Of a stretch of DNA of 64,000 bases, positions 1-64,000 are shown piece by piece. The notes beneath the pieces were generated by a model that worked only from the letters and a program-made list of their open reading frames with translations, was not told where the DNA came from and did no database searches. The translations under genes were made by a program, and so were the position numbers. The stretch's first letter is position 1. Each line of letters starts with the position of its first letter. Where the stretch lies: the NCBI GenBank assembly GCA_018267655.1, contig JAFDYB010000086.1, positions 186,001 through 250,000 of the forward strand, given 5' to 3'. This DNA is from Bacteroidota bacterium. Lineage in GTDB: Bacteria > Bacteroidota > Bacteroidia > B-17B0 > Aurantibacillaceae.

Positions 1-2693
1 TGCCAAAAATATACAACGCCGAAGAATTTATCACCGACCTCAGCGGACTTGATATTATTGAAAATGTTGAGCAAATATGTTATTTGTACGAAAGCTACAC
101 CAATGTGTTTGCCGATGCAGCTGAACCATTTGACAAATTTGCAAAATGGGGACAACTCATGCTGCAAGACTTTAATGAAATTGATAGATACCTTGCAGAT
201 GCTACTAAAATATACGCTAACCTAAAAGATATAAAAGAAATTGAAAACTGGAGTTTAAATGTCGAATCGCTTTCAATTACACAAGAAGAGTACATTTTTT
301 TTATGACGAAAATTGGCAATGTGTATGAAATTTTTGTAAACAATCTTTTAAATGATAATAAAGCATACCAAGGTTTGGCATATAAAATTGCAGCAAAAAA
401 AATTCAAAATAGTAAAATAGCAACTGATTATTTAAGCTTTATTATTTGTGGATTTAACGCCCTAAATGCAGCCGAAATAAAAATATTTGATTTTTTAGAT
501 AAATCTAAAAAAGCTGATTTTATATGGGATACAGATGCCTATTACCTGAGTAATAAATGGCAAGAAAGTGGTGTGTTTTTAAGAAAAAACTTTGAGCTAT
601 TTCCTAAAAAACAGCCTAATTTTATTTCTGATTACTACTCATCAAACCAAAAAAATATTACCATTGTTTCCATTCCTAAGCAGGTTGGACAAGTTATATA
701 TGCAAAACAAAAAATTGAAGAAATAGTTCAAAAAAACGAAAGTCTTAACTCTGTAGCTATTGTACTTGCAAATGAAGAGTTGTTGTGGCCACTCCTAAAA
801 GTTTTACCTATAAACAACGTAAATGATATAAACATAACCATCGAGCCTCCAATTCAGCACAGTACAGCTTATGTTACAGCAGCTTTACTAATTGATTATC
901 AAATAAAAGTAGTCGATCAAAAAAACACTTCTATTTATTATAAAGACATTTTACACATATTGAAAGGAATTTATATTAAACAATACATTCATTTGCTTGA
1001 TTCAACAATAAATTTTGATGACTTAATTAAATCAATAACAAGCCAAAACGCAAGCTATCTTTCGTTAAATAGATTAGAAAAAACACTTGACTCAAAATTC
1101 AAAATATTAAAATATTTTTTATTCCCCTCAAAAAGCGTTTACGAATTTTGCGATTTACTAATTAATTTTTTTGCACGTTTAATTGCTGAAGAAAAAAAAA
1201 TGGACTTAAATGCGGAGCAATTTTTACAATTGCAACTAATGACTGAATTACAACAACAATTTAAAACAATAAAAAATATAGTTTCAAAAGTAAACTACTT
1301 ATCAAATTTTTCTAATTTAAAATATTTATTTAAACAAATAGTCGTAAACAATTCAACCGCTTTTATTGGCAAGCCAACATCTGGCCTACAAATAATGGGA
1401 GTACTAGAAACCAGAACACTTGACTTTGAAACTATTTTGTTTTTAGGTGTGAATGAAGGTATTTTGCCATCAGGAAAAAGCTTAAATTCATTTTTACCGA
1501 ACGATTTAAAACGTGCTTTTAACCTCCCTTTATATACCGAAAAAGATGCGATATACGCCTACCACTTCTATAGATTGCTACAACGGTCAAAAAACATTGA
1601 CATTACTTACGACTCTAATACCGATAATTTTGGAAAAGGAGAAAAAAGCAGATTTATTACCCAATTAATATACGAAGCAAAACAATTACCAAATATTAAA
1701 ATTTTTGAAAAAACTGCTATTGATAGTAAAATTAGCCAATCTATAAATCCTGACTTTGTAATTGATATTAACCAACCTTTAACTCATAAAATTAAAAACA
1801 GAATATCACCAAATTCAGAATTTACAGGCCTTTCGCCCAGCTCTTTAATAACATTAAAAGACTGTGCATTAAAATTTTATTTCAAATATCTTTTAAACTT
1901 GCCTGAAGAAGATAAAATTGAAGAGTACGCCGAAGCTAATACCATGGGAACAATTCTTCACAATTCGCTTGAAGAACTTTACAAACCTTTTTTAAATCAA
2001 AAACTTAATGAACATGATTTAAACAAACAAAAATATTTCATTGACTCTATCGTAAATACAGTGTACAAAAATATTTTTAAATCAAGTGAACTTTCCGGAA
2101 AAAACATATTACAAGAACAAGTTATAATTTCATACATAAAAAAATATCTTAATTACGAAACACAGTTCATTAAAAATAATCATAACATTACATTAAAACA
2201 CCTCGAATATACCTTGCAAAAAGACATTGCAATTGAACACAATAATGAAATTATTGCAGTTAGAATTAAAGGAAAAGTTGATAGAATTGATGAGCAAAAT
2301 GGCGATATTTATATTTACGATTACAAGCTTTCAAGCTCATCAAATGATAAATTTACTTTTGATAGTTTTGAACTGTTATTCACAAACAAAAATTATGATA
2401 AACAATTGCAGCTTTTTATTTATGCCTGGCTTTATTATCGCTGTTTTAATATCTCTCCTAAAAAAATAATTCCGGTTATTCTCCCATTTAAACCTTTTAC
2501 ACCTAAGGGCAAATTTATTATTGATGCCGACACAAAAAAAACATTAACATTTACTGAAGATATTTTACAAAATTTTGAACAAGAATTAAAAACTTTTATT
2601 ATTAATAACCTACTTTCTCTTTCAAATTTTAACCAAACTAACGAAATTGAAATTTGCCAATATTGCGGTTTTAAAATTGCGTGTAATAGGTAA
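1..2693 (+). CDS. AddB/RecB-like PD-(D/E)XK nuclease, 5'-partial
   Basis: The reading frame is open from base 3, so the gene enters from beyond the left edge; a TTG at 84 is only an internal codon. The visible part has a helicase-like middle (GVLETRTLDFE then NEGILP near residue 440, counted from 84), as in the C-terminal motor region of UvrD/AddB proteins. A RecB-type nuclease domain follows, with GKVDRID (Asp733) and DYK (Asp746, Lys748). Cys594 together with Cys858, Cys861 and Cys867 matches the split four-cysteine Fe-S staple of AddB nucleases. Known role of the family: resection of DNA double-strand ends together with an AddA-type helicase. A Walker A motif, if present, would lie outside the window, so motor activity cannot be judged. 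The partner gene is probably upstream. Confidence 0.88.
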   Translation, partial: PKIYNAEEFITDLSGLDIIENVEQICYLYESYTNVFADAAEPFDKFAKWGQLMLQDFNEIDRYLADATKIYANLKDIKEIENWSLNVESLSITQEEYIFFMTKIGNVYEIFVNNLLNDNKAYQGLAYKIAAKKIQNSKIATDYLSFIICGFNALNAAEIKIFDFLDKSKKADFIWDTDAYYLSNKWQESGVFLRKNFELFPKKQPNFISDYYSSNQKNITIVSIPKQVGQVIYAKQKIEEIVQKNESLNSVAIVLANEELLWPLLKVLPINNVNDINITIEPPIQHSTAYVTAALLIDYQIKVVDQKNTSIYYKDILHILKGIYIKQYIHLLDSTINFDDLIKSITSQNASYLSLNRLEKTLDSKFKILKYFLFPSKSVYEFCDLLINFFARLIAEEKKMDLNAEQFLQLQLMTELQQQFKTIKNIVSKVNYLSNFSNLKYLFKQIVVNNSTAFIGKPTSGLQIMGVLETRTLDFETILFLGVNEGILPSGKSLNSFLPNDLKRAFNLPLYTEKDAIYAYHFYRLLQRSKNIDITYDSNTDNFGKGEKSRFITQLIYEAKQLPNIKIFEKTAIDSKISQSINPDFVIDINQPLTHKIKNRISPNSEFTGLSPSSLITLKDCALKFYFKYLLNLPEEDKIEEYAEANTMGTILHNSLEELYKPFLNQKLNEHDLNKQKYFIDSIVNTVYKNIFKSSELSGKNILQEQVIISYIKKYLNYETQFIKNNHNITLKHLEYTLQKDIAIEHNNEIIAVRIKGKVDRIDEQNGDIYIYDYKLSSSSNDKFTFDSFELLFTNKNYDKQLQLFIYAWLYYRCFNISPKKIIPVILPFKPFTPKGKFIIDADTKKTLTFTEDILQNFEQELKTFIINNLLSLSNFNQTNEIEICQYCGFKIACNR

Positions 2694-2769
2694 TTATGTA
2701 ATAAACTTTACTTTTTAGTGCAATTTTAGTTGAAATTGATTTTTTATCCTTATCGAAATTCCTATTGTT

Positions 2770-3036
2770 TTAAGCTACTGGTTGTATTTTGTCGAGTGTA
2801 ATTATTCGATAGTTACTTGAATTTATGGTTACCCTTATTTGATTATAAGTATTTGTTACATAATAGTTTTTTCCAATTTTCACAAAACAACTTTCTGCTG
2901 TTTCAAAAATTATTTTGTAAATCATTTTTTCAATTTCTCTTTTTGAAAATGTTGTTTTAAGTTTTTTATTTATCCTTGCGTAAACAAGTTCGGTGTAACA
3001 AATATTATTTAAAATTTTTGATTTATCTATTCTCAT
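2770..3036 (-). CDS. DUF3781 family protein
   Basis: An 88-residue soluble protein recognised as DUF3781 from the opening ILNNICYTELVYARINKKL, the central KIGKNYYVTN and the end RIITLDKIQ. The length is full for the family. Function is unknown. It is a lone gene between the AddB-like nuclease and a MerR regulator, with no operon partner. Just upstream lies a long imperfect inverted repeat (3088-3198). I recall such lone small DUF genes beside similar repeats in other Bacteroidota, which would fit a mobile cassette, but that is memory and inference. No signal peptide or membrane segment is visible. Confidence 0.82.
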   Translation of the reverse strand: MRIDKSKILNNICYTELVYARINKKLKTTFSKREIEKMIYKIIFETAESCFVKIGKNYYVTNTYNQIRVTINSSNYRIITLDKIQPVA

Positions 3037-3087
3037 CTTTTGTTAAATTGCTTATAGCTGTTTGGCACACTTATTAATAAAGGTTCG

Positions 3088-3198
3088 GGTATTGCCATAG
3101 GCGGGAGGTTTTAGCACTAAAGCTCAATCAAAGAACAAAAGTTGAAGCTTGCGTAAATGCCTAATTAAAGTAGTTAAGCCCCGCTTTTAGCAAGACCT
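3088..3198. repeat. imperfect long inverted repeat upstream of DUF3781
   Basis: The arms at 3089-3106 (GGTATTGCCATAGGCGGG) and 3181-3198 (reverse complement GGTCTTGCTAAAAGCGGG) match at 14 of 18 positions and enclose about 74 nt. The stretch is visibly richer in G and C than the surrounding intergenic DNA. A GTTAAGC at 3173-3179 would fit the GTTRRRY core of integron attC sites, but no matching RYYYAAC partner was found. It may be a cassette-type recombination site or a small dispersed repeat. The rest of the 3037-3305 gap shows only two AGTTTACA copies (3258 and 3289 areas). Confidence 0.4.
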
Positions 3199-3305
3199 TG
3201 TACAAGCTGTCGTTTTGTTATTTCATTTAGTTGCCTATTTGTATCGCCCTAAAAAAAGTTTACATTTTTTGGTTAATAACCCTGATACAAGTTTACACAT
3301 TTATC

Positions 3306-4184
3306 TTAAATAATTTTCTTAAACTTTTCGAAACTGTCAAACATAATTACTTTTTCAATTTTATTAATTTGTTTAATATCAACTGAGTTTTTTACATCTA
3401 TAAGCAAATTAATATTAGGAAATTTTTGTTTTAACGTACTAATATAACCGCTCAATGTACTTTGCGTAAAAGATAGTGTTAACGCTGAAATTATTGAATC
3501 CGGAAGACATTTAGTTATAAAGTCACAAAGATCTTTTAACGATGTGCTCTGCCCAATATAAATTGTATTATACCCTTTTGTTTTGCAAATGTAGTTGCAA
3601 TATAATAAATCTACGTCGTATGTTTCATTTGGCGGTAAAAACAGTAAAGCAGTTTTAAAATAGTTTTGATTATTTGTTTCTATCTTTTCGGTTTGAGAAA
3701 TTAATTTTTGTTTAATAAAACATAAAATAAACTGCTCTTGAGCCATAGAAATTAAATTTGCTTGCCACATCAGCCTTATTGATTTTGAAATTGGCAATAG
3801 AATTTTTTCAAAAACAGTTTCAAAAGGTAAATCGTTAATAAGCGTATTTACATCATGTTTAAATTTTTCTATACTTTGTTCCAGAATGCACAATTTCAAG
3901 TTTTTAACATGAATATTTTCAATAGGATTATTCGAGTAAATTATTTTTACTTTTTCAATTAACTCAATGCTACTTAATTTTGCTATTGATGAAATTTTAT
4001 ACCCATTAGTATTAAGCAAAGAAACATTCAATATCTTTTTTAAATCATCGTTGTTGTAAGATCGAATGTTTCCATCAGAGCGAGAAGGAGTAAGAATGTT
4101 GTACCGTTGTTCCCATACTCTTAAAGTATGAGCCTTTATCCCGGAAAACAATTCAAGGTCTTTAATAGAAAGTTTTAGAGGCAT
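3306..4184 (-). CDS. MerR-family regulator with degenerate B12-binding domain
   Basis: A 292-residue protein. Residues 1-70 are a MerR winged helix (IKDLELFSGIKAHTLRVWEQRY, split here as IKDLELFSG and HTLRVWEQRY, then SYNNDDLKKIL). After that come a helical cap and a Rossmann-like B12-binding fold, as in the CarA/CarH light- and cobalamin-responsive repressors of carotenoid genes. Two ligand signatures differ from that family. The W-x9-EH cap motif reads W-QANLISMAQ-EQ. The E-x-H cobalamin motif position reads YDVDLLY with no histidine. I infer it binds B12 weakly or not at all. No carotenoid genes are in the window, so its target is unknown. The gene is monocistronic, 48 nt downstream of the OmpH pair. 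Confidence 0.85.
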   Translation of the reverse strand: MPLKLSIKDLELFSGIKAHTLRVWEQRYNILTPSRSDGNIRSYNNDDLKKILNVSLLNTNGYKISSIAKLSSIELIEKVKIIYSNNPIENIHVKNLKLCILEQSIEKFKHDVNTLINDLPFETVFEKILLPISKSIRLMWQANLISMAQEQFILCFIKQKLISQTEKIETNNQNYFKTALLFLPPNETYDVDLLYCNYICKTKGYNTIYIGQSTSLKDLCDFITKCLPDSIISALTLSFTQSTLSGYISTLKQKFPNINLLIDVKNSVDIKQINKIEKVIMFDSFEKFKKII

Positions 4185-4232
4185 ATCTATTAAACATAAT
4201 TTTTGCCAAAAAGTTTTGTTTTTTACAAAAAA

Positions 4233-4862
4233 TTATTTACCTTTTGGTACAGCGCCACCTTGAGGGGTTTTGGGGTTATTGTTTGTTTTTGGCGTGCCAT
4301 TTTTAGGATTATTTGCTGCATCTGCTCCCGGTAATTTTGCAAGCGGCATTGAATCAAGTTTTTTCTTAGCAACAAGCAACACATCGTCTCCTTGTTCGTG
4401 GTATAAAACATTTGTTCTTCCTGGTGATGTATCTAAAACATATTTAAAGCCGCCTTCTTTAGCTACAGCTTCAATAGCTTTCATTGCTTTATCGGTAATT
4501 GGTTGCATTAATTCACCTGTTTTACGTTGATAATCTTGTTGTGCTTGTCCACGAAAGTCTTCAATCTTTTTTTGCAAGCCGCTTAGCTCTTCCTGTCTAT
4601 TTTTTTTAACTAAATCGCTCATTGTGTTTTCATCTTGCATATATTTTTGATATTTAGTCTCAAATTCTGTTTGCATGCTTAATATTTCAGATTCTATACT
4701 TTTGTAGTAATTCTGTGCTATTTCTTTTGCTTGCTTAGCTTCCGGCATAGTGCTAATAAGAGAATCAAGATTAACGTGAGCTATTTTTTGAGCGTTAATA
4801 GTTAATAAACCTCCTAATGTAAATGTTAAGATTGCAATTGCTGCTTTTTTTGTGATGTTCAT
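4233..4862 (-). CDS. OmpH/Skp-family periplasmic chaperone (second of pair)
   Basis: A 209-residue protein with a signal peptide (residues 1-24, cut after INA before QKIAHVN), then the OmpH core: a short strand (AHVNLDSLI), a long charged coiled coil (about residues 45-120) and the closing strands GGFKYVLDTS and NVLYHEQGDD. The last 45 residues are an unusual Pro/Asn/Gly/Lys-rich tail. The family holds unfolded outer-membrane proteins in the periplasm on their way to the BAM complex. The gene lies 27 nt downstream of a second OmpH gene, so they are co-transcribed. In many Bacteroidota this pair sits next to bamA; here bamA is not adjacent. Confidence 0.9.
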   Translation of the reverse strand: MNITKKAAIAILTFTLGGLLTINAQKIAHVNLDSLISTMPEAKQAKEIAQNYYKSIESEILSMQTEFETKYQKYMQDENTMSDLVKKNRQEELSGLQKKIEDFRGQAQQDYQRKTGELMQPITDKAMKAIEAVAKEGGFKYVLDTSPGRTNVLYHEQGDDVLLVAKKKLDSMPLAKLPGADAANNPKNGTPKTNNNPKTPQGGAVPKGK

Positions 4863-4889
4863 GATTTTTATTTTCTGATTTAATTTATG

Positions 4890-5417
4890 TTATTTTTTAA
4901 CTCCCATTGCAGCAATAACGTCATCGCTGCGGTCATATTTATTATTTGCATATAGTAAGGAAACCTGTCCTGCTTTATCCATTATAAAACCTAAGCCGTT
5001 TTTTTCTGCTACCTGTTTTATGGCATTATAAACTCTGTCTTGAATAGGTTTTACTAATTCCTGTCTTTTTTTGTATAACTCGCCATCAACGCCAAAGCGT
5101 TGTTTTTGTAAGTCTTTAACTTCTTTTTCCCTATTGATAATCTCATTTTCACGCTTTTTCTTCATATCTTCAGTTAAAAGTACCATATCTGCCTGAAAAG
5201 ATTTGTAAAGCTTATCTATTTCAGAGTATTTTCCTTCAATTTCTTTTTGCCATTGAATGCTTGTTTTATCTAATTCAGTTTGCGCTGCTTTATATTCCGG
5301 TATTTGCCCTAAAATATAATCAGTATCAACATATCCAAATTTTGCAGCAGCTGTTGAATGTTGAGCATTCAAAGCAATAGTGAAAAATAATAAGGGCAAT
5401 AAAATTAACTTTCTCAT
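4890..5417 (-). CDS. OmpH/Skp-family periplasmic chaperone (first of pair)
   Basis: A 175-residue protein. It has a signal peptide (residues 1-24, ending ALNAQHS or shortly after), then KFGYVDTDYILGQIPEY, a long coiled coil rich in Lys and Glu, and the C-terminal strands GLGFIMDKAGQVSLLYANN. The size matches the family. It is a trimeric 'jellyfish' chaperone for outer-membrane proteins by homology. It is the first gene of a two-gene operon, with a good TAnnTTTG box 11 nt before the start codon. It is more compact than its downstream paralogue and lacks the Pro/Asn tail, so the two copies have diverged. Confidence 0.92.
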   Translation of the reverse strand: MRKLILLPLLFFTIALNAQHSTAAAKFGYVDTDYILGQIPEYKAAQTELDKTSIQWQKEIEGKYSEIDKLYKSFQADMVLLTEDMKKKRENEIINREKEVKDLQKQRFGVDGELYKKRQELVKPIQDRVYNAIKQVAEKNGLGFIMDKAGQVSLLYANNKYDRSDDVIAAMGVKK

Positions 5418-5428
5418 TTTATTTTTTA

Positions 5429-5436
5429 CAAATATA
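5429..5436 (-). promoter_or_regulatory. -7 box TATATTTG of the ompH pair
   Basis: A perfect TAnnTTTG on the minus strand, 11 nt before the ATG at 5417. No TTTG lies at the usual 19-21 nt upstream. The rest of the 5437-5706 gap shows nothing beyond AT-rich sequence. Confidence 0.5.
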
Positions 5437-5706
5437 TAATTTATACCGTATATACTTAATATTTTACCTTCAATTAACTTTTTTTATTGAATTGTAAAAA
5501 CAAAACCTTCATAAAAAGGGAGTAATGTACAAAACACTACCTAAAATTGCCTACAACCTTTTATAAACCTAGCTTTGAGTCAAATGAAAGGTTATAGATG
5601 AAAAAAGCGGCTTTTGTAATTTTTTATGTTGTAAGTTTAATATAATCAACCTGCGCTTTCAGCTATATTTCTTTACCTTCTTTTTGGCCCGTTTAAATAT
5701 TCGCCT

Positions 5707-6342
5707 TTATATAAGATAATTTTTATATTTCATTCCGCAGTTAAAAAGCAAGTCGATGGAACTTAGGTTAGATTGAAACCCAAATTTATCGGCAAACACT
5801 TGGTAATACTCGTATTTAATTGATTCAGACACATTGTTGTTTAACACCTTTGAATTTAAAATATTTCTGTAATCTTTAGCTTCAGTGTATATTTTATTAT
5901 ACGTGTTTGTGAGTAATATTTCTTTTTTAACTCTTATGGAGTTAAGTAGCCATTTTAATAATTCAGTGTTAAATTCGAATAATCGTTCATATTTAGTGTT
6001 ATAAAAATGTTCTAATTCAGATTCGAAAAATTCAAAAAACGGAGCGTTTTTATATGCGCTTTGAATAGCTCGCCAGTGTTGCTTTTGCCAATCTTCTTTG
6101 TATGAAATTTTAACTTCTGAAATTACTTGATTTGATTTTGATTCTACGGGTATAATTAAATTTTGTTTGCCATTTGCTGTTAAAATAACACATCGGTTTC
6201 TGTAAGTTTGTTTTACAAAGTTTTCGTGTTTTTCAATTACAAATTGTTTCGCAAATATTAATTGGCTTAAATACGCAATATTAGGCCAGTAAGCAGTGCT
6301 TAGTATAATTTTATTGCTGTTTATTTCGTTTTTAATTTCCAA
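5707..6342 (-). CDS. WbqC-like family protein
   Basis: A 211-residue soluble protein recognised as WbqC-like from ILSTAYWPNIAYLSQLIFA at the N-terminus (the family's YxPxxxYF-type opening), then RNRCVILTANGKQNLIIPV and WQKQHWRAIQSAYKNAPFF, and the middle EFFESELEHFY. Members are often annotated near O-antigen or cell-surface sugar genes, but the reaction is not firmly established. Its first 22 nt overlap the upstream degenerate signal-peptidase gene. It is thus the third gene of a lepB-lepB paralogue-wbqC transcript, an arrangement I have the impression recurs in Bacteroidota. Confidence 0.87.
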   Translation of the reverse strand: MEIKNEINSNKIILSTAYWPNIAYLSQLIFAKQFVIEKHENFVKQTYRNRCVILTANGKQNLIIPVESKSNQVISEVKISYKEDWQKQHWRAIQSAYKNAPFFEFFESELEHFYNTKYERLFEFNTELLKWLLNSIRVKKEILLTNTYNKIYTEAKDYRNILNSKVLNNNVSESIKYEYYQVFADKFGFQSNLSSIDLLFNCGMKYKNYLI

Positions 6343-7187
6343 ATTGCTATTCCTTTTATTGCATTTTGTGGTATGGGACCAAAATTTCTGCTGTCGCAGC
6401 CATTATCGCGATTGTCAGAAAGTATAATATAGTAATTGTTTTGAATAACAACTGTTTTTGGCTTTTGCTTAATACTATCTAAAATTAAATTTGTGGCTTC
6501 GTATTTATCGAAAATAAATTTATACAAATAGTATGAGGTTGAATCAATTCTGAGGCTATCTCCCTTTTTAGGGATTTTAAGTGGCCCATAGTTGTCTAAA
6601 TTCCATGAATAATTGGCGTTATTTGGGTAAATATTTTCGTCCCATATAGCTTCTTTTTCATTTTTAACTTCAATATTTTTAATTAATTTATTTTGCTTTA
6701 AATTAAAAAATTCTTGCGCACCAAGAGTTAAGCCGTACTCAAAATTATTAGATATTGTTACAAATTTTGAAGGGATATTGTTTTCTTTTAAAAAAGTTGA
6801 GTCAATGATAGTTTGTTGTGTTGTTATTAAATAATTATACAAAACAAGTTCAGAGTCATTGATTAATTTTGAGTTTATAAATATTTTTTTGTTTTTAATT
6901 TCAAATATATCGCCAGGTAAGGCCATTAATCTTCCAAGAGAAACTGCGCTAATAGTTGTATCTGAAAAAAAATGTTCGCAAGCTACAACATCACTAATTT
7001 TATAATTTTTATTTATTTTACGAAGCAGCACTATGTTTCCAGAATCGTAAAACGGCCGCATATCATCAGTGTAAATAAAATATAAATCAAACAAAAATGA
7101 TTTAATGCAAATAAAAATTATTAGTGCCACAAAGCCAGATATAAACCACTTAAGGGTTTTGGCGTATGAAATAATTTTTTTTACCAA
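6321..7187 (-). CDS. Degenerate signal peptidase I paralogue
   Basis: One transmembrane segment is followed by a signal peptidase I fold. Numbering here is from an upstream ATG at 7262, which would overlap lepB by 71 nt and encode only a Lys-rich stretch; I prefer the TTG at 7187, 4 nt past the lepB stop. The catalytic Ser of the SxSM box is Asp67 (TDDMRPF). The general-base Lys before RxxxxPGD is Gly110 (LGRLMALPGD). The late box survives as SDNRDNGCDSRNFG. Both catalytic residues are thus absent, so it should not cleave signal peptides by the usual mechanism. Possible roles are scaffolding or binding a client; this is inference. It is co-transcribed with the intact peptidase. Confidence 0.8.
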   Translation of the reverse strand: MVKKIISYAKTLKWFISGFVALIIFICIKSFLFDLYFIYTDDMRPFYDSGNIVLLRKINKNYKISDVVACEHFFSDTTISAVSLGRLMALPGDIFEIKNKKIFINSKLINDSELVLYNYLITTQQTIIDSTFLKENNIPSKFVTISNNFEYGLTLGAQEFFNLKQNKLIKNIEVKNEKEAIWDENIYPNNANYSWNLDNYGPLKIPKKGDSLRIDSTSYYLYKFIFDKYEATNLILDSIKQKPKTVVIQNNYYIILSDNRDNGCDSRNFGPIPQNAIKGIAIWKLKTK

Positions 7188-7191
7188 TAGC

Positions 7192-9060
7192 TTACTTTTT
7201 TTCTTTTTGCTTTTTTTCTTTTCTTTTGCGGCTCCATCTGCTATAACCCCATAAACCAACAACCGTAATTATAAATGGAATTTTAATTGACACTAAATTT
7301 CCTGCGTCAACATAACTAAAAAATCTATCCCAACGATATTTCCCTTCTTTACTATTTTTAAAAAAGCCTTTAACAAACGATGCTCCGCTAACCGGGTTAT
7401 TTTCTTCGTATTTAACACTTAGCCAAACAAAAAAAGGCGAACCTACTACGTGATCAAACGGCACTAGCCCCCAACTTCTGCTATCTGCGCTATTATGACG
7501 GTTATCGCCCATCATAAAATAATAATCTTGCTTAAAAGTGTATGAGGTGATGGGTTTTCCGTCATACAAAACTTTAGCGCCCTCTGTTGTAATGTGGTGT
7601 ATGCCATCATCGTATGTATCCATTACTTTTTGATATAGACATAAATTATGTGTATCAATAGGAAGTGTTAAGCCTGCTTTAGGAATAATAAGGGGGCCAA
7701 AGTTATCGTTGTTCCATGCGTAAGTGGATTTGTGCGGAAATATTTTGTAGTCATATTTGCCTGCGGCTTCGTTTTTAACGATAACTTGATATACATTGGG
7801 ATCTGCCTTTACTTTTTCAGATGTTTCAACCGTCATATTTAACAAGTATAATACGGTATCTTTGTTTTTAGTAAAGGTATTTCTAAAAGGTTTGTAATCG
7901 AGATCTTCCATGGGGTAATATCGGTTCTCGTCCATAAAATCAATAGGTTGTATGCCTAGGATTGAGTCTTTTGTTTCAGTAATAGCGTTAACTACTTTAA
8001 ATGCTTCGGGATAATAAATGTCTAAATTATCGAGATAGCGTTTATCAATAAATTCAGATTTAGCTTTAACAAAGTAATTATGCTGTGCTTTTGGCGGCAT
8101 TTTTTGTTCAACTTTATTGATATAAATATGTCCGTTTTTTATTTCAAATTCATTTCCTGCTATAGCTACGCAGCGTTTTACATAGTGTTCACGTTTATCT
8201 TTTGGACGTGCAACAATATCGCCAAAATAATTATCGCCTGAATTTACTTGAGTCCATGCTTGTTTTTTTAATTCAGCATCATTTAATTTTATATTTTTTG
8301 AACGGTTGTATTGTGAAATTTCGTGGTATGCATTTCGCACCATTTGGTAGTAACTTTGGTTTTGTTGATTTAATGCAACTGTGTCGCCATCGGGGTAATT
8401 AAAAACAACTATGTCGTTATTTTTAACTGTACCAAAGCCCGGTAAGCGAAAATAAGGCAGTTTAATCCACTCGAGGTAAGATTTTGTGTTTACAACCGGC
8501 ATTGTATGATGTGCAAACGGGAATGATAATGGTGTTTGTGGGATTTTTGGCCCGTAAGCAAATTTATTTACAAATAAAAAATCGCCTACCATTAAACTTT
8601 TTTCGAGTGATGAGGTTGGTATTGTAAAGGCTTCAATAAAATAACCGCGAATGATTGATGCCGCAATAACAGCAAAAACAATGGGATCTACCCAGTTTTT
8701 AATAATTTTACTTGGCTCAATTTTAAATTTATCTAACCCTACAAACTTTGCAGTTGGGTCGTGTGCAATTTTTACAAAGAAAATATAAGGCAGCAGCGAA
8801 GCAAACCATAAATCGTTGTTAGATGGTTTGTTAAACGCTCTGGCAACATTAAAGCCATACACGCCATACATTAAAATATTTACACCTGGTATCGCCATAA
8901 TTAAACACCACCACCAAGGCTTATTAAGCAGTTTTGAAAGGGTAAAGAAATTATAAAATGGCACGTACGCCTTCCATTGTGGAATATTGGCTTTAATAAA
9001 TAATTTACCTAAACCATAAAAAGATGCTAAAACAAGGACTAAAAAAATAATGTTTCCCAT
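7192..9060 (-). CDS. lepB: Signal peptidase I, long Bacteroidota form
   Basis: About 622 residues. It removes signal peptides from exported proteins at the inner membrane. N-terminal hydrophobic segments (about residues 1-110) precede the catalytic domain: [20 protein letters not shown] carries the nucleophile Ser (followed by Leu rather than the usual Met), [18 protein letters not shown] carries the catalytic Lys, and [19 protein letters not shown] is the late box. A large insert lies between the last two, normal for this phylum. I place the start at the ATG at 9060. A TTG at 9075 lies inside a perfect TATTTTTG promoter box (9073-9080), so it cannot be the start. Confidence 0.93.
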
Positions 9061-9072
9061 AAAATTCAGTTC

Positions 9073-9080
9073 CAAAAATA
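9073..9080 (-). promoter_or_regulatory. -7 box TATTTTTG of lepB
   Basis: A perfect TAnnTTTG box on the minus strand, 12 nt before the ATG at 9060. No clear TTTG is seen at the -33 position. Confidence 0.5.
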
Positions 9081-9242
9081 CATAAATACTGCTTATTGAA
9101 AAAATGAAATATGTGCTTTCTTTTAGAAGAAGATGTTGTTTGATGAATTAATAGAATGTTTTTAAATAATTTACTGCTTAAAGCATTTGGTAACAAGGCT
9201 TGCAAAAGGGAATTGGAGTTTTATAAAAACACGTTGCTAAGG

Positions 9243-9818
9243 CTACAAACCTGTGTATTTTCTAAATAATTTTATTGCTAAGGCTAAAAGAATAATTCCA
9301 AAAACTTTTTTCAAAATTGCAATGCCGCCTGCACCCAACAATCGTTCAAGTTTGTTTAAATGCTTTAACACAAAGTACACAATAATAACATTTAAAACAA
9401 TTGCTATTAGTATGGACACAATATTATATTCTGCTCGAATAGACAGTAAGGTAGTGAGTGTACCCGTGCCGGCAATTAACGGAAATGCTAAAGGAATAAC
9501 AGATGCGGTAGCAGGCATAGTATCTTTATTAATTTGTATGCCCAATAACATTTCAAAGGCAACAATAAATATTAATATTGAGCCGGCAATTGCAAAATCG
9601 CCAATGCTAATGCCAATGATATTTAATATGGTATTTCCTACAAATAAAAAAACTACCATAATTCCTAAAGAAACAAACGAAGCCTTTTTAGCATCTATAT
9701 TACCTGTTTTTTGTTTTAAGCTAATAATAACAGGTATTGAACCTATAACGTCAATTACTGCAAACAAAACCATAGTAACTTTTAAAATTTCTACTATATC
9801 AAATTGTAAATCAAACAT
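9243..9818 (-). CDS. MarC family integral membrane protein
   Basis: A 191-residue protein with six hydrophobic segments. It is recognised as MarC/UPF0056 from FAVIDVIGSIPVIISLKQKTG in segment 1 (FAVIDVIGSIP, then ISLKQKTG), AFPLIAGTGTLTTLL, and the C-terminal LGAGGIAILKKVFGIILLALA. The substrate is unknown; the old link to multiple antibiotic resistance was withdrawn for the E. coli member. The gene stands alone between lepB and a response regulator. Its TACATTTG box ends 4 nt before the ATG, so the mRNA is probably leaderless. A long open frame on the opposite strand (9253-9831) is only a shadow. Confidence 0.92.
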   Translation of the reverse strand: MFDLQFDIVEILKVTMVLFAVIDVIGSIPVIISLKQKTGNIDAKKASFVSLGIMVVFLFVGNTILNIIGISIGDFAIAGSILIFIVAFEMLLGIQINKDTMPATASVIPLAFPLIAGTGTLTTLLSIRAEYNIVSILIAIVLNVIIVYFVLKHLNKLERLLGAGGIAILKKVFGIILLALAIKLFRKYTGL

Positions 9819-9822
9819 TTTG

Positions 9823-9830
9823 CAAATGTA
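9823..9830 (-). promoter_or_regulatory. -7 box TACATTTG of marC, 4 nt from ATG
   Basis: A perfect TAnnTTTG box. The 4-nt gap to the ATG puts the likely transcription start on the start codon. Confidence 0.5.
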
Positions 9831-9858
9831 AAGTATTTTTTAACAAAAAGTAAAGTGC

Positions 9859-10524
9859 TTAAAATTCGCTAATGTGTAAAAGCAGTTCTTTGTTTTCGCT
9901 AATCCATAAAATTAAGCTATTGTTTCGAGGAGGTAAGTCAAGTTTTTGGCAAATGCGTGAGCGATAATTTTCAATTGTTTTTTCTGATAAAAAAAGTAAT
10001 TCTGAAATTTCTTTTGAGCTTTTATTTTGGCTGACTAATTTTAAAGTTTTTAATTCAGCTTGGCTTAATGCTTTAAGAGATTCAACTAATTGATGCTTTC
10101 TTTTCCCCTCTAACGATAACTCTTTCTGTACCGAAAGTGTGTTTGTTTCAAAGTACTTTTTTCCTGTTCTAACTGTGTTGATGCAGTTTATGATGTCATC
10201 TACTGCATTGTCTTTTAGTAAGTAACCCATTGCTCCACAAAGCATGGCGTTTTTTATCATTTCTTTTTCTTGATACATCGTTAAAATGATAATCTTAATT
10301 TCTGGTAATTCTTTTATTGCTCTTTTGCAAACCTCTAAGCCATTAGCTTCGGGCATGTTAATGTCTAAAATAGCAATATCGGGTTTTATGCTAAAAATTT
10401 TTTCAATTGCTTGAGTACCATTTTCACATTCAATAATTTTAGTTTTAGTAAACGACTGTTGTAGTAAGTCAAAGAGTCCTTTTCTAAAGATGGGGTGATC
10501 GTCTGCTATCAAAAGTGTTTTCAT
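9859..10524 (-). CDS. LuxR/NarL-type response regulator (orphan)
   Basis: A 221-residue two-domain regulator. The receiver domain (1-120) has the acidic pair in IADDHP, the phosphoacceptor Asp in IAILDINMP, and the Thr (ILTMYQ) and Lys (YLLKDNA) switch residues. The C-terminal LuxR helix-turn-helix (about 150-210) reads KLVSQNKSSKEISELLFLSE, then KTIENYRSRICQKL. It is a DNA-binding transcription regulator driven by phosphorylation. No histidine kinase is adjacent, so the partner is encoded elsewhere. The 251-nt gap behind it (10525-10775) shows no gene or clear signal. Targets are unknown. Confidence 0.93.
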   Translation of the reverse strand: MKTLLIADDHPIFRKGLFDLLQQSFTKTKIIECENGTQAIEKIFSIKPDIAILDINMPEANGLEVCKRAIKELPEIKIIILTMYQEKEMIKNAMLCGAMGYLLKDNAVDDIINCINTVRTGKKYFETNTLSVQKELSLEGKRKHQLVESLKALSQAELKTLKLVSQNKSSKEISELLFLSEKTIENYRSRICQKLDLPPRNNSLILWISENKELLLHISEF

Positions 10525-10775
10525 ATTGTTTAGTTAGCAGTAATTATTTATGGCAATTTGCAGCATGTACATCTTTTAATTAATCAAAAATTTTAGTGTA
10601 GAAGAGAACAGTCTTTTTTGTTTTAAAAATTACTGTGGTTTTTCAAAAATAAATAAATATTTTATAAAATGCTTATTCATCAATAAAAAAATAAAAATTG
10701 CCTAATACCTCTAATTATTTTAAAGTGTATTTAAATTATTTTTGAAGGAAAGCAGTAGATTAGCGATTACCAGCG

Positions 10776-12239
10776 TTACATGCTAAACTGGTATGTAATG
10801 CCTAACCCATTTGGATAAAATCCTTGAATTGAAACTACGCCTTTTTTGTTTAGCATAGCATTTTCAATATCTTTTGGATTTTCAATCTTCTTTTTATCAA
10901 TAGCGGTAATAATAAAGCCTTCCTTAATACCAACTTGAGCTAATATGCCTTTATTTAATTTTTCAATTTTAACGCCATTCATAATTCTTAATCGGTTTAA
11001 CTCTTCTTTTTCTACTGAAGAAAATTCGGCCCCCAAAGCATTAATAGTTGATTTAATTGCTTCACTTTTTTTTACTAACTTAGTTGTATTATCGAGTGAT
11101 TTTAGAATAAGAGTAGTATTGGCTTCGCGATTATTTCTTAAATAAGAAACCTTAATTTTATCGCCGGGGCGATACTTGCTTATTTGTTCTTGTAATGCGC
11201 TAACACTTGTTACAGATACGTTTTCGATTTTAGTAATAATATCGCCCATTTCAATTCCGGCTTCTTTTGCGCTACCATTATCGTAAGCATCGCTTACATA
11301 AACGCCATTAAGCATTTGTATGTTTTTTTGTTTAGCAAATTTTGCATCAATATCTCTAATGCTAACGCCAATGTATGCGCGTTGTACAGTTCCATACTCA
11401 ATCAAATCACTTACTATTTTTTTAACAATATTAACCGGTACCGCAAAGCTATAACCTTGATAAGCACCATTATTTGACATAATAGCGGTGTTGATTCCAA
11501 TTAAATCGCCTTGTAAATTAACTAATGCTCCACCACTATTTCCTGGATTTACAACAGCATCTGTTTGCAAGAAAGATTCGATGGGACGCTTACTATTGTC
11601 AATTATATTGCTTCTACCTTTGGCGCTTATAATGCCTGCTGTAACAGTGCTTTCTAAATTAAAGGGGTTGCCAACCGCTAACACCCACTCGCCTATTTTT
11701 AAATCTTCGCTATTACCAAAAGTTAAATAAGGCAAGTCTTTTTCATCAATTTTTAATAAAGCCACGTCGGTACTAGGGTCAGTACCAACTATTTTAGCTT
11801 CATAACTTCGTTTATCATTCATCACAACCTCAATTTTATCGGCTCCATTTACTACATGATTATTAGTAACAATATAGCCATTATTACTTACTATAACACC
11901 ACTTCCGCTAGCTTGTTGTGTATAGTTTTCTTGGCGCTTTTGAGGGCCAAAAAAGAGTTCAGCAAAGGGGTCATAATGTAAATTACTTACCTGCTCGCTT
12001 GTGGTTTTAATGTGAACTACGGCATTTACAGACTTTTCGGAAGCTTTTACAAAATCGGCGCCGCCAGCAATAGCCGAAGATGAGAGAGGGTTGCTAACTA
12101 AACGAATGTTACTGTTCACATTTTGCGATAACTGTTGCGCAAGTTCCTTTGAATTATTGTTATTAAAAAACTTAGAAACTCCTACAGCAACAAGGCCTCC
12201 CATAAAGGCAATTAAAATTGTTGAAACGTACTTTTTCAT
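10776..12239 (-). CDS. HtrA/DegP-family serine protease
   Basis: A periplasmic protease and chaperone of about 487 residues. An N-terminal signal anchor (MKKYVSTILIAFMGGLVAVG) is followed by the trypsin-like domain with catalytic His (IVTNNHVVNGA), Asp (DPSTDVALLKI) and Ser (NPGNSGGALVN). A PDZ domain (GSAKEAGIEMGDIITKIENV) follows, then a second, weaker PDZ-like region. I choose the ATG at 12239. An in-frame ATG at 12260 would fall at a GCACAG-CTGTGC hairpin (12257-12274) and adds MHLNFKY before a normal signal start. Known role: degradation of misfolded envelope proteins under stress. The gene is monocistronic. Confidence 0.93.
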   Translation of the reverse strand: MKKYVSTILIAFMGGLVAVGVSKFFNNNNSKELAQQLSQNVNSNIRLVSNPLSSSAIAGGADFVKASEKSVNAVVHIKTTSEQVSNLHYDPFAELFFGPQKRQENYTQQASGSGVIVSNNGYIVTNNHVVNGADKIEVVMNDKRSYEAKIVGTDPSTDVALLKIDEKDLPYLTFGNSEDLKIGEWVLAVGNPFNLESTVTAGIISAKGRSNIIDNSKRPIESFLQTDAVVNPGNSGGALVNLQGDLIGINTAIMSNNGAYQGYSFAVPVNIVKKIVSDLIEYGTVQRAYIGVSIRDIDAKFAKQKNIQMLNGVYVSDAYDNGSAKEAGIEMGDIITKIENVSVTSVSALQEQISKYRPGDKIKVSYLRNNREANTTLILKSLDNTTKLVKKSEAIKSTINALGAEFSSVEKEELNRLRIMNGVKIEKLNKGILAQVGIKEGFIITAIDKKKIENPKDIENAMLNKKGVVSIQGFYPNGLGITYQFSM

Positions 12240-12438
12240 ATACTTAAAATTTAAATGCACAGAAAACGCTGTGCCCGTTCACCTAAAAATAAAGTGTATA
12301 AATATTAATGCATGTTTTGTTTTATCTACACTATTCTAACACAAATTTCAATCCAAGGTTGCTTAAAAAAAATGTTTTTAACAAACCTTAACCGTAATTG
12401 CAATCATAAAAAAATGATTAATTTAGTACTGTTAATTA

Positions 12439-13068
12439 ATGAATTTTAAAACCAAAATACCCACTTTTATATTTGGCCTTTCGATAGGCTTAATTATAGG
12501 CGTTGGGGTTTTTCTTTTTAAGATAACCGATATTTTCAATTCTCTTAAAAATGCTGCAAAAGAGCAGATTACTATTATTCAGCAGCCTAATGAAAAGGAA
12601 AACACTCATCAAAAAGAAGAGAATACAAATAAAGAAAGATTTAAAATTAAATTACCAAATTCGGCAAAAGTTAATTATAAAGAAGTAGATAGTCTTATAA
12701 AAAATTCAGAAAACATTAATGTTGCAACTGATGAATTGTTGTCAGTTAGAACTGTTAAGATTATAAAAATTTTAGAAAATCATAATTCAAAAAACGACAC
12801 TTTGTCTGAATTGCAAAACAAAAATAATAACGAAGAAAGTTGTAGCATTGAGTTTTGGAAAACACCATTAAACTCTCGCGGCTACCGTTTTACAAAAAAT
12901 AAAGTAATGCTTTACGGATTTGTTGACTTTAATAATGTTATTGTGTATGAGTTAAATGAAAACTATTACCTAAAGAGCAATGATTTGGTATTTAAAATAA
13001 CTTACACAACTGAATTTAGCGCCTTGCAGCGTGTAGTAGATAATGATTTATTAGTTAAAATAAATTAA
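12439..13068 (+). CDS. Uncharacterised membrane-anchored protein upstream of dapF
   Basis: A 209-residue protein. One N-terminal membrane segment (FIFGLSIGLIIGVGVFLF, residues 10-27) is followed by a Lys/Glu/Asn-rich linker (about 45-130) and a small C-terminal domain beginning SIEFWKTPLNSRGYRF and continuing VMLYGFVDFNNVIVYELN. I do not recognise a named family. The topology suggests anchoring in the inner membrane with the domain in the periplasm. Its TAA overlaps the dapF ATG (TAATG at 13066-13070), so the two are translationally coupled. That hints at a cell-wall or lysine-pathway context but does not prove one. Confidence 0.78.
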   Translation: MNFKTKIPTFIFGLSIGLIIGVGVFLFKITDIFNSLKNAAKEQITIIQQPNEKENTHQKEENTNKERFKIKLPNSAKVNYKEVDSLIKNSENINVATDELLSVRTVKIIKILENHNSKNDTLSELQNKNNNEESCSIEFWKTPLNSRGYRFTKNKVMLYGFVDFNNVIVYELNENYYLKSNDLVFKITYTTEFSALQRVVDNDLLVKIN

Positions 13069-13859
13069 TGCTTATTCCATTTAATAAATATCAAGGCACC
13101 GGAAATGATTTTATTATTATTGATAATAGAGAAGGGTATATACAGTTAACAACAGAACAAATAAAAAAATTATGTGATCGAAAATTTGGTGTTGGCGCCG
13201 ATGGTTTAATGTTTGTTGAAAGGTCAAATAACTTTGATTTTAAAATGCTATACTATAATAGTGATGGTAATGAAAGTTCTATGTGTGGAAATGGCGGAAG
13301 ATGCATTTCATTATTTGCACACACTCTTGGGCTGGGGAATAACAATAAAGTTACATTTACAGCTATTGATGGGCCACACGAAGCAATTATTTACGAAGGA
13401 GAGCAAGTAAGTTTAAAAATGAAAGATGTGAAAAAAATTGATTTTGAAAATGGTGATTATTTTTTAAACACAGGCTCGCCCCATTACATAAAAATAGTGA
13501 ATAACGTTGAAAGTATTGATGTGTATGACGAGGGAAAAAAAATTAGATATAGTGATAAATATAAAGAAGCAGGTACAAATGTAAATTTTGTTTCATATAA
13601 TGACGATGCTATTTTTGTTAGAACCTACGAAAGGGGTGTTGAGAACGAAACATTGTCATGTGGCACAGGAGTTACGGCGGCGGCATTAGTACTAAATTCT
13701 TTAGGTTTTTCAGGAAAAAAAAATAAAATAAATGTTATAACTAAAGGCGGAGATTTAGAAGTAAGCTTTGACAAGGTGTTAGAGGATACTTATTATAATA
13801 TTTGGCTTAAAGGGCCTGCTCAATTTGTATTTAGAGGAGAGATTAATTTATTTATTTAA
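13068..13859 (+). CDS. dapF: Diaminopimelate epimerase
   Basis: A 263-residue, cofactor-independent racemase that converts LL- to meso-diaminopimelate for lysine and peptidoglycan synthesis in the cytoplasm. The N-terminus FNKYQGTGNDFIIIDNR is diagnostic. The two catalytic cysteines are in SMCGNGGRC (near residue 73) and LSCGTGVTA (near residue 205), and the length is normal. It overlaps the upstream membrane-protein gene by one base-sharing stop/start and is followed with no gap by a GTG-start gene, so the three form one transcript. Confidence 0.97.
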   Translation: MLIPFNKYQGTGNDFIIIDNREGYIQLTTEQIKKLCDRKFGVGADGLMFVERSNNFDFKMLYYNSDGNESSMCGNGGRCISLFAHTLGLGNNNKVTFTAIDGPHEAIIYEGEQVSLKMKDVKKIDFENGDYFLNTGSPHYIKIVNNVESIDVYDEGKKIRYSDKYKEAGTNVNFVSYNDDAIFVRTYERGVENETLSCGTGVTAAALVLNSLGFSGKKNKINVITKGGDLEVSFDKVLEDTYYNIWLKGPAQFVFRGEINLFI

Positions 13860-14405
13860 GTGGAATTTAAACTCGATCATAGCGAATTTACGTTGAATCA
13901 GGCAGAAAAAGGTATTTGGCTTGTACTTACACATGTAAAACGTGTGCCCCCCCACGTTGGACTCTTGCTAGATGGAATTTATTTTTCACTGAACATAACC
14001 GGGGTTGAAAAAAATATTAGTATTGAAAAATTTTTAAAAGCCTTAGCTTTAAGAAAAACAGAAACTCTTTTTTTGAAAATCAAAAAACATCCTGTTTACA
14101 GCACTTACTACATGTGTGAGTTTTTTTTAAACGAATTAAACTCTTCAAAACCAATAGGTGTAAATGAAACAACGTGTTTATCGCCAATAAAATATTTCTT
14201 TAATGAGTTTTATGCGCTCAATTTAACAAAGCAAGAGTTAATTTCAGATGTAATTTATCAAATGATAGAAAATAATTATTTTATTTCTTTTTCAACATTA
14301 AATTTTTCTGAGTATAAAAAAAATTCTTTTTTTATTCCAAATTATACCCATAGCGATTTGCACAACTTTATTATAGATAAAGGAGCTACCTCTATTGCAA
14401 AATAG
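13860..14405 (+). CDS. Conserved-looking hypothetical protein after dapF
   Basis: A 181-residue soluble protein that starts with GTG immediately after the dapF TAA. The N-terminal part reads GIWLVLTHVKRVPPHVGLLL, then DGIYFSLNITGVE, a compact domain I have seen near dapF in other Bacteroidota but cannot name. The remainder is mixed helix and strand without catalytic motifs. There is no signal peptide or membrane segment. Zero spacing implies translational coupling with dapF. Function is unknown. Confidence 0.75.
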   Translation: MEFKLDHSEFTLNQAEKGIWLVLTHVKRVPPHVGLLLDGIYFSLNITGVEKNISIEKFLKALALRKTETLFLKIKKHPVYSTYYMCEFFLNELNSSKPIGVNETTCLSPIKYFFNEFYALNLTKQELISDVIYQMIENNYFISFSTLNFSEYKKNSFFIPNYTHSDLHNFIIDKGATSIAK

Positions 14406-14469
14406 TTAGCGGTCATTATAAAGCGACACTCAAAAACATCGAAAAGATCAATATAAAATATAAAGTAAA

Positions 14470-14850
14470 ATGTCAAAAAAAAGTAAACCTCCAAAGTATA
14501 AAACAGTTAAAGAATATTTTGACATTCAGTCTAAAGAGACTTTAAAAACTTTATTAGCACTAAAAAAGTTAATATTGAAAGTTGTTCCTGATGCTGTAGA
14601 ATTAATCAACTATGATATTCCAGCTTATGCCTTGGTGAAAGACGGCAAAAGGGATAAACAAATAATGATAGCAGGATATAAGAAATTTGCGGGGTTTTAT
14701 GTTGGGACAGGAATTTTAGATAAGTTTTCAACGGAATTAAAAGAATACGAAGTTGGCAAAGCATCAGTTCAATTTCCAAATAATCAGCCATTACCAGAAA
14801 AATTAATTACCTCAATTATAAAATTCAAAATCGAAACAATTAAAGATTAG
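14470..14850 (+). CDS. DUF1801 / YdhG-like protein
   Basis: A 126-residue protein with the YdhG/DUF1801 pattern: TVKEYFDIQSKETLKTLLAL, then VPDAVELINYDIPAYAL, then IMIAGYKKFAGFYVGTGIL and SVQFPNNQPLPEKLI. A member of this fold is the frataxin-like iron chaperone Fra of Bacillus, but most members are uncharacterised. The gene is isolated: 64 nt after the dapF group and 90 nt before the convergent operon. The flanks (14406-14469 and 14851-14940) lack promoter boxes and look unrelated to neighbours. It may be a gained single gene. Confidence 0.87.
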   Translation: MSKKSKPPKYKTVKEYFDIQSKETLKTLLALKKLILKVVPDAVELINYDIPAYALVKDGKRDKQIMIAGYKKFAGFYVGTGILDKFSTELKEYEVGKASVQFPNNQPLPEKLITSIIKFKIETIKD

Positions 14851-14940
14851 TTTGAGCATTTGAGCTTCTATCAGCATTTGTGATATATTGGGGCTGACGA
14901 TTTTCAAAGCTCTGCCTTTGCTAAGCCGTAAAACGATATT

Positions 14941-15123
14941 TTACTGTATCGAAATTGCAATAGCGCCTATTAACATTCCAAGCCCAATTAAGAAAGTAAC
15001 ACCAATTGTTATAAAACCTGCCATGTAATGTGTTTTTGCTTTAATTTTATAAGCGCTGATATATAGCCCAATAGCTACACAAAACAATGCCCAAAGTAAT
15101 CCGATAATAATGTATGTTGTCAT
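14941..15123 (-). CDS. Small two-segment membrane protein, last gene of operon
   Basis: A 60-residue, strongly hydrophobic protein with two membrane segments (about 4-24 and 33-57) joined by a short basic loop (YKIKAKTHY). I do not recognise the family. It starts 7 nt after the proline dehydrogenase stop, in the same direction, which supports a real gene rather than a chance frame. It may help assemble or stabilise one of the membrane proteins of the operon; that is only suggested by position. Confidence 0.6.
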   Translation of the reverse strand: MTTYIIIGLLWALFCVAIGLYISAYKIKAKTHYMAGFITIGVTFLIGLGMLIGAIAISIQ

Positions 15124-15130
15124 ATTTTAT

Positions 15131-16309
15131 TTATTTATTTGTTTTTCTGTTATTTATTTCTGTTTTTAATTTATTTAATTCATCATTTATTTGTCCGTTA
15201 ATGGAAGTGTTTTCTTCTGAACGTCGAATTAAATATGGAATAGCTTTTTTAACTTCACCATAAGGTAAATATTTAGAAACACTATATCCACTAGCTGCTA
15301 AATTAAAAGTAATGCCATCGCACATACCATACAGTTGCGAAAATCGTACTTTATTTTGCACATCAGTAATATTATATTTTTGAATACAATCAATAGCTAG
15401 TTGAGTACTTGCATAATTATGAGAAGCTATACAAGTAGCAATATTTGCGTGATTACTTAAACATAATTCTACGGCTGTATTAAATGATTTATCTGTTTGC
15501 TCTTTAGTATCAAATACAGGCGATTCTCTGTTTTCTTTTTTTGCACTTTCTCTTTCTTTCTCAACATAAGCACCGCGCACTAATTTTATTCCCGGAGTGT
15601 ATTGTTTTTGTTTAGCATTTGCTATTAAATTCTCTAAATAATTTACTCTATCTTTTAGATACATTTGCAAGGTGTTAAATACAACTACTTTTTCTTTATT
15701 ATATTTTTCCATCATTGCCTCTACAATCACATCTATAATGTCTTGCATATATCTATCTTCTGCATCAATATATATCACAACATTGCTTTCTTTAGCTGTG
15801 CTACAAATTAAATCAATACGCTCATATAATTTGTCAAATCGAGGTTTTAAAGTAGCATCTGTAGGAAATTGACGGGCGTTGCATTTCCCAAGAAATTCAG
15901 TATCCTCTAAGCCCGTAATTTTTACACTAATATAATTATTAGGACATTCTTTCCCAACGCGCTGAATATTAGATACAATTATTTTAGTGTTTACTTCAAA
16001 AGCAGCTTCTGATTTTTCTCCTTCATTAACATAATCTAAAACAGATTTTACCTGATAAGTATCTAAGTATTTAATTAATTGAAATGCCTCGTCAATTGTT
16101 TCTCCAGCACAAAATAATTTAAAAATTGTTTTTTTAATAATAGCCTTAAAAGGTAGATTATATTTTACAATACCGTTAGCGCAACCTTTTAGCATTCTTA
16201 ATAATATTGGTTTTTGAAGAGTATTAAAAATGAAATATGTTAACTTTAAATCAGCGGTACTTTTATACTTATAAGCTGTTTTTAAATCTTGAAAATTTAC
16301 AGAGTTCAT
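15131..16309 (-). CDS. Proline dehydrogenase
   Basis: A 392-residue single-domain flavoenzyme that oxidises proline to pyrroline-5-carboxylate and passes electrons to the quinone pool at the inner membrane. Diagnostic parts are the FAD/TIM-barrel strands VVIYIDAEDRYMQD, KLVRGAYVEKERE, a late RFSQLYGMCDGITFNLA, and the C-terminal PYLIRRSEENTS (the substrate-binding RRxxEN of PutA/ProDH). The length is normal for the monofunctional form. Unusually it lies 10 nt after a NorB-like gene in an amino-acid lyase operon. No P5C dehydrogenase is in the operon; the aldehyde dehydrogenase at 26.7 kb belongs to another group. Confidence 0.93.
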   Translation of the reverse strand: MNSVNFQDLKTAYKYKSTADLKLTYFIFNTLQKPILLRMLKGCANGIVKYNLPFKAIIKKTIFKLFCAGETIDEAFQLIKYLDTYQVKSVLDYVNEGEKSEAAFEVNTKIIVSNIQRVGKECPNNYISVKITGLEDTEFLGKCNARQFPTDATLKPRFDKLYERIDLICSTAKESNVVIYIDAEDRYMQDIIDVIVEAMMEKYNKEKVVVFNTLQMYLKDRVNYLENLIANAKQKQYTPGIKLVRGAYVEKERESAKKENRESPVFDTKEQTDKSFNTAVELCLSNHANIATCIASHNYASTQLAIDCIQKYNITDVQNKVRFSQLYGMCDGITFNLAASGYSVSKYLPYGEVKKAIPYLIRRSEENTSINGQINDELNKLKTEINNRKTNK

Positions 16310-16319
16310 ACGTTTTATT

Positions 16320-17651
16320 TTAATTATTGATAATATTTTTAGAAACGTTTTTTAATAATTTAGAAGCTATTGTTATAAACGAGGCTATCAATCCTATTCC
16401 GGCAATTATAAATACAATAAAATAAGGATGCAATGATTCCATCATTTTAGAATAACTAATCTGTTGCTCACTCATTTGCCACAATCCTTTTTTTATGCCT
16501 GCTATATTTAGTGCTACCCAGAATATAAGCAAGAAACCTTGTAAAAACCAAAAGATAATATTTAGTGAATTAAATGATTTTGTATCATTTTTTATATTTG
16601 GTTTTAAAAATTCAAAACAAGCCGCTAATAAAATCATGCTATTAATGCCTATAGTAGTTCCCATAGAGTGAGCCACAGTTACATGTGTGCCATGCGTATA
16701 AATATTAATAGCCGGAATTGACATTAAGATGCCTCCAAATAAATTTAAAAACACCCATATATCTGATGCCATTAAAAACTTATAAGGAAAATAGTGATAA
16801 TGCTTTTGAATTGTATTTACGGTTGATTTCCAATCAAAAAATATTTTAATAAAAATAATCCACTCAGTCATACTTACAAAGTAGCCAACATAACGAATAT
16901 ATTTTTCTGTAGGTAGTGTATAAACATGATGCCCCCAATTAAACATTAAATTAAACAATCCTAAAAAATACATAGCAAAAGCTAAATTATTTTTTCCTAC
17001 ATTTTTTGTTTTTGTGATTCTATCCATCAAGAAAAATGCAGTACCGTAAATCATTTGATTCCATGAGCCTACTAAAGAACCGCTTACTTTCCACTGAATG
17101 GTCATATCAGTTATAAAGTGTTCTCTAAAATAAGGAAAAAGCCATAAATAATTTTCTATAAATATGAATAGAAAAAAAGTAACACCTGTAAGCCACATCC
17201 ACATATATACTGGCCATTTTTTTACTTGAGTAATGTGCGAGTAAAAATTAGATAAAAACAATATCCACGCTATAGCTATTGGCAAGGCCCAAATAGGATT
17301 AAATTCCCAATACTCTCTCCCACCAAAATGATGCGTAAAATAAGAAATAAAAATTCCTACAATCGCAACAATCCATAATATCCATTGAGTAATTGCTATT
17401 TTATTTGTAACGTTTTGCTTTGTTACTACCCTTAATCCATTATATACACAACCTGTAGCTCCTAATATAATCCAAAATAAAGCCGACGAAACATGCAAAG
17501 GTCTTAAAGCAACAAAACCAAGTTGATCTTTTAAAAAATCAGGATATATGTAAATGAATGCTGCTAACAAGCCAAAGCTTATGCCTATCAACAACATAAT
17601 AATTGCTGTAACTAAAAATAAATTACCTATGTTGATTTTATTTATGTTCAT
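16320..17651 (-). CDS. NorB-like haem-copper oxidase superfamily protein, altered active site
   Basis: 443 residues, about 12 membrane segments, the size of cytochrome-c-dependent NorB. Shared with NorB: RPLHVSSALFW (haem-b ligand His53), GREYWE, GHH (His241-His242) and THGTHVTVAHSM (His328, expected haem-b3 ligand). Aligned with recalled Pseudomonas NorB, spacing from WE/WN to GHH is identical. On that alignment NorB His207, Glu211 and Glu215 become Ser190, Val194 and Asn198 (KVSGSLVGSWN), and His349 becomes Met330. The non-haem metal site thus lacks a histidine and its glutamates, so nitric oxide reduction is doubtful. It may transfer electrons, sense NO or do another reaction. It overlaps the NorC-like gene by 14 nt. 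Confidence 0.85.
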   Translation of the reverse strand: MNINKINIGNLFLVTAIIMLLIGISFGLLAAFIYIYPDFLKDQLGFVALRPLHVSSALFWIILGATGCVYNGLRVVTKQNVTNKIAITQWILWIVAIVGIFISYFTHHFGGREYWEFNPIWALPIAIAWILFLSNFYSHITQVKKWPVYMWMWLTGVTFFLFIFIENYLWLFPYFREHFITDMTIQWKVSGSLVGSWNQMIYGTAFFLMDRITKTKNVGKNNLAFAMYFLGLFNLMFNWGHHVYTLPTEKYIRYVGYFVSMTEWIIFIKIFFDWKSTVNTIQKHYHYFPYKFLMASDIWVFLNLFGGILMSIPAINIYTHGTHVTVAHSMGTTIGINSMILLAACFEFLKPNIKNDTKSFNSLNIIFWFLQGFLLIFWVALNIAGIKKGLWQMSEQQISYSKMMESLHPYFIVFIIAGIGLIASFITIASKLLKNVSKNIINN

Positions 17652-18060
17652 GCCCTTCTATCATTCCAAAATTATCTTGAGTAAAAGTCCTTGGATCGGA
17701 TGTTCCGCTAGCATCAGTTGATTTTAAAAATTCAACTAATTCTTGCATTTCATTTTCAGATAAATTAAAAGCTGGCATTTGTTTAGAGCCTGTTTTAACC
17801 ATTGCTTTAATTAAATTTTCGCCCTTTTTAGGATGAGAATAAACATTAGTTAAATCTGGCCCAAGATAACCTCCTAATCCATATAATTGGTGACAAGCTT
17901 GACAGTTATACTTTTGCCAAACAAGTCTTCCCTCTGCTGCTGTTTTTTTATTAAATCTTGCATCTTCATTCTCTGAAAGAGGTTTCATATAGATACTAAT
18001 AGAATAAGCTAAAAACAGAACACTTAAGAAGAAGAAAGTATGCCGAGCTTTTAATTTCAT
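17638..18060 (-). CDS. NorC-like membrane-anchored cytochrome c
   Basis: A 140-residue protein. One N-terminal membrane segment (about residues 9-25) anchors a periplasmic cytochrome c domain. The haem-binding motif is CQACH (Cys53, Cys56, His57), followed by QLYGLGGYLGPDLTNVYSHP, typical of NorC. The likely Met ligand is in SKQMPAFNLS. The C-terminal tail is His-rich (EGHEHK). In cNOR complexes NorC delivers electrons to NorB. The gene lies directly before and overlaps the NorB-like gene, so they should form a two-subunit complex, although the large subunit's active site is altered. Confidence 0.9.
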   Translation of the reverse strand: MKLKARHTFFFLSVLFLAYSISIYMKPLSENEDARFNKKTAAEGRLVWQKYNCQACHQLYGLGGYLGPDLTNVYSHPKKGENLIKAMVKTGSKQMPAFNLSENEMQELVEFLKSTDASGTSDPRTFTQDNFGMIEGHEHK

Positions 18061-18069
18061 GTTTTAGAA

Positions 18070-19455
18070 CTATTTTAATTTTTCAAATCTAGCTTGAAAG
18101 AATCTTAAATATTTTGGTTCATAAATCATTTTTAATCCTTTGATAGATTTTCTGTTTTCAAAAACAGTAGCTGCCGATTCGGCAATTACATCCATGTGTG
18201 CTTGTGTATAAACCCTTCTTGGAATAGTAAAACGTACTAGTTCTAATTTTGGATAATAATTTTCTCCGTTTGTTTTTCTACCTGCAGAAACAATACCTCT
18301 TTCCATTGTTCTAACACCTGAATCAATATATAATTCAGCCGCCAAGGTTTGCGCCGGAAATTGATCTTGTGTTAAGTGTGGCAAAAATGCTTTTGCATCT
18401 ACAAATATACCATGACCACCAATAGGCTTTACGATTGGTAATCCATACTCTAACATTTTATGTCCGAGGTATTCTACTTGTCCTACACGAGCACGTTGAT
18501 GATCATCATTTAAACTCTCTACAATACCAACAGCAATTGCTTCCATGTCACGACCGGCTAAACCGCCATAAGTATGCAGCCCTTCATAAACCACTACTAA
18601 ATTTCTTGCTTCTTCAAAAACGTCCCAATCGTTAGTAGCCATAAATCCACCAATATTAACCAAGGCATCTTTTTTAGCACTCATAGTTGCGCCATCAGTA
18701 TAAGAACAAATTTCCTTTACAATACTTTGAACACTTTTTTTCTCGTACCCTTTTTCACGTTGCTGGATAAAGAAAGCATTTTCAGCTACACGCGTCATAT
18801 CATGAATAATTTTTATTCCATGTTTTTTGGTGTAAGCTCTTAGTTCTTTTAAATTAGCCATGCTTACTGGCTGACCACCAGCCATGTTTACATTAGTAGC
18901 TACACATATATAAGGGATTTTTTTAGCACCGTGTTTTTTTACTAACTTGTCTAATTTTTCAATATCTACATTTCCTTTAAATGGATGTTCGCTTAATGGA
19001 TCGTGCGCTTCATCAATAATCACATCAGCAAAAATACCGCCAGCTAACTCTTGGTGTAAGCGAGTAGTTGTAAAATACATATTGCCCGGAATAATATCTC
19101 CTTTTTTAATCATGATTTGAGATAAGATATTTTCAGCAGCTCTACCTTGATGAGTTGGTACAATATACTTATAGCCATAATATTTTTGAATAGTTTCTTC
19201 TAAAATATAATAACTCTTACTTCCTGCGTAAGCCTCGTCTCCAGTCATAAAAGCACTCCATTGACGGTCGCTCATAGAATTAGTCCCGCTATCAGTTAAC
19301 AAATCAATATACACGTCTTCTGATTTTAAAAGAAAGGTATTATACCCTGCTTCTTTAATAGCCTTAGTACGTTGTTGCTTAGTGGTCATTTTTAATAGCT
19401 CAACCATTTTCATTTTGTATGGTTCTGCCCACGAGCGTTTTTTGATATTTTTCAT
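18070..19455 (-). CDS. tpl: Tyrosine phenol-lyase
   Basis: A 461-residue PLP enzyme that splits tyrosine into phenol, pyruvate and ammonia in the cytoplasm. Family features: THQGR near residue 100, the PLP-binding SAKKDALVNIGG, DMTR, and IPRRVYT. Points that favour tyrosine over tryptophan: GNMYFTTTR (the Thr contacting the phenol OH), VRTMERGIVSAGR (the Arg contacting the OH; tryptophanases have VEIGS here) and the C-terminal LRFFQARF (Phe-Phe; tryptophanases have LRHF). It lies 17 nt downstream of the tryptophanase paralogue and 9 nt upstream of the NorC-like gene. Specificity is inferred from these residues. Confidence 0.88.
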   Translation of the reverse strand: MKNIKKRSWAEPYKMKMVELLKMTTKQQRTKAIKEAGYNTFLLKSEDVYIDLLTDSGTNSMSDRQWSAFMTGDEAYAGSKSYYILEETIQKYYGYKYIVPTHQGRAAENILSQIMIKKGDIIPGNMYFTTTRLHQELAGGIFADVIIDEAHDPLSEHPFKGNVDIEKLDKLVKKHGAKKIPYICVATNVNMAGGQPVSMANLKELRAYTKKHGIKIIHDMTRVAENAFFIQQREKGYEKKSVQSIVKEICSYTDGATMSAKKDALVNIGGFMATNDWDVFEEARNLVVVYEGLHTYGGLAGRDMEAIAVGIVESLNDDHQRARVGQVEYLGHKMLEYGLPIVKPIGGHGIFVDAKAFLPHLTQDQFPAQTLAAELYIDSGVRTMERGIVSAGRKTNGENYYPKLELVRFTIPRRVYTQAHMDVIAESAATVFENRKSIKGLKMIYEPKYLRFFQARFEKLK

Positions 19456-19472
19456 ATGCGTTGTTATTATGT

Positions 19473-20870
19473 TTATTTTATTGAGTAATTAATTTTATCT
19501 AATCTAGCTGTGAAGTGTCTTAAAAATGGAGGTTCATACGTTATTTTATAACCTGTTGTTTGATTTTTTAAAGCAAGTATATCATCAAAAATATCTAACA
19601 CGTAATCAATATGACTTTGAGTATATACTCTTCTTGGAATAGCTAGTCGCACTAACTCATTAGTTGCAGGAATTAATTTTCCGTTATCATCATATTTTCC
19701 AAACATCAAGCTTCCAATTTCCACACAACGAATACCTCCTTTTGTATATAAATCACACACCAAGGCTTGTCCGGGATATTGATCTACAGGAATATTACTA
19801 TACAGCTGTTTAGCATCAACATAAACAGCATGTCCGCCAATTGGCCAAACAACAGGAACTCCTTTTGCTTTTAACTTTTCTCCTAAATAAGCTGTACTTC
19901 TAATACGGTAATGTAAATAATCTTCGTCAAATACTTCTGTAAGCCCAATTGCGAGTGCTTCCATATCACGTCCAGATAATCCGCCGTAAGTTGTAAAGCC
20001 TTCAGAAATGATTAATAAATTTTTGCATTTTACAGACAGTGCTTCATCTTTTACTGTTAATAATCCGCCCATATTAACCATACCATCTTTTTTAGCACTC
20101 ATAATGAATGCGTCACCTAGATTAAGCATTTCTTGTGCAATTTCTTTACAAGATTTATCAGCGTATCCATCTTCGCGGTGTTTAATGAAGTAAGCATTTT
20201 CAGCTACACGGCAGCCATCAATTACTAAAAGAATATTATTATCAGTACATATCTTTTTTAGAGCCTTAGCATTAGCCATACTTACAGGCTGGCCACCAGA
20301 TGAATTATTTGTAACCGTTAAAACAACGGCTGCAATATTTTCTTTTCCATGTTTTTTAATAAGCTCTTGCAGTTGCTCTAAATGAATATTTCCTTTAAAA
20401 GGTAAATCTGTTTCAGGATTTTTTGCTTCATCATAAACAATATCAATAGCTGTAGCTCCTGTAAATTCTATATTTGCACGAGTTGTGTCAAAATGCGTAT
20501 TACTAATAAATATTTTATCTTTTCCACCTAAGATACCATACAAAATTCTTTCAGCAGCACGTCCTTGATGAGTTGGTAAAATATAAGGCATGCCTGTTAA
20601 GTCTTTTACAACCGATTCTAAATGTTCCCAACTTCTTGCTCCTGCGTAGCTTTCATCACCCATCATAATACCCGACCATTGCTTGTCGCTCATTGCACCG
20701 GTTCCGCTATCCGTTAAAAAATCAATAAATACATCGCTTGAGCTTAATAAAAAAGGATTGTACCCTGCTTTTTTTAAGACATTTTTTCTGTACTCTTCGG
20801 TAGTTACTTTTAGGGGTTCAACCATTTTTATTTTAAATGGCTCTGTTAATGTTCTCATTTTCTCACTCAT
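19473..20870 (-). CDS. tnaA: Tryptophanase (tryptophan indole-lyase)
   Basis: A 465-residue PLP enzyme releasing indole, pyruvate and ammonia from tryptophan. It shares the beta-eliminating-lyase core with its neighbour: PTHQGRAAERIL, NSSGGQPVSMANAKAL, IDGCRVAENAYF, and the PLP lysine in MSAKKDGMVNMGG. Tryptophanase-type residues are NTHFDTTRANIE (Asp after Phe), IRCVEIGSLMFG and the C-terminal LRHFTARLDK (His). The side-by-side placement of both lyases, in one operon, is unusual. Gaps are 29 nt to the upstream 607-residue protein gene and 17 nt to the tyrosine phenol-lyase gene. No tryptophan permease or TnaC-like leader is visible upstream. Confidence 0.9.
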   Translation of the reverse strand: MSEKMRTLTEPFKIKMVEPLKVTTEEYRKNVLKKAGYNPFLLSSSDVFIDFLTDSGTGAMSDKQWSGIMMGDESYAGARSWEHLESVVKDLTGMPYILPTHQGRAAERILYGILGGKDKIFISNTHFDTTRANIEFTGATAIDIVYDEAKNPETDLPFKGNIHLEQLQELIKKHGKENIAAVVLTVTNNSSGGQPVSMANAKALKKICTDNNILLVIDGCRVAENAYFIKHREDGYADKSCKEIAQEMLNLGDAFIMSAKKDGMVNMGGLLTVKDEALSVKCKNLLIISEGFTTYGGLSGRDMEALAIGLTEVFDEDYLHYRIRSTAYLGEKLKAKGVPVVWPIGGHAVYVDAKQLYSNIPVDQYPGQALVCDLYTKGGIRCVEIGSLMFGKYDDNGKLIPATNELVRLAIPRRVYTQSHIDYVLDIFDDILALKNQTTGYKITYEPPFLRHFTARLDKINYSIK

Positions 20871-20899
20871 ACTTTTAAATTTATCTTAGTATATTTATA

Positions 20900-22723
20900 T
20901 TATATTTTTTGTAGTTTATCTATATCAGGCGCAGGCAACAATTGATTAACCGCTTCCTTTATAGTACTTAATAGTTGTAAATTAGAATTAGGAAAAATAG
21001 GTTCAGCATTTTTCACTTTTTCATAGAGCGTTTCATAGTATGCAATTCCTTCAGCTAAATTTTTCTTAAATGATTGGAAGTAAGAAGCGTTTCTAGTTGA
21101 AATTCCAATTTTTAATTTTTCAAATTCTTTTCTAAAATAATCAATGTATAATTCTAATTCATTAATAAAACAATTGGGACGAAATGTTTTATTTAATAAG
21201 AACTCTCTTCCATAAATATGATTAACCATCTGCTTTAAGCTAAAAGTTCCTGAAAAATACACTAAGTTAGGTCCGGGGCAAATAGCAACAGCAGTTAATC
21301 CATGCGATAATTTTGCATCGTTTACAATAAGTGCAGATGTGCCCAAGCCTTCGCATAAGCAATCTTTTTCTAATACTTGTTCAATTTTCTTCTCTAAGAT
21401 AAATGGGTCTTTTTCAATTGCTTCTAATTGTTCAATTTTTAATTTCTGATATTGACGAGAAGCAGTACAAATTACTTTGTCTGTAAACTCTGTATTGTTA
21501 GATAAAAATTTTTTATAACAAGGACTACCTGCTCTGTTTTTATTAATACGATATTTTCTTTGTATTTCAGAGGTACTCAATCTAAAATTATTAAATGGAA
21601 CTCCAAGTGGTGAAGAGTGGCTTAAATAATAATCTTCTTTTTTTGCATGTGATAGTTTTTGCAGAGTGTCTTTATCAACAGTGGTTGCTTCTGATACCAA
21701 TAAAAAAGGACTTCCCCAACCAATAGAATCTAAATTATAGTATTCTAATAAAAAATTATGCTCTACATTATTTCCTATTCCACCTTGAGCTGTAATTTTT
21801 AATTGCGGTTTTTCTTTAAATTCAAGTCTATTTTGTTTTGATAGAGCATTAGAACATTCCATATAAATTTCATTATATAATGTTTCTCTTTTTGTTTTAA
21901 AGTCTTCTAAAATAGGCCCAAATAAACCTCCATCTGTAATAAAAGCATGTCCTCCACAATTAATACCAGATTCTATTCTAAATTCAGAAACCCATAAACC
22001 TTTTTTGGCTAAATATTTCCCTTGTATTAATGCTGAACGATAATCACTTACTTTTAGTACAATTTTTTTCTTTATAATTCCATTTTCATCAGGATAAAAA
22101 TCAGCAAATTTTTCGCAGTAACTAAATAGTCTTGGATTTAATCCGGCAGAGAAAATAATTGAGGAGTTAAGCGTACTATTAGCATAACCTCTTAATGCTG
22201 CCATTGCATCACAATACTCTGGAGGAAGTTCATTGCCAGCCTTATCATAATTAGTTTTATCTAATTTTGTCATGATATTTACATCTATTGAACCGGCAAT
22301 GATTTTTTTTCTTAGATTTTGTATTGCTAACTCTTTTTCTTTGGAGTTAAGTGTATTTAATAATAAATACGTTTTCTTTACCTTAGAGTCATCAGGTAAC
22401 ATCTGAAAATATTTTTTTATATCTTCATCATTTTCAAAATCAGCATTCCTGATTTCATTAATTTGTTCTTTAACTATTTCATTTAATAAGTTAAGATATG
22501 CCGTTATTCTTTTTGCTCGATAATCAATATCCTTCTGTTCTATTTTCTTATAATTGATATTTTTTGCATTACTCACACATTCTCTCATTTGTTCTATTAA
22601 TTCATCTTCCATAATAGATACAACACTAGAAATACCATACTTTGCAACCTTAATAGGCGTATCTATGGTAAATGCTAGACCCATTACAGGTATGTGGAAA
22701 TTATGAAATGACTTTTTTTGCAT
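20900..22723 (-). CDS. Uncharacterised nitronate-monooxygenase/FMN-barrel-like protein
   Basis: 607 residues, first gene of the seven-gene operon, cytoplasmic (no signal). I do not recognise a named family. The N-terminus IPVMGLAFTIDTPIKVAKYG, the middle ESGINCGGHAF (compare the GGH loop of nitronate monooxygenases), and AQGGIGNNVEHNFLLEYYNL, then GWGSPFLLVSEAT, resemble FMN-dependent TIM barrels of the nitronate monooxygenase/PfaD type. A long helical insert (about 45-150) separates the first strands. The C-terminal third has conserved-looking cysteines (GSPCYKKF, VICTASR, DCLCEGLG, AICPGPN) that could bind a metal cluster or act in catalysis. The substrate is unknown. Confidence 0.6.
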   Translation of the reverse strand: MQKKSFHNFHIPVMGLAFTIDTPIKVAKYGISSVVSIMEDELIEQMRECVSNAKNINYKKIEQKDIDYRAKRITAYLNLLNEIVKEQINEIRNADFENDEDIKKYFQMLPDDSKVKKTYLLLNTLNSKEKELAIQNLRKKIIAGSIDVNIMTKLDKTNYDKAGNELPPEYCDAMAALRGYANSTLNSSIIFSAGLNPRLFSYCEKFADFYPDENGIIKKKIVLKVSDYRSALIQGKYLAKKGLWVSEFRIESGINCGGHAFITDGGLFGPILEDFKTKRETLYNEIYMECSNALSKQNRLEFKEKPQLKITAQGGIGNNVEHNFLLEYYNLDSIGWGSPFLLVSEATTVDKDTLQKLSHAKKEDYYLSHSSPLGVPFNNFRLSTSEIQRKYRINKNRAGSPCYKKFLSNNTEFTDKVICTASRQYQKLKIEQLEAIEKDPFILEKKIEQVLEKDCLCEGLGTSALIVNDAKLSHGLTAVAICPGPNLVYFSGTFSLKQMVNHIYGREFLLNKTFRPNCFINELELYIDYFRKEFEKLKIGISTRNASYFQSFKKNLAEGIAYYETLYEKVKNAEPIFPNSNLQLLSTIKEAVNQLLPAPDIDKLQKI

Positions 22724-22760
22724 TGGAGTATGATGAAGGTTATGAGTGCTTGTTCTTTTA

Positions 22761-22768
22761 CAAAGTTA
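22761..22768 (-). promoter_or_regulatory. -7 box TAACTTTG of the seven-gene operon
   Basis: A perfect TAnnTTTG box on the minus strand, 37 nt before the ATG at 22723. It is the only good box upstream of the operon. No TTTG is found at -33, which suits a promoter that needs an activator. Confidence 0.5.
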
Positions 22769-22813
22769 TCTTAATAAAGGAGGTAAATGTCCGACTTAAT
22801 ATCATATTGTAAC

Positions 22814-22827
22814 ATGACATTTGTCAT
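22814..22827. promoter_or_regulatory. Palindrome ATGACA-TT-TGTCAT between divergent promoters
   Basis: A perfect 6+2+6 palindrome containing TGAC-N4-GTCA, the half-site spacing used by Crp/Fnr-family dimers. It is centred at 22820.5. That is -41.5 from the predicted fasciclin-gene start and about -64 from the predicted operon start, if transcription begins 5 nt after the TAnnTTTG box. Confidence 0.5.
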
Positions 22828-22849
22828 TACTATAGCGATTACTCTCACT

Positions 22850-22857
22850 TACCTTTG
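22850..22857 (+). promoter_or_regulatory. -7 box TACCTTTG of the fasciclin gene
   Basis: A perfect TAnnTTTG box, 17 nt before the ATG at 22875. The -33 region has no correctly spaced TTTG and is covered by the palindrome at 22814-22827, consistent with activator-dependent transcription. Confidence 0.55.
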
Positions 22858-22874
22858 TATTAAAATAAAAAATT

Positions 22875-23435
22875 ATGAAAACAACTTTTAAACATTTACT
22901 AATGCTTGGGGCAATTGGATTATTTTCTTGTGGCACAAATAGCGAAACTACAACCGAAGTTAAACCAGCTACAGAAGCTACAACTACCCCTGTTGTTGGA
23001 CAATCAGGGGTGCAAGATGCTACATCAAAACCCAATATAGTACAAACAGCAGTTGGCAGTAAAGATCATACTACGCTTGTTACAGCTGTAAAAGCTGCAG
23101 ATTTAGTTGATGCTTTAAGTAACGCCGGACCTTTTACCGTGTTTGCTCCAACAAATGCCGCTTTTAATAAACTGCCTGCCGGAACAGTAGATGGTTTATT
23201 GAAACCTGAAAAAAAATCGGATTTAACTAATATTTTAGAATATCATACTTATGTAGGGTCGTTAAATGCTGATTATTTGCAAGACGGGCAAGAGTTTGAA
23301 ATGGTGAATGGCGGGAAAATTAAAATAACTAAAAAAGATAATAAAACTTTTGTAAATGGTTCTGAAATAGTTGCGTCAATAAATACTTCAAACGGTATTA
23401 TTCATGTAATAAATGATGTGCTTTTACCAAAGTAA
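22875..23435 (+). CDS. Fasciclin-domain lipoprotein
   Basis: A 186-residue protein. Signal peptide II with lipobox LFSCGT (lipidated Cys near residue 19), a Thr/Glu-rich linker to about residue 50, then one FAS1 domain: HTTLVTAVKAADLVDALSNA, GPFTVFAPTNAAFNKLP, TNILEYHTYVG, and the closing SNGIIHVINDVLLPK. FAS1 lipoproteins bind other proteins or ligands at the cell surface. It is divergent from the seven-gene operon and shares its intergenic palindrome, so co-regulation is likely. A hairpin terminator follows at 23551. Confidence 0.93.
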   Translation: MKTTFKHLLMLGAIGLFSCGTNSETTTEVKPATEATTTPVVGQSGVQDATSKPNIVQTAVGSKDHTTLVTAVKAADLVDALSNAGPFTVFAPTNAAFNKLPAGTVDGLLKPEKKSDLTNILEYHTYVGSLNADYLQDGQEFEMVNGGKIKITKKDNKTFVNGSEIVASINTSNGIIHVINDVLLPK

Positions 23436-23550
23436 TAAAAAAATTTAATCAAACCGCACAAGGTTTATAAATTCATTGGTTTTGTTTTTGAATTTTGTGT
23501 TAAAAAATAATTACTTTTTTCATTTTAAATTTTTAGGTTTTGATTAAACA

Positions 23551-23576
23551 GAAGGCGGCCTTATTAAGCCGCCTTC
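23551..23576 (+). terminator. Hairpin terminator after the fasciclin gene
   Basis: A perfect 9-bp stem, GAAGGCGGC / GCCGCCTTC, with an 8-nt loop. It is strongly GC-rich in an AT-rich region. The following bases (GCCAATTTTAC) give only a short T run. Confidence 0.6.
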
Positions 23577-23686
23577 GCCAATTTTACTCATTTAAGTAAA
23601 TGCACAAGACTTACATTAAAATTATATTTGCACTTAGTGTAAACTATATTGTTTTTTGGGTTTTATAAAATGCTCGTATGCTGTAT

Positions 23687-25081
23687 TTATTTCATTTTTA
23701 AAAATGCAATTTCTTTATCGGTTAAAAAGCGCCATCTGCCCCGCGGCAAATCTTTTTTAGTAAGCCCGGCAAAAAGCACCCTATCAAGTTTAATTACTTC
23801 ATATCCTAAATGTTCAAACATACGGCGTACAATTCTATTTTTTCCGCTATGAATTTCGATACCAATTTCTTTTTTTCCTTCGCCAACGTATGCAATTTCA
23901 TCAGCTTTTATTAAGCCGTCCTCAAGTTCTATGCCATTATTAATTGCATCAAAATCTTCTTGCTTTAAGCCCCTGTTTAAAGTTACTTGATAAACCTTAC
24001 CAACATTAAATTTAGGATGGGTTAATTTTTTTGTTAATTCGCCATCGTTTGTAAAAAGTAAAAGACCTGTTGTATTTCTATCTAATCTACCAACCGGGTA
24101 AACACGCTCTTTGCAGGCACCTTCAATTAATTTCATTACTGTTCTGCGTTCACGCGGGTCATCAACTGTTGTAATGTAATCTTTAGGCTTATTAAGCAGT
24201 AAATATTTTTTACGTTCGGTTCTTACATTATCGTCTCCAAAAGTAACTCGATCGTTTAAACTGATTTTATAGCCCATTTCAGTAACAACTTCGCCATTAA
24301 CTTTTACTGCTCCGCTGGCAATTAACACGTCTGCTTCTCTTCGCGAAGAAACCCCGGCATTTGACAAATATTTATTTAAGCGAATAAGGTCGCTTTGCGG
24401 TTCGTTGCTTTTTTTTGAAAAGTCGTTACGCTGTCTTTTAAATCCGGTAGCTCTTTTTTTACTGTATTTGCCCCCTTCTCTATCTTCATTCGAATTGTAC
24501 GTATTTCTTGTGTCGCTATACTCTGTGTTCTCTTCGTTTTTAAACTTATTCCAAGCATCTTCTTTCTTTTTGAATTTAGTGCTGCTGTGTTTGTCGAAGT
24601 AGTGGTTGGGTTCGCGTTTAAGAGAATCGCTTTTATCTTTTCTAAATTTATTAAACGGACGTTCGCCGGAATTAAATTTATCGCTTTTAAATTCACGTTT
24701 GTCTTTCTCAAATTTATTAAAGGGTTTTGATCTTTTTGGTCGCTCACTTCTATCTGAAAAGTCTTTAAAATCGGTCTTTTTATAGGATGATGACTTGCCA
24801 GAGTATTTTTTTTCTCTGTCGCCACGATCAGCATATTTTTTTTCTCTATCGCCACGGTCAGCGTATTTTTTATCTGATTTTTTTATAAAATTATTGGGTT
24901 TTTCACTTCTCCTACGGTCATCTCTGTTACTTGATTTTTCGGTGTTTTTTTTATAGCGTGAGCTAGTTCCACCTTCTTCATTTCGTTTTGGTTTAAACGC
25001 CCTATCTGATTTTTGAAAAGATTTTCTTCTCTCACTTTTGCCCTCAAGACTTTTTGCTTCCTTTTTTCTATTAAATGCCAT
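23687..25081 (-). CDS. Pseudouridine synthase of the RluB/RsuA type with long basic N-terminal extension
   Basis: About 464 residues. The C-terminal half is a standard RsuA/RluB enzyme: an S4 RNA-binding domain (RLNKYLSNAGVSSRREADVL), KYLLLNKPKDYITTV, the catalytic Asp in GRLDRNTTGLLLFTND, and SGKNRIVRRMFEHLGYEVIK. It converts uridine to pseudouridine in ribosomal RNA. The N-terminal 220 residues are low complexity, rich in Lys, Arg, Asp and Ser, with repeated KKYADRGDRE units. They are probably a disordered RNA-binding arm. The ATG at 25081 is preferred over a TTG at 25096. The gene is monocistronic. Confidence 0.93.
   Translation of the reverse strand: MAFNRKKEAKSLEGKSERRKSFQKSDRAFKPKRNEEGGTSSRYKKNTEKSSNRDDRRRSEKPNNFIKKSDKKYADRGDREKKYADRGDREKKYSGKSSSYKKTDFKDFSDRSERPKRSKPFNKFEKDKREFKSDKFNSGERPFNKFRKDKSDSLKREPNHYFDKHSSTKFKKKEDAWNKFKNEENTEYSDTRNTYNSNEDREGGKYSKKRATGFKRQRNDFSKKSNEPQSDLIRLNKYLSNAGVSSRREADVLIASGAVKVNGEVVTEMGYKISLNDRVTFGDDNVRTERKKYLLLNKPKDYITTVDDPRERRTVMKLIEGACKERVYPVGRLDRNTTGLLLFTNDGELTKKLTHPKFNVGKVYQVTLNRGLKQEDFDAINNGIELEDGLIKADEIAYVGEGKKEIGIEIHSGKNRIVRRMFEHLGYEVIKLDRVLFAGLTKKDLPRGRWRFLTDKEIAFLKMK
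24803..24862 (-). repeat. Two 30-bp tandem repeats in the pseudouridine synthase gene
   Basis: The units 24803-24832 and 24833-24862 differ at three positions, and a third copy begins at 24863. They encode the repeated 10-residue unit KKYADRGDRE. The 30-nt length keeps the frame, so copy number can vary without breaking the protein. Confidence 0.8.
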
Positions 25082-25241
25082 TGCCCTAATATACAATTAA
25101 TTTTGCTCGCTATTTTCCCTATTATAAAAATACCTTGCGTATCTCCATCTAATAAAAGATTACATTTTTTTGTGCAAGCCTGTTTTAAGATGAGATAAAA
25201 TAATTTAGAATTTTCAGACTACAATATATCTAAAACTGGTA

Positions 25242-26612
25242 TTAATTCATTTTTGCAACAGCTTCAATAATATCGTGTTTTGTTATAATGTGAAGATTTC
25301 CGCCTAAGTCGCGTAATATGACTGCGTTATTATCTTTAGTTATTAATTTGCTGACATCTTCAATTGAAGTCTGTTCGCCTACCATAGGGAAGGGAGATTG
25401 CATTACCTCTTTTACTTTTTTGTTTCGCAAATCAATATCTAAAATTAGTTTATTAAATAAGAATGAATCGTTTAAAGAACCAACCATAGTGCTTTTATCC
25501 ATTACCGGTATTTGCGAAATATTATATTTGTTTAAAATTGTAAGTGCTTCGCTAACGGTAGCTTGTTCATCAACTGTAATTAGTTTTAAATTTTTATGAT
25601 TGGCAACCAAGTCAATTGCTTTTGGTTTAGTGGCTTCAAGAAAATTACGGTCGCGCATCCATTCATCGTTAAACATTTTACCTAAATAACGAGTGCCATG
25701 GTCGTGAAAAATTACCACTACCACATCGCCTTTTTTAAAGTGACTTTTTAGTTGCATTAATCCTGCCATTGCAGATCCTGCGCTATTTCCGACAAATATT
25801 CCTTCTTCGCGAGGTATGCGGCGTGTCATTACAGCAGCATCTTTATCAGTTACTTTTTCGAACAAATCAATCACATTAAAATCAACATTTTGAGGTAAAA
25901 AATCTTCGCCAATGCCTTCTGTTATGTAGGGATAAATTTCATTTTTGTCAAAAATGCCTGTTTCTTTATATTTTTTAAACACCGAGCCATAGGTATCAAT
26001 GCCATATATTTTAATGTTCGGATTTTTTTCTTTTAAGTATTTCCCGGTTCCGCAGATAGTGCCTCCGGTACCAACACCAACTATCAAATGTGTAATTTTA
26101 CCCTTTGTTTGTTCCCATATTTCGGGGCCTGTTTGCTCATAGTGCGCTAAAGAATTACTTGGATTATCGTATTGATTGGGTTTCCATGCGTTAGGAATTT
26201 CGTTTACAAGGCGTGATGAAACAGAATAGTAAGAGCGAGGATCTTCAGGGTCAACATCTGTTGGGCATACAATTACATCTGCGCCAAAAGCTCTCAGAGC
26301 ATCTACTTTTTCTTTACTTTGTTTATCAGTAGTAGTAAAAATACATTTGTAACCTTTAATAACGGCACCAATTGCCAAGCCCATTCCCGTGTTTCCGCTG
26401 GTACCTTCTATAATTGTGCCACCCGGTCTTAGTCTTCCGTCGCGCTCGGCATCTTCAATCATCTTAATAGCCATGCGATCTTTAATTGAATTGCCGGGGT
26501 TAAAAGTTTCAACCTTGGCATAAACATCGCAAGGTAAATCTTTTGTTATTTTATTAATGCGTACTAAAGGTGTATTTCCAATAGTTTCGAGTATATTTTT
26601 ACAAACGTTCAT
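25242..26612 (-). CDS. Cystathionine beta-synthase (PLP domain plus CBS pair)
   Basis: A 456-residue protein. A fold-type II PLP domain (1-330) has TIGNTPLVRINKI, the PLP lysine in NPGNSIKDRMAIKMIE, TSGNTGMGLA, and GTGGTICGTGKYL. A pair of CBS modules (about 340-456) follows, as in eukaryotic cystathionine beta-synthase. It condenses serine and homocysteine to cystathionine (reverse transsulfuration) and can release H2S. Bacterial proteins with this architecture are sometimes cysteine synthases, so specificity is not certain. The N-terminal haem-binding extension of the animal enzyme is absent. The gene is monocistronic. Confidence 0.9.
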   Translation of the reverse strand: MNVCKNILETIGNTPLVRINKITKDLPCDVYAKVETFNPGNSIKDRMAIKMIEDAERDGRLRPGGTIIEGTSGNTGMGLAIGAVIKGYKCIFTTTDKQSKEKVDALRAFGADVIVCPTDVDPEDPRSYYSVSSRLVNEIPNAWKPNQYDNPSNSLAHYEQTGPEIWEQTKGKITHLIVGVGTGGTICGTGKYLKEKNPNIKIYGIDTYGSVFKKYKETGIFDKNEIYPYITEGIGEDFLPQNVDFNVIDLFEKVTDKDAAVMTRRIPREEGIFVGNSAGSAMAGLMQLKSHFKKGDVVVVIFHDHGTRYLGKMFNDEWMRDRNFLEATKPKAIDLVANHKNLKLITVDEQATVSEALTILNKYNISQIPVMDKSTMVGSLNDSFLFNKLILDIDLRNKKVKEVMQSPFPMVGEQTSIEDVSKLITKDNNAVILRDLGGNLHIITKHDIIEAVAKMN

Positions 26613-26705
26613 TTTTATGAAATTAAAACGTCTAATATAGTCCTTTTTAATCTTATGCGTGAGTGTTTTTTCTTAACAGCATTTTAACTTGGATTGTGCT
26701 TAACA

Positions 26706-28154
26706 TTAAATATTTAAATAGGGTAATAAGCCATGTAAGCCACCTTCACGCCCAAAGCCACTTTCTTTATATCCGCCAAAGGGTGAGGTTGGGTCAAATT
26801 TATTATAAGTATTTGCCCATATTACACCGGCCCTTAGTTTAGAAGTGAGATTAAAAATTTTAGATCCCTTGTCTGTCCAAACACCTGCGCTTAATCCGTA
26901 TGGTATATTATTAGCTTTTTCAATTACCTCTTCAATAGTTCTGAATGTTTGTATAGTTAAAACCGGCCCGAAAATTTCTTCTTGAACAATGCGATGCGAT
27001 TGAGATGTATGTAAAAACAAAGTGGGTTTGCAGAAGTAACCTTTATTAGGGAGTTTGCAAGAGGGTTGGTAAATTTCTGCACCTTCGCTTGTACCTAATT
27101 GTATATAGTAATTTATTTTTTCTAATTGTTCTTTTGAATTAATGGCGCCAATATCAGTATTTTTATCGAGTGGGTCTCCAACTATTAAGGTTTCTATGCG
27201 GGCTTTTAATTTTGTTATTACTTCATTAGCTACACTTTCTTGAACGAATAAGCGTGAGCCGGCACAACACACATGCCCTTGATTAAAAAATATTCCGTTC
27301 ACAATTCCTTCAACAGCTTGGTCAATTGCAGCGTCTGCAAACACGATATTTGCAGCTTTTCCACCTAATTCAAGCGTAAGTTTTTTATTAGTACCTGCAA
27401 TTGATTTTTGTATAATTTTTCCCACGTCGGTGCTGCCTGTAAAAGCAATTTTTTTAACATCATTATGCTGTACCATTGCGGCGCCTGTGGTACCAAAGCC
27501 GGTAATAATATTAACTACACCGGGCGGTAAATCACAATCTTGAATTATTTCGGCCAATTTAAGCGCGGTAAGCGGTGTGCTTTCGGCAGGCTTTAAAACT
27601 ACGGTATTACCCGTAGCAAGTGCCGGTGCTATTTTCCAAGCAGCCATTAATAATGGAAAATTCCAAGGTATTATTTGAGCAGCTACACCAAGTGCCTGCG
27701 GTTGTTTGTTTGGAAAGGCGTATTTGAGTTTATCTGCCCAACCGGCATAATAAAAAAAATGATTAGCCGCTGTGGGAATGTCAAAATCTCTGCTCTCACG
27801 AATAGGTTTTCCTCCGTTTAAACTTTCAATTACAGCTAACTCACGACTTCTTTCTTGGATTACACGTGCAATTCTGAAAATATATTTTGCTCTTTCTGAT
27901 GCGTTTATTTTTTTCCAATACTTGTCGTATGCTTTTTTTGCAGCAGCAACTGCGGTATTTACATCGGCATTATTTGCTTCGGCAACTTCGGCAATAACAC
28001 TTTCAGAAGCCGGGTTAATTGTTTTGAAATATTTTTTTGATTTTGGAGCGGTAAACTTTCCATCAATAAATAAATCGTATTGTTTTTTTAGTTTAATGTG
28101 ATCTTTAGCTTCCGGGGCGGGAGCGTAATCCCAAATAAAATTATTTGAACTCAT
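26706..28154 (-). CDS. NAD(P)-dependent aldehyde dehydrogenase
   Basis: A 482-residue ALDH superfamily enzyme. The cofactor site is IIPWNFPLLMAAWKIAPALA, with the catalytic Glu in LTLELGGKAANIVF, the nucleophile Cys in NQGHVCCAGSRLFV, and EEIFGPVLTIQTF near the end. It oxidises an aldehyde to the acid. It lies 11 nt downstream of deoC, so one likely substrate is acetaldehyde from deoxyribose-phosphate cleavage, which would give acetate; this is an inference from context. The length is normal. Confidence 0.92.
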   Translation of the reverse strand: MSSNNFIWDYAPAPEAKDHIKLKKQYDLFIDGKFTAPKSKKYFKTINPASESVIAEVAEANNADVNTAVAAAKKAYDKYWKKINASERAKYIFRIARVIQERSRELAVIESLNGGKPIRESRDFDIPTAANHFFYYAGWADKLKYAFPNKQPQALGVAAQIIPWNFPLLMAAWKIAPALATGNTVVLKPAESTPLTALKLAEIIQDCDLPPGVVNIITGFGTTGAAMVQHNDVKKIAFTGSTDVGKIIQKSIAGTNKKLTLELGGKAANIVFADAAIDQAVEGIVNGIFFNQGHVCCAGSRLFVQESVANEVITKLKARIETLIVGDPLDKNTDIGAINSKEQLEKINYYIQLGTSEGAEIYQPSCKLPNKGYFCKPTLFLHTSQSHRIVQEEIFGPVLTIQTFRTIEEVIEKANNIPYGLSAGVWTDKGSKIFNLTSKLRAGVIWANTYNKFDPTSPFGGYKESGFGREGGLHGLLPYLNI

Positions 28155-28165
28155 TTTTTGTTTTT

Positions 28166-29062
28166 TTAATCTACTGAAATATAATCTTTACTATAATAAA
28201 CGCCTTGTTGTTCTTTTGCAAGTTGTAGTATTATGTCGTTTGCCAAGCTGCTTGCACCAAACCTAAACCAATGATTACTCATCCAATTTGAACCTAAGGT
28301 TTCATAAAGCATTACCAAATATTGCAATGCTGATTTAGCAGTGCCTATACCTCCGGCAGGCTTCATGCCTATCATAATACCGGTTTTTAAATAATAATCT
28401 TTTATAGCTTGAAGCATAACATGAGTAACGGGCATTGTGGCAGCGGGTTGAATTTTTCCGGTACTGGTTTTAATAAAATCGGCGCCGGCGTAAATAGCAA
28501 TGTCGCTTGCTTTTCTAACATTATCTAGTGTGCTTAATTCGCCGGTTTCAAGTATTACTTTTAAGCGTGCATTACCGCAAGCTTCTTTTATAATAGCAAT
28601 TTCATCGAATACAAAATTGTAATTGCCTTTTAAAAATTCGCCTCGGCTAATTACCATATCAATTTCATCGGCACCATTATCAACGGCAAATTTAGTGTCA
28701 TCTATTTTTATTTTGCGGGTAGAGTTTCCACTGGGAAATGCTGTTGAAACAGAGGCAACCTTTACCTCGCTCCCATTCAAAGCTGTTTTTGCAATTTTTA
28801 CAAAATTTGGATAAACACATACCGCTGCTACAGTAGGTAAATCGTGTATATTTTCGTTTAAGTGCATGGCTTTGTAACACATTTGTTTTACTTTACCTTC
28901 AGTATCTTTTCCCTCTAAGGTAGTAAGGTCAATCATATTTAAGGCTAATTTTAACCCATTTACTTTAGTATGTTTTTTTAAGCTTCTACTGTTAAATCTT
29001 GCTATGCGTTCTTCAACTGCTACTTGGTCGGTTACCGGTGTATTTCGAAAATCAAACTGCAT
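28166..29062 (-). CDS. deoC: Deoxyribose-phosphate aldolase
   Basis: 298 residues, longer than the 220-260 residues of many DeoC proteins because of an N-terminal arm and a C-terminal WMSNHWFRFGASSLANDIIL extension typical of the longer class. The class I aldolase core has VCVYPNFVKIA, EIDMVISRGEFL, LKVILETGEL and the Schiff-base Lys in DFIKTSTGKIQPAATMPV. It cleaves 2-deoxyribose-5-phosphate into glyceraldehyde-3-phosphate and acetaldehyde in nucleoside salvage. It is the first gene of a deoC-aldehyde dehydrogenase pair. Confidence 0.95.
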   Translation of the reverse strand: MQFDFRNTPVTDQVAVEERIARFNSRSLKKHTKVNGLKLALNMIDLTTLEGKDTEGKVKQMCYKAMHLNENIHDLPTVAAVCVYPNFVKIAKTALNGSEVKVASVSTAFPSGNSTRKIKIDDTKFAVDNGADEIDMVISRGEFLKGNYNFVFDEIAIIKEACGNARLKVILETGELSTLDNVRKASDIAIYAGADFIKTSTGKIQPAATMPVTHVMLQAIKDYYLKTGIMIGMKPAGGIGTAKSALQYLVMLYETLGSNWMSNHWFRFGASSLANDIILQLAKEQQGVYYSKDYISVD

Positions 29063-29164
29063 TTATTTATATAATAATTTTAAACACTAATTTACACTTT
29101 TTTTGCTTTTGTTTATCAAATAATCCATCAACAAAGAAAATTTATTTCCTATATTTAAAAACAA

Positions 29165-30424
29165 ATGTTTAATTTTTGTAAGCCCATAAATACTAAAAAA
29201 CGCTTTACACCTCATCGCAGTTTAAGCGCCAGATACTCATTTACGTTATTTGAGAGTGCGGCATTAGTTAATGAAAATGAATGGAATGAGGTGTGTCATA
29301 ACAATGCACTTTTTCTTAATCTTAATTATTTGGCATTACTCGAAAAATTAGATGTTGCCAATGTATTTGCCCGTTATAGCATCATTTATAAATCAAAAAA
29401 ACCGGTGGGGATTATTTATTTTCAAATAGTAGATTTTAAAGCTTCGGTTTTTGGTAATTTGTTTCAAACGCAATTGCAAGCGGTTCCTTCTAAACGCATA
29501 GGAATGATGAAAAGTATTATTAATCATCATCAAAATGAAACATTACTACGTTTATTTACTTGTGGCAACAATAATGTTAGTGGGCCTCACGGCTATAATT
29601 TTACTACAGCTGTACCTGAAAAAATTCAAGTGGAGTTATTGAATAGAATAATTGATATTGTTTCGAAAGAGGAAAAATTAAAATCGAGTATATCTGCAGT
29701 TCTAATAAAAGATTTTTATTCGCCTTTAGTAAACGAGAAATGCTTAACAAACGAAGGTTATACGCGCTTTTCTGTTGAACCAAACATGATATTAGAAGTT
29801 CCTGAAAACGTTTTTAATTTAGAAGACTACATTGCATTGTTCTCAAAAAAATATAGGAACAGGGTAAAATCTATTTTAAAAAAATCAAGTAATTTACAAG
29901 TTAAAGAATTATCATTGGGCGAAATAATTGTGCTTGAACCTTTTATTTATAAGCTATACGAACAAGTGTATGATAAAGCTAAATTTAAATTAGCTAAATT
30001 ACAAGCAACTTATTTTTCAGAAGTAAAAAAAATATTTAACAACCGGTTTTCACTAAAAGGTGTTTTTAATGGCGATCAACTGCTTGCTTTTTGCTCGAGC
30101 TTTTATTTTGATAAAGACACGGTTGAGGCACATTATGTGGGAATTAATTATACATTAAATTCAAATTATGATTTGTATCAAAATTTATTGTACTCTCTAA
30201 TAAAATCGGCTATTTCGCATAATTGCCGCAAAATAAATTTTGGCAGAACAGCTTCTGAAATTAAATCCACTACGGGCGCAAAAGCACATGAATTAATGTG
30301 TTACATTAAACCACAAAATACCATTTCAAAGCTAATACAAAAGCCATTTATTAAGTTTTTACAGCCAGAACCTTGGATTCCGCGCAATCCTTTTAAAGAG
30401 GAAGATGACTTGGGCAAGGTGTAG
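29165..30424 (+). CDS. GNAT/FemAB-like acyltransferase, peptidogalycan type
   Basis: A 419-residue soluble protein. The C-terminal half has a GNAT/FemAB-type fold: FSKKYRNRVKSILKKSSNLQ (FSKKYRNRVK, then the helix), LLAFCSSFYFDKDTVEAHYV, GINYTLNSNYDLYQNLLYSL, and CRKINFGRTASEIKSTTGAK. The arrangement resembles COG3146, predicted N-acyltransferases once called peptidogalycan biosynthesis proteins. The N-terminal half is a related but degenerate domain. The donor and acceptor are unknown. The gene is divergent from deoC across 102 nt, without a perfect promoter box, and has no operon partner. Confidence 0.8.
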   Translation: MFNFCKPINTKKRFTPHRSLSARYSFTLFESAALVNENEWNEVCHNNALFLNLNYLALLEKLDVANVFARYSIIYKSKKPVGIIYFQIVDFKASVFGNLFQTQLQAVPSKRIGMMKSIINHHQNETLLRLFTCGNNNVSGPHGYNFTTAVPEKIQVELLNRIIDIVSKEEKLKSSISAVLIKDFYSPLVNEKCLTNEGYTRFSVEPNMILEVPENVFNLEDYIALFSKKYRNRVKSILKKSSNLQVKELSLGEIIVLEPFIYKLYEQVYDKAKFKLAKLQATYFSEVKKIFNNRFSLKGVFNGDQLLAFCSSFYFDKDTVEAHYVGINYTLNSNYDLYQNLLYSLIKSAISHNCRKINFGRTASEIKSTTGAKAHELMCYIKPQNTISKLIQKPFIKFLQPEPWIPRNPFKEEDDLGKV

Positions 30425-30488
30425 TATTATAACAAGTGAAATAAGTTGACCTGTTTTTTTTAATTTTAATTTTTTACGCAGTAAAATA

Positions 30489-30845
30489 TTAACTTAAATG
30501 TTCAATTAGTTGGGTTATTTCAACAGGCTTTGTAATTAGTGCTACTAGCGCAATTCCTGAAATTTGGTGTAAAGTTGTTTCAAAAGCATTACCCGTAGTA
30601 AATATTATTTTAGTTTGAATGTTGTTTTTTCGTAATTCTTTAGCTGCGTTAATTCCACAAGAGTTGTTTTTCAAACGCACGTCCATAACAATATATTTGG
30701 GATTAAAATCTAGTACCGTCTTCATTACATCATTTCCATCTGATATTTGGGTTACTTTATAGCCCATTTTTTCTAACTGTAAACATAGGGCTTTAGCTAT
30801 AAGCAACTCATCTTCCACTATTAATATTTTAGTTTCTGTATTCAA
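30489..30845 (-). CDS. Single-domain response regulator (receiver)
   Basis: A 118-residue receiver domain with no output domain: the acidic pocket IVEDELLIAKAL, the phosphoacceptor Asp in YIVMDVRLKNNSCG, the Thr of IIFTTGNA and the Lys of ALITKPVE. Its ATG overlaps the stop of the upstream sensor kinase gene (ATGA-type overlap at 30842-30845), so the pair is translationally coupled. It probably passes the phosphate on or acts by protein contact. The target is unknown. Confidence 0.93.
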   Translation of the reverse strand: MNTETKILIVEDELLIAKALCLQLEKMGYKVTQISDGNDVMKTVLDFNPKYIVMDVRLKNNSCGINAAKELRKNNIQTKIIFTTGNAFETTLHQISGIALVALITKPVEITQLIEHLS

Positions 30846-32248
30846 AACTTAGGCAGTGATATTACGTACTTTGGAGGTATTCTTTCTGTTAGTTTAATTG
30901 TACCGTCTAACTGTTTAACAAAAGTGTGAATTAAAGTAAGCCCTGTTGAAGTTGAATTATCAAAATCTATATTTTCAGGAAAAGATCCTGCACAGTCGCA
31001 ATAGCTAATGGTGGTAGCACTTTCATTTAATGCAAAACGCATAGTTATTTTTCCTTTTTTTGCATTGTTATAAGAGTGTTTAAATGAATTTGTCATTAAT
31101 TCATTTATTATTAATCCTATGGGCATAGCTTGTGAAATGTCAAGTTTTATTTCATCTCCGGATAATTCTAAAATAAAATTAGAGTCAATTTTCAGTAAAT
31201 CAAAAAGCTCGCAAATATATTTGTTTAGGTTAATGCTGCTGAGTAAAGTGCTTTTGTAAAAAAGTTCATGTATAAGTGCGGCTGATTTTATTCGTTTTAT
31301 ACTTTGTTTTAATGCAGCTTTTGCTTCGTTATTTTCAATATTTAATTCCTGTAATTGAAGAATGCTTGAAATTATGGTTAAGTTGTTTTTTATGCGATGA
31401 TGTATTTCAGATAAAAGTGATTCTTTTTCTTTTAAAGTTTCTTTTAAAGAATTTTCGTTAAGTATGCGTTTGGTTATATTTTTTGAAAAAATATTTATGC
31501 CGGAAATTTCGTTGTTTGAATTTAATATAGGGTGATAATTTGACTCAAAATAAACAGTTGAAAAACCTGCGGGTTCAAAAGCTTCAATTTCAGAATGTAT
31601 TTTGCCTTGTAAAACTTTTATGTAAATAGCTGTTAAGTGCTTGTGTTTTGCGGGATCGATAACATCTAAAATAGGCATACCAAAAATTGGTTCAATTGCA
31701 TAACCTAATTTTACAGCTTTAATAAATGACTTATTAAATTCCATAAGCTTAAAGTCTTTATCAATAGAGCAAATATAATCGCTCGTATTATTAAAAATTG
31801 CTTTTAATTTTTCGGTACTGTCAATTAATTTTGCTTCGTTTAACTTATGCGCTGTAATATCTTCTGAAATAAACAACAAATTGGTTATGGTATTATTGTG
31901 TTGCTTAATTGCCGAAATTGATGTTTTATACCATGCTTTACCTTGTGAGTTATTGCCGGAAGCACCCATTAATTCAAAAGACAAAGGCTTACCGGTTTTT
32001 AAAACTTCTTGAATTTTGGTTTTATACAAATCAACGTATTCGGGTGATATAAAGGTGAAAATTTGATTCCCAATAACATTAGCCTCGGTATAACCGGGTT
32101 GATATTGATTGATATATATTATTTTAAGATCTAAATCGGCAACATATAAAATATGCGGTATAGTTTCGGTAAGCGCTTTAAAAAACCTTGAATTTGTTTC
32201 TTGAAAAGAAAAATTCGATTTGGGAATATTAAAATTATCAAATGTCAA
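30842..32248 (-). CDS. PAS-domain sensor histidine kinase (HisKA_2 type)
   Basis: A 468-residue soluble kinase. Two PAS domains (about 22-140 and 145-260; HILYVADLDLKIIYINQY, and DYICSIDKDFKLMEFNKSF) are followed by a HisKA_2 phosphoacceptor (SEIHHRIKNNLTIISSILQL) and an HATPase_c domain (LIINELMTNSFKHSYNNAK). There is no membrane segment, so it senses a cytoplasmic signal; no haem- or flavin-binding motif could be confirmed. The start is a TTG at 32248; a stop lies two codons upstream and no ATG follows until residue 98. Its promoter is built from 14-bp tandem repeats. It is coupled to the receiver gene downstream. Confidence 0.88.
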   Translation of the reverse strand: MTFDNFNIPKSNFSFQETNSRFFKALTETIPHILYVADLDLKIIYINQYQPGYTEANVIGNQIFTFISPEYVDLYKTKIQEVLKTGKPLSFELMGASGNNSQGKAWYKTSISAIKQHNNTITNLLFISEDITAHKLNEAKLIDSTEKLKAIFNNTSDYICSIDKDFKLMEFNKSFIKAVKLGYAIEPIFGMPILDVIDPAKHKHLTAIYIKVLQGKIHSEIEAFEPAGFSTVYFESNYHPILNSNNEISGINIFSKNITKRILNENSLKETLKEKESLLSEIHHRIKNNLTIISSILQLQELNIENNEAKAALKQSIKRIKSAALIHELFYKSTLLSSINLNKYICELFDLLKIDSNFILELSGDEIKLDISQAMPIGLIINELMTNSFKHSYNNAKKGKITMRFALNESATTISYCDCAGSFPENIDFDNSTSTGLTLIHTFVKQLDGTIKLTERIPPKYVISLPKF

Positions 32249-32297
32249 TAATCAAAAATACATAATCAAAAATACATAATCAAAAATACATAATCAA
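32248..32297 (-). repeat. 14-bp tandem repeats forming the sensor kinase promoter
   Basis: Three perfect copies of ATAATCAAAAATAC (32248, 32262, 32276) plus 8 bases of a fourth. On the minus strand each copy carries TATTTTTG, a perfect TAnnTTTG -7 box. The TTTG of one copy is exactly 20 nt from the -7 box two copies downstream, so the repeats alone build a consensus promoter. The last box ends 4 nt before the TTG start. Confidence 0.75.
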
Positions 32298-32375
32298 TTT
32301 TAATTTTTAAAGATGTTCCATGATTTTAACACAAAGGGTACAGATTGGTTTGAAGACATACATACACATTAAAAT

Positions 32376-32429
32376 AGCTAACCAAAGATGACTAAATTTA
32401 AAACCATATAAAACCATCTTTGATTAGCT
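32376..32429 (-). terminator. Long inverted repeat downstream of recA
   Basis: Arms AGCTAACCAAAGATG (32376-32390) and CATCTTTGATTAGCT (32415-32429) pair at 14 of 15 positions, with a 24-nt loop. On the minus strand, the recA direction, it is followed by TATTTTAATG. A second, smaller inverted repeat, ACTAAATA / TATTTAGT, lies at 32451-32476, next to the recA stop. They are probable recA transcript ends, though the T runs are weak. Confidence 0.45.
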
Positions 32430-32489
32430 GAAAACTAATTGGTGTAAGAGACTAAATACGTTTGCACATATTTAGTTTTTAAAAATACT

Positions 32490-33557
32490 TTAATCAGCTT
32501 GCTCTACTTCAGAATTTAAAATTTCTTTTATTTTAAATTCTATTTCCTCTGCTAAATCGGTATTCTCAATAAATAAATTTTTTACTGCCTCTTTACCTTG
32601 CCCAAGTTTAGTATCCTCATAACTAAACCAAGAGCCTGCTTTTTTAATTACTCCCTTTTCAACGCCTATATCAATTATTTCTCCAACCTTACTAATACCC
32701 TCTCCAAAAACAATATCAAACTCAGCTTGACGGAATGGAGGCGCTACTTTATTTTTTATCACTTTTACTCTAACACGATTACCGGTAACAAGCTCTCCTT
32801 CTTTTATTTGGCTAATGCGGCGAATATCTAACCTTACAGAAGCGTAAAATTTTAAAGCATTACCACCTGTAGTTGTTTCAGGATTACCAAACATTATTCC
32901 GATTTTTTCGCGTAGCTGGTTAATAAAGATACAGCAACAGCCTGTTCTATTAATAGTTGCTGTTAATTTACGCAAAGCTTGACTCATTAAACGAGCTTGC
33001 AAGCCCATTTTACTTTCGCCCATTTCACCTTCTATTTCGGCTTTTGGGGTGAGCGCAGCAACTGAGTCAATAACAATTAAATCAACTGCACCGCTCCTTA
33101 TTAAATTATCAGCTATTTCAAGGCCTTGTTCTCCGTTATCGGGTTGAGAGATTAATAAACTTTGGGTATCAACGCCTAATTTTTCGGCATAAAACCGGTC
33201 AAAAGCATGTTCTGCATCTATAATAGCGGCAATACCGCCATTTTTTTGAACGTTCGCTATAGCATGTATTGCTAAAGTTGTTTTACCTGAACTTTCAGGG
33301 CCATAAATTTCTACAATACGTCCCTTAGGTAAACCACCAATGCCTAAGGCTATATCCAAGCCAAAAGAGCCGGTACTAATAGCTTCCATTGATTCAACTT
33401 TTGCATCACCAAGCCTCATTATGCTTCCTTTGCCATAAGTTTTTTCTAATTTATCGAGTGTTAACTGTAAAGCTTTTAATTTTTCAGTATTTACCGATTT
33501 TTTGTTTGAAGAGTTTTCGATTTCATCTAATACTTCTTCAGGATTTTTTCTTGCCAT
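32490..33557 (-). CDS. recA: Recombinase RecA
   Basis: A 355-residue ATP-dependent strand-exchange protein for homologous recombination and the SOS response. It has the Walker [20 protein letters not shown], Walker [11 protein letters not shown], the Gln switch [19 protein letters not shown], and [15 protein letters not shown]. The N-terminal 20 residues are Asn/Lys/Ser-rich. The ATG at 33557 precedes [11 protein letters not shown]-type sequence. The leader is about 85 nt from the TACCTTTG promoter box, with a 16-bp palindrome just upstream that may be an SOS operator. The gene is monocistronic. Confidence 0.98.
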
Positions 33558-33647
33558 ATATATTGTTATTTATTTTCTCTTTTACTAATTTAATAAAAAC
33601 ACTTTGGTTTTTATTTTAATTGTTTTATTTTTTATTAACCTACGCAA

Positions 33648-33682
33648 CAAAGGTAGTGTGTTTTTGTAGCAACTTGTTGCTA
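33648..33682 (-). promoter_or_regulatory. recA promoter box with overlapping 16-bp palindrome
   Basis: A perfect -7 box TACCTTTG at 33655-33648 (minus strand). Just upstream, the palindrome TAGCAACTTGTTGCTA (33667-33682; 7-bp arms, 2-nt centre) lies at about -31 to the predicted start, over the -33 element. That is where a repressor such as LexA would act. Confidence 0.5.
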
Positions 33683-33814
33683 TTTTTTATAGCATTTTAA
33701 AAAATGAGTCTAAATCCCACTCATAATCGCTTATCCCGACCGAAAATAAAACGTGTGTAAAAAAATAAATAGCTCAAAAAATCATATTTTTATTTGTAAA
33801 AATTAAAATTTACG

Positions 33815-34228
33815 TCAGCTTGTATGATCCACTACAATGAACCATTGTGTATTTATTTTTTTCCAAAGGAGCGTAAAGTACCCCCCTACTGGTTTATCGC
33901 GGTTAAGATCCCACTTCCCTATAATAAAAATAGTTTGGCTGTTAAGCTCGTTGTAATCAATAATTTCAAATTTTAATTGCCCCATTAATGCTTTATTTGA
34001 ATAATTTTTTTTATAGTTGTTAAGTGTTTTTTGCCAACCGTATGTAATGCCTTTGCTGCCAATAAATTTAAGACTATCGCTATGCCAATAATAATTCATA
34101 AATGCATCTATATTACCGTTGTTCCAAGCTATTTCTTGCTTATGCATTAGTTGTTTAATTTCATTTATGGATTGGCTATAAATAGGTTTGCACGCCAGTA
34201 TAAAAAGTAATTTTAAAAATGTTTTCAT
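33815..34228 (-). CDS. Secreted DUF4440/SnoaL-like protein
   Basis: A 137-residue protein with a signal peptide (about residues 1-18, ending IYSQS) and an NTF2-like cone fold: KQLMHKQEIAWNNGNIDAFM, then YYWHSDSLKFIGSKGITYGW, and the C-terminal GYFTLLWKKINTQWFIVVDH. This matches the DUF4440/SnoaL type, which ranges from small-molecule binding to enzymes. No catalytic residues can be assigned. It lies 65 nt downstream of a secreted esterase gene and may be co-transcribed with it. Confidence 0.85.
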   Translation of the reverse strand: MKTFLKLLFILACKPIYSQSINEIKQLMHKQEIAWNNGNIDAFMNYYWHSDSLKFIGSKGITYGWQKTLNNYKKNYSNKALMGQLKFEIIDYNELNSQTIFIIGKWDLNRDKPVGGYFTLLWKKINTQWFIVVDHTS

Positions 34229-34293
34229 GTTTTAAATTATATTATTTATAAAAATACCAGTTAAAATAATTTTATGAATTAATGCTCTTGGTA

Positions 34294-35166
34294 TTATTTG
34301 TTTTTAAATGGGTATAAAATTCTAAATGCGTTAAATACAGCTTGGTGTGTAACCGTTGCATGATTTTCTTTTGGTAAGTAATCAAAATATATTTTTACCG
34401 TGCTGCTTTTGCTTTCTTTTATTTTTTTTACTAATAGCTTAGCATCAAGCTCCATGGTATGATTGCCTATTCCGGGAGAAAGGCCTTCTTTACCAACACC
34501 AACATATATATTGATTTTTTGCGTAAAATTTTTATTCAAAATACTTGGAGTTTTTTTTAGTAAAGCGCCATCGTTCCACCATAAACTTGGGCTAACAATA
34601 ATGTAAGTAGAAAATAAGCCGGGTTTAGTAAATAGTATTTCTGTTGCAAGCAGGCCTGCTAAAGATTGTCCAATAATTGTTTTTATTGAGTTTGTTTTAT
34701 AATTTTTTTCGATATAAGGTTGTAATTCCTCTTCAATAAACGAAATAAATTTTGAAGATCCTCCACAAGAAGGCACAAGCTTTTTGTTTTCAAAAATGTT
34801 TGTTGAATCGGTAAAGTCTCTTTTTCTATTAATGTTTGCAATACCTACAACAATTGATTTTGGAATTTGATTTACCCATGAAAATGTGTTGTATTGCACT
34901 ATTCCGGCCAGATGAAAAAAATCTTCATTAATAGAGCCATCTAAAACATATATAACCGGATATTTTATAGTGTCATTATTGTCATATCCTTCGGGGAAAT
35001 AAATGTTAAGCATTCTTTTTTCGGATAGTATGCTGGATTGGATTTCATCAATCACACCTATAATTAGCGGTTTTTGATACTGTTTTTCGATTTTTTTTTG
35101 CGCCGGATATTTAGAAATAAGAGAACAAATAATAAAGCATAAAAAATAGTATTTATTTTTTTTCAT
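34294..35166 (-). CDS. Secreted alpha/beta-hydrolase, putative esterase family
   Basis: A 290-residue protein with a signal peptide (about 1-22). It is an esterase-D/IroE-like hydrolase: YFPEGYDNNDTIKYPVIYVL, the early DGS motif, the nucleophile Ser in IIGQSLAGLLATE, the acid region near VGVGKEGLSPG, and the catalytic His in PKENHATVTHQAVF. Known members hydrolyse siderophore esters, S-formylglutathione or feruloyl esters; the substrate here is not clear. It acts in the periplasm or outside. It lies 27 nt downstream of dnaX in the same direction. Confidence 0.87.
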   Translation of the reverse strand: MKKNKYYFLCFIICSLISKYPAQKKIEKQYQKPLIIGVIDEIQSSILSEKRMLNIYFPEGYDNNDTIKYPVIYVLDGSINEDFFHLAGIVQYNTFSWVNQIPKSIVVGIANINRKRDFTDSTNIFENKKLVPSCGGSSKFISFIEEELQPYIEKNYKTNSIKTIIGQSLAGLLATEILFTKPGLFSTYIIVSPSLWWNDGALLKKTPSILNKNFTQKINIYVGVGKEGLSPGIGNHTMELDAKLLVKKIKESKSSTVKIYFDYLPKENHATVTHQAVFNAFRILYPFKNK

Positions 35167-35193
35167 TTTAATAAGCCGGTTTATTCATATTGG

Positions 35194-36903
35194 TTAATAA
35201 TCAATTTCTAAGCCCAATTTTATTTTAAGATCGTTTATTGCCGGATTTTTTTCGGTCATTTGTTTAAAAATATCTTGGGGTTTAAAAGCTTTTATTGTTT
35301 GCAAACTTTTATTCTCAATAAATATAATTTGTAATTCATTTGAGCTTACTTTTTTTCTAACATCTCCTAAAATTAAATGTTTTATTGCGTTTAGCTCTTG
35401 TAAAAGCGAGCTGTTTGCTGCTTCAATCGTTATAGTATTGTTACTGAAATTTTTTACAGATGTTTTAAGGGCTATTTCAACTTGTTTTGAATTATAGTTG
35501 CCGGCACATTCAATTACAGCGTTAATAGCGTTTGTTGCTATTAGGGGTTTATTATCAAATATTTGAACGGATTGCGGTGTTTGTTCAAAAACATTATTTT
35601 GTTTTGTGTTGATTTCCGAAGCCAATTTATTTAAGCTAAAACTATTAGTTAAATTAATGTTTTCTGTTATCAGAGTAGGCTTTTTTGCAAATTTAATTTC
35701 AGGTTCTTGTAGTGCATTTATGCTATTAATTATTTTTTTATTAAGGTTGGTATCAGAAATGTCTTTGTTACCTATTGGTTGGTCATTTTTTTTTTCAGCC
35801 TCTGCGGTAGAAGCGGTTAAAAATGTGAGTTGCATTAGGCACATCTCAACTAACAAACGTTGGTTTTTTGCACTTTTATAATTAACGTCAGTTTTACTAA
35901 TTAAAGCAAGTGCTTTTAATAAAAATTGTAACGTGCAAGCTTGTGATTGTATTTCAAATTTTTTCTTTAAATTATCGCTTACTTCAATTAGTTGTATAGT
36001 TTGTAAATCTTTGCTCACCATTAAGTTTCGCAAATGTTCGCCTAAGCCTATTAAAAAATTATGTCCGTCAAAGCCTTTGTTTAACACATCATTAAATGTT
36101 AACATTACCTGCGATACATTATTTTCAATAAAATAATCTACTATTTTAAAGTAATAGTCATAATCGAGTACATGTAAGTTTTCAACTATTTGGGTATAGG
36201 TTAGGTGTTTGCCGGTAAAGGCAACCATTTGGTCAAAAATTGAGCATGCGTCTCTTAAGCCGCCATCGGCCTTTTGCGCTATTACATGCAATGCTTCCGG
36301 TTCAAAAGTTACACCTTCGTTGTTAGCCATATAGGCTAAGTGATTGCTAATGTCTTCTGTTTTAATTCTGTTAAAATTAAACACTTGGCACCGCGATAAA
36401 ATAGTGGGTATAATTTTATGTTTTTCGGTAGTTGCTAAAATAAATTTGGCGTGAGGCGGTGGTTCCTCTAATGTTTTTAAAAAAGCATTAAAAGCGGCCG
36501 TGCTTAGCATGTGAACCTCATCAATAATGTACACTTTATATTTGCCAAGCTGGGGCGCAAATCTTACCTGATCAACCAAATTTCGGATATCTTCAACAGA
36601 GTTGTTACTGGCGGCATCTAATTCATACACATTTAATGAGGCACCTGTGTTAAATGAAAGGCATGATTCGCATTTATCACAAGCTTCGCCATGCGAGGTG
36701 GTATTGGGGCAGTTGATAGTTTTTGCAAAAATACGGGCGCAGGTTGTTTTACCAACGCCTCTGGGTCCACAAAATAAATACGCTTGTGCTAAATGTCCTG
36801 TTGTAATAGCATTTTTTAGTGTGTTAGTTATGTGGCTTTGCCCAACAACTGTATTAAAAAGTTGTGGTCTGTATTTTCGAGCCGATACTACAAAATCTTC
36901 CAT
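35194..36903 (-). CDS. dnaX: DNA polymerase III subunit gamma/tau
   Basis: A 569-residue clamp-loader ATPase. It has the Walker A LFCGPRGVGKTTCARIFAKT, a zinc module (CPNTTSHGEACDKCESC), Walker B YIIDEVHML, and sensor motifs ILATTEKHKIIPTILSRC. The AAA+ core and collar span about residues 1-360. The C-terminal 200 residues are a divergent tau-type tail, Asn/Lys-rich and typical of Bacteroidota. It loads the sliding clamp in replication. No strong TAnnTTTG box precedes the ATG. Confidence 0.97.
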   Translation of the reverse strand: MEDFVVSARKYRPQLFNTVVGQSHITNTLKNAITTGHLAQAYLFCGPRGVGKTTCARIFAKTINCPNTTSHGEACDKCESCLSFNTGASLNVYELDAASNNSVEDIRNLVDQVRFAPQLGKYKVYIIDEVHMLSTAAFNAFLKTLEEPPPHAKFILATTEKHKIIPTILSRCQVFNFNRIKTEDISNHLAYMANNEGVTFEPEALHVIAQKADGGLRDACSIFDQMVAFTGKHLTYTQIVENLHVLDYDYYFKIVDYFIENNVSQVMLTFNDVLNKGFDGHNFLIGLGEHLRNLMVSKDLQTIQLIEVSDNLKKKFEIQSQACTLQFLLKALALISKTDVNYKSAKNQRLLVEMCLMQLTFLTASTAEAEKKNDQPIGNKDISDTNLNKKIINSINALQEPEIKFAKKPTLITENINLTNSFSLNKLASEINTKQNNVFEQTPQSVQIFDNKPLIATNAINAVIECAGNYNSKQVEIALKTSVKNFSNNTITIEAANSSLLQELNAIKHLILGDVRKKVSSNELQIIFIENKSLQTIKAFKPQDIFKQMTEKNPAINDLKIKLGLEIDY

Positions 36904-36977
36904 TTAATGGTAAATTTAGTGAAAGCTTTAGGTTAAAAAAACATTTTTTATTCAAAAAGTATTCAATTTATCAACTA

Positions 36978-36991
36978 ATACCAAGTGCAAG
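36978..36991 (+). repeat. Half copy of the hairpin repeat found at 63389
   Basis: AATACCAAGTGCAA at 36978-36991 equals the left arm of the perfect hairpin at 63389-63422. The right arm here is lost; the following bases read GCATATTGCGAGTC. It probably represents a small dispersed repeat. Confidence 0.4.
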
Positions 36992-37032
36992 CATATTGCG
37001 AGTCAATCTGTTTATTTTTCTCTTTTGCTATC

Positions 37033-39393
37033 TTAAAATTTAAAATTATATGTTATCGAAGGCACCCATCTAAACAGCGAAAGTTGTACTGCTTGCATTT
37101 GATTAGGATTATTGGGATCGGGCTGAAAAGTGATAGAATAAGGGTTTTCACGACCATAAGCATTGTATATCGAAAAATTCCAATCTGATTCAAATTTTGC
37201 TGTTTTTTTCCCTTGTAATGTAAGGCCTAAATCTAATCTGTGATAAGTGGGCATTCTGTAACCATTTCGTTCTGTATAATAATTAACAACTTGTGTTCCT
37301 ATTTGGTATTTACCGCTAGGAAATGTAGCAGCAAAGCCCGTGTGAAAAACAAAGGTTGCTGAAAAGGTGATTTTTTCATTTAATTTATACATACCTACAA
37401 CCGACAAGTTATTAATAATATCTTGTTTAGCCGGAAATTCATTGCCGTAATTTAAACTGTCAAATTGCCTAAATGTGCGCGACAAGGTGTATGAAACCCA
37501 ACCGGTAAATCTTCCCTCTTTTTTCTTTATAAAAAATTCAACTCCGTATGCTTTACCTTTTCCAAATACTAATTGCGATTCAACAGTTTTATTAAATCTT
37601 AAATCAGCTCCGTTAATATAATCAATTTGATTTTGCATATTTTTATAAAAACCCTCTACCGAGGTTTCAATAGTATTGTTTTTAAAATTCCTAAAATATC
37701 CAACAGCATATTGATCGCCTATTTGAGGTTTTACAATTTGGCTGCAGGGCACCCATATATCAACCGGAGTTGAGCTGGTTGTATTAGAGAGTAAATGCAA
37801 ATATTGATTAATATGATTATACGAAACTTTAATTGAACTTTGCGGACTTACAATAAATGTAACACCTGCTCTTGGTTCATACCCAACGTACGTTACAATT
37901 GGCTGGTTTGCTTTATATATAACAGAGTCAACAATATTGCCGTTTGAATCGTAGTTATACACTGTATTAGGGCCAATAGTAGTAAATGTTGATAATCTAA
38001 ATCCGTAATTTATTTTTAACCATGAGGCCGCATTGTAATCATCAGCAAAGTAAACTGCATTTTCAATTGCGTGTTTACGCTCAATAGTTCTATTTAAGCG
38101 GGTGGGTAAATTAGTTGAAGAGCTGGTGTTAATTGTTACTTCACCCGGTATAAATGTGTGATAAATAGATTGCAGACCAAATTTAACAGAGTGCTTGTTG
38201 TTTAAATAATAATTAAAATCTTCTTTTATTGAAAAATCTTGAATACCCGTAGATACTTGAAATTGAGCATCTCCTGAGCCAAGCACCACATTTGAGCGGT
38301 AATTAGTAAAAATAAAATTAGAGTTTAAAAATAGTTTATCTCCAAATATATGATTCCATCTTAATGTTCCTGTAGCATTGCCCCAATTAATTCCAAAGCT
38401 CCTGTTAGAGGCATTGTTATTGCTAAAAATAAAGTTATCTTTTCCAAAATAACCCGAAAGGTAAACACGGTCGTGAGCAGTTAATTCATAATTTGCTTTT
38501 AGGTTAAAATCATAAAAGTAAAGCGAGGTACCGCGTAAATTTTTTGGCCCAAATGCTTTTAAAAATAAATCGGCATAGGTTCTTCTTCCTGAAATGATGA
38601 AGGAGCCCTTCCCCTTATTTATAGGCCCCTCAACAGTTAAGCGTGATGATATTAAACCCAGGCCACCACTTACACTTAGTTTTTTTGCATTACCATCGTT
38701 CATTTTCACATCTAATACTGATGAAATTCTTCCGCCGTATTGAGCAGGTATTCCACCCTTATAAATTGTAACATCTTTTATAGCATCTGAATTAAAAACA
38801 GAAAAAAAGCCAAGCAAATGTGTTGGGTTGTAAACAATAGCTTCGTCTAACAAAATTAAATTTTGATCGGCACTGCCTCCTCGCACATAAAAACCGGATG
38901 TCCCGTCTGCCACATTGGTAATACCTGGTAATAGCTGTATCGTTTTTAATATATCTTTTTCGCCAAAAAAAACAGGCACATTTTTTATTTCTTTTATGTT
39001 TAATGTTTGCGCACTCATTTGCGTAGAAGTTACATTGTCATCTGAAAGTTTATTGGTGCTTACCTCAACTTCGGATAATTGAGTTGATTTTTCAGATAAT
39101 TCAAAATCAAGATTTAAGCTTGAATTAAACGTAATGCTTGTGTCAATAGGGGCATAACCGGCCATGCTTATAATTAAACGATGCTTTCCTTCCGGTAAGG
39201 TAAATGAATAAAAGCCATAAGCGTTGCTAACGGCACCCAGACCATTTATTTCAACTGCTTTTACCATAGCTCCAATTAACACCTCCGAAGTGCTTTTGTC
39301 TTTTAGTCGGCCACTAATGGTAAATTTTTGTTGAGGTAAAATAACTCCAAAAAAAAGCACAAATATTATACATAAGATTTTCTTTCTTTTCAT
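37033..39393 (-). CDS. TonB-dependent outer-membrane receptor
   Basis: A 786-residue protein. Signal peptide (1-20), a CarboxypepD_reg-like beta domain (about 25-110; FTISGRLKDKSTSEVLIGAM), then a plug domain (SGFYVRGGSADQNLILLDEA, SVFNSDAIKDVTIYKGGIPA) and a large beta barrel ending in aromatic RWVPSITYNFKF. It takes up a ligand across the outer membrane with TonB energy. No SusD partner is adjacent, so it is not a polysaccharide-utilisation SusC. It is compact for the class, and a substrate cannot be assigned. The promoter lies within an 11-bp inverted repeat that also covers the start codon. Confidence 0.94.
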   Translation of the reverse strand: MKRKKILCIIFVLFFGVILPQQKFTISGRLKDKSTSEVLIGAMVKAVEINGLGAVSNAYGFYSFTLPEGKHRLIISMAGYAPIDTSITFNSSLNLDFELSEKSTQLSEVEVSTNKLSDDNVTSTQMSAQTLNIKEIKNVPVFFGEKDILKTIQLLPGITNVADGTSGFYVRGGSADQNLILLDEAIVYNPTHLLGFFSVFNSDAIKDVTIYKGGIPAQYGGRISSVLDVKMNDGNAKKLSVSGGLGLISSRLTVEGPINKGKGSFIISGRRTYADLFLKAFGPKNLRGTSLYFYDFNLKANYELTAHDRVYLSGYFGKDNFIFSNNNASNRSFGINWGNATGTLRWNHIFGDKLFLNSNFIFTNYRSNVVLGSGDAQFQVSTGIQDFSIKEDFNYYLNNKHSVKFGLQSIYHTFIPGEVTINTSSSTNLPTRLNRTIERKHAIENAVYFADDYNAASWLKINYGFRLSTFTTIGPNTVYNYDSNGNIVDSVIYKANQPIVTYVGYEPRAGVTFIVSPQSSIKVSYNHINQYLHLLSNTTSSTPVDIWVPCSQIVKPQIGDQYAVGYFRNFKNNTIETSVEGFYKNMQNQIDYINGADLRFNKTVESQLVFGKGKAYGVEFFIKKKEGRFTGWVSYTLSRTFRQFDSLNYGNEFPAKQDIINNLSVVGMYKLNEKITFSATFVFHTGFAATFPSGKYQIGTQVVNYYTERNGYRMPTYHRLDLGLTLQGKKTAKFESDWNFSIYNAYGRENPYSITFQPDPNNPNQMQAVQLSLFRWVPSITYNFKF

Positions 39394-39435
39394 TGGAATA
39401 AGTTGCGTGCAAAGATATAATATTTTATTCCAATG
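39391..39435 (-). promoter_or_regulatory. TonB-receptor promoter box inside 11-bp inverted repeat
   Basis: A perfect -7 box TATCTTTG (39417-39410, minus strand) is flanked by the perfect arms CATTGGAATAA (39391-39401) and TTATTCCAATG (39425-39435). One arm contains the start codon. The spacing of the arms around the box suggests an operator that blocks the polymerase. Confidence 0.5.
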
Positions 39436-39609
39436 GAGTTATAAATAGCGCTCAAGAAATTAGCGGTAGTGTATAAAAAAGTGAGTAAGTTTAAAAACAA
39501 TTTTTTTAATTTTTCTTCTCAACTTTTAAGCGTAACTCTCTTTAATAAATTTTCACAAAGTAAAAATAATTGTCTCTCGCAAAGCAATTTTATACCCCTG
39601 CTTACAGTA

Positions 39610-42600
39610 CTATTGCCCAACAGGCACTTGTGGTGCTTGATGTTGTGCAGCAGTATCTTCAGCTGTTAAAAAGGGCTGTAAACGCGCCATAAACTTTTTT
39701 GAGAGCTCGGCTTGGTTATTTTGCTCGGTAATTGAAACAATACGTTTTAAAATTTCTTTTGCTTGTTCCATTTCACGATAAAACGACTGTTGTTTACTGC
39801 CGGGTAAGGACATATACATGCGTAAATCTCCTTCAAAAATGTCAAATAGTTTTTGAGCTAAGGCATTGGCTTTATCGTATTTTTTTAACTCGTAATAATT
39901 AGCACAAATTGTAAATACAGTTGCATCGTAAGGAATATTTTCGTCAGGCATTACTTGTAAGCACTTATCTAAAACAGCTTCTGCTTTTTTGTTTTTACCT
40001 TCGTTTATAAGAGCACTTGCTAGTACGCTCATTTGCATACGCAGGTTACCTGTCATTCGGGTACAATTTTCATCAAGATTAACTCCCTTTTTGTCCTGCC
40101 CACCCCACTTAAATTTATTCATCACGTTGTCATACATTGCATCAGTATTTACACGTCCGCCGCTCATTTCTTCACGCTGGTTTTGGCGTATTGGCACAAA
40201 GCGGTAGGCTAAACCTTCGAGTTGAAAATATTTCTTTAAGCCTATGTAAGCATCGTCGCCGGTTGTAACAGCAAAGTATATTGGGCGTTTCCAATCATTA
40301 TTTAAAATTAAATCTAAAATCATAATGTCGTTTTTAAGCACTGTGTTTCTGCCTCCTAAATCCCATTCAATTCTCTTGGCTAAGCGGGCAGTATCTTTCA
40401 CATCAATTACTTTGTTTTTCATTACAGCCATACTGTCAACATTGTAGTACAAAGCACGTGCAGGAAACAAATCGAGCATGTTGCCACCACCAACGTCATA
40501 TTTATTTGCAGGGTCGCTACTTAACAAATATGTCATTGCCTTTTTTAAATCAACAGGGTTTTTATCTTGAGCACTAATATAAGCGTAGCTTAGTTTATCG
40601 GCTTCTAATTTTTCTTCCGGAATATTAAATGGCACCGGATCGCTATCGTATGCTTTGCGGCGCATTTGACGTATATACCAATCAGTTTGCAATAGGCTTA
40701 AATTTACAACCCTAACATCAGTTCTAATACCTTCAACATCTTGAGCATACCAAAGAGGGAAGGTATCGTTATCGCCATTTGTAAATAATATAGCATTAGG
40801 TGCGCAACTTTGCAGATAGTTAATTGCACAATCGCGAGCTAAAGTACGCAACGATCTATCATGATCGTTCCATCCTTCTTTTGCCATAATGCCCGGTATT
40901 ACTAAGCCAATAGCAATTGAGCCATATGCGGCACCCAATCCTTTTGTTTTTTGACTTAACCATTCATACAACATTAACACGCCAAAACCTATCCAAATGG
41001 CAAAGGCATAAAAGCTACCGGCATAGGCATAATCACGTTCGCGAGGTTGATACGGATATTGATTTAAGTATATTACAATTGCTAAGCCTGTAAAAAAGAA
41101 TACGCAAAATACCACCCACATGCCAAATTTATCTTTTTTGTATTGGAAAAATAATCCTAAAATACCGAGCAATAGTGGCAAGGCGTAAAAATGATTGCTG
41201 GCAAAATTATTTTTATCGCGGTAAGTTGTTTTAGATGAATCTATTCCTAAAGAAATATCATCTAAAAATTTTATGCCACTCACTGTGTTTCCCTCTAGTG
41301 GGTTTTGAGTATATCCTTGAATATCATTTTGGCGACCTACAAAGTTCCAACCAAAATAACGCCAATACATAAAATTAAATTGGTATCTGATAAAATATTT
41401 TAAGTTAGCCATCATTGTTGGTACTTCATAACTTTGAGGCTCTCCGTCGCGCCCTGATCCTGAAATAGTTTTGTGATGCTTATCAACATCGCCCCAATAT
41501 TTATAGGCGTTTACATGGTGTCCTTGCTCGCTCCACATACGAGGGAAGACTGTGCAAAAATCTTTTTCATAAACGGGTTTTGTATTTTTTCGAGCATCAA
41601 TTAACCGGTATTTTTTTGTTTTATTATCTCTTCCAAAAATGGGAGTGCCATCGCCAAATTCGCTACGAGGGCGTGTTGGTGCATTGTAATATGGGCCATA
41701 TAATATGGGCCAATCTCCGTATTGTTCGCGCAAAAGGTACGACAACATATTAGGAGCATTTTCAGGATCGTTTTCGTCCATTGGGGTATTGGCTTGAGAA
41801 CGAATAACCAATACAAAAAACGTTGAAAACCCAATTAATATAGTGGCTAAGCCAAGGAATATAGTATTAAGTAAATTATATTTTTTCCTAAAATAATGCA
41901 CTGCATATAATGCACCGCCTAAAAACAATAAACGCCAAAACATATCACTGCCATTTAAACCCGATATTACAACTAACAATGTAAACACAGATGCTATAAT
42001 TAACCCTCTTTTTAAAAACGTTTCGTTGGCATTTGAGCTATACATTATAAAAAATACCAGCGAAGAAATAATAAGTATAAAATAGATGAGTGTGCCTGAG
42101 TTAAAAGGCATGCCCATTTTATTTACAAAAAATACTTCGTAATCACTTAAAAACTTTACAAATTTTGTAATTAATAAATTTTGAACAAAGGCTAAAACAA
42201 ATACAGATACTATACCGGCAATTATAAAACCTTTCCACGAAAATTTATATTTTTTAAAATATACAATAAAGCCAATTGCAGGAATAACAAGTAAGTTAAG
42301 TAAGTGAACACCAATTGATGCACCAATTAAAAAGCATATAAGTACAATCCAGCGCAAGGAGCCAACGGGGTTTAGGCTGTCTTCCTCTTCCCACTTTAAA
42401 ATTGCCCAAAACACTATTGCCGTAAAAAAACTACTCATAGCATAAACCTCACCTTCAACAGCGCTAAACCAAAAAGAATCTGAAAAAGTGTAAGCCAAAC
42501 TGCCCACAGTTGCTGCACCTAAAATAGCATAATGCTGCCCTTTACTTAAATCAGCAAAAGGTGTTTTGTAGCACTTTATAGCTAAGCGGGTAATACTCCA

Positions 42601-42891
42601 AAAAAGAAAAAGTATAGTAAATGCGCTGCATAAAGCACTCATTATGTTTACCATCATTGCGGCGCGAGAAGGGTCGCCAAAAGAAAATAAAGTAAAAAAA
42701 CGGCCTATGAGCAAAAACATAGGCGCTCCGGGGGGGTGCCCTACTTCTAAACGATAGGCACAAGCAATATATTCGCCACAATCCCAAAAGCTGGCAGTTG
42801 GCTCAATTGTGCTGCAATAAGCAAAAGCTGATATTAAAAAAACAGCCCATCCAACAATATTATTAAGTTTTTTAAATTCGTTTGTAAACAT
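39610..42891 (-). CDS. DUF2723 family membrane protein (O-mannosyltransferase-like)
   Basis: 1093 residues. The N-terminal half has about a dozen membrane segments with the DUF2723 signature SFWDCGEYIACAYRLEVGHP near residue 33, where the acidic residue after Cys-Gly is the likely catalytic base of GT-C-type transferases. A second hydrophobic block surrounds YPYQPRERDYAYAGSFYAFA. The C-terminal 350 residues are soluble, with NGDNDTFPLWYAQDVEGIRT and TPR-like helices at the end. Homologues include TMEM260 O-mannosyltransferases; in Bacteroidota the product is presumed to glycosylate exported proteins. The gene is monocistronic. Confidence 0.9.
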   Translation of the reverse strand: MFTNEFKKLNNIVGWAVFLISAFAYCSTIEPTASFWDCGEYIACAYRLEVGHPPGAPMFLLIGRFFTLFSFGDPSRAAMMVNIMSALCSAFTILFLFWSITRLAIKCYKTPFADLSKGQHYAILGAATVGSLAYTFSDSFWFSAVEGEVYAMSSFFTAIVFWAILKWEEEDSLNPVGSLRWIVLICFLIGASIGVHLLNLLVIPAIGFIVYFKKYKFSWKGFIIAGIVSVFVLAFVQNLLITKFVKFLSDYEVFFVNKMGMPFNSGTLIYFILIISSLVFFIMYSSNANETFLKRGLIIASVFTLLVVISGLNGSDMFWRLLFLGGALYAVHYFRKKYNLLNTIFLGLATILIGFSTFFVLVIRSQANTPMDENDPENAPNMLSYLLREQYGDWPILYGPYYNAPTRPRSEFGDGTPIFGRDNKTKKYRLIDARKNTKPVYEKDFCTVFPRMWSEQGHHVNAYKYWGDVDKHHKTISGSGRDGEPQSYEVPTMMANLKYFIRYQFNFMYWRYFGWNFVGRQNDIQGYTQNPLEGNTVSGIKFLDDISLGIDSSKTTYRDKNNFASNHFYALPLLLGILGLFFQYKKDKFGMWVVFCVFFFTGLAIVIYLNQYPYQPRERDYAYAGSFYAFAIWIGFGVLMLYEWLSQKTKGLGAAYGSIAIGLVIPGIMAKEGWNDHDRSLRTLARDCAINYLQSCAPNAILFTNGDNDTFPLWYAQDVEGIRTDVRVVNLSLLQTDWYIRQMRRKAYDSDPVPFNIPEEKLEADKLSYAYISAQDKNPVDLKKAMTYLLSSDPANKYDVGGGNMLDLFPARALYYNVDSMAVMKNKVIDVKDTARLAKRIEWDLGGRNTVLKNDIMILDLILNNDWKRPIYFAVTTGDDAYIGLKKYFQLEGLAYRFVPIRQNQREEMSGGRVNTDAMYDNVMNKFKWGGQDKKGVNLDENCTRMTGNLRMQMSVLASALINEGKNKKAEAVLDKCLQVMPDENIPYDATVFTICANYYELKKYDKANALAQKLFDIFEGDLRMYMSLPGSKQQSFYREMEQAKEILKRIVSITEQNNQAELSKKFMARLQPFLTAEDTAAQHQAPQVPVGQ

Positions 42892-42910
42892 GTTATATTT
42901 TAAGTGTGCG

Positions 42911-42926
42911 AAGATAAGATTATCTT
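42911..42926. promoter_or_regulatory. Palindrome AAGATAAgaTTATCTT upstream of the DUF2723 gene
   Basis: 7-bp perfect arms with a 2-nt centre. The left arm overlaps a near-perfect -7 box for the DUF2723 gene (TATCTTCG, minus strand, 42917-42910). It may be an operator or chance in AT-rich DNA. Confidence 0.3.
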
Positions 42927-42959
42927 GCTTTATTGAAAGGTAAAAAATGTAAATTTTTA

Positions 42960-42990
42960 TTTGAAAGCAATAAAAAAAAGCTTATTTTTG
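42960..42990 (+). promoter_or_regulatory. tRNA-Gln promoter TTTG-N19-TATTTTTG
   Basis: TTTG at 42960-42963, 19 nt spacer, TATTTTTG at 42983-42990: an exact match to the Bacteroidota sigma-A consensus. GCAAGCC follows immediately, as at the tRNA-Phe promoter. Confidence 0.8.
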
Positions 42991-43018
42991 CAAGCCTAAA
43001 AAAGTTCTTTTATCATTT

Positions 43019-43089
43019 TGCCCGATCGTCTAATGGCAGGACTTCAGATTTTGGTTCTGACTATGTTGGTTCGAATCCAGCTCGGGCAA
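43019..43089 (+). tRNA. tRNA-Gln (anticodon TTG)
   Basis: The full cloverleaf can be drawn. The acceptor stem TGCCCGA pairs with TCGGGCA, the D arm contains TAATGGC, the anticodon stem TCAGA/TCTGA holds the loop TTTTGGT with anticodon TTG, and the T arm is GTTGG-TTCGAAT-CCAGC. U1-A72 is usual for tRNA-Gln. The discriminator is A at 43089; the following bases are CTA, so CCA is not encoded. It has its own consensus promoter and a terminator 3 nt downstream. Confidence 0.95.
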
Positions 43090-43091
43090 CT

Positions 43092-43119
43092 AACCCTCGC
43101 ATAATTTGCGGGGGTTTTT
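43092..43119 (+). terminator. tRNA-Gln terminator
   Basis: A 10-bp stem (one G-T pair), AACCCTCGCA / TGCGGGGGTT, with a 5-nt loop followed by TTT. A classic intrinsic terminator. It rules out a start for the next gene before about 43120. Confidence 0.85.
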
Positions 43120-43207
43120 AATTATTGTGCTTCATATTAAACGGCTCATTAAAAAAATCAGTAATAATTTGCCTAACTTAGCAACATATTATTTAAAATC
43201 TACTAAA

Positions 43208-43651
43208 ATGAAACGCGCTATTATCTTCTTTTTAAGTCTAACTGTATTAGGAATTGTTACTTCGTTTAAACAAGTGCCTAGCCCAGCTTTTAATAGCGAA
43301 GGAATTGAGTTTTTTGAAGGGAACTGGAACCAATTGCTCGATAAAGCAAAAAAAGAGAACAAGCATATTTTTTTAGACGCTTATGCGAGTTGGTGCGGCC
43401 CATGTAAAATGATGAAAAAACGTGTATTTACTGATAAAGAAGTTGGGGCATTTTTTAATAAAAATTTTATTTCGGTAGCAATTGATATGGAAAAAGGTGA
43501 AGGGCCTGCTTTAAGTAACAAATACAGCGTTCAAGCTTACCCTACTTTAATTTTTTTAAACTCAAAGGGTGCTTATGTTGGTAAATCAGTTGGATATCAT
43601 AGCGCAAAAGATTTATTAAAATTGGCCGAAGAGGTTTTAAAAAAGAAGTAG
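43208..43651 (+). CDS. Exported thioredoxin-fold protein
   Basis: 147 residues from the ATG at 43208, which begins a clean signal peptide (MKRAIIFFLSLTVLGIVTSF). A farther in-frame start at 43106 overlaps the tRNA terminator and is rejected. The thioredoxin domain has the redox motif ASWCGPCKMMKKRVF and the cis-Pro in VQAYPTLIFLNSKG. It is likely a periplasmic thiol oxidoreductase of the DUF255/thioredoxin_7-like type, reducing or repairing exported proteins. It ends 6 nt from the convergent PD40 gene. Confidence 0.92.
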   Translation: MKRAIIFFLSLTVLGIVTSFKQVPSPAFNSEGIEFFEGNWNQLLDKAKKENKHIFLDAYASWCGPCKMMKKRVFTDKEVGAFFNKNFISVAIDMEKGEGPALSNKYSVQAYPTLIFLNSKGAYVGKSVGYHSAKDLLKLAEEVLKKK

Positions 43652-43657
43652 CTGCAT

Positions 43658-46630
43658 TTATTCCAAAAAGTATAAATCATCAAATGGTGAGTTTACAGGA
43701 GAGCCAAGATTAATAGGTTTATCCCAAGTTTGCGTTTCGTTGTTCCATGTAGATTTGTATATGTCATAACCTCCCATAGAATCGTAGCCTTTTGAAGAAA
43801 AATACAGAGTTTTTCCATCAGCTGAAAGGCAGGGATAGTCTTCATCTAGCGATGTGTTAATTGTTGCAATTGGCATTGGCGCACTCCATTTACCCGAGCT
43901 TAATTTTTTAATACAATAAATATCTTTGCTGTTGGTTTCATCTTCACCATAGCTTGAAACATAAATAGTTGATTTATCAGGGGTTAAATAAAAAAGCGGC
44001 TTATGATTTTTTTTCTTGTCAATAGATGATTTTAAATCATCAGTTAATACTAAAATGCGCCCACCAGACTCAAGACCTGTAATAGCATTTTGAAAATTAC
44101 TTAGGTCGCTGCGCTTTTTTTCATAAATTTCTAAAATTAATGTTGGGTTGTTTATTAGTTTAATTCCGTTTTGGCAGTAGCTTATTTCTTTTTCAATATT
44201 GTACTTAGCAGATAAATCAGGCGAAGCAAGCGTTATGAATTTTTTAAATAAATTGATAGCATCGCTAAATTGATAGTTTTCGTAATATGATTTTGCTAAA
44301 AAGTAGTATATATCCGGGCTTACATCTTTATACTTTGAAGCAATTTCTAATTCTTTAATACATTCGGGCTTGTTGCGCTTGCTGTGATATAAGCTAATGC
44401 CGTACTGGTAGTGCTGGTTTGGCGTAAAATTTAAAATAGGTTGTAGTTTTGAATAAATAGTTGCGGCTTCCTGATAAAGACTTTTTTCATATAAATTTTC
44501 GGCAGTTTCTAAATCTGTTTTATCTTTTTCTTGTTCAATTGCTGTTCGCGAAACTTTTTTTGTTGCCACAGGTTGACTATTTTTCTCCTCTTTTTTAGCT
44601 AAAGCTGAAAGGTTATCCAGGTTTAATTTATCTGACTCGTATTGTGTAAAATAATTAATGATTTTTAAAGTTTTTTTATTGTTTTTTTCTTTTACGCCTT
44701 TCATTATTTGTTTTAAAACAAAATCGCCACGCTTGTCGGGTACGTCAAAAGCACCATTTAATTCTGCATAATCTTTGGCTTCAACGTTAACTTCGTATTT
44801 TGCCGAGGGTGAAAGTATCATTAAGTAATTACCGGTATTTATATTTGGTTTGTAAGTACCTGCGTTTTCGCCGGTTTTATTATTAAATAAAGTAATTAAA
44901 CCATCGTGATTATTTGTTGAGTCGCCGTAACTAAAATTGCCTTTTAAAACATAATATTGCCCGCTGCCCTTGGGTAATTTTATGTTTATTATTTCTAATT
45001 TATTTTCTTTTCTGTTTGAAAGAAATGAAGCGTATTGAGCTGCTGTATCAGGAACAAACATAAAATCATCGAATGGTGAGTTAATTGGGTAGCCTAAATT
45101 TTCAGGAATTCCCCATTCCGAAGTAGTGTCTGGCCGGGTTGATTTAAATATGTCGTACCCACCCATGCTGTTGTGGCCTTTTGAAGAGAAGTAGAGTGTT
45201 TTACCATCTGATGAAATGAAAGGGTAATTTTCATCAAAAGCGGTATTTATTTCTGATTCAATTTTTGAGCTTAAAGAAAGTTTTCCGTTTGGCAAGAGTA
45301 AGTTTTTAAATAAATCGGTTTGCGTTGCTGTTTTATCAGCATAACCAACATGTACAAAATAGTGTTTGTTAAAATTTGAAAGTAAAAATTTTTGCTTTTT
45401 TAATTTTTCTAGCGGACTGGTAAAAGCGTCTGTTTTATATCTTATGTATTGAGAAGTTGTTTCGTTATCAAAATTATTTAAAACATCTGCTTCATTTGCA
45501 GGTGTTCTTTTTAACACGTCAATATTTACGGGACTTGCCATTAACTCGTTTCCGCTTTTGCAGTTTTGAATTAATTGGTTTACAAAATTTGTGTTGAGTT
45601 CTTGAGGTTTGGCTTTTTTAGAATACTCGTCAAGTGCTGTAAGGGCTTCGCTGAATAAGTAGGACTGATGGTATGTTTTGGCTAAATATAAAAACGCATC
45701 GTAATTAACTTCTTTTGCTTGAGTAGCAATTTGCAGCGCTTGAATTATTTTAGGTTTGTTTTTGTTTAACTTAAATAACGATATGCCGTAATAGTAATTA
45801 TAAAAAGGTTCCAACGGATCTATTTTTAATAGCTCGCCAAACATTACAGCGCTTTGCTCATATTTTTTTGCCATAAACAAGGCTAAGGCATTTACCGGCT
45901 TTTTTTTGAGTTGGGCTAATTCTTCTTTTAAAAGTTCGTCAATACTTGATTTATTTTTTTTTATAAGTGTTTTTCCATCGTTGGAATACTCTAATACTTC
46001 TTCGTTTTTAGATATGATTTCAGTTGAATCGGATATTGATTTGATATAAGCTACTTTTTCATCTTCATCGTTAAAAAAGTTTGTAATAGTTATATGTCCT
46101 TTTTTCTGAGCATCAGCTTTTATTTTAATATCTTGATGGCACACTTCAAAGTCAGTTTTTAAAGGTATTTCAACAAGTTCTTTAAAATTACCGTAGTTTT
46201 TTAATTCAATCTTTATAAAATATTTAACGTTTGGAACTAGTAGCATAATGTAGGAGCCGGAATATTTATTGGTATTGTAAATACCAACAATTTCATTATT
46301 GCTTGCGTTTTGTACTATTAATTTTGCTTGCTTGGTGTTTTGATTTCCGCTCGCCTCAAAGGTTCCTTTTATAATAATAACTTGAGGTTTATTGTATTGC
46401 GGAATTGATTTAAAAACATCGTATTTATTGTCGTCAGAAAACCTGTTAGAAATAAAATAAGTAAAATGCTTTTTTTTTATTGTTAGTGCTGCATCATCAA
46501 TTGCTTTAATCTTTAAACTGTCGTTGCGCTGTGCAAAAACAGTATGCGTTAAATAAAAAAACGGTATAAAAAATATGAAGTTTACTTTTTTCAGATGAGG
46601 GGCAAAATAGTAAAAAAAACAATATTGCAA
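43658..46630 (-). CDS. Duplicated TPR/PD40 envelope protein
   Basis: 990 residues: signal peptide, then the same three-part module twice. Each has a beta-sandwich domain (IIIKGTFEAS, and YVLKGNFSYG), TPR helices (about 240-370 and 700-840) and a WD40-like PD40 repeat with DGKTLYFSSKG and SMGGYDI. Such proteins in Bacteroidota usually end in an OmpA peptidoglycan-binding domain; here the chain stops after PD40 (SPVNSPFDDLYFLE). The role is probably envelope scaffolding or surface assembly. The TTG start at 46630 is uncertain; the signal peptide proper starts near KKVNFIFF. Confidence 0.85.
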   Translation of the reverse strand: MQYCFFYYFAPHLKKVNFIFFIPFFYLTHTVFAQRNDSLKIKAIDDAALTIKKKHFTYFISNRFSDDNKYDVFKSIPQYNKPQVIIIKGTFEASGNQNTKQAKLIVQNASNNEIVGIYNTNKYSGSYIMLLVPNVKYFIKIELKNYGNFKELVEIPLKTDFEVCHQDIKIKADAQKKGHITITNFFNDEDEKVAYIKSISDSTEIISKNEEVLEYSNDGKTLIKKNKSSIDELLKEELAQLKKKPVNALALFMAKKYEQSAVMFGELLKIDPLEPFYNYYYGISLFKLNKNKPKIIQALQIATQAKEVNYDAFLYLAKTYHQSYLFSEALTALDEYSKKAKPQELNTNFVNQLIQNCKSGNELMASPVNIDVLKRTPANEADVLNNFDNETTSQYIRYKTDAFTSPLEKLKKQKFLLSNFNKHYFVHVGYADKTATQTDLFKNLLLPNGKLSLSSKIESEINTAFDENYPFISSDGKTLYFSSKGHNSMGGYDIFKSTRPDTTSEWGIPENLGYPINSPFDDFMFVPDTAAQYASFLSNRKENKLEIINIKLPKGSGQYYVLKGNFSYGDSTNNHDGLITLFNNKTGENAGTYKPNINTGNYLMILSPSAKYEVNVEAKDYAELNGAFDVPDKRGDFVLKQIMKGVKEKNNKKTLKIINYFTQYESDKLNLDNLSALAKKEEKNSQPVATKKVSRTAIEQEKDKTDLETAENLYEKSLYQEAATIYSKLQPILNFTPNQHYQYGISLYHSKRNKPECIKELEIASKYKDVSPDIYYFLAKSYYENYQFSDAINLFKKFITLASPDLSAKYNIEKEISYCQNGIKLINNPTLILEIYEKKRSDLSNFQNAITGLESGGRILVLTDDLKSSIDKKKNHKPLFYLTPDKSTIYVSSYGEDETNSKDIYCIKKLSSGKWSAPMPIATINTSLDEDYPCLSADGKTLYFSSKGYDSMGGYDIYKSTWNNETQTWDKPINLGSPVNSPFDDLYFLE

Positions 46631-46674
46631 ATTTCAATCAATTGACAATTTTTTAAAATTAAGTAATCAATTAG

Positions 46675-47880
46675 TTAAAATGTGTGGCCCATTTTATCTC
46701 GCTTGGTGTTAAGGTATGATTGGTTATGTGCATTTGCGGGGATTACAATAGGAACATTCTCTACTATTTCTAAGCCATATCCCATTAAGCCAACGCGTTT
46801 TTTAGGATTGTTTGTCATTAATTTTATTTTACCAACGCCAAGTTTTCGAAGTATTTGTGCGCCAATACCATAATCGCGTTCATCCATTTTAAAGCCCAGC
46901 TCAATATTTGCCTCAACAGTATCCCTGCCGTTTTCTTGTAGTTTATAGGCTTTTAATTTATTTAATAAGCCAATGCCGCGGCCTTCTTGATTCATGTACA
47001 CAATTATTCCTTTGCCTTCTTTTTCAATCATTTGCATAGCTTGATGTAATTGGGGGCCACAATCGCAGCGGCAACTTCCAAAAATATCGCCTGTAACGCA
47101 ACTACTATGAACTCTAACTAAAACCGGTTCGTTGCTTTTCCATTCACCTTTTATTAATGCTAAGTGTTCCTGTTCGTTTATTGTTACCTTAAAGGCCGCC
47201 AGTTTAAAATTACCCCACTGAGTAGGCATGTTAACCTCAACAGCTTGTTCAATAATACTTTCTTTTTCGAGGCGGTATTGAATTAAATCTTTAATGCTAA
47301 CTACTTTTAAATTAAATTTTTCGGCAATTTTAATCAAATCTGGCAGACGTGCCATTGAACCGTCTTCATTCATAATTTCAACTAGAGCCCCACAAGGCTC
47401 AAAGCCGGCTAAGCGGGCAAAATCAATTGTAGCTTCAGTATGCCCTGTGCGGCGCAATACGCCGCCCTCCTTTGCTACAAGAGGGAAGATGTGGCCTGGC
47501 CTTCCAAAGTCTGATGCTTTTTTTGTAGTGTCAATAAGCGCTTTAATTGTTTTGCTTCTGTCGCTAGCTGAGATACCGGTGGTGCAACCAAAACCCAATA
47601 AATCAATAGAAACTGTAAAGGCTGTTTCGTGCAAACTTGTGTTTGCGGGCACCATCATTTCGAGATTTAACTCTTTTGCTTTTTCAGATGTAATAGCAGC
47701 ACATATTAATCCGCGCCCGTGAGTAGCCATAAAATTTATTATCTCTGGGCTTGCATTGTTAGCCGGAATAATAAAATCTCCTTCATTTTCACGATCTTCA
47801 TCGTCAACTACAATAATAACTTTTCCATTTTTTAAGTCACTAATTGCTTCGGTTATGCTATTGAGTACTATTTTGCTCAT
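46675..47880 (-). CDS. ribBA: Bifunctional RibBA: DHBP synthase / GTP cyclohydrolase II
   Basis: A 401-residue fusion catalysing both first committed steps of riboflavin synthesis. The RibB half (1-205) has the Mg-binding [14 protein letters not shown] and the substrate loop [17 protein letters not shown]. The RibA half has the zinc cysteines in [15 protein letters not shown] and [17 protein letters not shown]. Cytoplasmic. The ATG is 4 nt after a TAACTTTG box, so the mRNA is likely leaderless. The Nudix gene is divergent 43 nt away. Riboflavin supplies FMN/FAD for the flavoenzymes seen elsewhere in the window. Confidence 0.97.
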
Positions 47881-47884
47881 TCTG

Positions 47885-47892
47885 CAAAGTTA
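47885..47892 (-). promoter_or_regulatory. -7 box TAACTTTG of ribBA, 4 nt from ATG
   Basis: A perfect TAnnTTTG box ending 4 nt before the ribBA ATG. No FMN riboswitch leader could fit between the box and the ATG. Confidence 0.55.
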
Positions 47893-47923
47893 CTCAATAA
47901 ATATTCTTAGCTTTCGAGTTTTT

Positions 47924-48556
47924 TTGGAAATATTATTAAATAAATTAAAACAGTTAAATTTTAAAAGTTTTCCGGGCGAGGTGGCTCATCTTAAAATGGC
48001 ACCCTTTGCGCGACCGGCATTTGATTTGATATTAAAGGAAGCACACAACTATAAGCCAAGTGCGGTAGCTGTTGTTATTTGTTTTGATGAAAATAATAAG
48101 CCTTACATTCCCTTAATTAAGCGGCCTGTGTATAATGGAGCGCATAGTGGGCAGATAAGCTTTCCGGGTGGAAAATTTGAACTTAAAGATGGAAATTTGT
48201 TCAACACCTGTTTAAGAGAATGTTTTGAAGAAATAGGATTAAGTAATATTGAATTACTAACTGAATTAAGCGCAACTTATATTCCGGCAAGTAAATTTAT
48301 GGTAAAGCCATTTTTATTCTATTGTACGCAAAAAAATCCTTTGTTTAATATCCAAGAACATGAGGTTGAAAGCCTTGTTAGGCTCTATATTGATACGCTT
48401 TTAAATGATAACATTATAGAAAAAGGCGTTGTTGAAATTCGAGAAAAAATCAAAATAAAAGCACCTTATTTTAGTTTAAATGAAATGAAAATTTGGGGAG
48501 CAACAGCAATGATACTATCTGAATTAAAAGAAATAATGAAAAATACTATTTCTTAA
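47924..48556 (+). CDS. CoA-pyrophosphatase-type Nudix hydrolase
   Basis: 210 residues from the TTG at 47924. Upstream in-frame starts lie inside ribBA and encode a low-complexity shadow. The N-terminal LNKLKQLNFKSFPGEVAHLK is followed by the NUDT7/8-like pre-box KRPVYNGAHSGQISFPGG and the Nudix box GKFELKDGNLFNTCLRECFE, then EIGL. Known members cleave CoA to 3',5'-ADP and phosphopantetheine. Its last 11 nt overlap, tail to tail, the convergent gene at 48546. Start assignment is moderately sure. Confidence 0.88.
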   Translation: MEILLNKLKQLNFKSFPGEVAHLKMAPFARPAFDLILKEAHNYKPSAVAVVICFDENNKPYIPLIKRPVYNGAHSGQISFPGGKFELKDGNLFNTCLRECFEEIGLSNIELLTELSATYIPASKFMVKPFLFYCTQKNPLFNIQEHEVESLVRLYIDTLLNDNIIEKGVVEIREKIKIKAPYFSLNEMKIWGATAMILSELKEIMKNTIS

Positions 48557-49331
48557 ATTCAGTTACTGAATTATCAAAGCATAAGTAATAATTACTTTTT
48601 GATAGGTTTCCGATATTGATTGTTTTACCAAAACCTTTTTTTACCACCACGCCATAATTGTCATATATTTCATAAGCAGTTTCGCTTGAAAAATCCATTT
48701 CACCACCTGCTTTAGCAATTACAAAAGTGGGTTTTTCTATCTTAGAGCTAACAGTAGCTTCGGGTGATGCCTTACTGATAGAGTTTAAGCCTTTTTGTTT
48801 AACTCTGTATTTATTTTCGCCACTATGCATGGTAACCTGAAAAGAATACTCGTGATTATCAGAGGTTCCAATGCCATCAACTTCTCCAATTGGTATCCAT
48901 TTGTTCCATTTGTATTGCTCAACAATGTAAGGTAGCGCTCCAGATTCGTTTTTTGTATTCCATTTTAAAACTCCAGCCGGAGAAACCGCAATAGTCAATA
49001 CTTCAAAGGTTGGCTTTGGCTTTAAATCTTCCATATTTAACACTCTTGGAGTACAGCCATCTTTATGCAAAATTTCAATAATAATTTTTTCGCCCATTTT
49101 TAATTGCAATGATGCTAAATCAATTTCAAATGCGCTTGAGTTAGTTTCGTCCGTAGTAATTTTTCCATTAACCTTAACTTCCTGCGCGCAAAAGCCGATG
49201 CCTCCTGTTCCAAATGAATTTTGAACAAAAATATTTTTGTTTTGATATTTGCCTTCCACTACAAGCGTTTCTGTTTTTGATAAGAGTGATAAGCTTGTAA
49301 GCAAAATAAAAATTAGTATAAAATTTTTCAT
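48546..49331 (-). CDS. Secreted protein with T9SS-like C-terminus, function unknown
   Basis: A 261-residue protein with a signal peptide (about 1-19). A first beta domain follows (NSFGTGGIGFCAQEVKVNG), then a fibronectin-like region (VLKWNTKNESGALPYIVEQY). The C-terminal 70 residues (AYEIYDNYGVVVKKGFGKTI, NIGNLSKSNYYLCF) resemble a degenerate type IX sorting domain, without the usual PNP opening. Probably surface-exposed. A TATATTTG box lies 28 nt upstream of the start. Confidence 0.75.
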   Translation of the reverse strand: MKNFILIFILLTSLSLLSKTETLVVEGKYQNKNIFVQNSFGTGGIGFCAQEVKVNGKITTDETNSSAFEIDLASLQLKMGEKIIIEILHKDGCTPRVLNMEDLKPKPTFEVLTIAVSPAGVLKWNTKNESGALPYIVEQYKWNKWIPIGEVDGIGTSDNHEYSFQVTMHSGENKYRVKQKGLNSISKASPEATVSSKIEKPTFVIAKAGGEMDFSSETAYEIYDNYGVVVKKGFGKTINIGNLSKSNYYLCFDNSVTEFKK

Positions 49332-49359
49332 CTTTAAAATGCTAAATTGAATTTAACCG

Positions 49360-49367
49360 CAAATATA
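49360..49367 (-). promoter_or_regulatory. -7 box TATATTTG of the secreted-protein gene at 48546
   Basis: A perfect TAnnTTTG box on the minus strand with a 28-nt leader to the ATG at 49331. Confidence 0.45.
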
Positions 49368-49443
49368 TATAAAAAAAACATATAAAAATCCAAATTTTTT
49401 GTAAAAATCATGAAACAATAAAAAGTCGCCTGTATTTTTTCGG

Positions 49444-49635
49444 TTAAAAGAACTTTCTAGAGCGAACAATTAGGTATAAAAGTGCCAAAAAACCAAGGAT
49501 AGCTATAAACACCAAATATCTTTTTGAAAAGTGCAAATTATTAATTTTTTCGTCTTTTTTGTAGCTCCATAACATTGCAATTATAAAAACTATGGCAAAA
49601 CTTAATGAAAAAATTATTCTTCCGGTAGTAAACAT
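49444..49635 (-). CDS. Small two-segment membrane protein
   Basis: 63 residues, with membrane segments at about 6-24 and 39-57, a charged middle loop (YKKDEKINNLHFSKR) and a basic C-terminus (RSRKFF). I do not know the family. It is supported by a perfect TAACTTTG box 7 nt before its ATG and by a position that leaves no overlap with neighbours. Function is unknown. Confidence 0.65.
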   Translation of the reverse strand: MFTTGRIIFSLSFAIVFIIAMLWSYKKDEKINNLHFSKRYLVFIAILGFLALLYLIVRSRKFF

Positions 49636-49650
49636 ATATTTGCAAAGTTA
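49635..49650. promoter_or_regulatory. Face-to-face -7 boxes of a divergent gene pair
   Basis: TATATTTGCAAAGTTA holds a plus-strand box (TATATTTG, 49635-49642) and a minus-strand box (TAACTTTG, 49650-49643) directly abutting and pointing at each other. The two promoters overlap, so polymerase binding to one should exclude the other. Confidence 0.55.
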
Positions 49651-49662
49651 AATAAAAATTTT

Positions 49663-51744
49663 GTGTTGAGGCTTTTTCTAAAAAATGGGGTTTTAATTTT
49701 AATGTTGTTTGCAGTTAAAATTCAATATGCTAAAAACATTAATTCGGGTTTTGAGGCACTCGGGCAGTTTGATTTTTTTAAAGCAAAAAAAATATTTTAC
49801 AACCATTTAAAAAATAAAAACAAATCATTTGCTTGCTTCGGGCTAACGCATATTTATAAAAAAAATAACAACCCCTTTTATTCGCTTGATAGCGCCAGCA
49901 AATATGCTGCCTTAGCCTTTAATTATTTTAATGAAAATAAAATTTCAAAATCATTTGGAATTTTTACTATTGATAGTTTATCTTGCAAATTACTGGTTGA
50001 TTCAGTTGCACAATTACAATACCACTTATTGCTTAAAAACAAATCGCTAACAGATGCCAATAATTTTTTAACTAATAATTATTTAGCAGACTCTTCGATT
50101 ATTACTGCCGTTGTTTATTTACGTGACCAAATGGAATATGAAAGTGTAGGACAAAGTAATTTATCGCACATTACCCATTCTTTTATAGTACAACATCCGC
50201 AGAGTTATTTTCATAATCAAGCTATGCAATTATTTGAATACCAAGTGTACAATGAGTTTACTAAAAAAAACGAAGAGGCTGATTACTTAGCATTCATTCA
50301 AACATATCCAAACAATAAACACTGCGTTAATGCACTCGAAAATTTATTTAATATTTATAAAAAAAAATCTTCGATAAACGGCTTAAAAAGTTTTGTAAAT
50401 AATTTTCCAAATGCAGCACAAAATTTAGATGCTTGGAGACTATTATATGCCCTTTCAGTTACTTCGTACAATAATGAAGAACTGGAGCGATTTATAAAAC
50501 TGTATCCAAATTTCCCTTTTAAAACTTCTATTAATCAAGAAATTGAATTAAATAAAATCATTTTATTACCCTATCAAAGTAACGATTTACTTGGTTTTAT
50601 TGACACAACTGGAAACATTAAAATTAACGCAAGTTACGATACTGCTAGTCCTTTTAGTGAAGGCTTTTCTTTAGTTTCTCGTAACGACTCTGTTTTTTTT
50701 ATAACTAAAATTGGTGAAAATATATTTAAAGAATATTATTCCGATGCTGGGTCTTTTAAAAATGGCATAGCTCCTGTAAAACAATTTAATAAGTGGTTTT
50801 TCATTAACCGACAAGCTCAAAAAATAAGTGAAGATTATGATGATATTAGTGAGTTAAGAAGCAATTGTTACATAGTAATGCAACACAATAAATATGGAGT
50901 TTTTGATGCTTATGGTAAAAAAAGTATTGACTTTATATATGATAAAATAGGCGAATTTAAAAACGATTTTTCGTATTACATTAAGGATAATAAGTATGGT
51001 ATAGTTGGCAAAAACACCGGTTTAATTGATGCAAAATACGATTGGGTTTCAGATGTAAGTGCGAATGAATTTTTTATTGCAAAATTAAACGGAAAATTTG
51101 GACTTGTTTCGTTGCATTTTGGAATAATCTGCCCAATTATTTTTGATGCTGTGTTACGCGCTGAAAATGATATTTACATTGTAGTAAATAATGGAAACTA
51201 CGGCTTTTTTGACGCTAAATTTAAATGCTTTGTAAGCGAAATAGTTTACACCTATGAAAAAGAAAAGCCAACAAATTATTACACAGATGGCAAACTTTTT
51301 AAACTCGTTAATGAAACTACATTAACTTTAATGAATGAAAATGGCAAAGAACTTTCTGAGCTTAAACACTTTGCAGATATTAATTTTCCTTCAAATGGAT
51401 TGATGCGCGTAAAGAAAAAAAATAAATTTGGCTACATAGATTTAAAACACAATACGGTAATTCCTTTTAAATATATAGAAGCCGGCGATTTTAACGACTC
51501 GCTTGCTATTGTAAAATCAAAAACCGGATATGCCATAATTTCATTAAAAGGAAAAGAAATTTATTCAACAGAGCATCTTATCGAAAAAATATCTAAAAAT
51601 TATTTTTTAGAGAAAGGAGATAACTTGCTATTAATCAATAAAACAGGAAACATTATTTTAAACGACATTGAAAAAATTCAAACATACGATAACTATTTAA
51701 TTATTACCCGAAAAAATGCTTCAATTAAAATATTAAAACAATAA
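49663..51744 (+). CDS. WG-repeat protein with TPR-like N-terminal region
   Basis: 693 residues from the GTG at 49663, beginning a signal peptide (LRLFLKNGVLILMLFAVKIQ, cut near YAKNI). An alpha-helical N-terminal half (about 30-300) resembles TPR or SEL1 repeats. From about 300 to the end there are repeated beta units of the WG type (GLIDAKYDWVSDVSANEFFI, KFGYIDLKHNTVIPFKYIEA). These units form beta-propeller-like surfaces for protein contacts. Exported, role unknown. Its promoter abuts that of the divergent small membrane protein. Confidence 0.88.
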   Translation: MLRLFLKNGVLILMLFAVKIQYAKNINSGFEALGQFDFFKAKKIFYNHLKNKNKSFACFGLTHIYKKNNNPFYSLDSASKYAALAFNYFNENKISKSFGIFTIDSLSCKLLVDSVAQLQYHLLLKNKSLTDANNFLTNNYLADSSIITAVVYLRDQMEYESVGQSNLSHITHSFIVQHPQSYFHNQAMQLFEYQVYNEFTKKNEEADYLAFIQTYPNNKHCVNALENLFNIYKKKSSINGLKSFVNNFPNAAQNLDAWRLLYALSVTSYNNEELERFIKLYPNFPFKTSINQEIELNKIILLPYQSNDLLGFIDTTGNIKINASYDTASPFSEGFSLVSRNDSVFFITKIGENIFKEYYSDAGSFKNGIAPVKQFNKWFFINRQAQKISEDYDDISELRSNCYIVMQHNKYGVFDAYGKKSIDFIYDKIGEFKNDFSYYIKDNKYGIVGKNTGLIDAKYDWVSDVSANEFFIAKLNGKFGLVSLHFGIICPIIFDAVLRAENDIYIVVNNGNYGFFDAKFKCFVSEIVYTYEKEKPTNYYTDGKLFKLVNETTLTLMNENGKELSELKHFADINFPSNGLMRVKKKNKFGYIDLKHNTVIPFKYIEAGDFNDSLAIVKSKTGYAIISLKGKEIYSTEHLIEKISKNYFLEKGDNLLLINKTGNIILNDIEKIQTYDNYLIITRKNASIKILKQ

Positions 51745-51753
51745 AACATTTAG

Positions 51754-51761
51754 TAACTTTG
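51754..51761 (+). promoter_or_regulatory. -7 box TAACTTTG of serC
   Basis: A perfect TAnnTTTG box 34 nt before the serC ATG, starting 10 nt after the WG-gene stop. serC therefore has its own promoter. Confidence 0.5.
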
Positions 51762-51795
51762 TTTATTAATAATACAGACATTTAAAAACCTAAAT

Positions 51796-52869
51796 ATGAA
51801 AATTCACAATTTTAGCGCAGGTCCCGGAATATTACCACAAGAAGTTTTAAAACAAGCAGCAGATGCTTGTATTAATTTCGATAACTTAAATTTATCCTTG
51901 CTTGAAATAAGCCATCGTAGTAAAAATTACGAAGCAACTATTGCCGAAGCGCGTCAAATAGTAAAAGAATTATTTGAAGTAGGCGATGAGTATGAGGTAT
52001 TTTATTTAGGAGGGGGTGCAAGTCTTCAATTTGCAATGGTGCCTTATAATTTATTGCGCGAAAGCGGTACTGCAGCGTATGTAAATACAGGTGTTTGGGC
52101 ATCTAAAGCAATTAAAGAAGCAAAATTAATTGGCAACACCTCAGTTATTGCCAGTAGCGAAGATAAAAAGTTTTCATATATCCCAAAGGGCTATATTATT
52201 CCAACAGATGCTGATTACTTACATATAACAAGTAATAATACAATTTATGGAACTCAAATTAAAGAGTTTCCTAAATGCCCAATTCCATTAGTTTGCGACA
52301 TGAGTTCAGATATATTTAGTCGCACTGTTAACGCCAAAGATTTTTCGCTAATTTATGCGGGAGCGCAAAAAAACATGGGGCCGGCCGGCAGCACTATGGT
52401 GATGGTAAAAAAAGATATTTTAGGAAAAACGGGTCGCAAAATGTTATCAATGCTCGATTATCAAGTACATATAAAAGGCGGCAGTATGTACAATACCCCG
52501 CCGGTATTTCCAATTTATGTGTCGTTATTAACCTTGCGTTGGCTAAAGAAAAATGGAGGTATAAAGTGGATTGAAAAAATAAATCGCCAAAAAGCTGATG
52601 CACTTTATAACGAAATTGATAGGAATAGTATGTTTGTTGGAACTGCAGCAAAAGAAGACAGAAGCGACATGAATGTTTGCTTTTTACTTAATAAGCCCGA
52701 GTTAGAAGTTGATTTTGATAAACTATGGAAAGATGCCGGAATAAGTGGCATTAGAGGACACAGAGACGTTGGGGGCTATCGCGCATCACTTTACAATGCA
52801 TTGCCTATTGAAAGCGTAAATGTTTTAGTAGAAACAATGCAAGCTTTTGAAAAAAAGTTTGGTAGTTAA
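51796..52869 (+). CDS. serC: Phosphoserine aminotransferase
   Basis: A 357-residue class V PLP aminotransferase: HNFSAGPGILPQEVLKQAA at the start, FYLGGGASLQFAMVP, and the PLP lysine in IYAGAQKNMGPAGSTMVMV. The closing GISGIRGHRDVGGYRASLYN is diagnostic for SerC. It makes 3-phosphoserine from 3-phosphohydroxypyruvate for serine and, in some bacteria, vitamin B6 synthesis. serA is not next to it in this window. The length is normal. Confidence 0.97.
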   Translation: MKIHNFSAGPGILPQEVLKQAADACINFDNLNLSLLEISHRSKNYEATIAEARQIVKELFEVGDEYEVFYLGGGASLQFAMVPYNLLRESGTAAYVNTGVWASKAIKEAKLIGNTSVIASSEDKKFSYIPKGYIIPTDADYLHITSNNTIYGTQIKEFPKCPIPLVCDMSSDIFSRTVNAKDFSLIYAGAQKNMGPAGSTMVMVKKDILGKTGRKMLSMLDYQVHIKGGSMYNTPPVFPIYVSLLTLRWLKKNGGIKWIEKINRQKADALYNEIDRNSMFVGTAAKEDRSDMNVCFLLNKPELEVDFDKLWKDAGISGIRGHRDVGGYRASLYNALPIESVNVLVETMQAFEKKFGS

Positions 52870-52928
52870 AGCAAATTAAATACTAGTTTTTTGATACAAA
52901 ATAAAGTTTTAAGGGCATTTACTAATCA

Positions 52929-53765
52929 TTAGCGGTATTTTACTTCTATATTGTGTAATTCAATTAATGGTTTTAAAAACTCTTCTAAATCATATACGCA
53001 AAGCTGCGATGCTGCGTCGCACAATGCCTCTGATGGGTTAGGGTGTGTTTCAATAAAAATGCCATCAACACCACTGGCAACGCCTGCTCTACTTAACACA
53101 GGTAAAAATTCTCTCATACCTCCCTTAGAGTCGCTGCTAGGAATTCCGTATTTTCTCACACAATGTGTAATATCAAATACTACCGGGTAGCCAAGCGCAT
53201 TTAAATGGAAAAAACTTCTTGGATCAACAATTAAATCATTGTACCCAAAAGTGTAACCTCGCTCAGTTAAAATAACTTTATCGTTGCCGCTATCAATACA
53301 TTTTTGAAGCGGGTGTTTCATGTTATCCGGCGCTAAAAATTGCCCGTGTTTAATGTTTACAACAGCACCTGTTTTTGCAGCAGCTACCACTAATGTTGAT
53401 TGCATGCAAAGATAGGCGGGTATTTGTAAGACATCGCAAACCTCTGCAGCAGCAGCAGCCTGGTCAGGATAATGAATATCTGTTAAAACAGGAAAATTAA
53501 ACTGTTCTTTTACTTTTGCCAGCATCGCAATTCCTTTTGATAACCCGGGGCCATCATAATATTTTAAGCTGCTGCGGTTATCTTTTTGAAATGATGATTT
53601 GTAAACTATTTTTATTTTTAATTTTTCAGAAACTTCTTTCAATTTTTCTGCAGTCTTCATCATAATTTGTTCGTCTTCAATAACGCAGGGGCCTGAAATT
53701 AAAAACAATTCATCTGCACCACAGACAATGTTACCAACATTTATTATTTTCTTTTTTATACTCAT
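52929..53765 (-). CDS. kdsA: 3-deoxy-8-phosphooctulonate synthase
   Basis: A 278-residue TIM-barrel enzyme joining phosphoenolpyruvate and arabinose-5-phosphate to Kdo-8-phosphate for lipopolysaccharide. Family motifs: FLISGPCVIEDEQIMMKTAE, YKSSFQKDNRSS, VLTDIHYPDQAAAAAEVCDV, and IKHGQFLAPDNMKHPLQK. An Asn at the ISGPCVIE-proximal metal-site Cys position was not evaluated, so metal dependence is open. Convergent with serC; upstream spacing of 75 nt separates it from the coaX-lptC group. Confidence 0.97.
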   Translation of the reverse strand: MSIKKKIINVGNIVCGADELFLISGPCVIEDEQIMMKTAEKLKEVSEKLKIKIVYKSSFQKDNRSSLKYYDGPGLSKGIAMLAKVKEQFNFPVLTDIHYPDQAAAAAEVCDVLQIPAYLCMQSTLVVAAAKTGAVVNIKHGQFLAPDNMKHPLQKCIDSGNDKVILTERGYTFGYNDLIVDPRSFFHLNALGYPVVFDITHCVRKYGIPSSDSKGGMREFLPVLSRAGVASGVDGIFIETHPNPSEALCDAASQLCVYDLEEFLKPLIELHNIEVKYR

Positions 53766-53840
53766 TTTTGATTCTTGTTAATTATGGCTAATTAAATTTG
53801 ACTGCAAGTTAACTATAAAAAGAGTGCAGTAGGCGTCAAT

Positions 53841-54065
53841 TTATTTTTTCTTATCATTGTTTTTTACATCAATGTGGCGTTTTCTTTGGCGCTTTCTTAA
53901 AAAATAAAAAACAGATGCAAAAATAAAAAGTGCAAAAAAATAAACGGCGGCATTAAAATCTTTTTCAATTAAATAATAAACAGTTACGCCGGCAAATATA
54001 AATGCGCCTGCCAGCCATATTCTTTCCATTATTAAAAATAGTTTATATTGAAAATTATTTTTCAT
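53841..54065 (-). CDS. Small membrane protein after lptC
   Basis: A 74-residue protein with two membrane segments (about 11-28 and 37-56) and a very basic C-terminal tail (RKRQRKRHIDVKNNDKKK). Its start overlaps the end of lptC by 11 nt, so it is translated with it. Family unknown. Its place at the end of coaX-OMP-lptC points to an envelope role. Confidence 0.7.
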   Translation of the reverse strand: MKNNFQYKLFLIMERIWLAGAFIFAGVTVYYLIEKDFNAAVYFFALFIFASVFYFLRKRQRKRHIDVKNNDKKK

Positions 54066-54618
54066 GATTATTAATATTAAATGTTCCGGTTACTTCGCGT
54101 ATTTCGTACTTTGTAAAATCTTCGTTACTCACCAAACCCTTTCCGTTTATGATTTGGGTAGGCGTTGTAATTTTTATGTAGTCGTCGGTATAAATTTGTT
54201 TTTTATTTTCGTTCCAGATTAACTTTTCAGTTTCTAGTTTCTCATTTCTAACATTTACAACCTCAACAGCATATTTTGCAAGCATAAGATGCGAATTTGT
54301 ATAACGTACCCCATAACGTGCTTTTAATGTTGCCGAAGTTTTCTCGGATTGATCAAATATGGTGATATAAAAACCTTTTGGTAAAATAGTCATTGGCTCG
54401 CTCACATTTTTATCATAAACTAACATTTGATTAGCCCTAAGCATTACTTTTAATTTTGCGCTATCTGTGTATAGAAGTGTAACACTATCGCCTGTTTGCG
54501 ATGGAGCATTGTTGCTAACCGGCAAAGCCATTATTTCATTTTTTGAATTTTCGCAAGAAAATATAACAAACAAACAAACAAACAGGTAAACAACGCTTAT
54601 GTATTTACCCATACGCAT
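54055..54618 (-). CDS. lptC: LptC-type LPS export lipoprotein
   Basis: A 187-residue protein with an N-terminal lipobox (FVIFSCENS) replacing the usual membrane anchor. The beta-jellyroll LptC domain has TLKARYGVRYTNSHLM, LETEKLIWNENKKQIYTDDY, and ITTPTQIINGKGLVSNEDF, a pattern typical of Bacteroidota LptC. It receives lipopolysaccharide from the LptBFG transporter and hands it to LptA. The start codon is immediately next to the stop of the upstream outer-membrane protein gene. Confidence 0.9.
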   Translation of the reverse strand: MRMGKYISVVYLFVCLFVIFSCENSKNEIMALPVSNNAPSQTGDSVTLLYTDSAKLKVMLRANQMLVYDKNVSEPMTILPKGFYITIFDQSEKTSATLKARYGVRYTNSHLMLAKYAVEVVNVRNEKLETEKLIWNENKKQIYTDDYIKITTPTQIINGKGLVSNEDFTKYEIREVTGTFNINNHEK

Positions 54619-56075
54619 TAATCGTATTTAAATTTTTGAAACCATTTATCGCTAAATGTAAAGCCTATAAAAAATCGTAATTGATTTTCGCGCACTAAAT
54701 TATTATTGGTAGAACCTAATTGCCCGTATTGCATACCTAAATTAACCATGCCCGGCATTCGACCAATACCAACCGGTAAGCCTACCCCTGCCGTAATGTT
54801 GTACGACGAAATATTTGAATTATTTATTTCTAAAAACCCTGTATTATAATTAGCCCCTAACCTGTAATTGATACGTTTAATGTAGGCTCCACTACCCGAT
54901 GCGTATTTATTTGGCACGTAATTTACTCCAATAGCATAACGGTAATTATTTTTATAAGAACTAACTGTTTCAAAAAATTTGAAATTTTGCCAACTGGTAA
55001 TTCCAAAATCAGCTACGGCGTTTATCCGCTCACCTTTTTTAAAGCCTATTCCAAATGATTGCTCAAGTGGCAGCTTTATTAATCCTGATTGCGAAGGGTT
55101 ATAAAACACAGTGTCTTTTATTGTTGGGTTGCCGTATGCATTAAGATTGTAGTTATATGCAATGGAACTGTACGAAGAGTTAAGTGTGTTATTTATGCTT
55201 GAGAAAAAACCAAACGTTATTTTAATTTTTTCACGCATTGCCCGCTTATGCGTTGTGCCATTTTTGTTTTTTGTTTTAACCGAATCGACTGTGATGGCTG
55301 TTTGTAACCCAAAATTTCCGGTAAAATCGCCGGTTGTAAAATCTCTAACCCTGGCAACATTTGTGTATAGTGTTGAATTGGGATAAGTAATTTGAACACC
55401 ATTGGTAATATCGCCAAACAGGTAAACTAAATTAGTTCCGATTGAAAAATCACTTAATATTTTATTTAGATTTTCTTTTAATGTGTAAGAAAAATGTGAA
55501 AGTTTTTTTAAACTATCGGGGATGTACAGTCTTTTTCGTCTGAATTTAATAAGTGCATTTTTAAAAGGCATAGTACCAAAGCCCGCATACACTTTGTTTA
55601 AGCCCCCACTTCCGCTATAATTATAGTTAATAGTACCTACATTATCTAAATTTGATGTTGAGATATAATTATAACCAACGTTTGAAAATGGAGCAAGACC
55701 AAAGCATATACCCGATTTATTTCGAACAGGAAAACCTAAATTAGCGTATGAAAAATTAGTTGACCATTTGGTTGGCGAAGCTGTTTGAGTTTGGTATTGT
55801 GTAACAAAATTAGTACCGCCTACCTCTAACGTAGTAAATCTAATAAGTGCGTAGGAGGCAGGATTACCCGTGTTTATAAAAACAGGTAAAAATGAATCGG
55901 GTTTTAGAGCTGTAAAAGCACCTCCCATACTTAAGTTATGTGCAGGAAGCGTTGTATTTAATTCACCAATGCCATACCTCGAATACGGGCTAAAGGTATT
56001 TTGCGCCGATAAATTTTTAATTACTATTAAAAATATAAAAATGAGTATTGATTTAGTTTTGATAATTAAGTGCAA
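54618..56075 (-). CDS. Outer-membrane beta-barrel protein between coaX and lptC
   Basis: A 485-residue protein. Signal peptide (about 1-24), then NTFSPYSRYGIGELNTTLPA, a start common to FadL/PorV-like Bacteroidota barrels, and alternating beta strands throughout. It ends with the aromatic QLRFFIGFTFSDKWFQKFKY. It contains a charged insert near residues 180-215 (RRKRLYIPDSLKK). Function is unknown; PorV-like proteins shuttle type IX cargo, but homology is not certain. It overlaps the end of coaX by 23 nt. Confidence 0.82.
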   Translation of the reverse strand: MHLIIKTKSILIFIFLIVIKNLSAQNTFSPYSRYGIGELNTTLPAHNLSMGGAFTALKPDSFLPVFINTGNPASYALIRFTTLEVGGTNFVTQYQTQTASPTKWSTNFSYANLGFPVRNKSGICFGLAPFSNVGYNYISTSNLDNVGTINYNYSGSGGLNKVYAGFGTMPFKNALIKFRRKRLYIPDSLKKLSHFSYTLKENLNKILSDFSIGTNLVYLFGDITNGVQITYPNSTLYTNVARVRDFTTGDFTGNFGLQTAITVDSVKTKNKNGTTHKRAMREKIKITFGFFSSINNTLNSSYSSIAYNYNLNAYGNPTIKDTVFYNPSQSGLIKLPLEQSFGIGFKKGERINAVADFGITSWQNFKFFETVSSYKNNYRYAIGVNYVPNKYASGSGAYIKRINYRLGANYNTGFLEINNSNISSYNITAGVGLPVGIGRMPGMVNLGMQYGQLGSTNNNLVRENQLRFFIGFTFSDKWFQKFKYD

Positions 56076-56775
56076 GGTTTATTCCTGTTAATATTAAATT
56101 TTGGCTTGCAAAGAAACGATTTTTTAAGTGTTTTGACAAATAATCTGAATCGCCACCGGTTAAACAAACTTGCAGGTTTTTATATTTAGTTTGGTAATGC
56201 TTAATCATTCCCTCTACCTCAAATATAGTACCGTTTAGAGCCCCCGACAATATACTTTCGTGAGTGTTTGTACCTATTGGATTGCTATAATCTTTGTTAA
56301 AATTTAATAAAGGTAAAGCATGCGTGTGTTCATTAAGGGCTTTTAATCGCATATTAATGCCGGGCGAAATTGCACCTCCTTCAAACTCATTGCATTCATT
56401 TACAAAGTTGTATTTTACACATGTTCCGGCATCAATGGTAAGTACATTGCTCTTTTTAAAGTAGGCATAAGCACCTAAAGATGCCGCTATTCTATCAGCA
56501 CCAAGTGTTTCAGGGCTTTTATAAACTATTTTTATGGGCAACTTGCTATTTGCATTTAATTGGAATACAGGGTATGTTTTTTTTAAATCAGTAACAAGTT
56601 TAACATGTTCAAATGTAACAGAAGAAAGGGCTATTTGTTCAATATGTTGCGATAGTGAAGCTATGTAACAAAGTAAGTCGCTTGAATTTGTAAACGTAGA
56701 AATATTGGTTAAAGATAGATTATTAAATTGAGCGCATTTAATTTGAGTATTTCCAAAATCAATAACTAAATTCAT
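56053..56775 (-). CDS. coaX: Type III pantothenate kinase
   Basis: A 240-residue ASKHA-fold kinase, first step of coenzyme A synthesis. It has the phosphate loop LVIDFGNTQIKCAQF, ETLGADRIAASLGAYAYF, LTIDAGTCVKYNFV, GGAISPGINMRLKALNEHTH, and the late LTGGDSDYL. CoaX requires a monovalent cation and is not feedback-inhibited by CoA. Its TAAATTTG box ends 4 nt before the ATG, so it is probably leaderless. It leads a four-gene envelope transcript (coaX, barrel, lptC, small membrane protein). Confidence 0.96.
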   Translation of the reverse strand: MNLVIDFGNTQIKCAQFNNLSLTNISTFTNSSDLLCYIASLSQHIEQIALSSVTFEHVKLVTDLKKTYPVFQLNANSKLPIKIVYKSPETLGADRIAASLGAYAYFKKSNVLTIDAGTCVKYNFVNECNEFEGGAISPGINMRLKALNEHTHALPLLNFNKDYSNPIGTNTHESILSGALNGTIFEVEGMIKHYQTKYKNLQVCLTGGDSDYLSKHLKNRFFASQNLILTGINLALNYQN

Positions 56776-56779
56776 TGCT

Positions 56780-56787
56780 CAAATTTA
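56780..56787 (-). promoter_or_regulatory. -7 box TAAATTTG of coaX, 4 nt from ATG
   Basis: A perfect TAnnTTTG box on the minus strand; the predicted transcription start coincides with the ATG. Confidence 0.55.
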
Positions 56788-56877
56788 ACATAAAACTCGA
56801 ATTTTATATTTTAAATATTAATTGCTTAATTGCACAAAACACTCTGTTTTTTGCTTCAAAATTTTTTTCTTTAATAT

Positions 56878-56908
56878 TTTGATATTAGCAATAAATAACT
56901 TACTTTTG
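56878..56908 (+). promoter_or_regulatory. tRNA-Phe promoter TTTG-N19-TACTTTTG
   Basis: TTTG at 56878-56881, 19 nt spacer, TACTTTTG at 56901-56908, then GCAAGCC. Same architecture as the tRNA-Gln promoter. The rest of the 56788-57263 gap holds only the tRNA and its terminator. Confidence 0.8.
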
Positions 56909-56950
56909 CAAGCCCAAATGCTAAAACGTATGTTTTGCATGAGTTGAGTT

Positions 56951-57026
56951 GGTACCTTAGCTCAGTTGGTAGAGCAAAGGACTGAAAATCCTTGTGTCCA
57001 CAGTTCGATTCTGTGAGGTACCACCA
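56951..57026 (+). tRNA. tRNA-Phe (anticodon GAA), CCA encoded
   Basis: A 76-nt cloverleaf. Acceptor GGTACCT/AGGTACC, D arm GCTCAGTTGGTAGAGC, anticodon stem AGGAC...ATCCT with loop CTGAAAA (anticodon GAA), T arm CACAG-TTCGATT-CTGTG, discriminator A and encoded CCA. The tRNA-Gln gene in this window lacks an encoded CCA. Confidence 0.97.
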
Positions 57027-57033
57027 TAACATT

Positions 57034-57063
57034 AAACCCTTAACAAATTGTTAAGGGTTTTTT
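57034..57063 (+). terminator. tRNA-Phe terminator
   Basis: A perfect 11-bp stem, AAACCCTTAAC / GTTAAGGGTTT, with loop AAATT and three more T residues. The following 57064-57263 has no gene, only AT-rich sequence. Confidence 0.9.
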
Positions 57064-57263
57064 AATTATTCAAAATCCTATCTGATTTTTTAAAATACAG
57101 ATGTACTAGTCGCTTTTAAATCAATAAAACTGACTTAAAAATTGATTAATTAGTTTTAGTTGTAATTAAGAAGTGATGGTTTGGGGTTCCAGCTTGTCTC
57201 TGCGCTAAATCAATCTTTTTTGTCCACGTTAAGCTTGCAGAGAGAAAGTATCTATGTATAAAA

Positions 57264-57914
57264 TTAATCAGATCTATTAACAATAAATTTACATTGAAAA
57301 ACTTGTTGCCCATCAGTCATCCAAAGGATATACTCGCCTTGGTTTAAATCGTAAACAGGAATTTGCACTGTTTGATTTTGGGCATTGTCAATTTCAAATG
57401 ATTTTATAGAGTAGCCAATAGGATTATAAATATAGCCAGTTAAAACATTACCAGGTGCATTTGGAAAAACTGGTGTTAAATAATCAGAGATATGAGTAAT
57501 AGGATTGGGATAAACTTTTAAACGACCATAACCGGCATTTCCTACAAACACCTTTAATGGCGCTGATGTTTCTAAGCCTATTATTTCAACTTTATAATAA
57601 TGATATGTATTTTGTGGCTGTGGGTTTGCGTGCGTGTATGAATATTGCATATCGGAATTTCCATCGCCACACTGTCCAGGTGCATTATAAATTACATTAA
57701 AATTTATTGAATCAGTGCTATGCCATATATTATAACCCATAATGCAAGGCGTTCCTTTAGTAATTGTAAATCTTACAACTGCATTATTTCCAGCTGATAG
57801 AGCAGACAAATTGCTCAAGCGGGAATATACTTGAGCGTAATTTATGTTATATAGGAAGAAAACAACTATTATATAACTTATACTTTTATTGTATTTTACT
57901 TTTTGTAAGCGCAT
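57264..57914 (-). CDS. Secreted protein with type IX sorting domain
   Basis: About 216 residues from the ATG at 57914 (a TTG 24 nt upstream is unlikely). Signal peptide ending INYAQVYS, then a beta-sandwich domain of about 100 residues (NAVVRFTITKGTPCIMGYNI, NTYHYYKVEIIGLE). A type A sorting region starts at RLKVYPNPITHISDYLTPVF and ends EYILWMTDGQQVFQCKFIV. It should cross the outer membrane by the type IX system. Function of the first domain is unknown. No operon partner. Confidence 0.82.
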   Translation of the reverse strand: MRLQKVKYNKSISYIIVVFFLYNINYAQVYSRLSNLSALSAGNNAVVRFTITKGTPCIMGYNIWHSTDSINFNVIYNAPGQCGDGNSDMQYSYTHANPQPQNTYHYYKVEIIGLETSAPLKVFVGNAGYGRLKVYPNPITHISDYLTPVFPNAPGNVLTGYIYNPIGYSIKSFEIDNAQNQTVQIPVYDLNQGEYILWMTDGQQVFQCKFIVNRSD

Positions 57915-58060
57915 TAAATTTAGTATAAGTAAGTGCAAAAATTTTTTAAGGTGTAAAATATCTGCGCTTGGTAATTAATGGTTTAAATGTACTTTATTTT
58001 TTTACGTGTTAATGTTAAATATTATACGTTTGTTGTAAAACAGTGGTTGAAAACAAAACA

Positions 58061-59095
58061 TTACATTTTTTCAGTTTCGTTTTCAAAAGTACTTTGAGTT
58101 ATCGACTGTCTGTCTCTAAAGTATGAAATCCCACCCCAGCTAAAAATTTTTTTCTCATAGACCCATGCATTATTATGCTGCACCACAACACGTTGTACTA
58201 TTTGAATTCCTTCACCTATAAAAATCTCTTCGGTAACACCCGGCTTATATTTTGACATTAAATAGCTAATATCCTTATTAAATGACGCAATTGGTTTTTT
58301 AACATTACTGTTGTTTTTAATATCCTCTGAACTTACAAGGTTCACTTCAGCCTTTATAAAAGAATTTGATTTTAAATTTTCGTCAAAATTATTTTGCTCT
58401 TTAGTTAATTTATTTTTTTTTGCTTGTTCATTCTCTTCATTAAGTTTAGCTAACATTATTTTTTTTGCATCTTCCCGTTCTTTAATAATTTGCTCTTGTT
58501 CAGCTTTAATTTTAGTGTTTTCTGACTCTTTAAGTTTTTCTTTAGCTAACAACTCATCTTGTTTTTGTTTTTCGGCGGCTAATTTTATGGCATTTTTTTC
58601 TTGCTTTTTTACTTCAGCCATAGCCAGCATCATTTGTTTTAAATAATCTTTATCATATTCAAAATTATCTCGTTTTATGCTGTAATAATATTTGTTTATG
58701 GGTTGATTAAAAATCGAATAGTCAACACCTTCATAATACTTAAATAACACCAAATTTGCTTCAATTGTAGCAAATTTATCGTCTGACTTATCAGCAGGTA
58801 CAGCTCTAGTATCAATATAAAACGATTTTTTTACATAACCTCTTTTAGTGGCAGTAATTAAAAATTCAGCCCCTAATGGCAAATACAAATTATACCTTCC
58901 ATCAAGGTCGGTAGTAAATGATGTATAATCTTTTCCGTTTTGAGTAACTTGAATAAAAGCACCGGCTAAGGGCTTATCATCATCTCCCACTAAGCCTTCA
59001 ACATCAACCGTAGATTCTTTAACTCCCTTTTGCGCCCAAGTATTTTGTACTAAAAAGCAAATTAAAAAAATGAATATATAATATGTCTTTTTCAA
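58061..59095 (-). CDS. Exported carboxypeptidase-regulatory-like plus coiled-coil protein
   Basis: 344 residues from the TTG at 59095, 8 nt after a TACTTTTG box. Signal peptide (to TWAQK), then a CarboxypepD_reg-like beta domain (about 27-95; VEGLVGDDDKPLAGAFIQVT, SFTTDLDGRYNLYLPLGAEF). A long Lys/Glu coiled coil (about 155-240) and a C-terminal domain (EIFIGEGIQIVQRVVVQHNN, WVYEKKIFSWGGISYF) follow. The layout recalls envelope proteins linked to gliding or secretion, but no function can be assigned. Confidence 0.8.
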   Translation of the reverse strand: MKKTYYIFIFLICFLVQNTWAQKGVKESTVDVEGLVGDDDKPLAGAFIQVTQNGKDYTSFTTDLDGRYNLYLPLGAEFLITATKRGYVKKSFYIDTRAVPADKSDDKFATIEANLVLFKYYEGVDYSIFNQPINKYYYSIKRDNFEYDKDYLKQMMLAMAEVKKQEKNAIKLAAEKQKQDELLAKEKLKESENTKIKAEQEQIIKEREDAKKIMLAKLNEENEQAKKNKLTKEQNNFDENLKSNSFIKAEVNLVSSEDIKNNSNVKKPIASFNKDISYLMSKYKPGVTEEIFIGEGIQIVQRVVVQHNNAWVYEKKIFSWGGISYFRDRQSITQSTFENETEKM

Positions 59096-59103
59096 ATTTT
59101 GTG

Positions 59104-59111
59104 CAAAAGTA
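59104..59111 (-). promoter_or_regulatory. -7 box TACTTTTG of the coiled-coil protein gene
   Basis: A perfect TAnnTTTG box ending 8 nt before the TTG start at 59095; it supports that start. Confidence 0.5.
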
Positions 59112-59211
59112 CTGCAATTTTCAGCTTTTTATGAATTACTAAACAGCTTTAACATTTTTTATTTCAACAACTTGATTTTGAAATAATTTTTATATTTAGT
59201 AATTATTTTTT

Positions 59212-62200
59212 ATGACTATTTTCAAAAAAAGCTTTTTTCTATCGTTTTTATTGTTTTTTGCTTACATCACTATATCGGCACAAAATGAATATATAGAGTA
59301 CCGCTCAACTACAAACCCTCTTTACTGGAAAAACAAATTGCCTCACGAAGGTTATTGGCAGCAAGATGTGCATTATACCATTTCGGCATCGCTAAATGAC
59401 AGCACAGACATTATTACCGGTAATGAGGAATTAACCTACTGGAACAACTCGCCTTATACTCTTAGTTACGTTTACTTTAATTTATATAGCAATGCTCAAA
59501 ATAAAGACTCTTACTTAGCCGATTTATACAAAAACAATAAAAACCATTTAAAATTTGGTAAATATCGCTCTCAAAATAAAGGAACCGAAGTGCTTTCAAT
59601 AAACAATAACAATCAAGAATTAAAAACAGAGCTAGATAATACGATTATGAAGGTTTATTTAAATAAGCCGCTGCCACCCGGAGAATCAGCCACTTTTAAA
59701 ATTAATTTTAAAACATATTTTGATGTTGAAGCCATTAGAAACAGAATGAAACTATTTAACTCATTTGGAAAAAAACATTACGATATAGTACACTGGTACC
59801 CACGCATTGCTGTAATTGACAGGAAATTTGTTTGGACAACTGACCAGCACATGGATCATGAATTTTATGGAGACTATGGCTCATTTCACGTTGAACTAAC
59901 CTTACCTAATAATTATGTGTTAGATGGCACAGGGCTAATGACCAACGAAAAAGAAGTTTTACCGGATGAACTTCGGAATAAATTAGATATAAAAAACTTT
60001 TTAAATAAGCCCTTTAACTCACCGCCAAGTGAAGTTATTAAAGCTGACGGAAGCACTAAAACGTGGAAGTTCAGTGCAATAAATGTGCACGATGTAGCTT
60101 ATACAGCTGATCCCAACTATCGCATAGGCGAATCGGTTTGGGATGGGGTACGTTGCATTGCTCTTGTACAGGAACCCCATGCCGCCGGTTGGCACAACGC
60201 ATCTTCATACATTGCCAAAGTATTAGAAGTAAACTCAAATAACATAGGCCGCTACCATTACCCTAAAATGATTTGTGCCGATGCTCAAGATGGTATGGAA
60301 TATCCTATGCTTACACTTGATGGCGGATTTGATCCAAATTACCGTACATTATTTATTCATGAAATAACACATAATTGGTTTTTTGGCATGGTAGGCAATA
60401 ACGAAACATATCGGGCATTTCTTGACGAAGGCTTTACACAGTTTTATACTGCCGATTCGTATATGTATATAGATGGTCCGTTTGAAAAAGAAAATTCGCC
60501 CAAAGGCTGGTACACAAAGCAGTTTACTAACCCAAACCGCGTAATAGACAATCAAATTTACAATGGTTATTATCAAACAAATGTTGTAAGAAACGAAGAG
60601 GCAACTTTAAATACACACAGTGATGACTTTAGTAGTGCTTTAAGGCATGGCGGCGGTTATAGTCAAGTATATTTTAAAACAGCAACTATGCTAAAAAACT
60701 TAGAATATGTTTTAGGCAGGGCACTTTTTGATAAGGCTATTCAACACTATTTTAATCAATGGAAATTTTGCCACCCTTATCCCGAAGATTTTAGAAATTC
60801 TGTAATTAGTTATACCGGAGTTGATTTAAATTGGTTTTTTGATCAATGGCTTGAAACAAGCAAAACAATTGATTATAAAATATCACGTGTAAAATCAAAA
60901 GGTAAAAACACTTATGCAATTACTTTTAAAAGAAAAGGTAGTATGCAAATGCCTTTAGATATTGTAGTACTCGATAAAAATGATAGCGCCTACCATTATT
61001 ATATTCCAAATAATTGGTTTGAAAAACCAACAAGAGCAAAAACCTTACCACGTTGGATTGGCTGGGGTTCAAAACTAAAACCAACATATACCGCAACAAT
61101 TACCTTAAAAGAAAAATTAAAAAATGTTTTTATTGACCCAAGTTTCCGATTAGCCGATGTTGATATGACTAATAATTTATACAAAGGAAAAATTAATTTG
61201 CGCTTCGATTCAAAAGTTTATACCCCTCCAAATTGGAAACAATACGATATGCGCGTGCGCCCAAGTTTTTGGTATAACGGTTACGATGGTTTAAAGGTTG
61301 GAGCCGTGCTTAGCGGAGATTATTTAAATAAAAAACATGTATTTGAGCTTGGAGCTTGGTTCAGTACAGGGTTAGGCCAAGCGTATGTTGACAGTGCCGT
61401 AAATAAACAATTGTATCCTACTTACCTTGATAGTACTTTTGGAAAAAATAAATTTAATGCAATAAGCTTTGTTTTAGATTACAGAACGGCAATAAATAAA
61501 CTATCTAAAAACACAAATGTATATTTTCAACTAAAATCACTTGATGGGCTAAAAGCAACCATGTTAGGTGTTGAGAAAAAAATTAACAACAATAACACAC
61601 GGTTTTATACGCACTTAAAAGCCATGCTTCGCGATATGCCACAAGACCTTGTATATTTAATTAATTATGGCGAATGGGGCTATAGAAAACTAAACAGTGC
61701 CATTCACTTAGGTCTTGAACATAATTATTTTTACTATCGCGGGGCAGGTTCCATTACATTAAATACTCGTACAGCCGCATTTACAAACGATTACGATTTT
61801 AGCGCAGTAACATTAACATCGTTAAATAAAAATGAATTTAAATACTTTAATATTAATACAAGAGTTTTTGGGCAATTAGGATTTGGAACGCGATTACCTT
61901 TTGAAAGCATGCTATTTGTTGCGGGAGCAAATAACGAGTCGTTAATGGATAGCAAATACACTCGCAGCATGGGGATAGTGCCTCCACAATGGGGTGGCTT
62001 TGGTTTAACAACAAATCACTTTAGCGCAGGCGGTGGATTAGGGTTAAGGGGTTACAGCGGTTATTTATTGGCAATTGCTAACCCCGATGGCAGTATAAGC
62101 TATAATTATAAAGGCATTACGGGAGCATCGGCAAGCATTGAAATAGAGTATGGAAAATTATTTAAATTTATTAAGTGGCCTTATATGCGCCAGCGTCTTA

Positions 62201-62454
62201 AAATTAATCCTTATGTTTTTTCTGATGCCGGTATAATAAACACAAATGCACCCGGCCAAGCTACAAAAATGAGCGACATTATGATGGATGCCGGAGCAGG
62301 CTTGAGTGTAACCGTACTAAAATGGGGACCATTATACAATGTTAAGCCTTTAACCATTCGCTTTGATTCGCCATTTTTTGTAAACCGTTTGCCCTATGCC
62401 GAAAATAATTATTTACAATTTAGATGGATGCTTGGAATTAGTAAAATGTTTTAA
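59212..62454 (+). CDS. M1-family metallopeptidase with C-terminal beta-barrel-like domain
   Basis: 1080 residues. Signal peptide (to ISAQNEYIE), an N-terminal beta saddle (about 30-250), then the M1 gluzincin catalytic domain with zinc ligands H383-E-I-T-H387 and E406 (FLDEGFTQF), 18 residues apart as expected. After about residue 640 the chain changes to long amphipathic beta strands with GGGLGLRGYSGY, similar to Omp85-type barrels, and ends in aromatic LQFRWMLGISKMF. I infer an aminopeptidase held in the outer membrane by its own barrel. Many Bacteroidota M1 peptidases lack this C-terminal part. The gene is monocistronic. Confidence 0.88.
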   Translation: MTIFKKSFFLSFLLFFAYITISAQNEYIEYRSTTNPLYWKNKLPHEGYWQQDVHYTISASLNDSTDIITGNEELTYWNNSPYTLSYVYFNLYSNAQNKDSYLADLYKNNKNHLKFGKYRSQNKGTEVLSINNNNQELKTELDNTIMKVYLNKPLPPGESATFKINFKTYFDVEAIRNRMKLFNSFGKKHYDIVHWYPRIAVIDRKFVWTTDQHMDHEFYGDYGSFHVELTLPNNYVLDGTGLMTNEKEVLPDELRNKLDIKNFLNKPFNSPPSEVIKADGSTKTWKFSAINVHDVAYTADPNYRIGESVWDGVRCIALVQEPHAAGWHNASSYIAKVLEVNSNNIGRYHYPKMICADAQDGMEYPMLTLDGGFDPNYRTLFIHEITHNWFFGMVGNNETYRAFLDEGFTQFYTADSYMYIDGPFEKENSPKGWYTKQFTNPNRVIDNQIYNGYYQTNVVRNEEATLNTHSDDFSSALRHGGGYSQVYFKTATMLKNLEYVLGRALFDKAIQHYFNQWKFCHPYPEDFRNSVISYTGVDLNWFFDQWLETSKTIDYKISRVKSKGKNTYAITFKRKGSMQMPLDIVVLDKNDSAYHYYIPNNWFEKPTRAKTLPRWIGWGSKLKPTYTATITLKEKLKNVFIDPSFRLADVDMTNNLYKGKINLRFDSKVYTPPNWKQYDMRVRPSFWYNGYDGLKVGAVLSGDYLNKKHVFELGAWFSTGLGQAYVDSAVNKQLYPTYLDSTFGKNKFNAISFVLDYRTAINKLSKNTNVYFQLKSLDGLKATMLGVEKKINNNNTRFYTHLKAMLRDMPQDLVYLINYGEWGYRKLNSAIHLGLEHNYFYYRGAGSITLNTRTAAFTNDYDFSAVTLTSLNKNEFKYFNINTRVFGQLGFGTRLPFESMLFVAGANNESLMDSKYTRSMGIVPPQWGGFGLTTNHFSAGGGLGLRGYSGYLLAIANPDGSISYNYKGITGASASIEIEYGKLFKFIKWPYMRQRLKINPYVFSDAGIINTNAPGQATKMSDIMMDAGAGLSVTVLKWGPLYNVKPLTIRFDSPFFVNRLPYAENNYLQFRWMLGISKMF

Positions 62455-62537
62455 TTATAAAATTTTATTATGCAAAATGTAAATGTAGCATAATTAGCAT
62501 TTAGTTAAATTTACACTTTGTAAAAGTAACACAACAA

Positions 62538-62959
62538 ATGAAAAAAGAAAACATCCATACAACAAATTATATTGATACTTTTATTGAGGTGGCAGAAGAT
62601 ACAAAAGTTATTTTTGGAACAAAACCTCTTTCAAAAACCAGTAAAAAAACTATTGCCGAAATGCAATACAAAATGCTTGTAAATAATCCTTACAAATTCA
62701 CATCTGATGATGTACTTTTTCAAATATTTGCCGATAGAAATGATTTAACAAAAGCAGAATAGACGCAAGGCAAAATTTTTTTTCAAGAGGGCAAGCTTGC
62801 TTAAGGTGTTCCCCTTTATCAAAAATATATGGCTTTGGCATTCATGCCGACAATAAGGGGAAAGTAGCAATTTATGGAATGGAAACCGAACAGTATAAAA
62901 AATTTCAAAACGATACTAAACTCAATAAAACAAAAGCAATGCGAGCGTCTAAAAAATAA
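62538..62959 (+). pseudogene. DUF6157 gene broken by a single missing base
   Basis: The first 74 codons (HTTNYIDTFIEVAEDTKV, NPYKFTSDDVLFQIFADRND) match the DUF6157 N-terminus. A TAG at 62760 ends the frame. Moving one frame at 62762 restores the family C-terminus without a gap: DARQNFFSRGQACLR, SPLSKIYGFGIHAD, KVAIYGMETEQYKKF, ending at TAA 62957-62959. One extra T (GAATTAGAC for GAATAGAC) would give a 140-residue full-length protein. It is either a recent pseudogene or a sequence error. Function of the family is unknown. Confidence 0.85.
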
Positions 62960-62964
62960 TAAAT

Positions 62965-63390
62965 ATGAAAACTCAATTTAAAATTCAATACAAAACAACA
63001 ATAAAAGCACCAATTGAAAAAGTATGGGAAGCGTTAACAAATCCTGTAATTTTAAAACAATACTTTTTTGGAACAGAGATGATAACCAATTGGGAAATTG
63101 GAAGTTCAATTATTTTTCAAGGTGAATGGGAGGGACAAAAGTACAAAGATAAAGGTGAAGTACTTGAATACGAGCGCAACAAAAAACTATCCTATTCATA
63201 TTTGAGCAGCTGGAGTGGTAAAGAAGATTTACCCGAAAATTATTTGTGGGTTTGTTATGAAGTAAAAAAAGACGGAACAAATACCGAATTGACAATACAT
63301 CAAAGTAATTATGACGAAGAACGAGCCAAACATTCTGAAAAAAGTTGGGATTTATTGATTACTGAAATGAGAAAATTTATTGAAAAATAA
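62965..63390 (+). CDS. SRPBCC (AHSA1-type) domain protein
   Basis: A 141-residue START-like protein: YKTTIKAPIEKVWEALTNPV, then QYFFGTEMITNWEIGSSIIF, GEVLEYERNKKLSYSYLSSW, and WDLLITEMRKFIEK. Such proteins have a hydrophobic cavity for a small ligand; roles range from stress response to toxin resistance, and none can be chosen here. It begins 5 nt after the broken DUF6157 gene and may share its transcript. A perfect hairpin follows. Confidence 0.92.
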   Translation: MKTQFKIQYKTTIKAPIEKVWEALTNPVILKQYFFGTEMITNWEIGSSIIFQGEWEGQKYKDKGEVLEYERNKKLSYSYLSSWSGKEDLPENYLWVCYEVKKDGTNTELTIHQSNYDEERAKHSEKSWDLLITEMRKFIEK

Positions 63391-63422
63391 TACCAAGTGC
63401 AAAGATGTTTGCACTTGGTATT
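63389..63422 (+). terminator. Perfect 15-bp hairpin after the SRPBCC gene
   Basis: AATACCAAGTGCAAA / TTTGCACTTGGTATT with a 4-nt loop (GATG), beginning within the SRPBCC stop codon and followed by AAATGTTTTTTTC. It serves as a terminator and also looks like a dispersed repeat, because its left arm recurs at 36978-36991. Confidence 0.7.
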
Positions 63423-63505
63423 AAATGTTTTTTTCAAATTCTAAACAAATGTACTGTACTTTAAACAATTCATCTGTTTTTTATTATTCAAATAATTTAA
63501 TAGAG

Positions 63506-64000
63506 TTAATTTTTTACCATTTTTTTAGTGTCAATAATATTACCGTCAACAATTAGGTAATAGCTGTACATGCCGCTGCTAAGGTCGTTGGCAAAAACGT
63601 TTAATTGCCCTGCACCTTTTGTAGTAATGCTGTGTACTTTTAAAATACGCCCATCAGTGGTATTAAAAATAATTTGTGCTGTTTTAAAATCGGTAGGCAC
63701 ATTGTAGTTGATGATAGTTTGCTCGGCAAATGGATTGGGTACGTTTTGACTTAAAACAATAATGTCTTCATTTCCTAATTGAATAGAAAACTGATTTAAC
63801 TTAACTTTATTTCCAGATGAAGGTGTGGTATTTGAGCAGCAAGTACTATAAGTGGTAATTATTGCATTAATTTGATTTTGAAGAGCTTTACTAATACTGT
63901 CTTGCTTATTGATTTTAACTTTCATGCTATCCATTTTAGTTTGTTGCTCTTGCATACCTTTAATAATAATGGCAATGAATGCCTCATAGGCCATTGTTTT
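63506..64000 (-). CDS. 3' end of a probable S74-chaperone/T9SS surface protein (partial)
   Basis: The frame runs off the right edge (K-T precede the Met at 63994), so this is the end of a larger gene. The opening YEAFIAIIIKGMQEQQTKMD is the usual end of an intramolecular-chaperone (peptidase S74) domain found on tail-fibre-like proteins. Then comes a coiled stretch and a type IX type A sorting domain: VLSQNVPNPFAEQTIINYNV, ILKVHSITTKGAGQLNVFAN, and the end DGNIIDTKKMVKN. Trimeric surface fibre is the likely form. The N-terminal part is outside the window. Confidence 0.78.
   Translation of the reverse strand, partial: KTMAYEAFIAIIIKGMQEQQTKMDSMKVKINKQDSISKALQNQINAIITTYSTCCSNTTPSSGNKVKLNQFSIQLGNEDIIVLSQNVPNPFAEQTIINYNVPTDFKTAQIIFNTTDGRILKVHSITTKGAGQLNVFANDLSSGMYSYYLIVDGNIIDTKKMVKN

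Follow-up and report, generated by a model that had tools for sequence, protein, structure and literature searches.

The window analysed here is a stretch of 64,000 nucleotides from the genome of a member of the Bacteroidota, and it carries a gene pair resembling norC and norB of the cytochrome c-dependent NO reductases (cNORs). The pair and the genes surrounding it are all located on the minus strand.

15131..16309, minus strand: proline dehydrogenase gene, downstream of the NorB-like gene and a neighbour in 17 loci
16320..17651, minus strand: NorB-like or C-type haem-copper subunit, 443 aa, with 12 predicted TM helices (open reading frame, Pfam COX1 match and AF2 model)
17638..18060, minus strand: NorC-like membrane-anchored monohaem cytochrome c, 140 aa (CQACHQ motif; Met ligand in KQMPAF)
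18070..20870, minus strand: two tandem beta-eliminating lyases of the tryptophanase type, 461 and 465 aa, upstream of norC
20900-22723, minus strand: conserved protein of 605 aa with no Pfam family (cluster c13); in about 19 loci it accompanies nadA/nadB, tryptophanase and the NorCB-like pair

A sequence-only reading had placed the NorB-like gene at these coordinates, and a check of the open reading frame confirmed them, with the frame on the minus strand. The start of this gene overlaps the end of the upstream NorC-like gene by 14 nt, and the latter is separated from the first lyase gene by a gap of only 9 nt in the window. The first lyase was identified by Pfam and the second by its neighbour cluster (c11). 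The proline dehydrogenase gene is probably only a syntenic neighbour. No signal was obtained for FNR/DNR-like or NsrR-like palindromes upstream of norC, which were present in 1 of 44 and 0 of 44 cases, respectively.

The NorB-like protein matches the Pfam COX1 family with an E value of 5e-33 and a score of 115 bits, compared to a cut-off of 34.8. This match, together with the 12 TM helices, assigns it the predicted fold of subunit I of the haem-copper oxidases (HCOs), although the histidine sextet is incomplete. No NCBIfam model scores over its cut-off for this protein, the nearest being ccoN (TIGR00780) with 44 bits against 583. By sequence, its best solved relatives are NorB (4xyd, E value 2e-16; 3o0r) and CcoN. 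An AF2 model built with 39 family sequences has a mean pLDDT of 86, a pTM of 0.90 and 12 long helices, and structural comparison (Foldseek was also run) finds the model about equally similar to CcoN of cbb3 oxidases and NorB of cNOR, with Z scores of 38-40 over 415-433 residues.

Ligand positions at the metal and haem sites

Residues were placed by aligning a profile of the family with Pseudomonas NorB (3o0r) and by an hhalign comparison with a profile of five Bacteroidota cNORs. The counts below refer to rows of the family alignment, whose 52 rows include the window gene twice, as itself and as locus L048.

17493..17495, minus strand: codon of H53, low-spin haem b ligand, kept (His in 51 of 51 rows)
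17154..17156, minus strand: codon of E166, at the periplasmic end of TM5 as judged from predicted helix ends (Glu in 52 of 52)
17088..17090, minus strand: codon of K188, in TM6 near the metal site (Lys in 52 of 52)
17082..17084, minus strand: codon of S190, at the position of the FeB ligand His207 by profile alignments; Asn in most relatives
17070..17072, minus strand: codon of V194, at the Glu211 position by profile alignments (Val in 49 of 52)
17058..17060, minus strand: codon of N198, at the Glu215 position by profile alignments (Asn in 52 of 52)
16926..16931, minus strand: codons of H241-H242, the remaining metal-site histidines (His in 52 of 52)
16668..16670, minus strand: codon of H328, haem b3 proximal ligand, kept (His in 51 of 51)
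16662..16664, minus strand: codon of M330, at the position of the haem-b ligand His349 by profile alignments (Met in 51 of 51)

Both profile methods set position 190 opposite His207, V194 opposite Glu211 and N198 opposite Glu215. The segment from W197-N198 to G240-H241-H242 aligns with NorB free of gaps by either method, as had been proposed from the spacing of these motifs. In the same alignments, the second His of the HxH motif is matched by M330, the haem-b3 ligand by H328 and the other haem-b ligand by H53. The earlier assignment, in which S190, V194, N198 and M330 take the places of His207, Glu211, Glu215 and His349 while His53 and His328 remain, is therefore confirmed, with the profile search and hhalign in agreement. 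When the comparison is made with CcoN of cbb3 oxidases, which has the 'QW' before the site in common with the family, helix VI is shifted by one residue and G191 comes to lie opposite the CuB His. The exact register of helix VI is thus uncertain by one, and in neither of the aligned registers does a His or Glu appear at the site.

The histidine sextet is treated as a signature of haem-copper enzymes. Four of the six histidines are kept in this family (H53, H241, H242 and H328), with Met330 and Ser/Asn190 at the other two positions, and from the FeB and catalytic set of cNOR (His207/258/259, Glu211 and Glu215) only the equivalents of His258 and His259 are retained. The simplest reading of these residues is the one already suggested for the window gene, namely a haem b with His53 and Met330 as its ligands and a metal site composed of H241 and H242. 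The GREYWE sequence is kept at the place of the haem-bridging Ca-site motif of NOR and cbb3 enzymes, as is E263, the equivalent of Glu280, in 52 of 52 rows. The retention of these two features suggests that both haems are probably present.

Losing His207, Glu211 and Glu215 together should cripple the known chemistry of cNOR, which counts against NO reduction by the complex. The protein might be an essentially ordinary NO reductase in which E166 of TM5, K188, or both, complete a non-haem iron site of two histidines and one carboxylate. Both residues are invariant (52 of 52). E166 belongs to IENYLWLF, a sequence named in the earlier reading as a possible source of a metal-site residue; judged from predicted helix ends, its depth in the membrane is similar to that of position 190, and the gene context described below is one of nitrogen-oxide metabolism. 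However, the cbb3 residue aligned with E166 is the Asn of HIVNNL, and TM5 in known HCOs is located beside, not inside, the ring of helices around the binuclear site. We consider such an enzyme improbable, while E166 itself might possibly serve as a substitute metal ligand or form an ion pair with K188.

Other histidines were considered as substitute ligands. H320 and H323 are both invariant and precede the b3 ligand by 8 and 5 residues. In known HCOs, this stretch is on the propionate side, and another HCO group likewise has a His at −5; we infer that neither residue ligates FeB. H178, located in the sequence FREH, was rejected since it is not conserved.

Conservation and relatives of the family

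One scan of GTDB genome contigs yielded 45 relatives that are 42-78% identical to the NorB-like protein, all but one of which are titled Bacteroidota. Cultured carriers include Flavobacterium filum, F. piscinae, Pararcticibacter amylolyticus and Chitinophaga silvisoli. Among the total of 51 relatives, again all but one titled Bacteroidota, M330, N198, H53, H241, H242 and H328 are constant. Asn occupies position 190 in 44 of the 52 rows, Tyr in five, Ser in two (both of them the window gene) and Ala in one. Ser190 is therefore private to the window gene and the position is tolerant, whereas Met330, Asn198, the loss of both glutamates and the loss of the third FeB histidine are features of the family as a whole. 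By comparison, the canonical cNOR and qNOR proteins of Bacteroidota keep HLWVE...E and HxH, and with them all ligands.

The family makes up one side of a branch with SH-aLRT support of 99 in a tree built from 111 HCO rows, and a long branch sets it apart from cNOR plus qNOR, CcoN and others. Its nearest neighbour in this tree is unsettled because long branches meet there. A separate clade that keeps Ser, Val, Asn and Met at the four positions had been named as a result that would support the earlier view; this is borne out with regard to the clade, the fixed Met330 and Asn198 and the loss of both glutamates, but not with regard to Ser190, for which Asn is the usual residue.

The long branch to all known HCO groups could be taken to mean that the gene is a degenerate, misaligned or mis-assembled NorB. 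However, the same changes are present in 51 relatives, the two profile methods agree and the structural model is confident. Furthermore, pairwise dN/dS values of approximately 0.03-0.2, for pairs with unsaturated dS, indicate purifying selection, which argues that the residue changes are not due to chance or decay. The conservation data refute this explanation, to which we give almost no credence.

With cNOR (NorCB), the family shares the 12-TM NorB fold, an adjacent c-type cytochrome of the NorC type, the GHH pair, the haem b3 His, the GRE..E motif, Glu280 (E263) and a denitrification neighbourhood. It differs from cNOR by lacking His207, Glu211 and Glu215, by having Met in place of the haem-b ligand His349, by the NorC motif (CHQLYGLGGYLGPDLTN in the family versus CHTILGEGAYYAPELTK), by the lack of any observed dependence on NorQ/NorD, and by forming a clade separate from that of cNOR and qNOR. 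Its resemblance to CcoN of cbb3 oxidases is seen in a structural Z score of 39.8 (the closest, along with cNOR) and in the LRPLH, QW and GKEY/GREY motifs common to both. Unlike cbb3 oxidases, the family lacks the third histidine of CuB (G191 in that register), has Met for a haem-b His and is accompanied by a single c-type cytochrome, with no ccoO or ccoP recognised among the neighbours in the gene maps.

The study by Murali et al. is said to be the one that defines the nNOR, gNOR, sNOR, eNOR and bNOR families and their specific ligands. These are likewise HCOs with modified active sites for which NO reduction has been either proposed or demonstrated. They have been described as related to the B family (PMC11388526), and this description sets them apart from the present family, which is C-family or NorB-like. 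An open-access literature search found no description of the family. Matches in a plasmid collection are distant (about 25% identity) and come mainly from Alphaproteobacteria; these are probably other C-type HCOs.

In putative NO dismutases (NODs), one coordinating histidine is replaced by Asn and one Glu by Gln (PMC3413370). The family is similar in that the FeB histidine is mostly Asn (Asn190 in 44 of 52 rows) and the catalytic Glu has become an amide residue (Asn198/Gln199), which would be in keeping with a NOD-like enzyme that converts 2 NO to N2 and O2. Such a function is very unlikely. NODs are relatives of qNOR that keep all other histidines and the haem ligands and have no electron input, whereas the present protein has Met330 at a haem-b His position, lacks the qNOR N-terminal domain in its 443 aa and is partnered with a NorC-like cytochrome c. 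In addition, NOD chemistry would circumvent NosZ, with which the family is associated.

Three further groups of sequences were observed among the loci examined. Another divergent haem-copper group of Bacteroidota (L058, L060-L066 and L071), with proteins of 480-570 aa, carries THFTHYTIAHSH and NHHMTV motifs. A distinct qNOR subclade, characterized by HMWxEAFFEVF and EHGxYLTxNHxH, is represented by L079 (G383), L104 (G407), L106 (G421) and L086 (G168), and its members in G383 and G407 are located a few kb from the NorCB-like pair. Finally, an aa3-type COX1 match on a single contig (G422:C76, L166) contains 11 in-frame TGA codons and is probably mitochondrial or foreign DNA binned into the assembly.

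Denitrification setting of the gene pair

The NorC-like gene adjoins the NorB-like gene in 51 of 54 loci according to neighbour clustering, and the remaining loci are truncated at contig ends. Genes repeatedly found near the pair are nadA/nadB, tryptophanase pairs and those for a truncated globin, RIC/ScdA, an Rrf2 regulator, proline dehydrogenase and the 605-aa protein. A distance of 5-16 kb separates the pair from nosZ on the same contig in 13 genomes, and genes for a nosC-like cytochrome, nosZ, a nosL-domain protein, nosD, nosF and nosY lie between or beside them, with nosD/F/Y named from inspection of their sequences rather than by model search. Three genomes have the order nirK ... norC-norB-RIC-norQ-norD-norC'-norB', where norC'-norB' is the NorCB-like pair; in two genomes the pair is beside a qNOR, and in Flavobacterium odoriferum (G424) the pair, nos, nor and nirK are all found within one 26-kb stretch. 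The pair therefore belongs to a denitrification setting, an observation new to this analysis.

Two other features of these neighbourhoods were noted. The nadA-nadB genes are located directly upstream of the pair in distant lineages (L125, L126, L029-L033 and L080; Flavobacterium and others), hinting that NAD synthesis is functionally linked to the NorCB-like complex. Also, a membrane protein of about 400 aa with no Pfam match, whose HTHSH..LGW sequence recalls haem-copper helix X, recurs near Bacteroidota nos and nor genes (L080:14049-15269, and L005, L025, L030, L033, L039 and L137).

Co-occurrence was assessed in an even sample of 395 Bacteroidota genomes, which includes eight family carriers, 127 genomes with nosZ, 64 with nirK and 49 with a canonical cNOR or qNOR, the last counted by reading of the matches. 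All eight carriers have nosZ, compared to 127 of 395 genomes overall (Fisher p = 1e-4, ignoring shared ancestry). Canonical NORs show no such link to nosZ (19 of 49, p 0.33), and the family is not significantly associated with nirK (3/8, p 0.12) or with canonical NOR (3/8, p 0.06), shared ancestry again being ignored. Among all 53 carriers, nosZ scores over the cut-off in 43, a canonical cNOR is present in 10 and a qNOR-like protein in six; nirK occurs in 18 of the 45 carriers fetched by locus. The carriers with NorQ (PF08406) are precisely the 10 that have a canonical cNOR; the other 43 lack it. This maturation factor follows canonical cNOR only, and the metal site of the NorCB-like complex may consequently not be filled as in cNOR.

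The genome from which the window derives is 99.95% complete. It encodes NirK (343.6 bits, compared to a cut-off of 296.3) and NosZ (917 bits, over the cut-off). Its only three PF00115 proteins are a CcoNO, the NorB-like protein and an aa3 oxidase whose HPEVY site is intact, with no other NOR among them. If this organism makes NO from nitrite and reduces N2O, the NorCB-like pair is the only NOR-like candidate for the step in between. As a general argument, however, this filling of a gap is weak, because nirK without a canonical NOR is common (36 of the 64 nirK genomes in the 395-genome sample lack cNOR and qNOR) and only one of those 36 carries the family. We therefore do not rely on it as the main argument. 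An earlier survey found the same kind of gap, with a third of the Bacteroidetes that have both nirK and nosZ scored as lacking norB (PMC4250227).

Proposed role of the NorCB-like complex

The strong link is to nosZ rather than to nirK or nor, and a role other than NO reduction would account for this association too. The pair might form a non-catalytic or weakly catalytic haem protein that serves NosZ as an NO or redox sensor, an NO-binding guard or an electron-transfer complex, in which the active site has been emptied while electron transfer and ligand binding at b3 are left. The tolerance of site 190 (N/Y/S/A), the lack of any remaining His or Glu on TM6 and the missing NorQ in genomes without cNOR are consistent with this possibility. 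Yet H241, H242, H328, N198, E263, E166 and K188 show no variation at all, a degree of constraint beyond what a relay or sensor would require. Moreover, an HCO core fed by cytochrome c has no obvious exit for electrons besides a substrate, and the subunit carries no fused signalling domain. On balance we regard such a role as possible but less likely than the explanation favoured below, although it deserves more weight than the other alternatives.

The sequence-only reading held that normal NO reduction is not to be expected from this protein. The ligand replacements on which this view is based are real, but the context is one of nitrogen-oxide respiration (nosZ, nirK, nor, RIC and Rrf2) and the protein is the sole NOR-like candidate between NirK and NosZ in its host. 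The family, which is not named in the sources searched, is probably part of nitrogen-oxide respiration in Bacteroidota. Our tentatively favoured explanation, held at slightly less than even confidence, is that the pair encodes a NorCB-like complex that functions in NO/N2O respiration beside clade II NosZ, with the family belonging, on the genomes sampled, to the Bacteroidota.

In such a complex, electrons from cytochrome c would enter through haem c of the NorC-like subunit and pass to the low-spin haem b, presumably held by His53 and Met330, and from there to the high-spin haem b3, which H328 is predicted to bind. A diatomic nitrogen oxide, most likely NO, would be bound at b3 and most likely be reduced to N2O beside the two-histidine site (H241 and H242) without the canonical glutamates. 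The outcome would be either a supply of N2O to NosZ or the removal of NO that would poison NosZ. A bolder version of this proposal, which is possible but which we hold with more doubt, is that the complex represents a new class of NO-reducing HCO, with a His/Met haem b and a metal site of two histidines (or two histidines and one carboxylate), dedicated to N2O-respiring Bacteroidota and either supplying or protecting NosZ.

Which residues are truly required for NO reduction would be put to the test by a c-type NOR that lacks His207, Glu211, Glu215 and one haem-b histidine. If the proposal is true, NO reduction by so altered a complex would overturn the rule that turnover by HCOs requires the full histidine sextet. 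NosZ, with which the family travels, destroys the greenhouse gas nitrous oxide, and many Bacteroidota with nirK or clade II nosZ have been scored as lacking norB (PMC4250227). If the pair consumes NO, models of N2O emission would place some Bacteroidota scored in this way in the wrong class; otherwise, the error would lie with pipelines in which the NorB-like gene is counted as norB.

Follow-up and report, generated by a model that had tools for sequence, protein, structure and literature searches.

A perfect 14-bp tandem array with a repeated -7-like box, the probable promoter of a sensor kinase/response regulator operon in a Bacteroidota genome

Upstream of hmw1A of Haemophilus influenzae, 13-24 copies of a 7-bp unit lie between two predicted promoter regions and more units go with lower expression (PMC8262952). 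Perfect direct repeats of the heptamer TAACTGA adjoin start codons in Beggiatoaceae, Cyanobacteria and five Bacteroidetes; in the main species each genome has numerous sets, and the repeats are proposed to act on RNA (PMC4679880). Variable promoter DNA also governs CmrRST, a kinase/regulator system of Clostridioides difficile which switches by site-specific inversion and not by repeat number (PMC8844915). The ordinary sigma-A promoters of Bacteroidota carry the box TAnnTTTG (PMC9723704, PMC7366714). In F. psychrophilum, this box spans positions -12 to -5 relative to the transcription start, with a median leader of 24 bp and 5.5% of the mRNAs leaderless (PMC9723704). In B. thetaiotaomicron, most mRNAs have leaders of 23 nt, and two sensor kinases are listed among those with leaders shorter than 10 nt; the same study reports that no -33 element was identifiable in F. 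johnsoniae (PMC7366714). The open-licence literature yielded no report of tandem repeats holding a TAnnTTTG box or of a phase-variable kinase whose promoter contains tandem repeats.

The locus described here belongs to the low-G+C genome of a Bacteroidota bacterium (GCA_018267655.1; 3.41 Mb in 101 contigs) and was analysed within a stretch of 64,000 nucleotides of contig C86 (hereinafter, the window). A 14-bp tandem repeat had been predicted ahead of a sensor kinase gene, and Tandem Repeats Finder (TRF) confirms it and its location, at 32248-32297 (period 14, 3.6 copies, 100% matches, score 100). The unit reported by TRF is ATAATCAAAAATAC; the minus-strand unit, on the strand of the kinase gene, is TATTTTTGATTATG. 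The array is more than a chance product because the best of 60 simulated windows (order-3 Markov, 64 kb each) scored 75, so that none reached 100. Across 624 kb of the genome (the window and 28 further stretches), four arrays score at least 80, and the one at 32248-32297 is the only non-coding array among them; a coding region of contig C83 contains a 12-bp repeat in 6.5 perfect copies (L155:3281-3358). Elsewhere in the window, TRF finds 2.4 copies of a 30-bp repeat (24804-24875) inside the frame 23687-25096, which contains S4 and pseudouridine synthase domains and in which the repeat encodes a 10-residue repeat of the N-terminal part.

The 14-bp array was detected in none of the 40 other genomes searched, 24 of which belong to the same genus. 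A dispersed 14-bp repeat family was rejected given that only two arrays exist genome-wide, and membership in the TAACTGA-type repeat family was rejected on the basis of the unit itself. A search with 18-mers, at most 3 mismatches being allowed, gave 34 matches, arrays included, versus 35 in the backward control. Within the genus, outside the two copies in its own genome and the copies of the insertion sequence end discussed below, the leader of the kinase gene matches only short AT-rich pieces, the best with E 1.2e-5 over 27-32 bp; at E 0.01, any leader match at all is seen in 21 of 40 genomes, the own genome counted. A search of a plasmid collection gave no match.

On the minus strand, the array leads into a gene for a sensor kinase of 468 aa that begins with TTG (30842..32248; Pfam domains PAS_4, PAS, HisKA_2 and HATPase) and then, with a 4-bp overlap, into a gene for a single-domain response regulator of 118 aa (30489..30845; Pfam). 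Homologues of the kinase with 43-46% identity are present, at E 1e-60, in two of the 39 other genomes of the genus (G053 and G012), and in both of these a response regulator adjoins the kinase homologue; a collection of genome contigs searched for further relatives gave one distant match only. The kinase frame is intact, and the motifs EIHHRIKNN and ELMxNS(F/I)KHS are conserved with the two homologues. The TTG at 32248, the sole common start codon that opens the frame ahead of the PAS domain, is very likely the true start, because all three frames through the array hit TGA and the N-terminal M-T-x-D-N of the kinase aligns with an ATG of each homologue: in G012 this opens M-R-E-D, and in G053 it is the second ATG in frame and opens M-T-N-D-N. 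A reading-frame switch through the array was rejected on account of the same TGA codons, which occur in every frame within it.

On the strand of the kinase gene, every full unit contains the -7-like box TATTTTTG, in line with the original prediction. The three boxes, all read on the minus strand, start 40, 26 and 12 nt before the TTG (box 1, 32281..32288; box 2, 32267..32274; box 3, 32253..32260), and the last one ends 4 nt before the TTG, likewise as predicted. The significance of this word was assessed in the 150 bp upstream of 192 genes, taken as ATG frames of at least 100 aa preceded by 120 bp or more of non-coding DNA in the window and the 28 other stretches; the first ATG was set as the start of each, so that some starts are wrong and genes starting with TTG or GTG, the kinase included, are misplaced. 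Among the 256 words of the form TAnnNNNN, TAnnTTTG ranks first (65 occurrences versus 22.5 expected from base composition). It starts at -60 to -10 in 42 of the 192 genes (expectation, 0.042 per gene), most often between -30 and -11; three starts fall at -12 and not one at -11 to -8, a distribution that fits the box map of F. psychrophilum (PMC9723704). In a smaller sample of 74 upstream regions, the word is also common on the opposite strand, with 18 occurrences; the gene strand holds 24, and shuffles of the gene-strand sequence 8.75. Divergent genes would account for some of the opposite-strand occurrences.

The array thus has the word TAnnTTTG at the distance from the gene that is typical of this genome, at -12, -26 and -40. 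Because this is the most enriched upstream word and is placed like a -7 box, the array is very probably the promoter of the kinase and response regulator genes, with the -7 box triplicated. Such multiplicity is rare: two boxes at -60 to -10 occur in one of the 192 ATG genes, and three in none. A sigma-70 promoter scan returned nothing useful. Boxes 1 and 2, with implied leaders of ~28 and ~14 nt, appear the more natural ones because typical leaders in B. thetaiotaomicron and F. psychrophilum are ~23-24 nt long, whereas box 3 would start the RNA at the TTG itself, so that leaderless translation from UUG would be needed. TTG starts and such short leaders are the uncommon case.

The original prediction further held that the TTTG of one unit lies 20 nt from the -7 box two units on, three units thereby making a full consensus promoter. 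A TTTG of the distal unit does precede box 3 with this gap, but the arrangement applies to one of the three boxes only, the corresponding place being occupied by ATTG in front of box 2 and by CTTT in front of box 1. Moreover, the 20-nt gap is not independent evidence because it follows arithmetically from the period of 14 bp and the box length of 8 bp (2x14-8). Among 43 boxes of the genome, none has TTTG 19-21 bp upstream (0.8 expected) and two have TTG there (2.2 expected). The -33 TTTG is thus no visible feature of the promoters of this genome, and the notion of a full consensus promoter is weak and contributes little.

The minus-strand order of features is recA, a hairpin, an IS3-like right end, the array, the kinase gene and the response regulator gene. 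The frame at 32490..33557 (minus strand), 82-89% identical to its best match in each of 34 other genomes, is one that we take to be recA from its similarity across the genus. In a survey of up to 1.5 kb downstream of recA at 30 loci (from 36 recA matches; two of the 30 loci have less than 1.5 kb downstream), the kinase gene was found behind recA in its own genome only. The strong hairpin at 32376..32429 (minus strand; -19.8 kcal/mol, z -4.87), located between recA and the kinase leader, is likely the recA terminator; a pattern scan for U-run terminators did not call it. The hairpin parts recA from the leader, and hence the kinase gene probably needs a promoter of its own.

The adjacent segment, 32309..32362 (minus strand), is a remnant of the right end of the insertion sequence, recognized by its similarity (66-76 bp, 83-87% identity) to copies on contigs C29, C41 and C69. 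At C41 and C45, such ends are flanked by transposase reading frames (HTH_Tnp_1; rve), and the segment shares, for the right end only, the terminal repeat common to copies with orfA/orfB transposase genes. The family is presumably IS3, judging by two overlapping frames, the rve core and TG...CA ends. Contig C29 contains a MITE-like element of ~0.2 kb (G000:C29:100781-101013; L095, L100) that retains the two ends of the IS3-like element together with the first orfA codons, the interior being deleted.

The sole natural variation in unit number, in a comparison that covers one genome of the species, comes from a second copy of the leader on contig C93. The segment 32204..32311 (minus strand), made up of the leader and the initial ~15 codons of the kinase gene, is shared with G000:C93:1772-1865, as seen from a similarity search and from sequence reading: 32204-32280 aligns with G000:C93:1772-1848 (77 bp, 96%, E 5.7e-30), and a further 14 identical bases, read from the sequences, are present upstream at 32298-32311. 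The C93 copy has two units, with boxes at -12 and -26, versus three full units in the window, and its units contain one substitution, ATG to GTG. Unit number is thus able to differ between leader copies while the proximal boxes keep their place. On C93, the leader precedes a short unrelated frame (L036:1604-1816, 71 aa) that starts with the first 15 codons of the kinase and has no significant Pfam match. It is probably a gene fragment because its tail has weak similarity to portions of longer frames (434-789 aa) in five of the 40 other genomes searched. The N-terminus of the kinase in the window resembles that of its homologues, as might be expected if the copying went from the kinase gene to C93. 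Also near the C93 leader copy is a putative Fic-like reading frame (L036:586-1383) with the motif HPFSDGNGRSAR. The IS3-like end, the rarity of the kinase in the genus and the C93 copy together suggest that the kinase leader is young and rearranged.

Taking these observations together, we lean towards the view that the array serves as the operon's promoter region, its stretch with the -7 box having been tandemly duplicated, with up to three equivalent starts and mild tuning instead of a switch. Under this scenario, a 14-bp stretch containing the box would have been duplicated upstream of the kinase/response regulator operon, presumably through slippage, and RNA polymerase would begin transcription at two or three positions spaced by 14 bp. 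Boxes 1 and 2 would provide translatable RNA and box 3 an RNA beginning at UUG, while unit number may tune the output mildly via the count of boxes and the upstream context. Such a graded effect is plausible. The reading of the repeat as a promoter repeat survives in that the unit holds the -7 word of the genome at the right distance and unit number differs between C86 (three full units) and C93 (two); the parts of it that gain no support are the -33 element and the on/off shift. Gain or loss of units had been expected to shift or remove the promoter; the array, however, is periodic, so that only a distal box is added or removed, and as long as two units remain, the proximal boxes keep their positions of -12 and -26. 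Promoter spacing is therefore the same with two or three units, and a reading-frame effect is not expected from an array that closes all three frames. The case for an on/off switch is weak, the anatomy of the array apparently not suggesting one. A contingency switch proper, with slippage within a strain changing unit number and driving kinase output reversibly up or down, would be in line with the perfect identity of the units, which favours slippage, with the existence of the two-unit copy and with the behaviour of promoter repeats at hmw1A (PMC8262952). We nonetheless regard it as quite improbable: there are only 3.6 units, periodicity fixes the two proximal boxes, the two-unit copy sits at another locus, and the genome has no -33 signal for a unit change to make or break.

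Another interpretation is that the array is a tandem duplication that arose incidentally in AT-rich intergenic DNA remaining after the insertion sequence decayed, transcription starting elsewhere. The IS3-like right end lies next to the array, BLAST extends the similarity to the insertion sequence into the array at 81%, and the stretch upstream of the array also matches the right end of the MITE-like derivative on C29. By a hand estimate from word counts, ~3-6% of random 14-bp units would hold a box in one orientation, so that the duplication may have come to lie near a gene by coincidence. The similarity between insertion sequence and array, on which an origin of the repeat unit from the insertion sequence end would rest, is, however, weak by comparison with 1000 dinucleotide shuffles, 82-124 of which were as good for the insertion sequence and 5-7 for the MITE, and the boxes occupy the promoter position of this genome in the correct orientation; we consider this interpretation unlikely. 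The repeat might instead be a translational device in which ribosomes reinitiate at the kinase UUG from a three-codon upstream frame, AUG-UAU-UUU-UGA. These MYF frames are found at -43, -29 and -15, the last being in frame and ending 3 nt before the TTG, and the corresponding codon on C93, GTG, is still a start codon. Yet the mini-frames follow from the unit sequence, conservation is judged from two copies only, and the start implied by box 2 would coincide with or adjoin the AUG of the last unit, all of which leaves reinitiation very unlikely. It is just as unlikely that each unit would be a self-contained cassette comprising a -7 box, an RNA starting at the AUG of the next unit and an MYF frame that ends before the following start, the whole forming a stacked rheostat whose leader was copied with 15 codons to a second gene; if this were true, added units would stack promoter-plus-minigene modules and set the dose of the kinase without moving the proximal elements.

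If the boxes of the triplicated promoter that we favour are active, the locus is a natural test case for the number of -7 boxes that a promoter can use in Bacteroidota, a phylum in which the -33 element is doubtful. More generally, periodicity in a promoter array does not entail an on/off switch, inasmuch as the proximal boxes keep their place regardless of unit number. As at hmw1A, a single gene is preceded by a promoter region with short tandem repeats, the number of which could tune output; unlike hmw1A, the unit itself holds the -7 box, and 3.6 copies are seen in a single genome. As with the TAACTGA heptamers, perfect direct repeats adjoin a start codon, but the unit and its length are different and the genome has two such leaders. 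The resemblance to CmrRST lies in a kinase/regulator system with variable promoter DNA, the difference in the mode of variation. The ordinary sigma-A promoters have the same box at the same distance from the gene; in the host genome, these normally have one box per gene, whereas the array has three, 14 bp apart.
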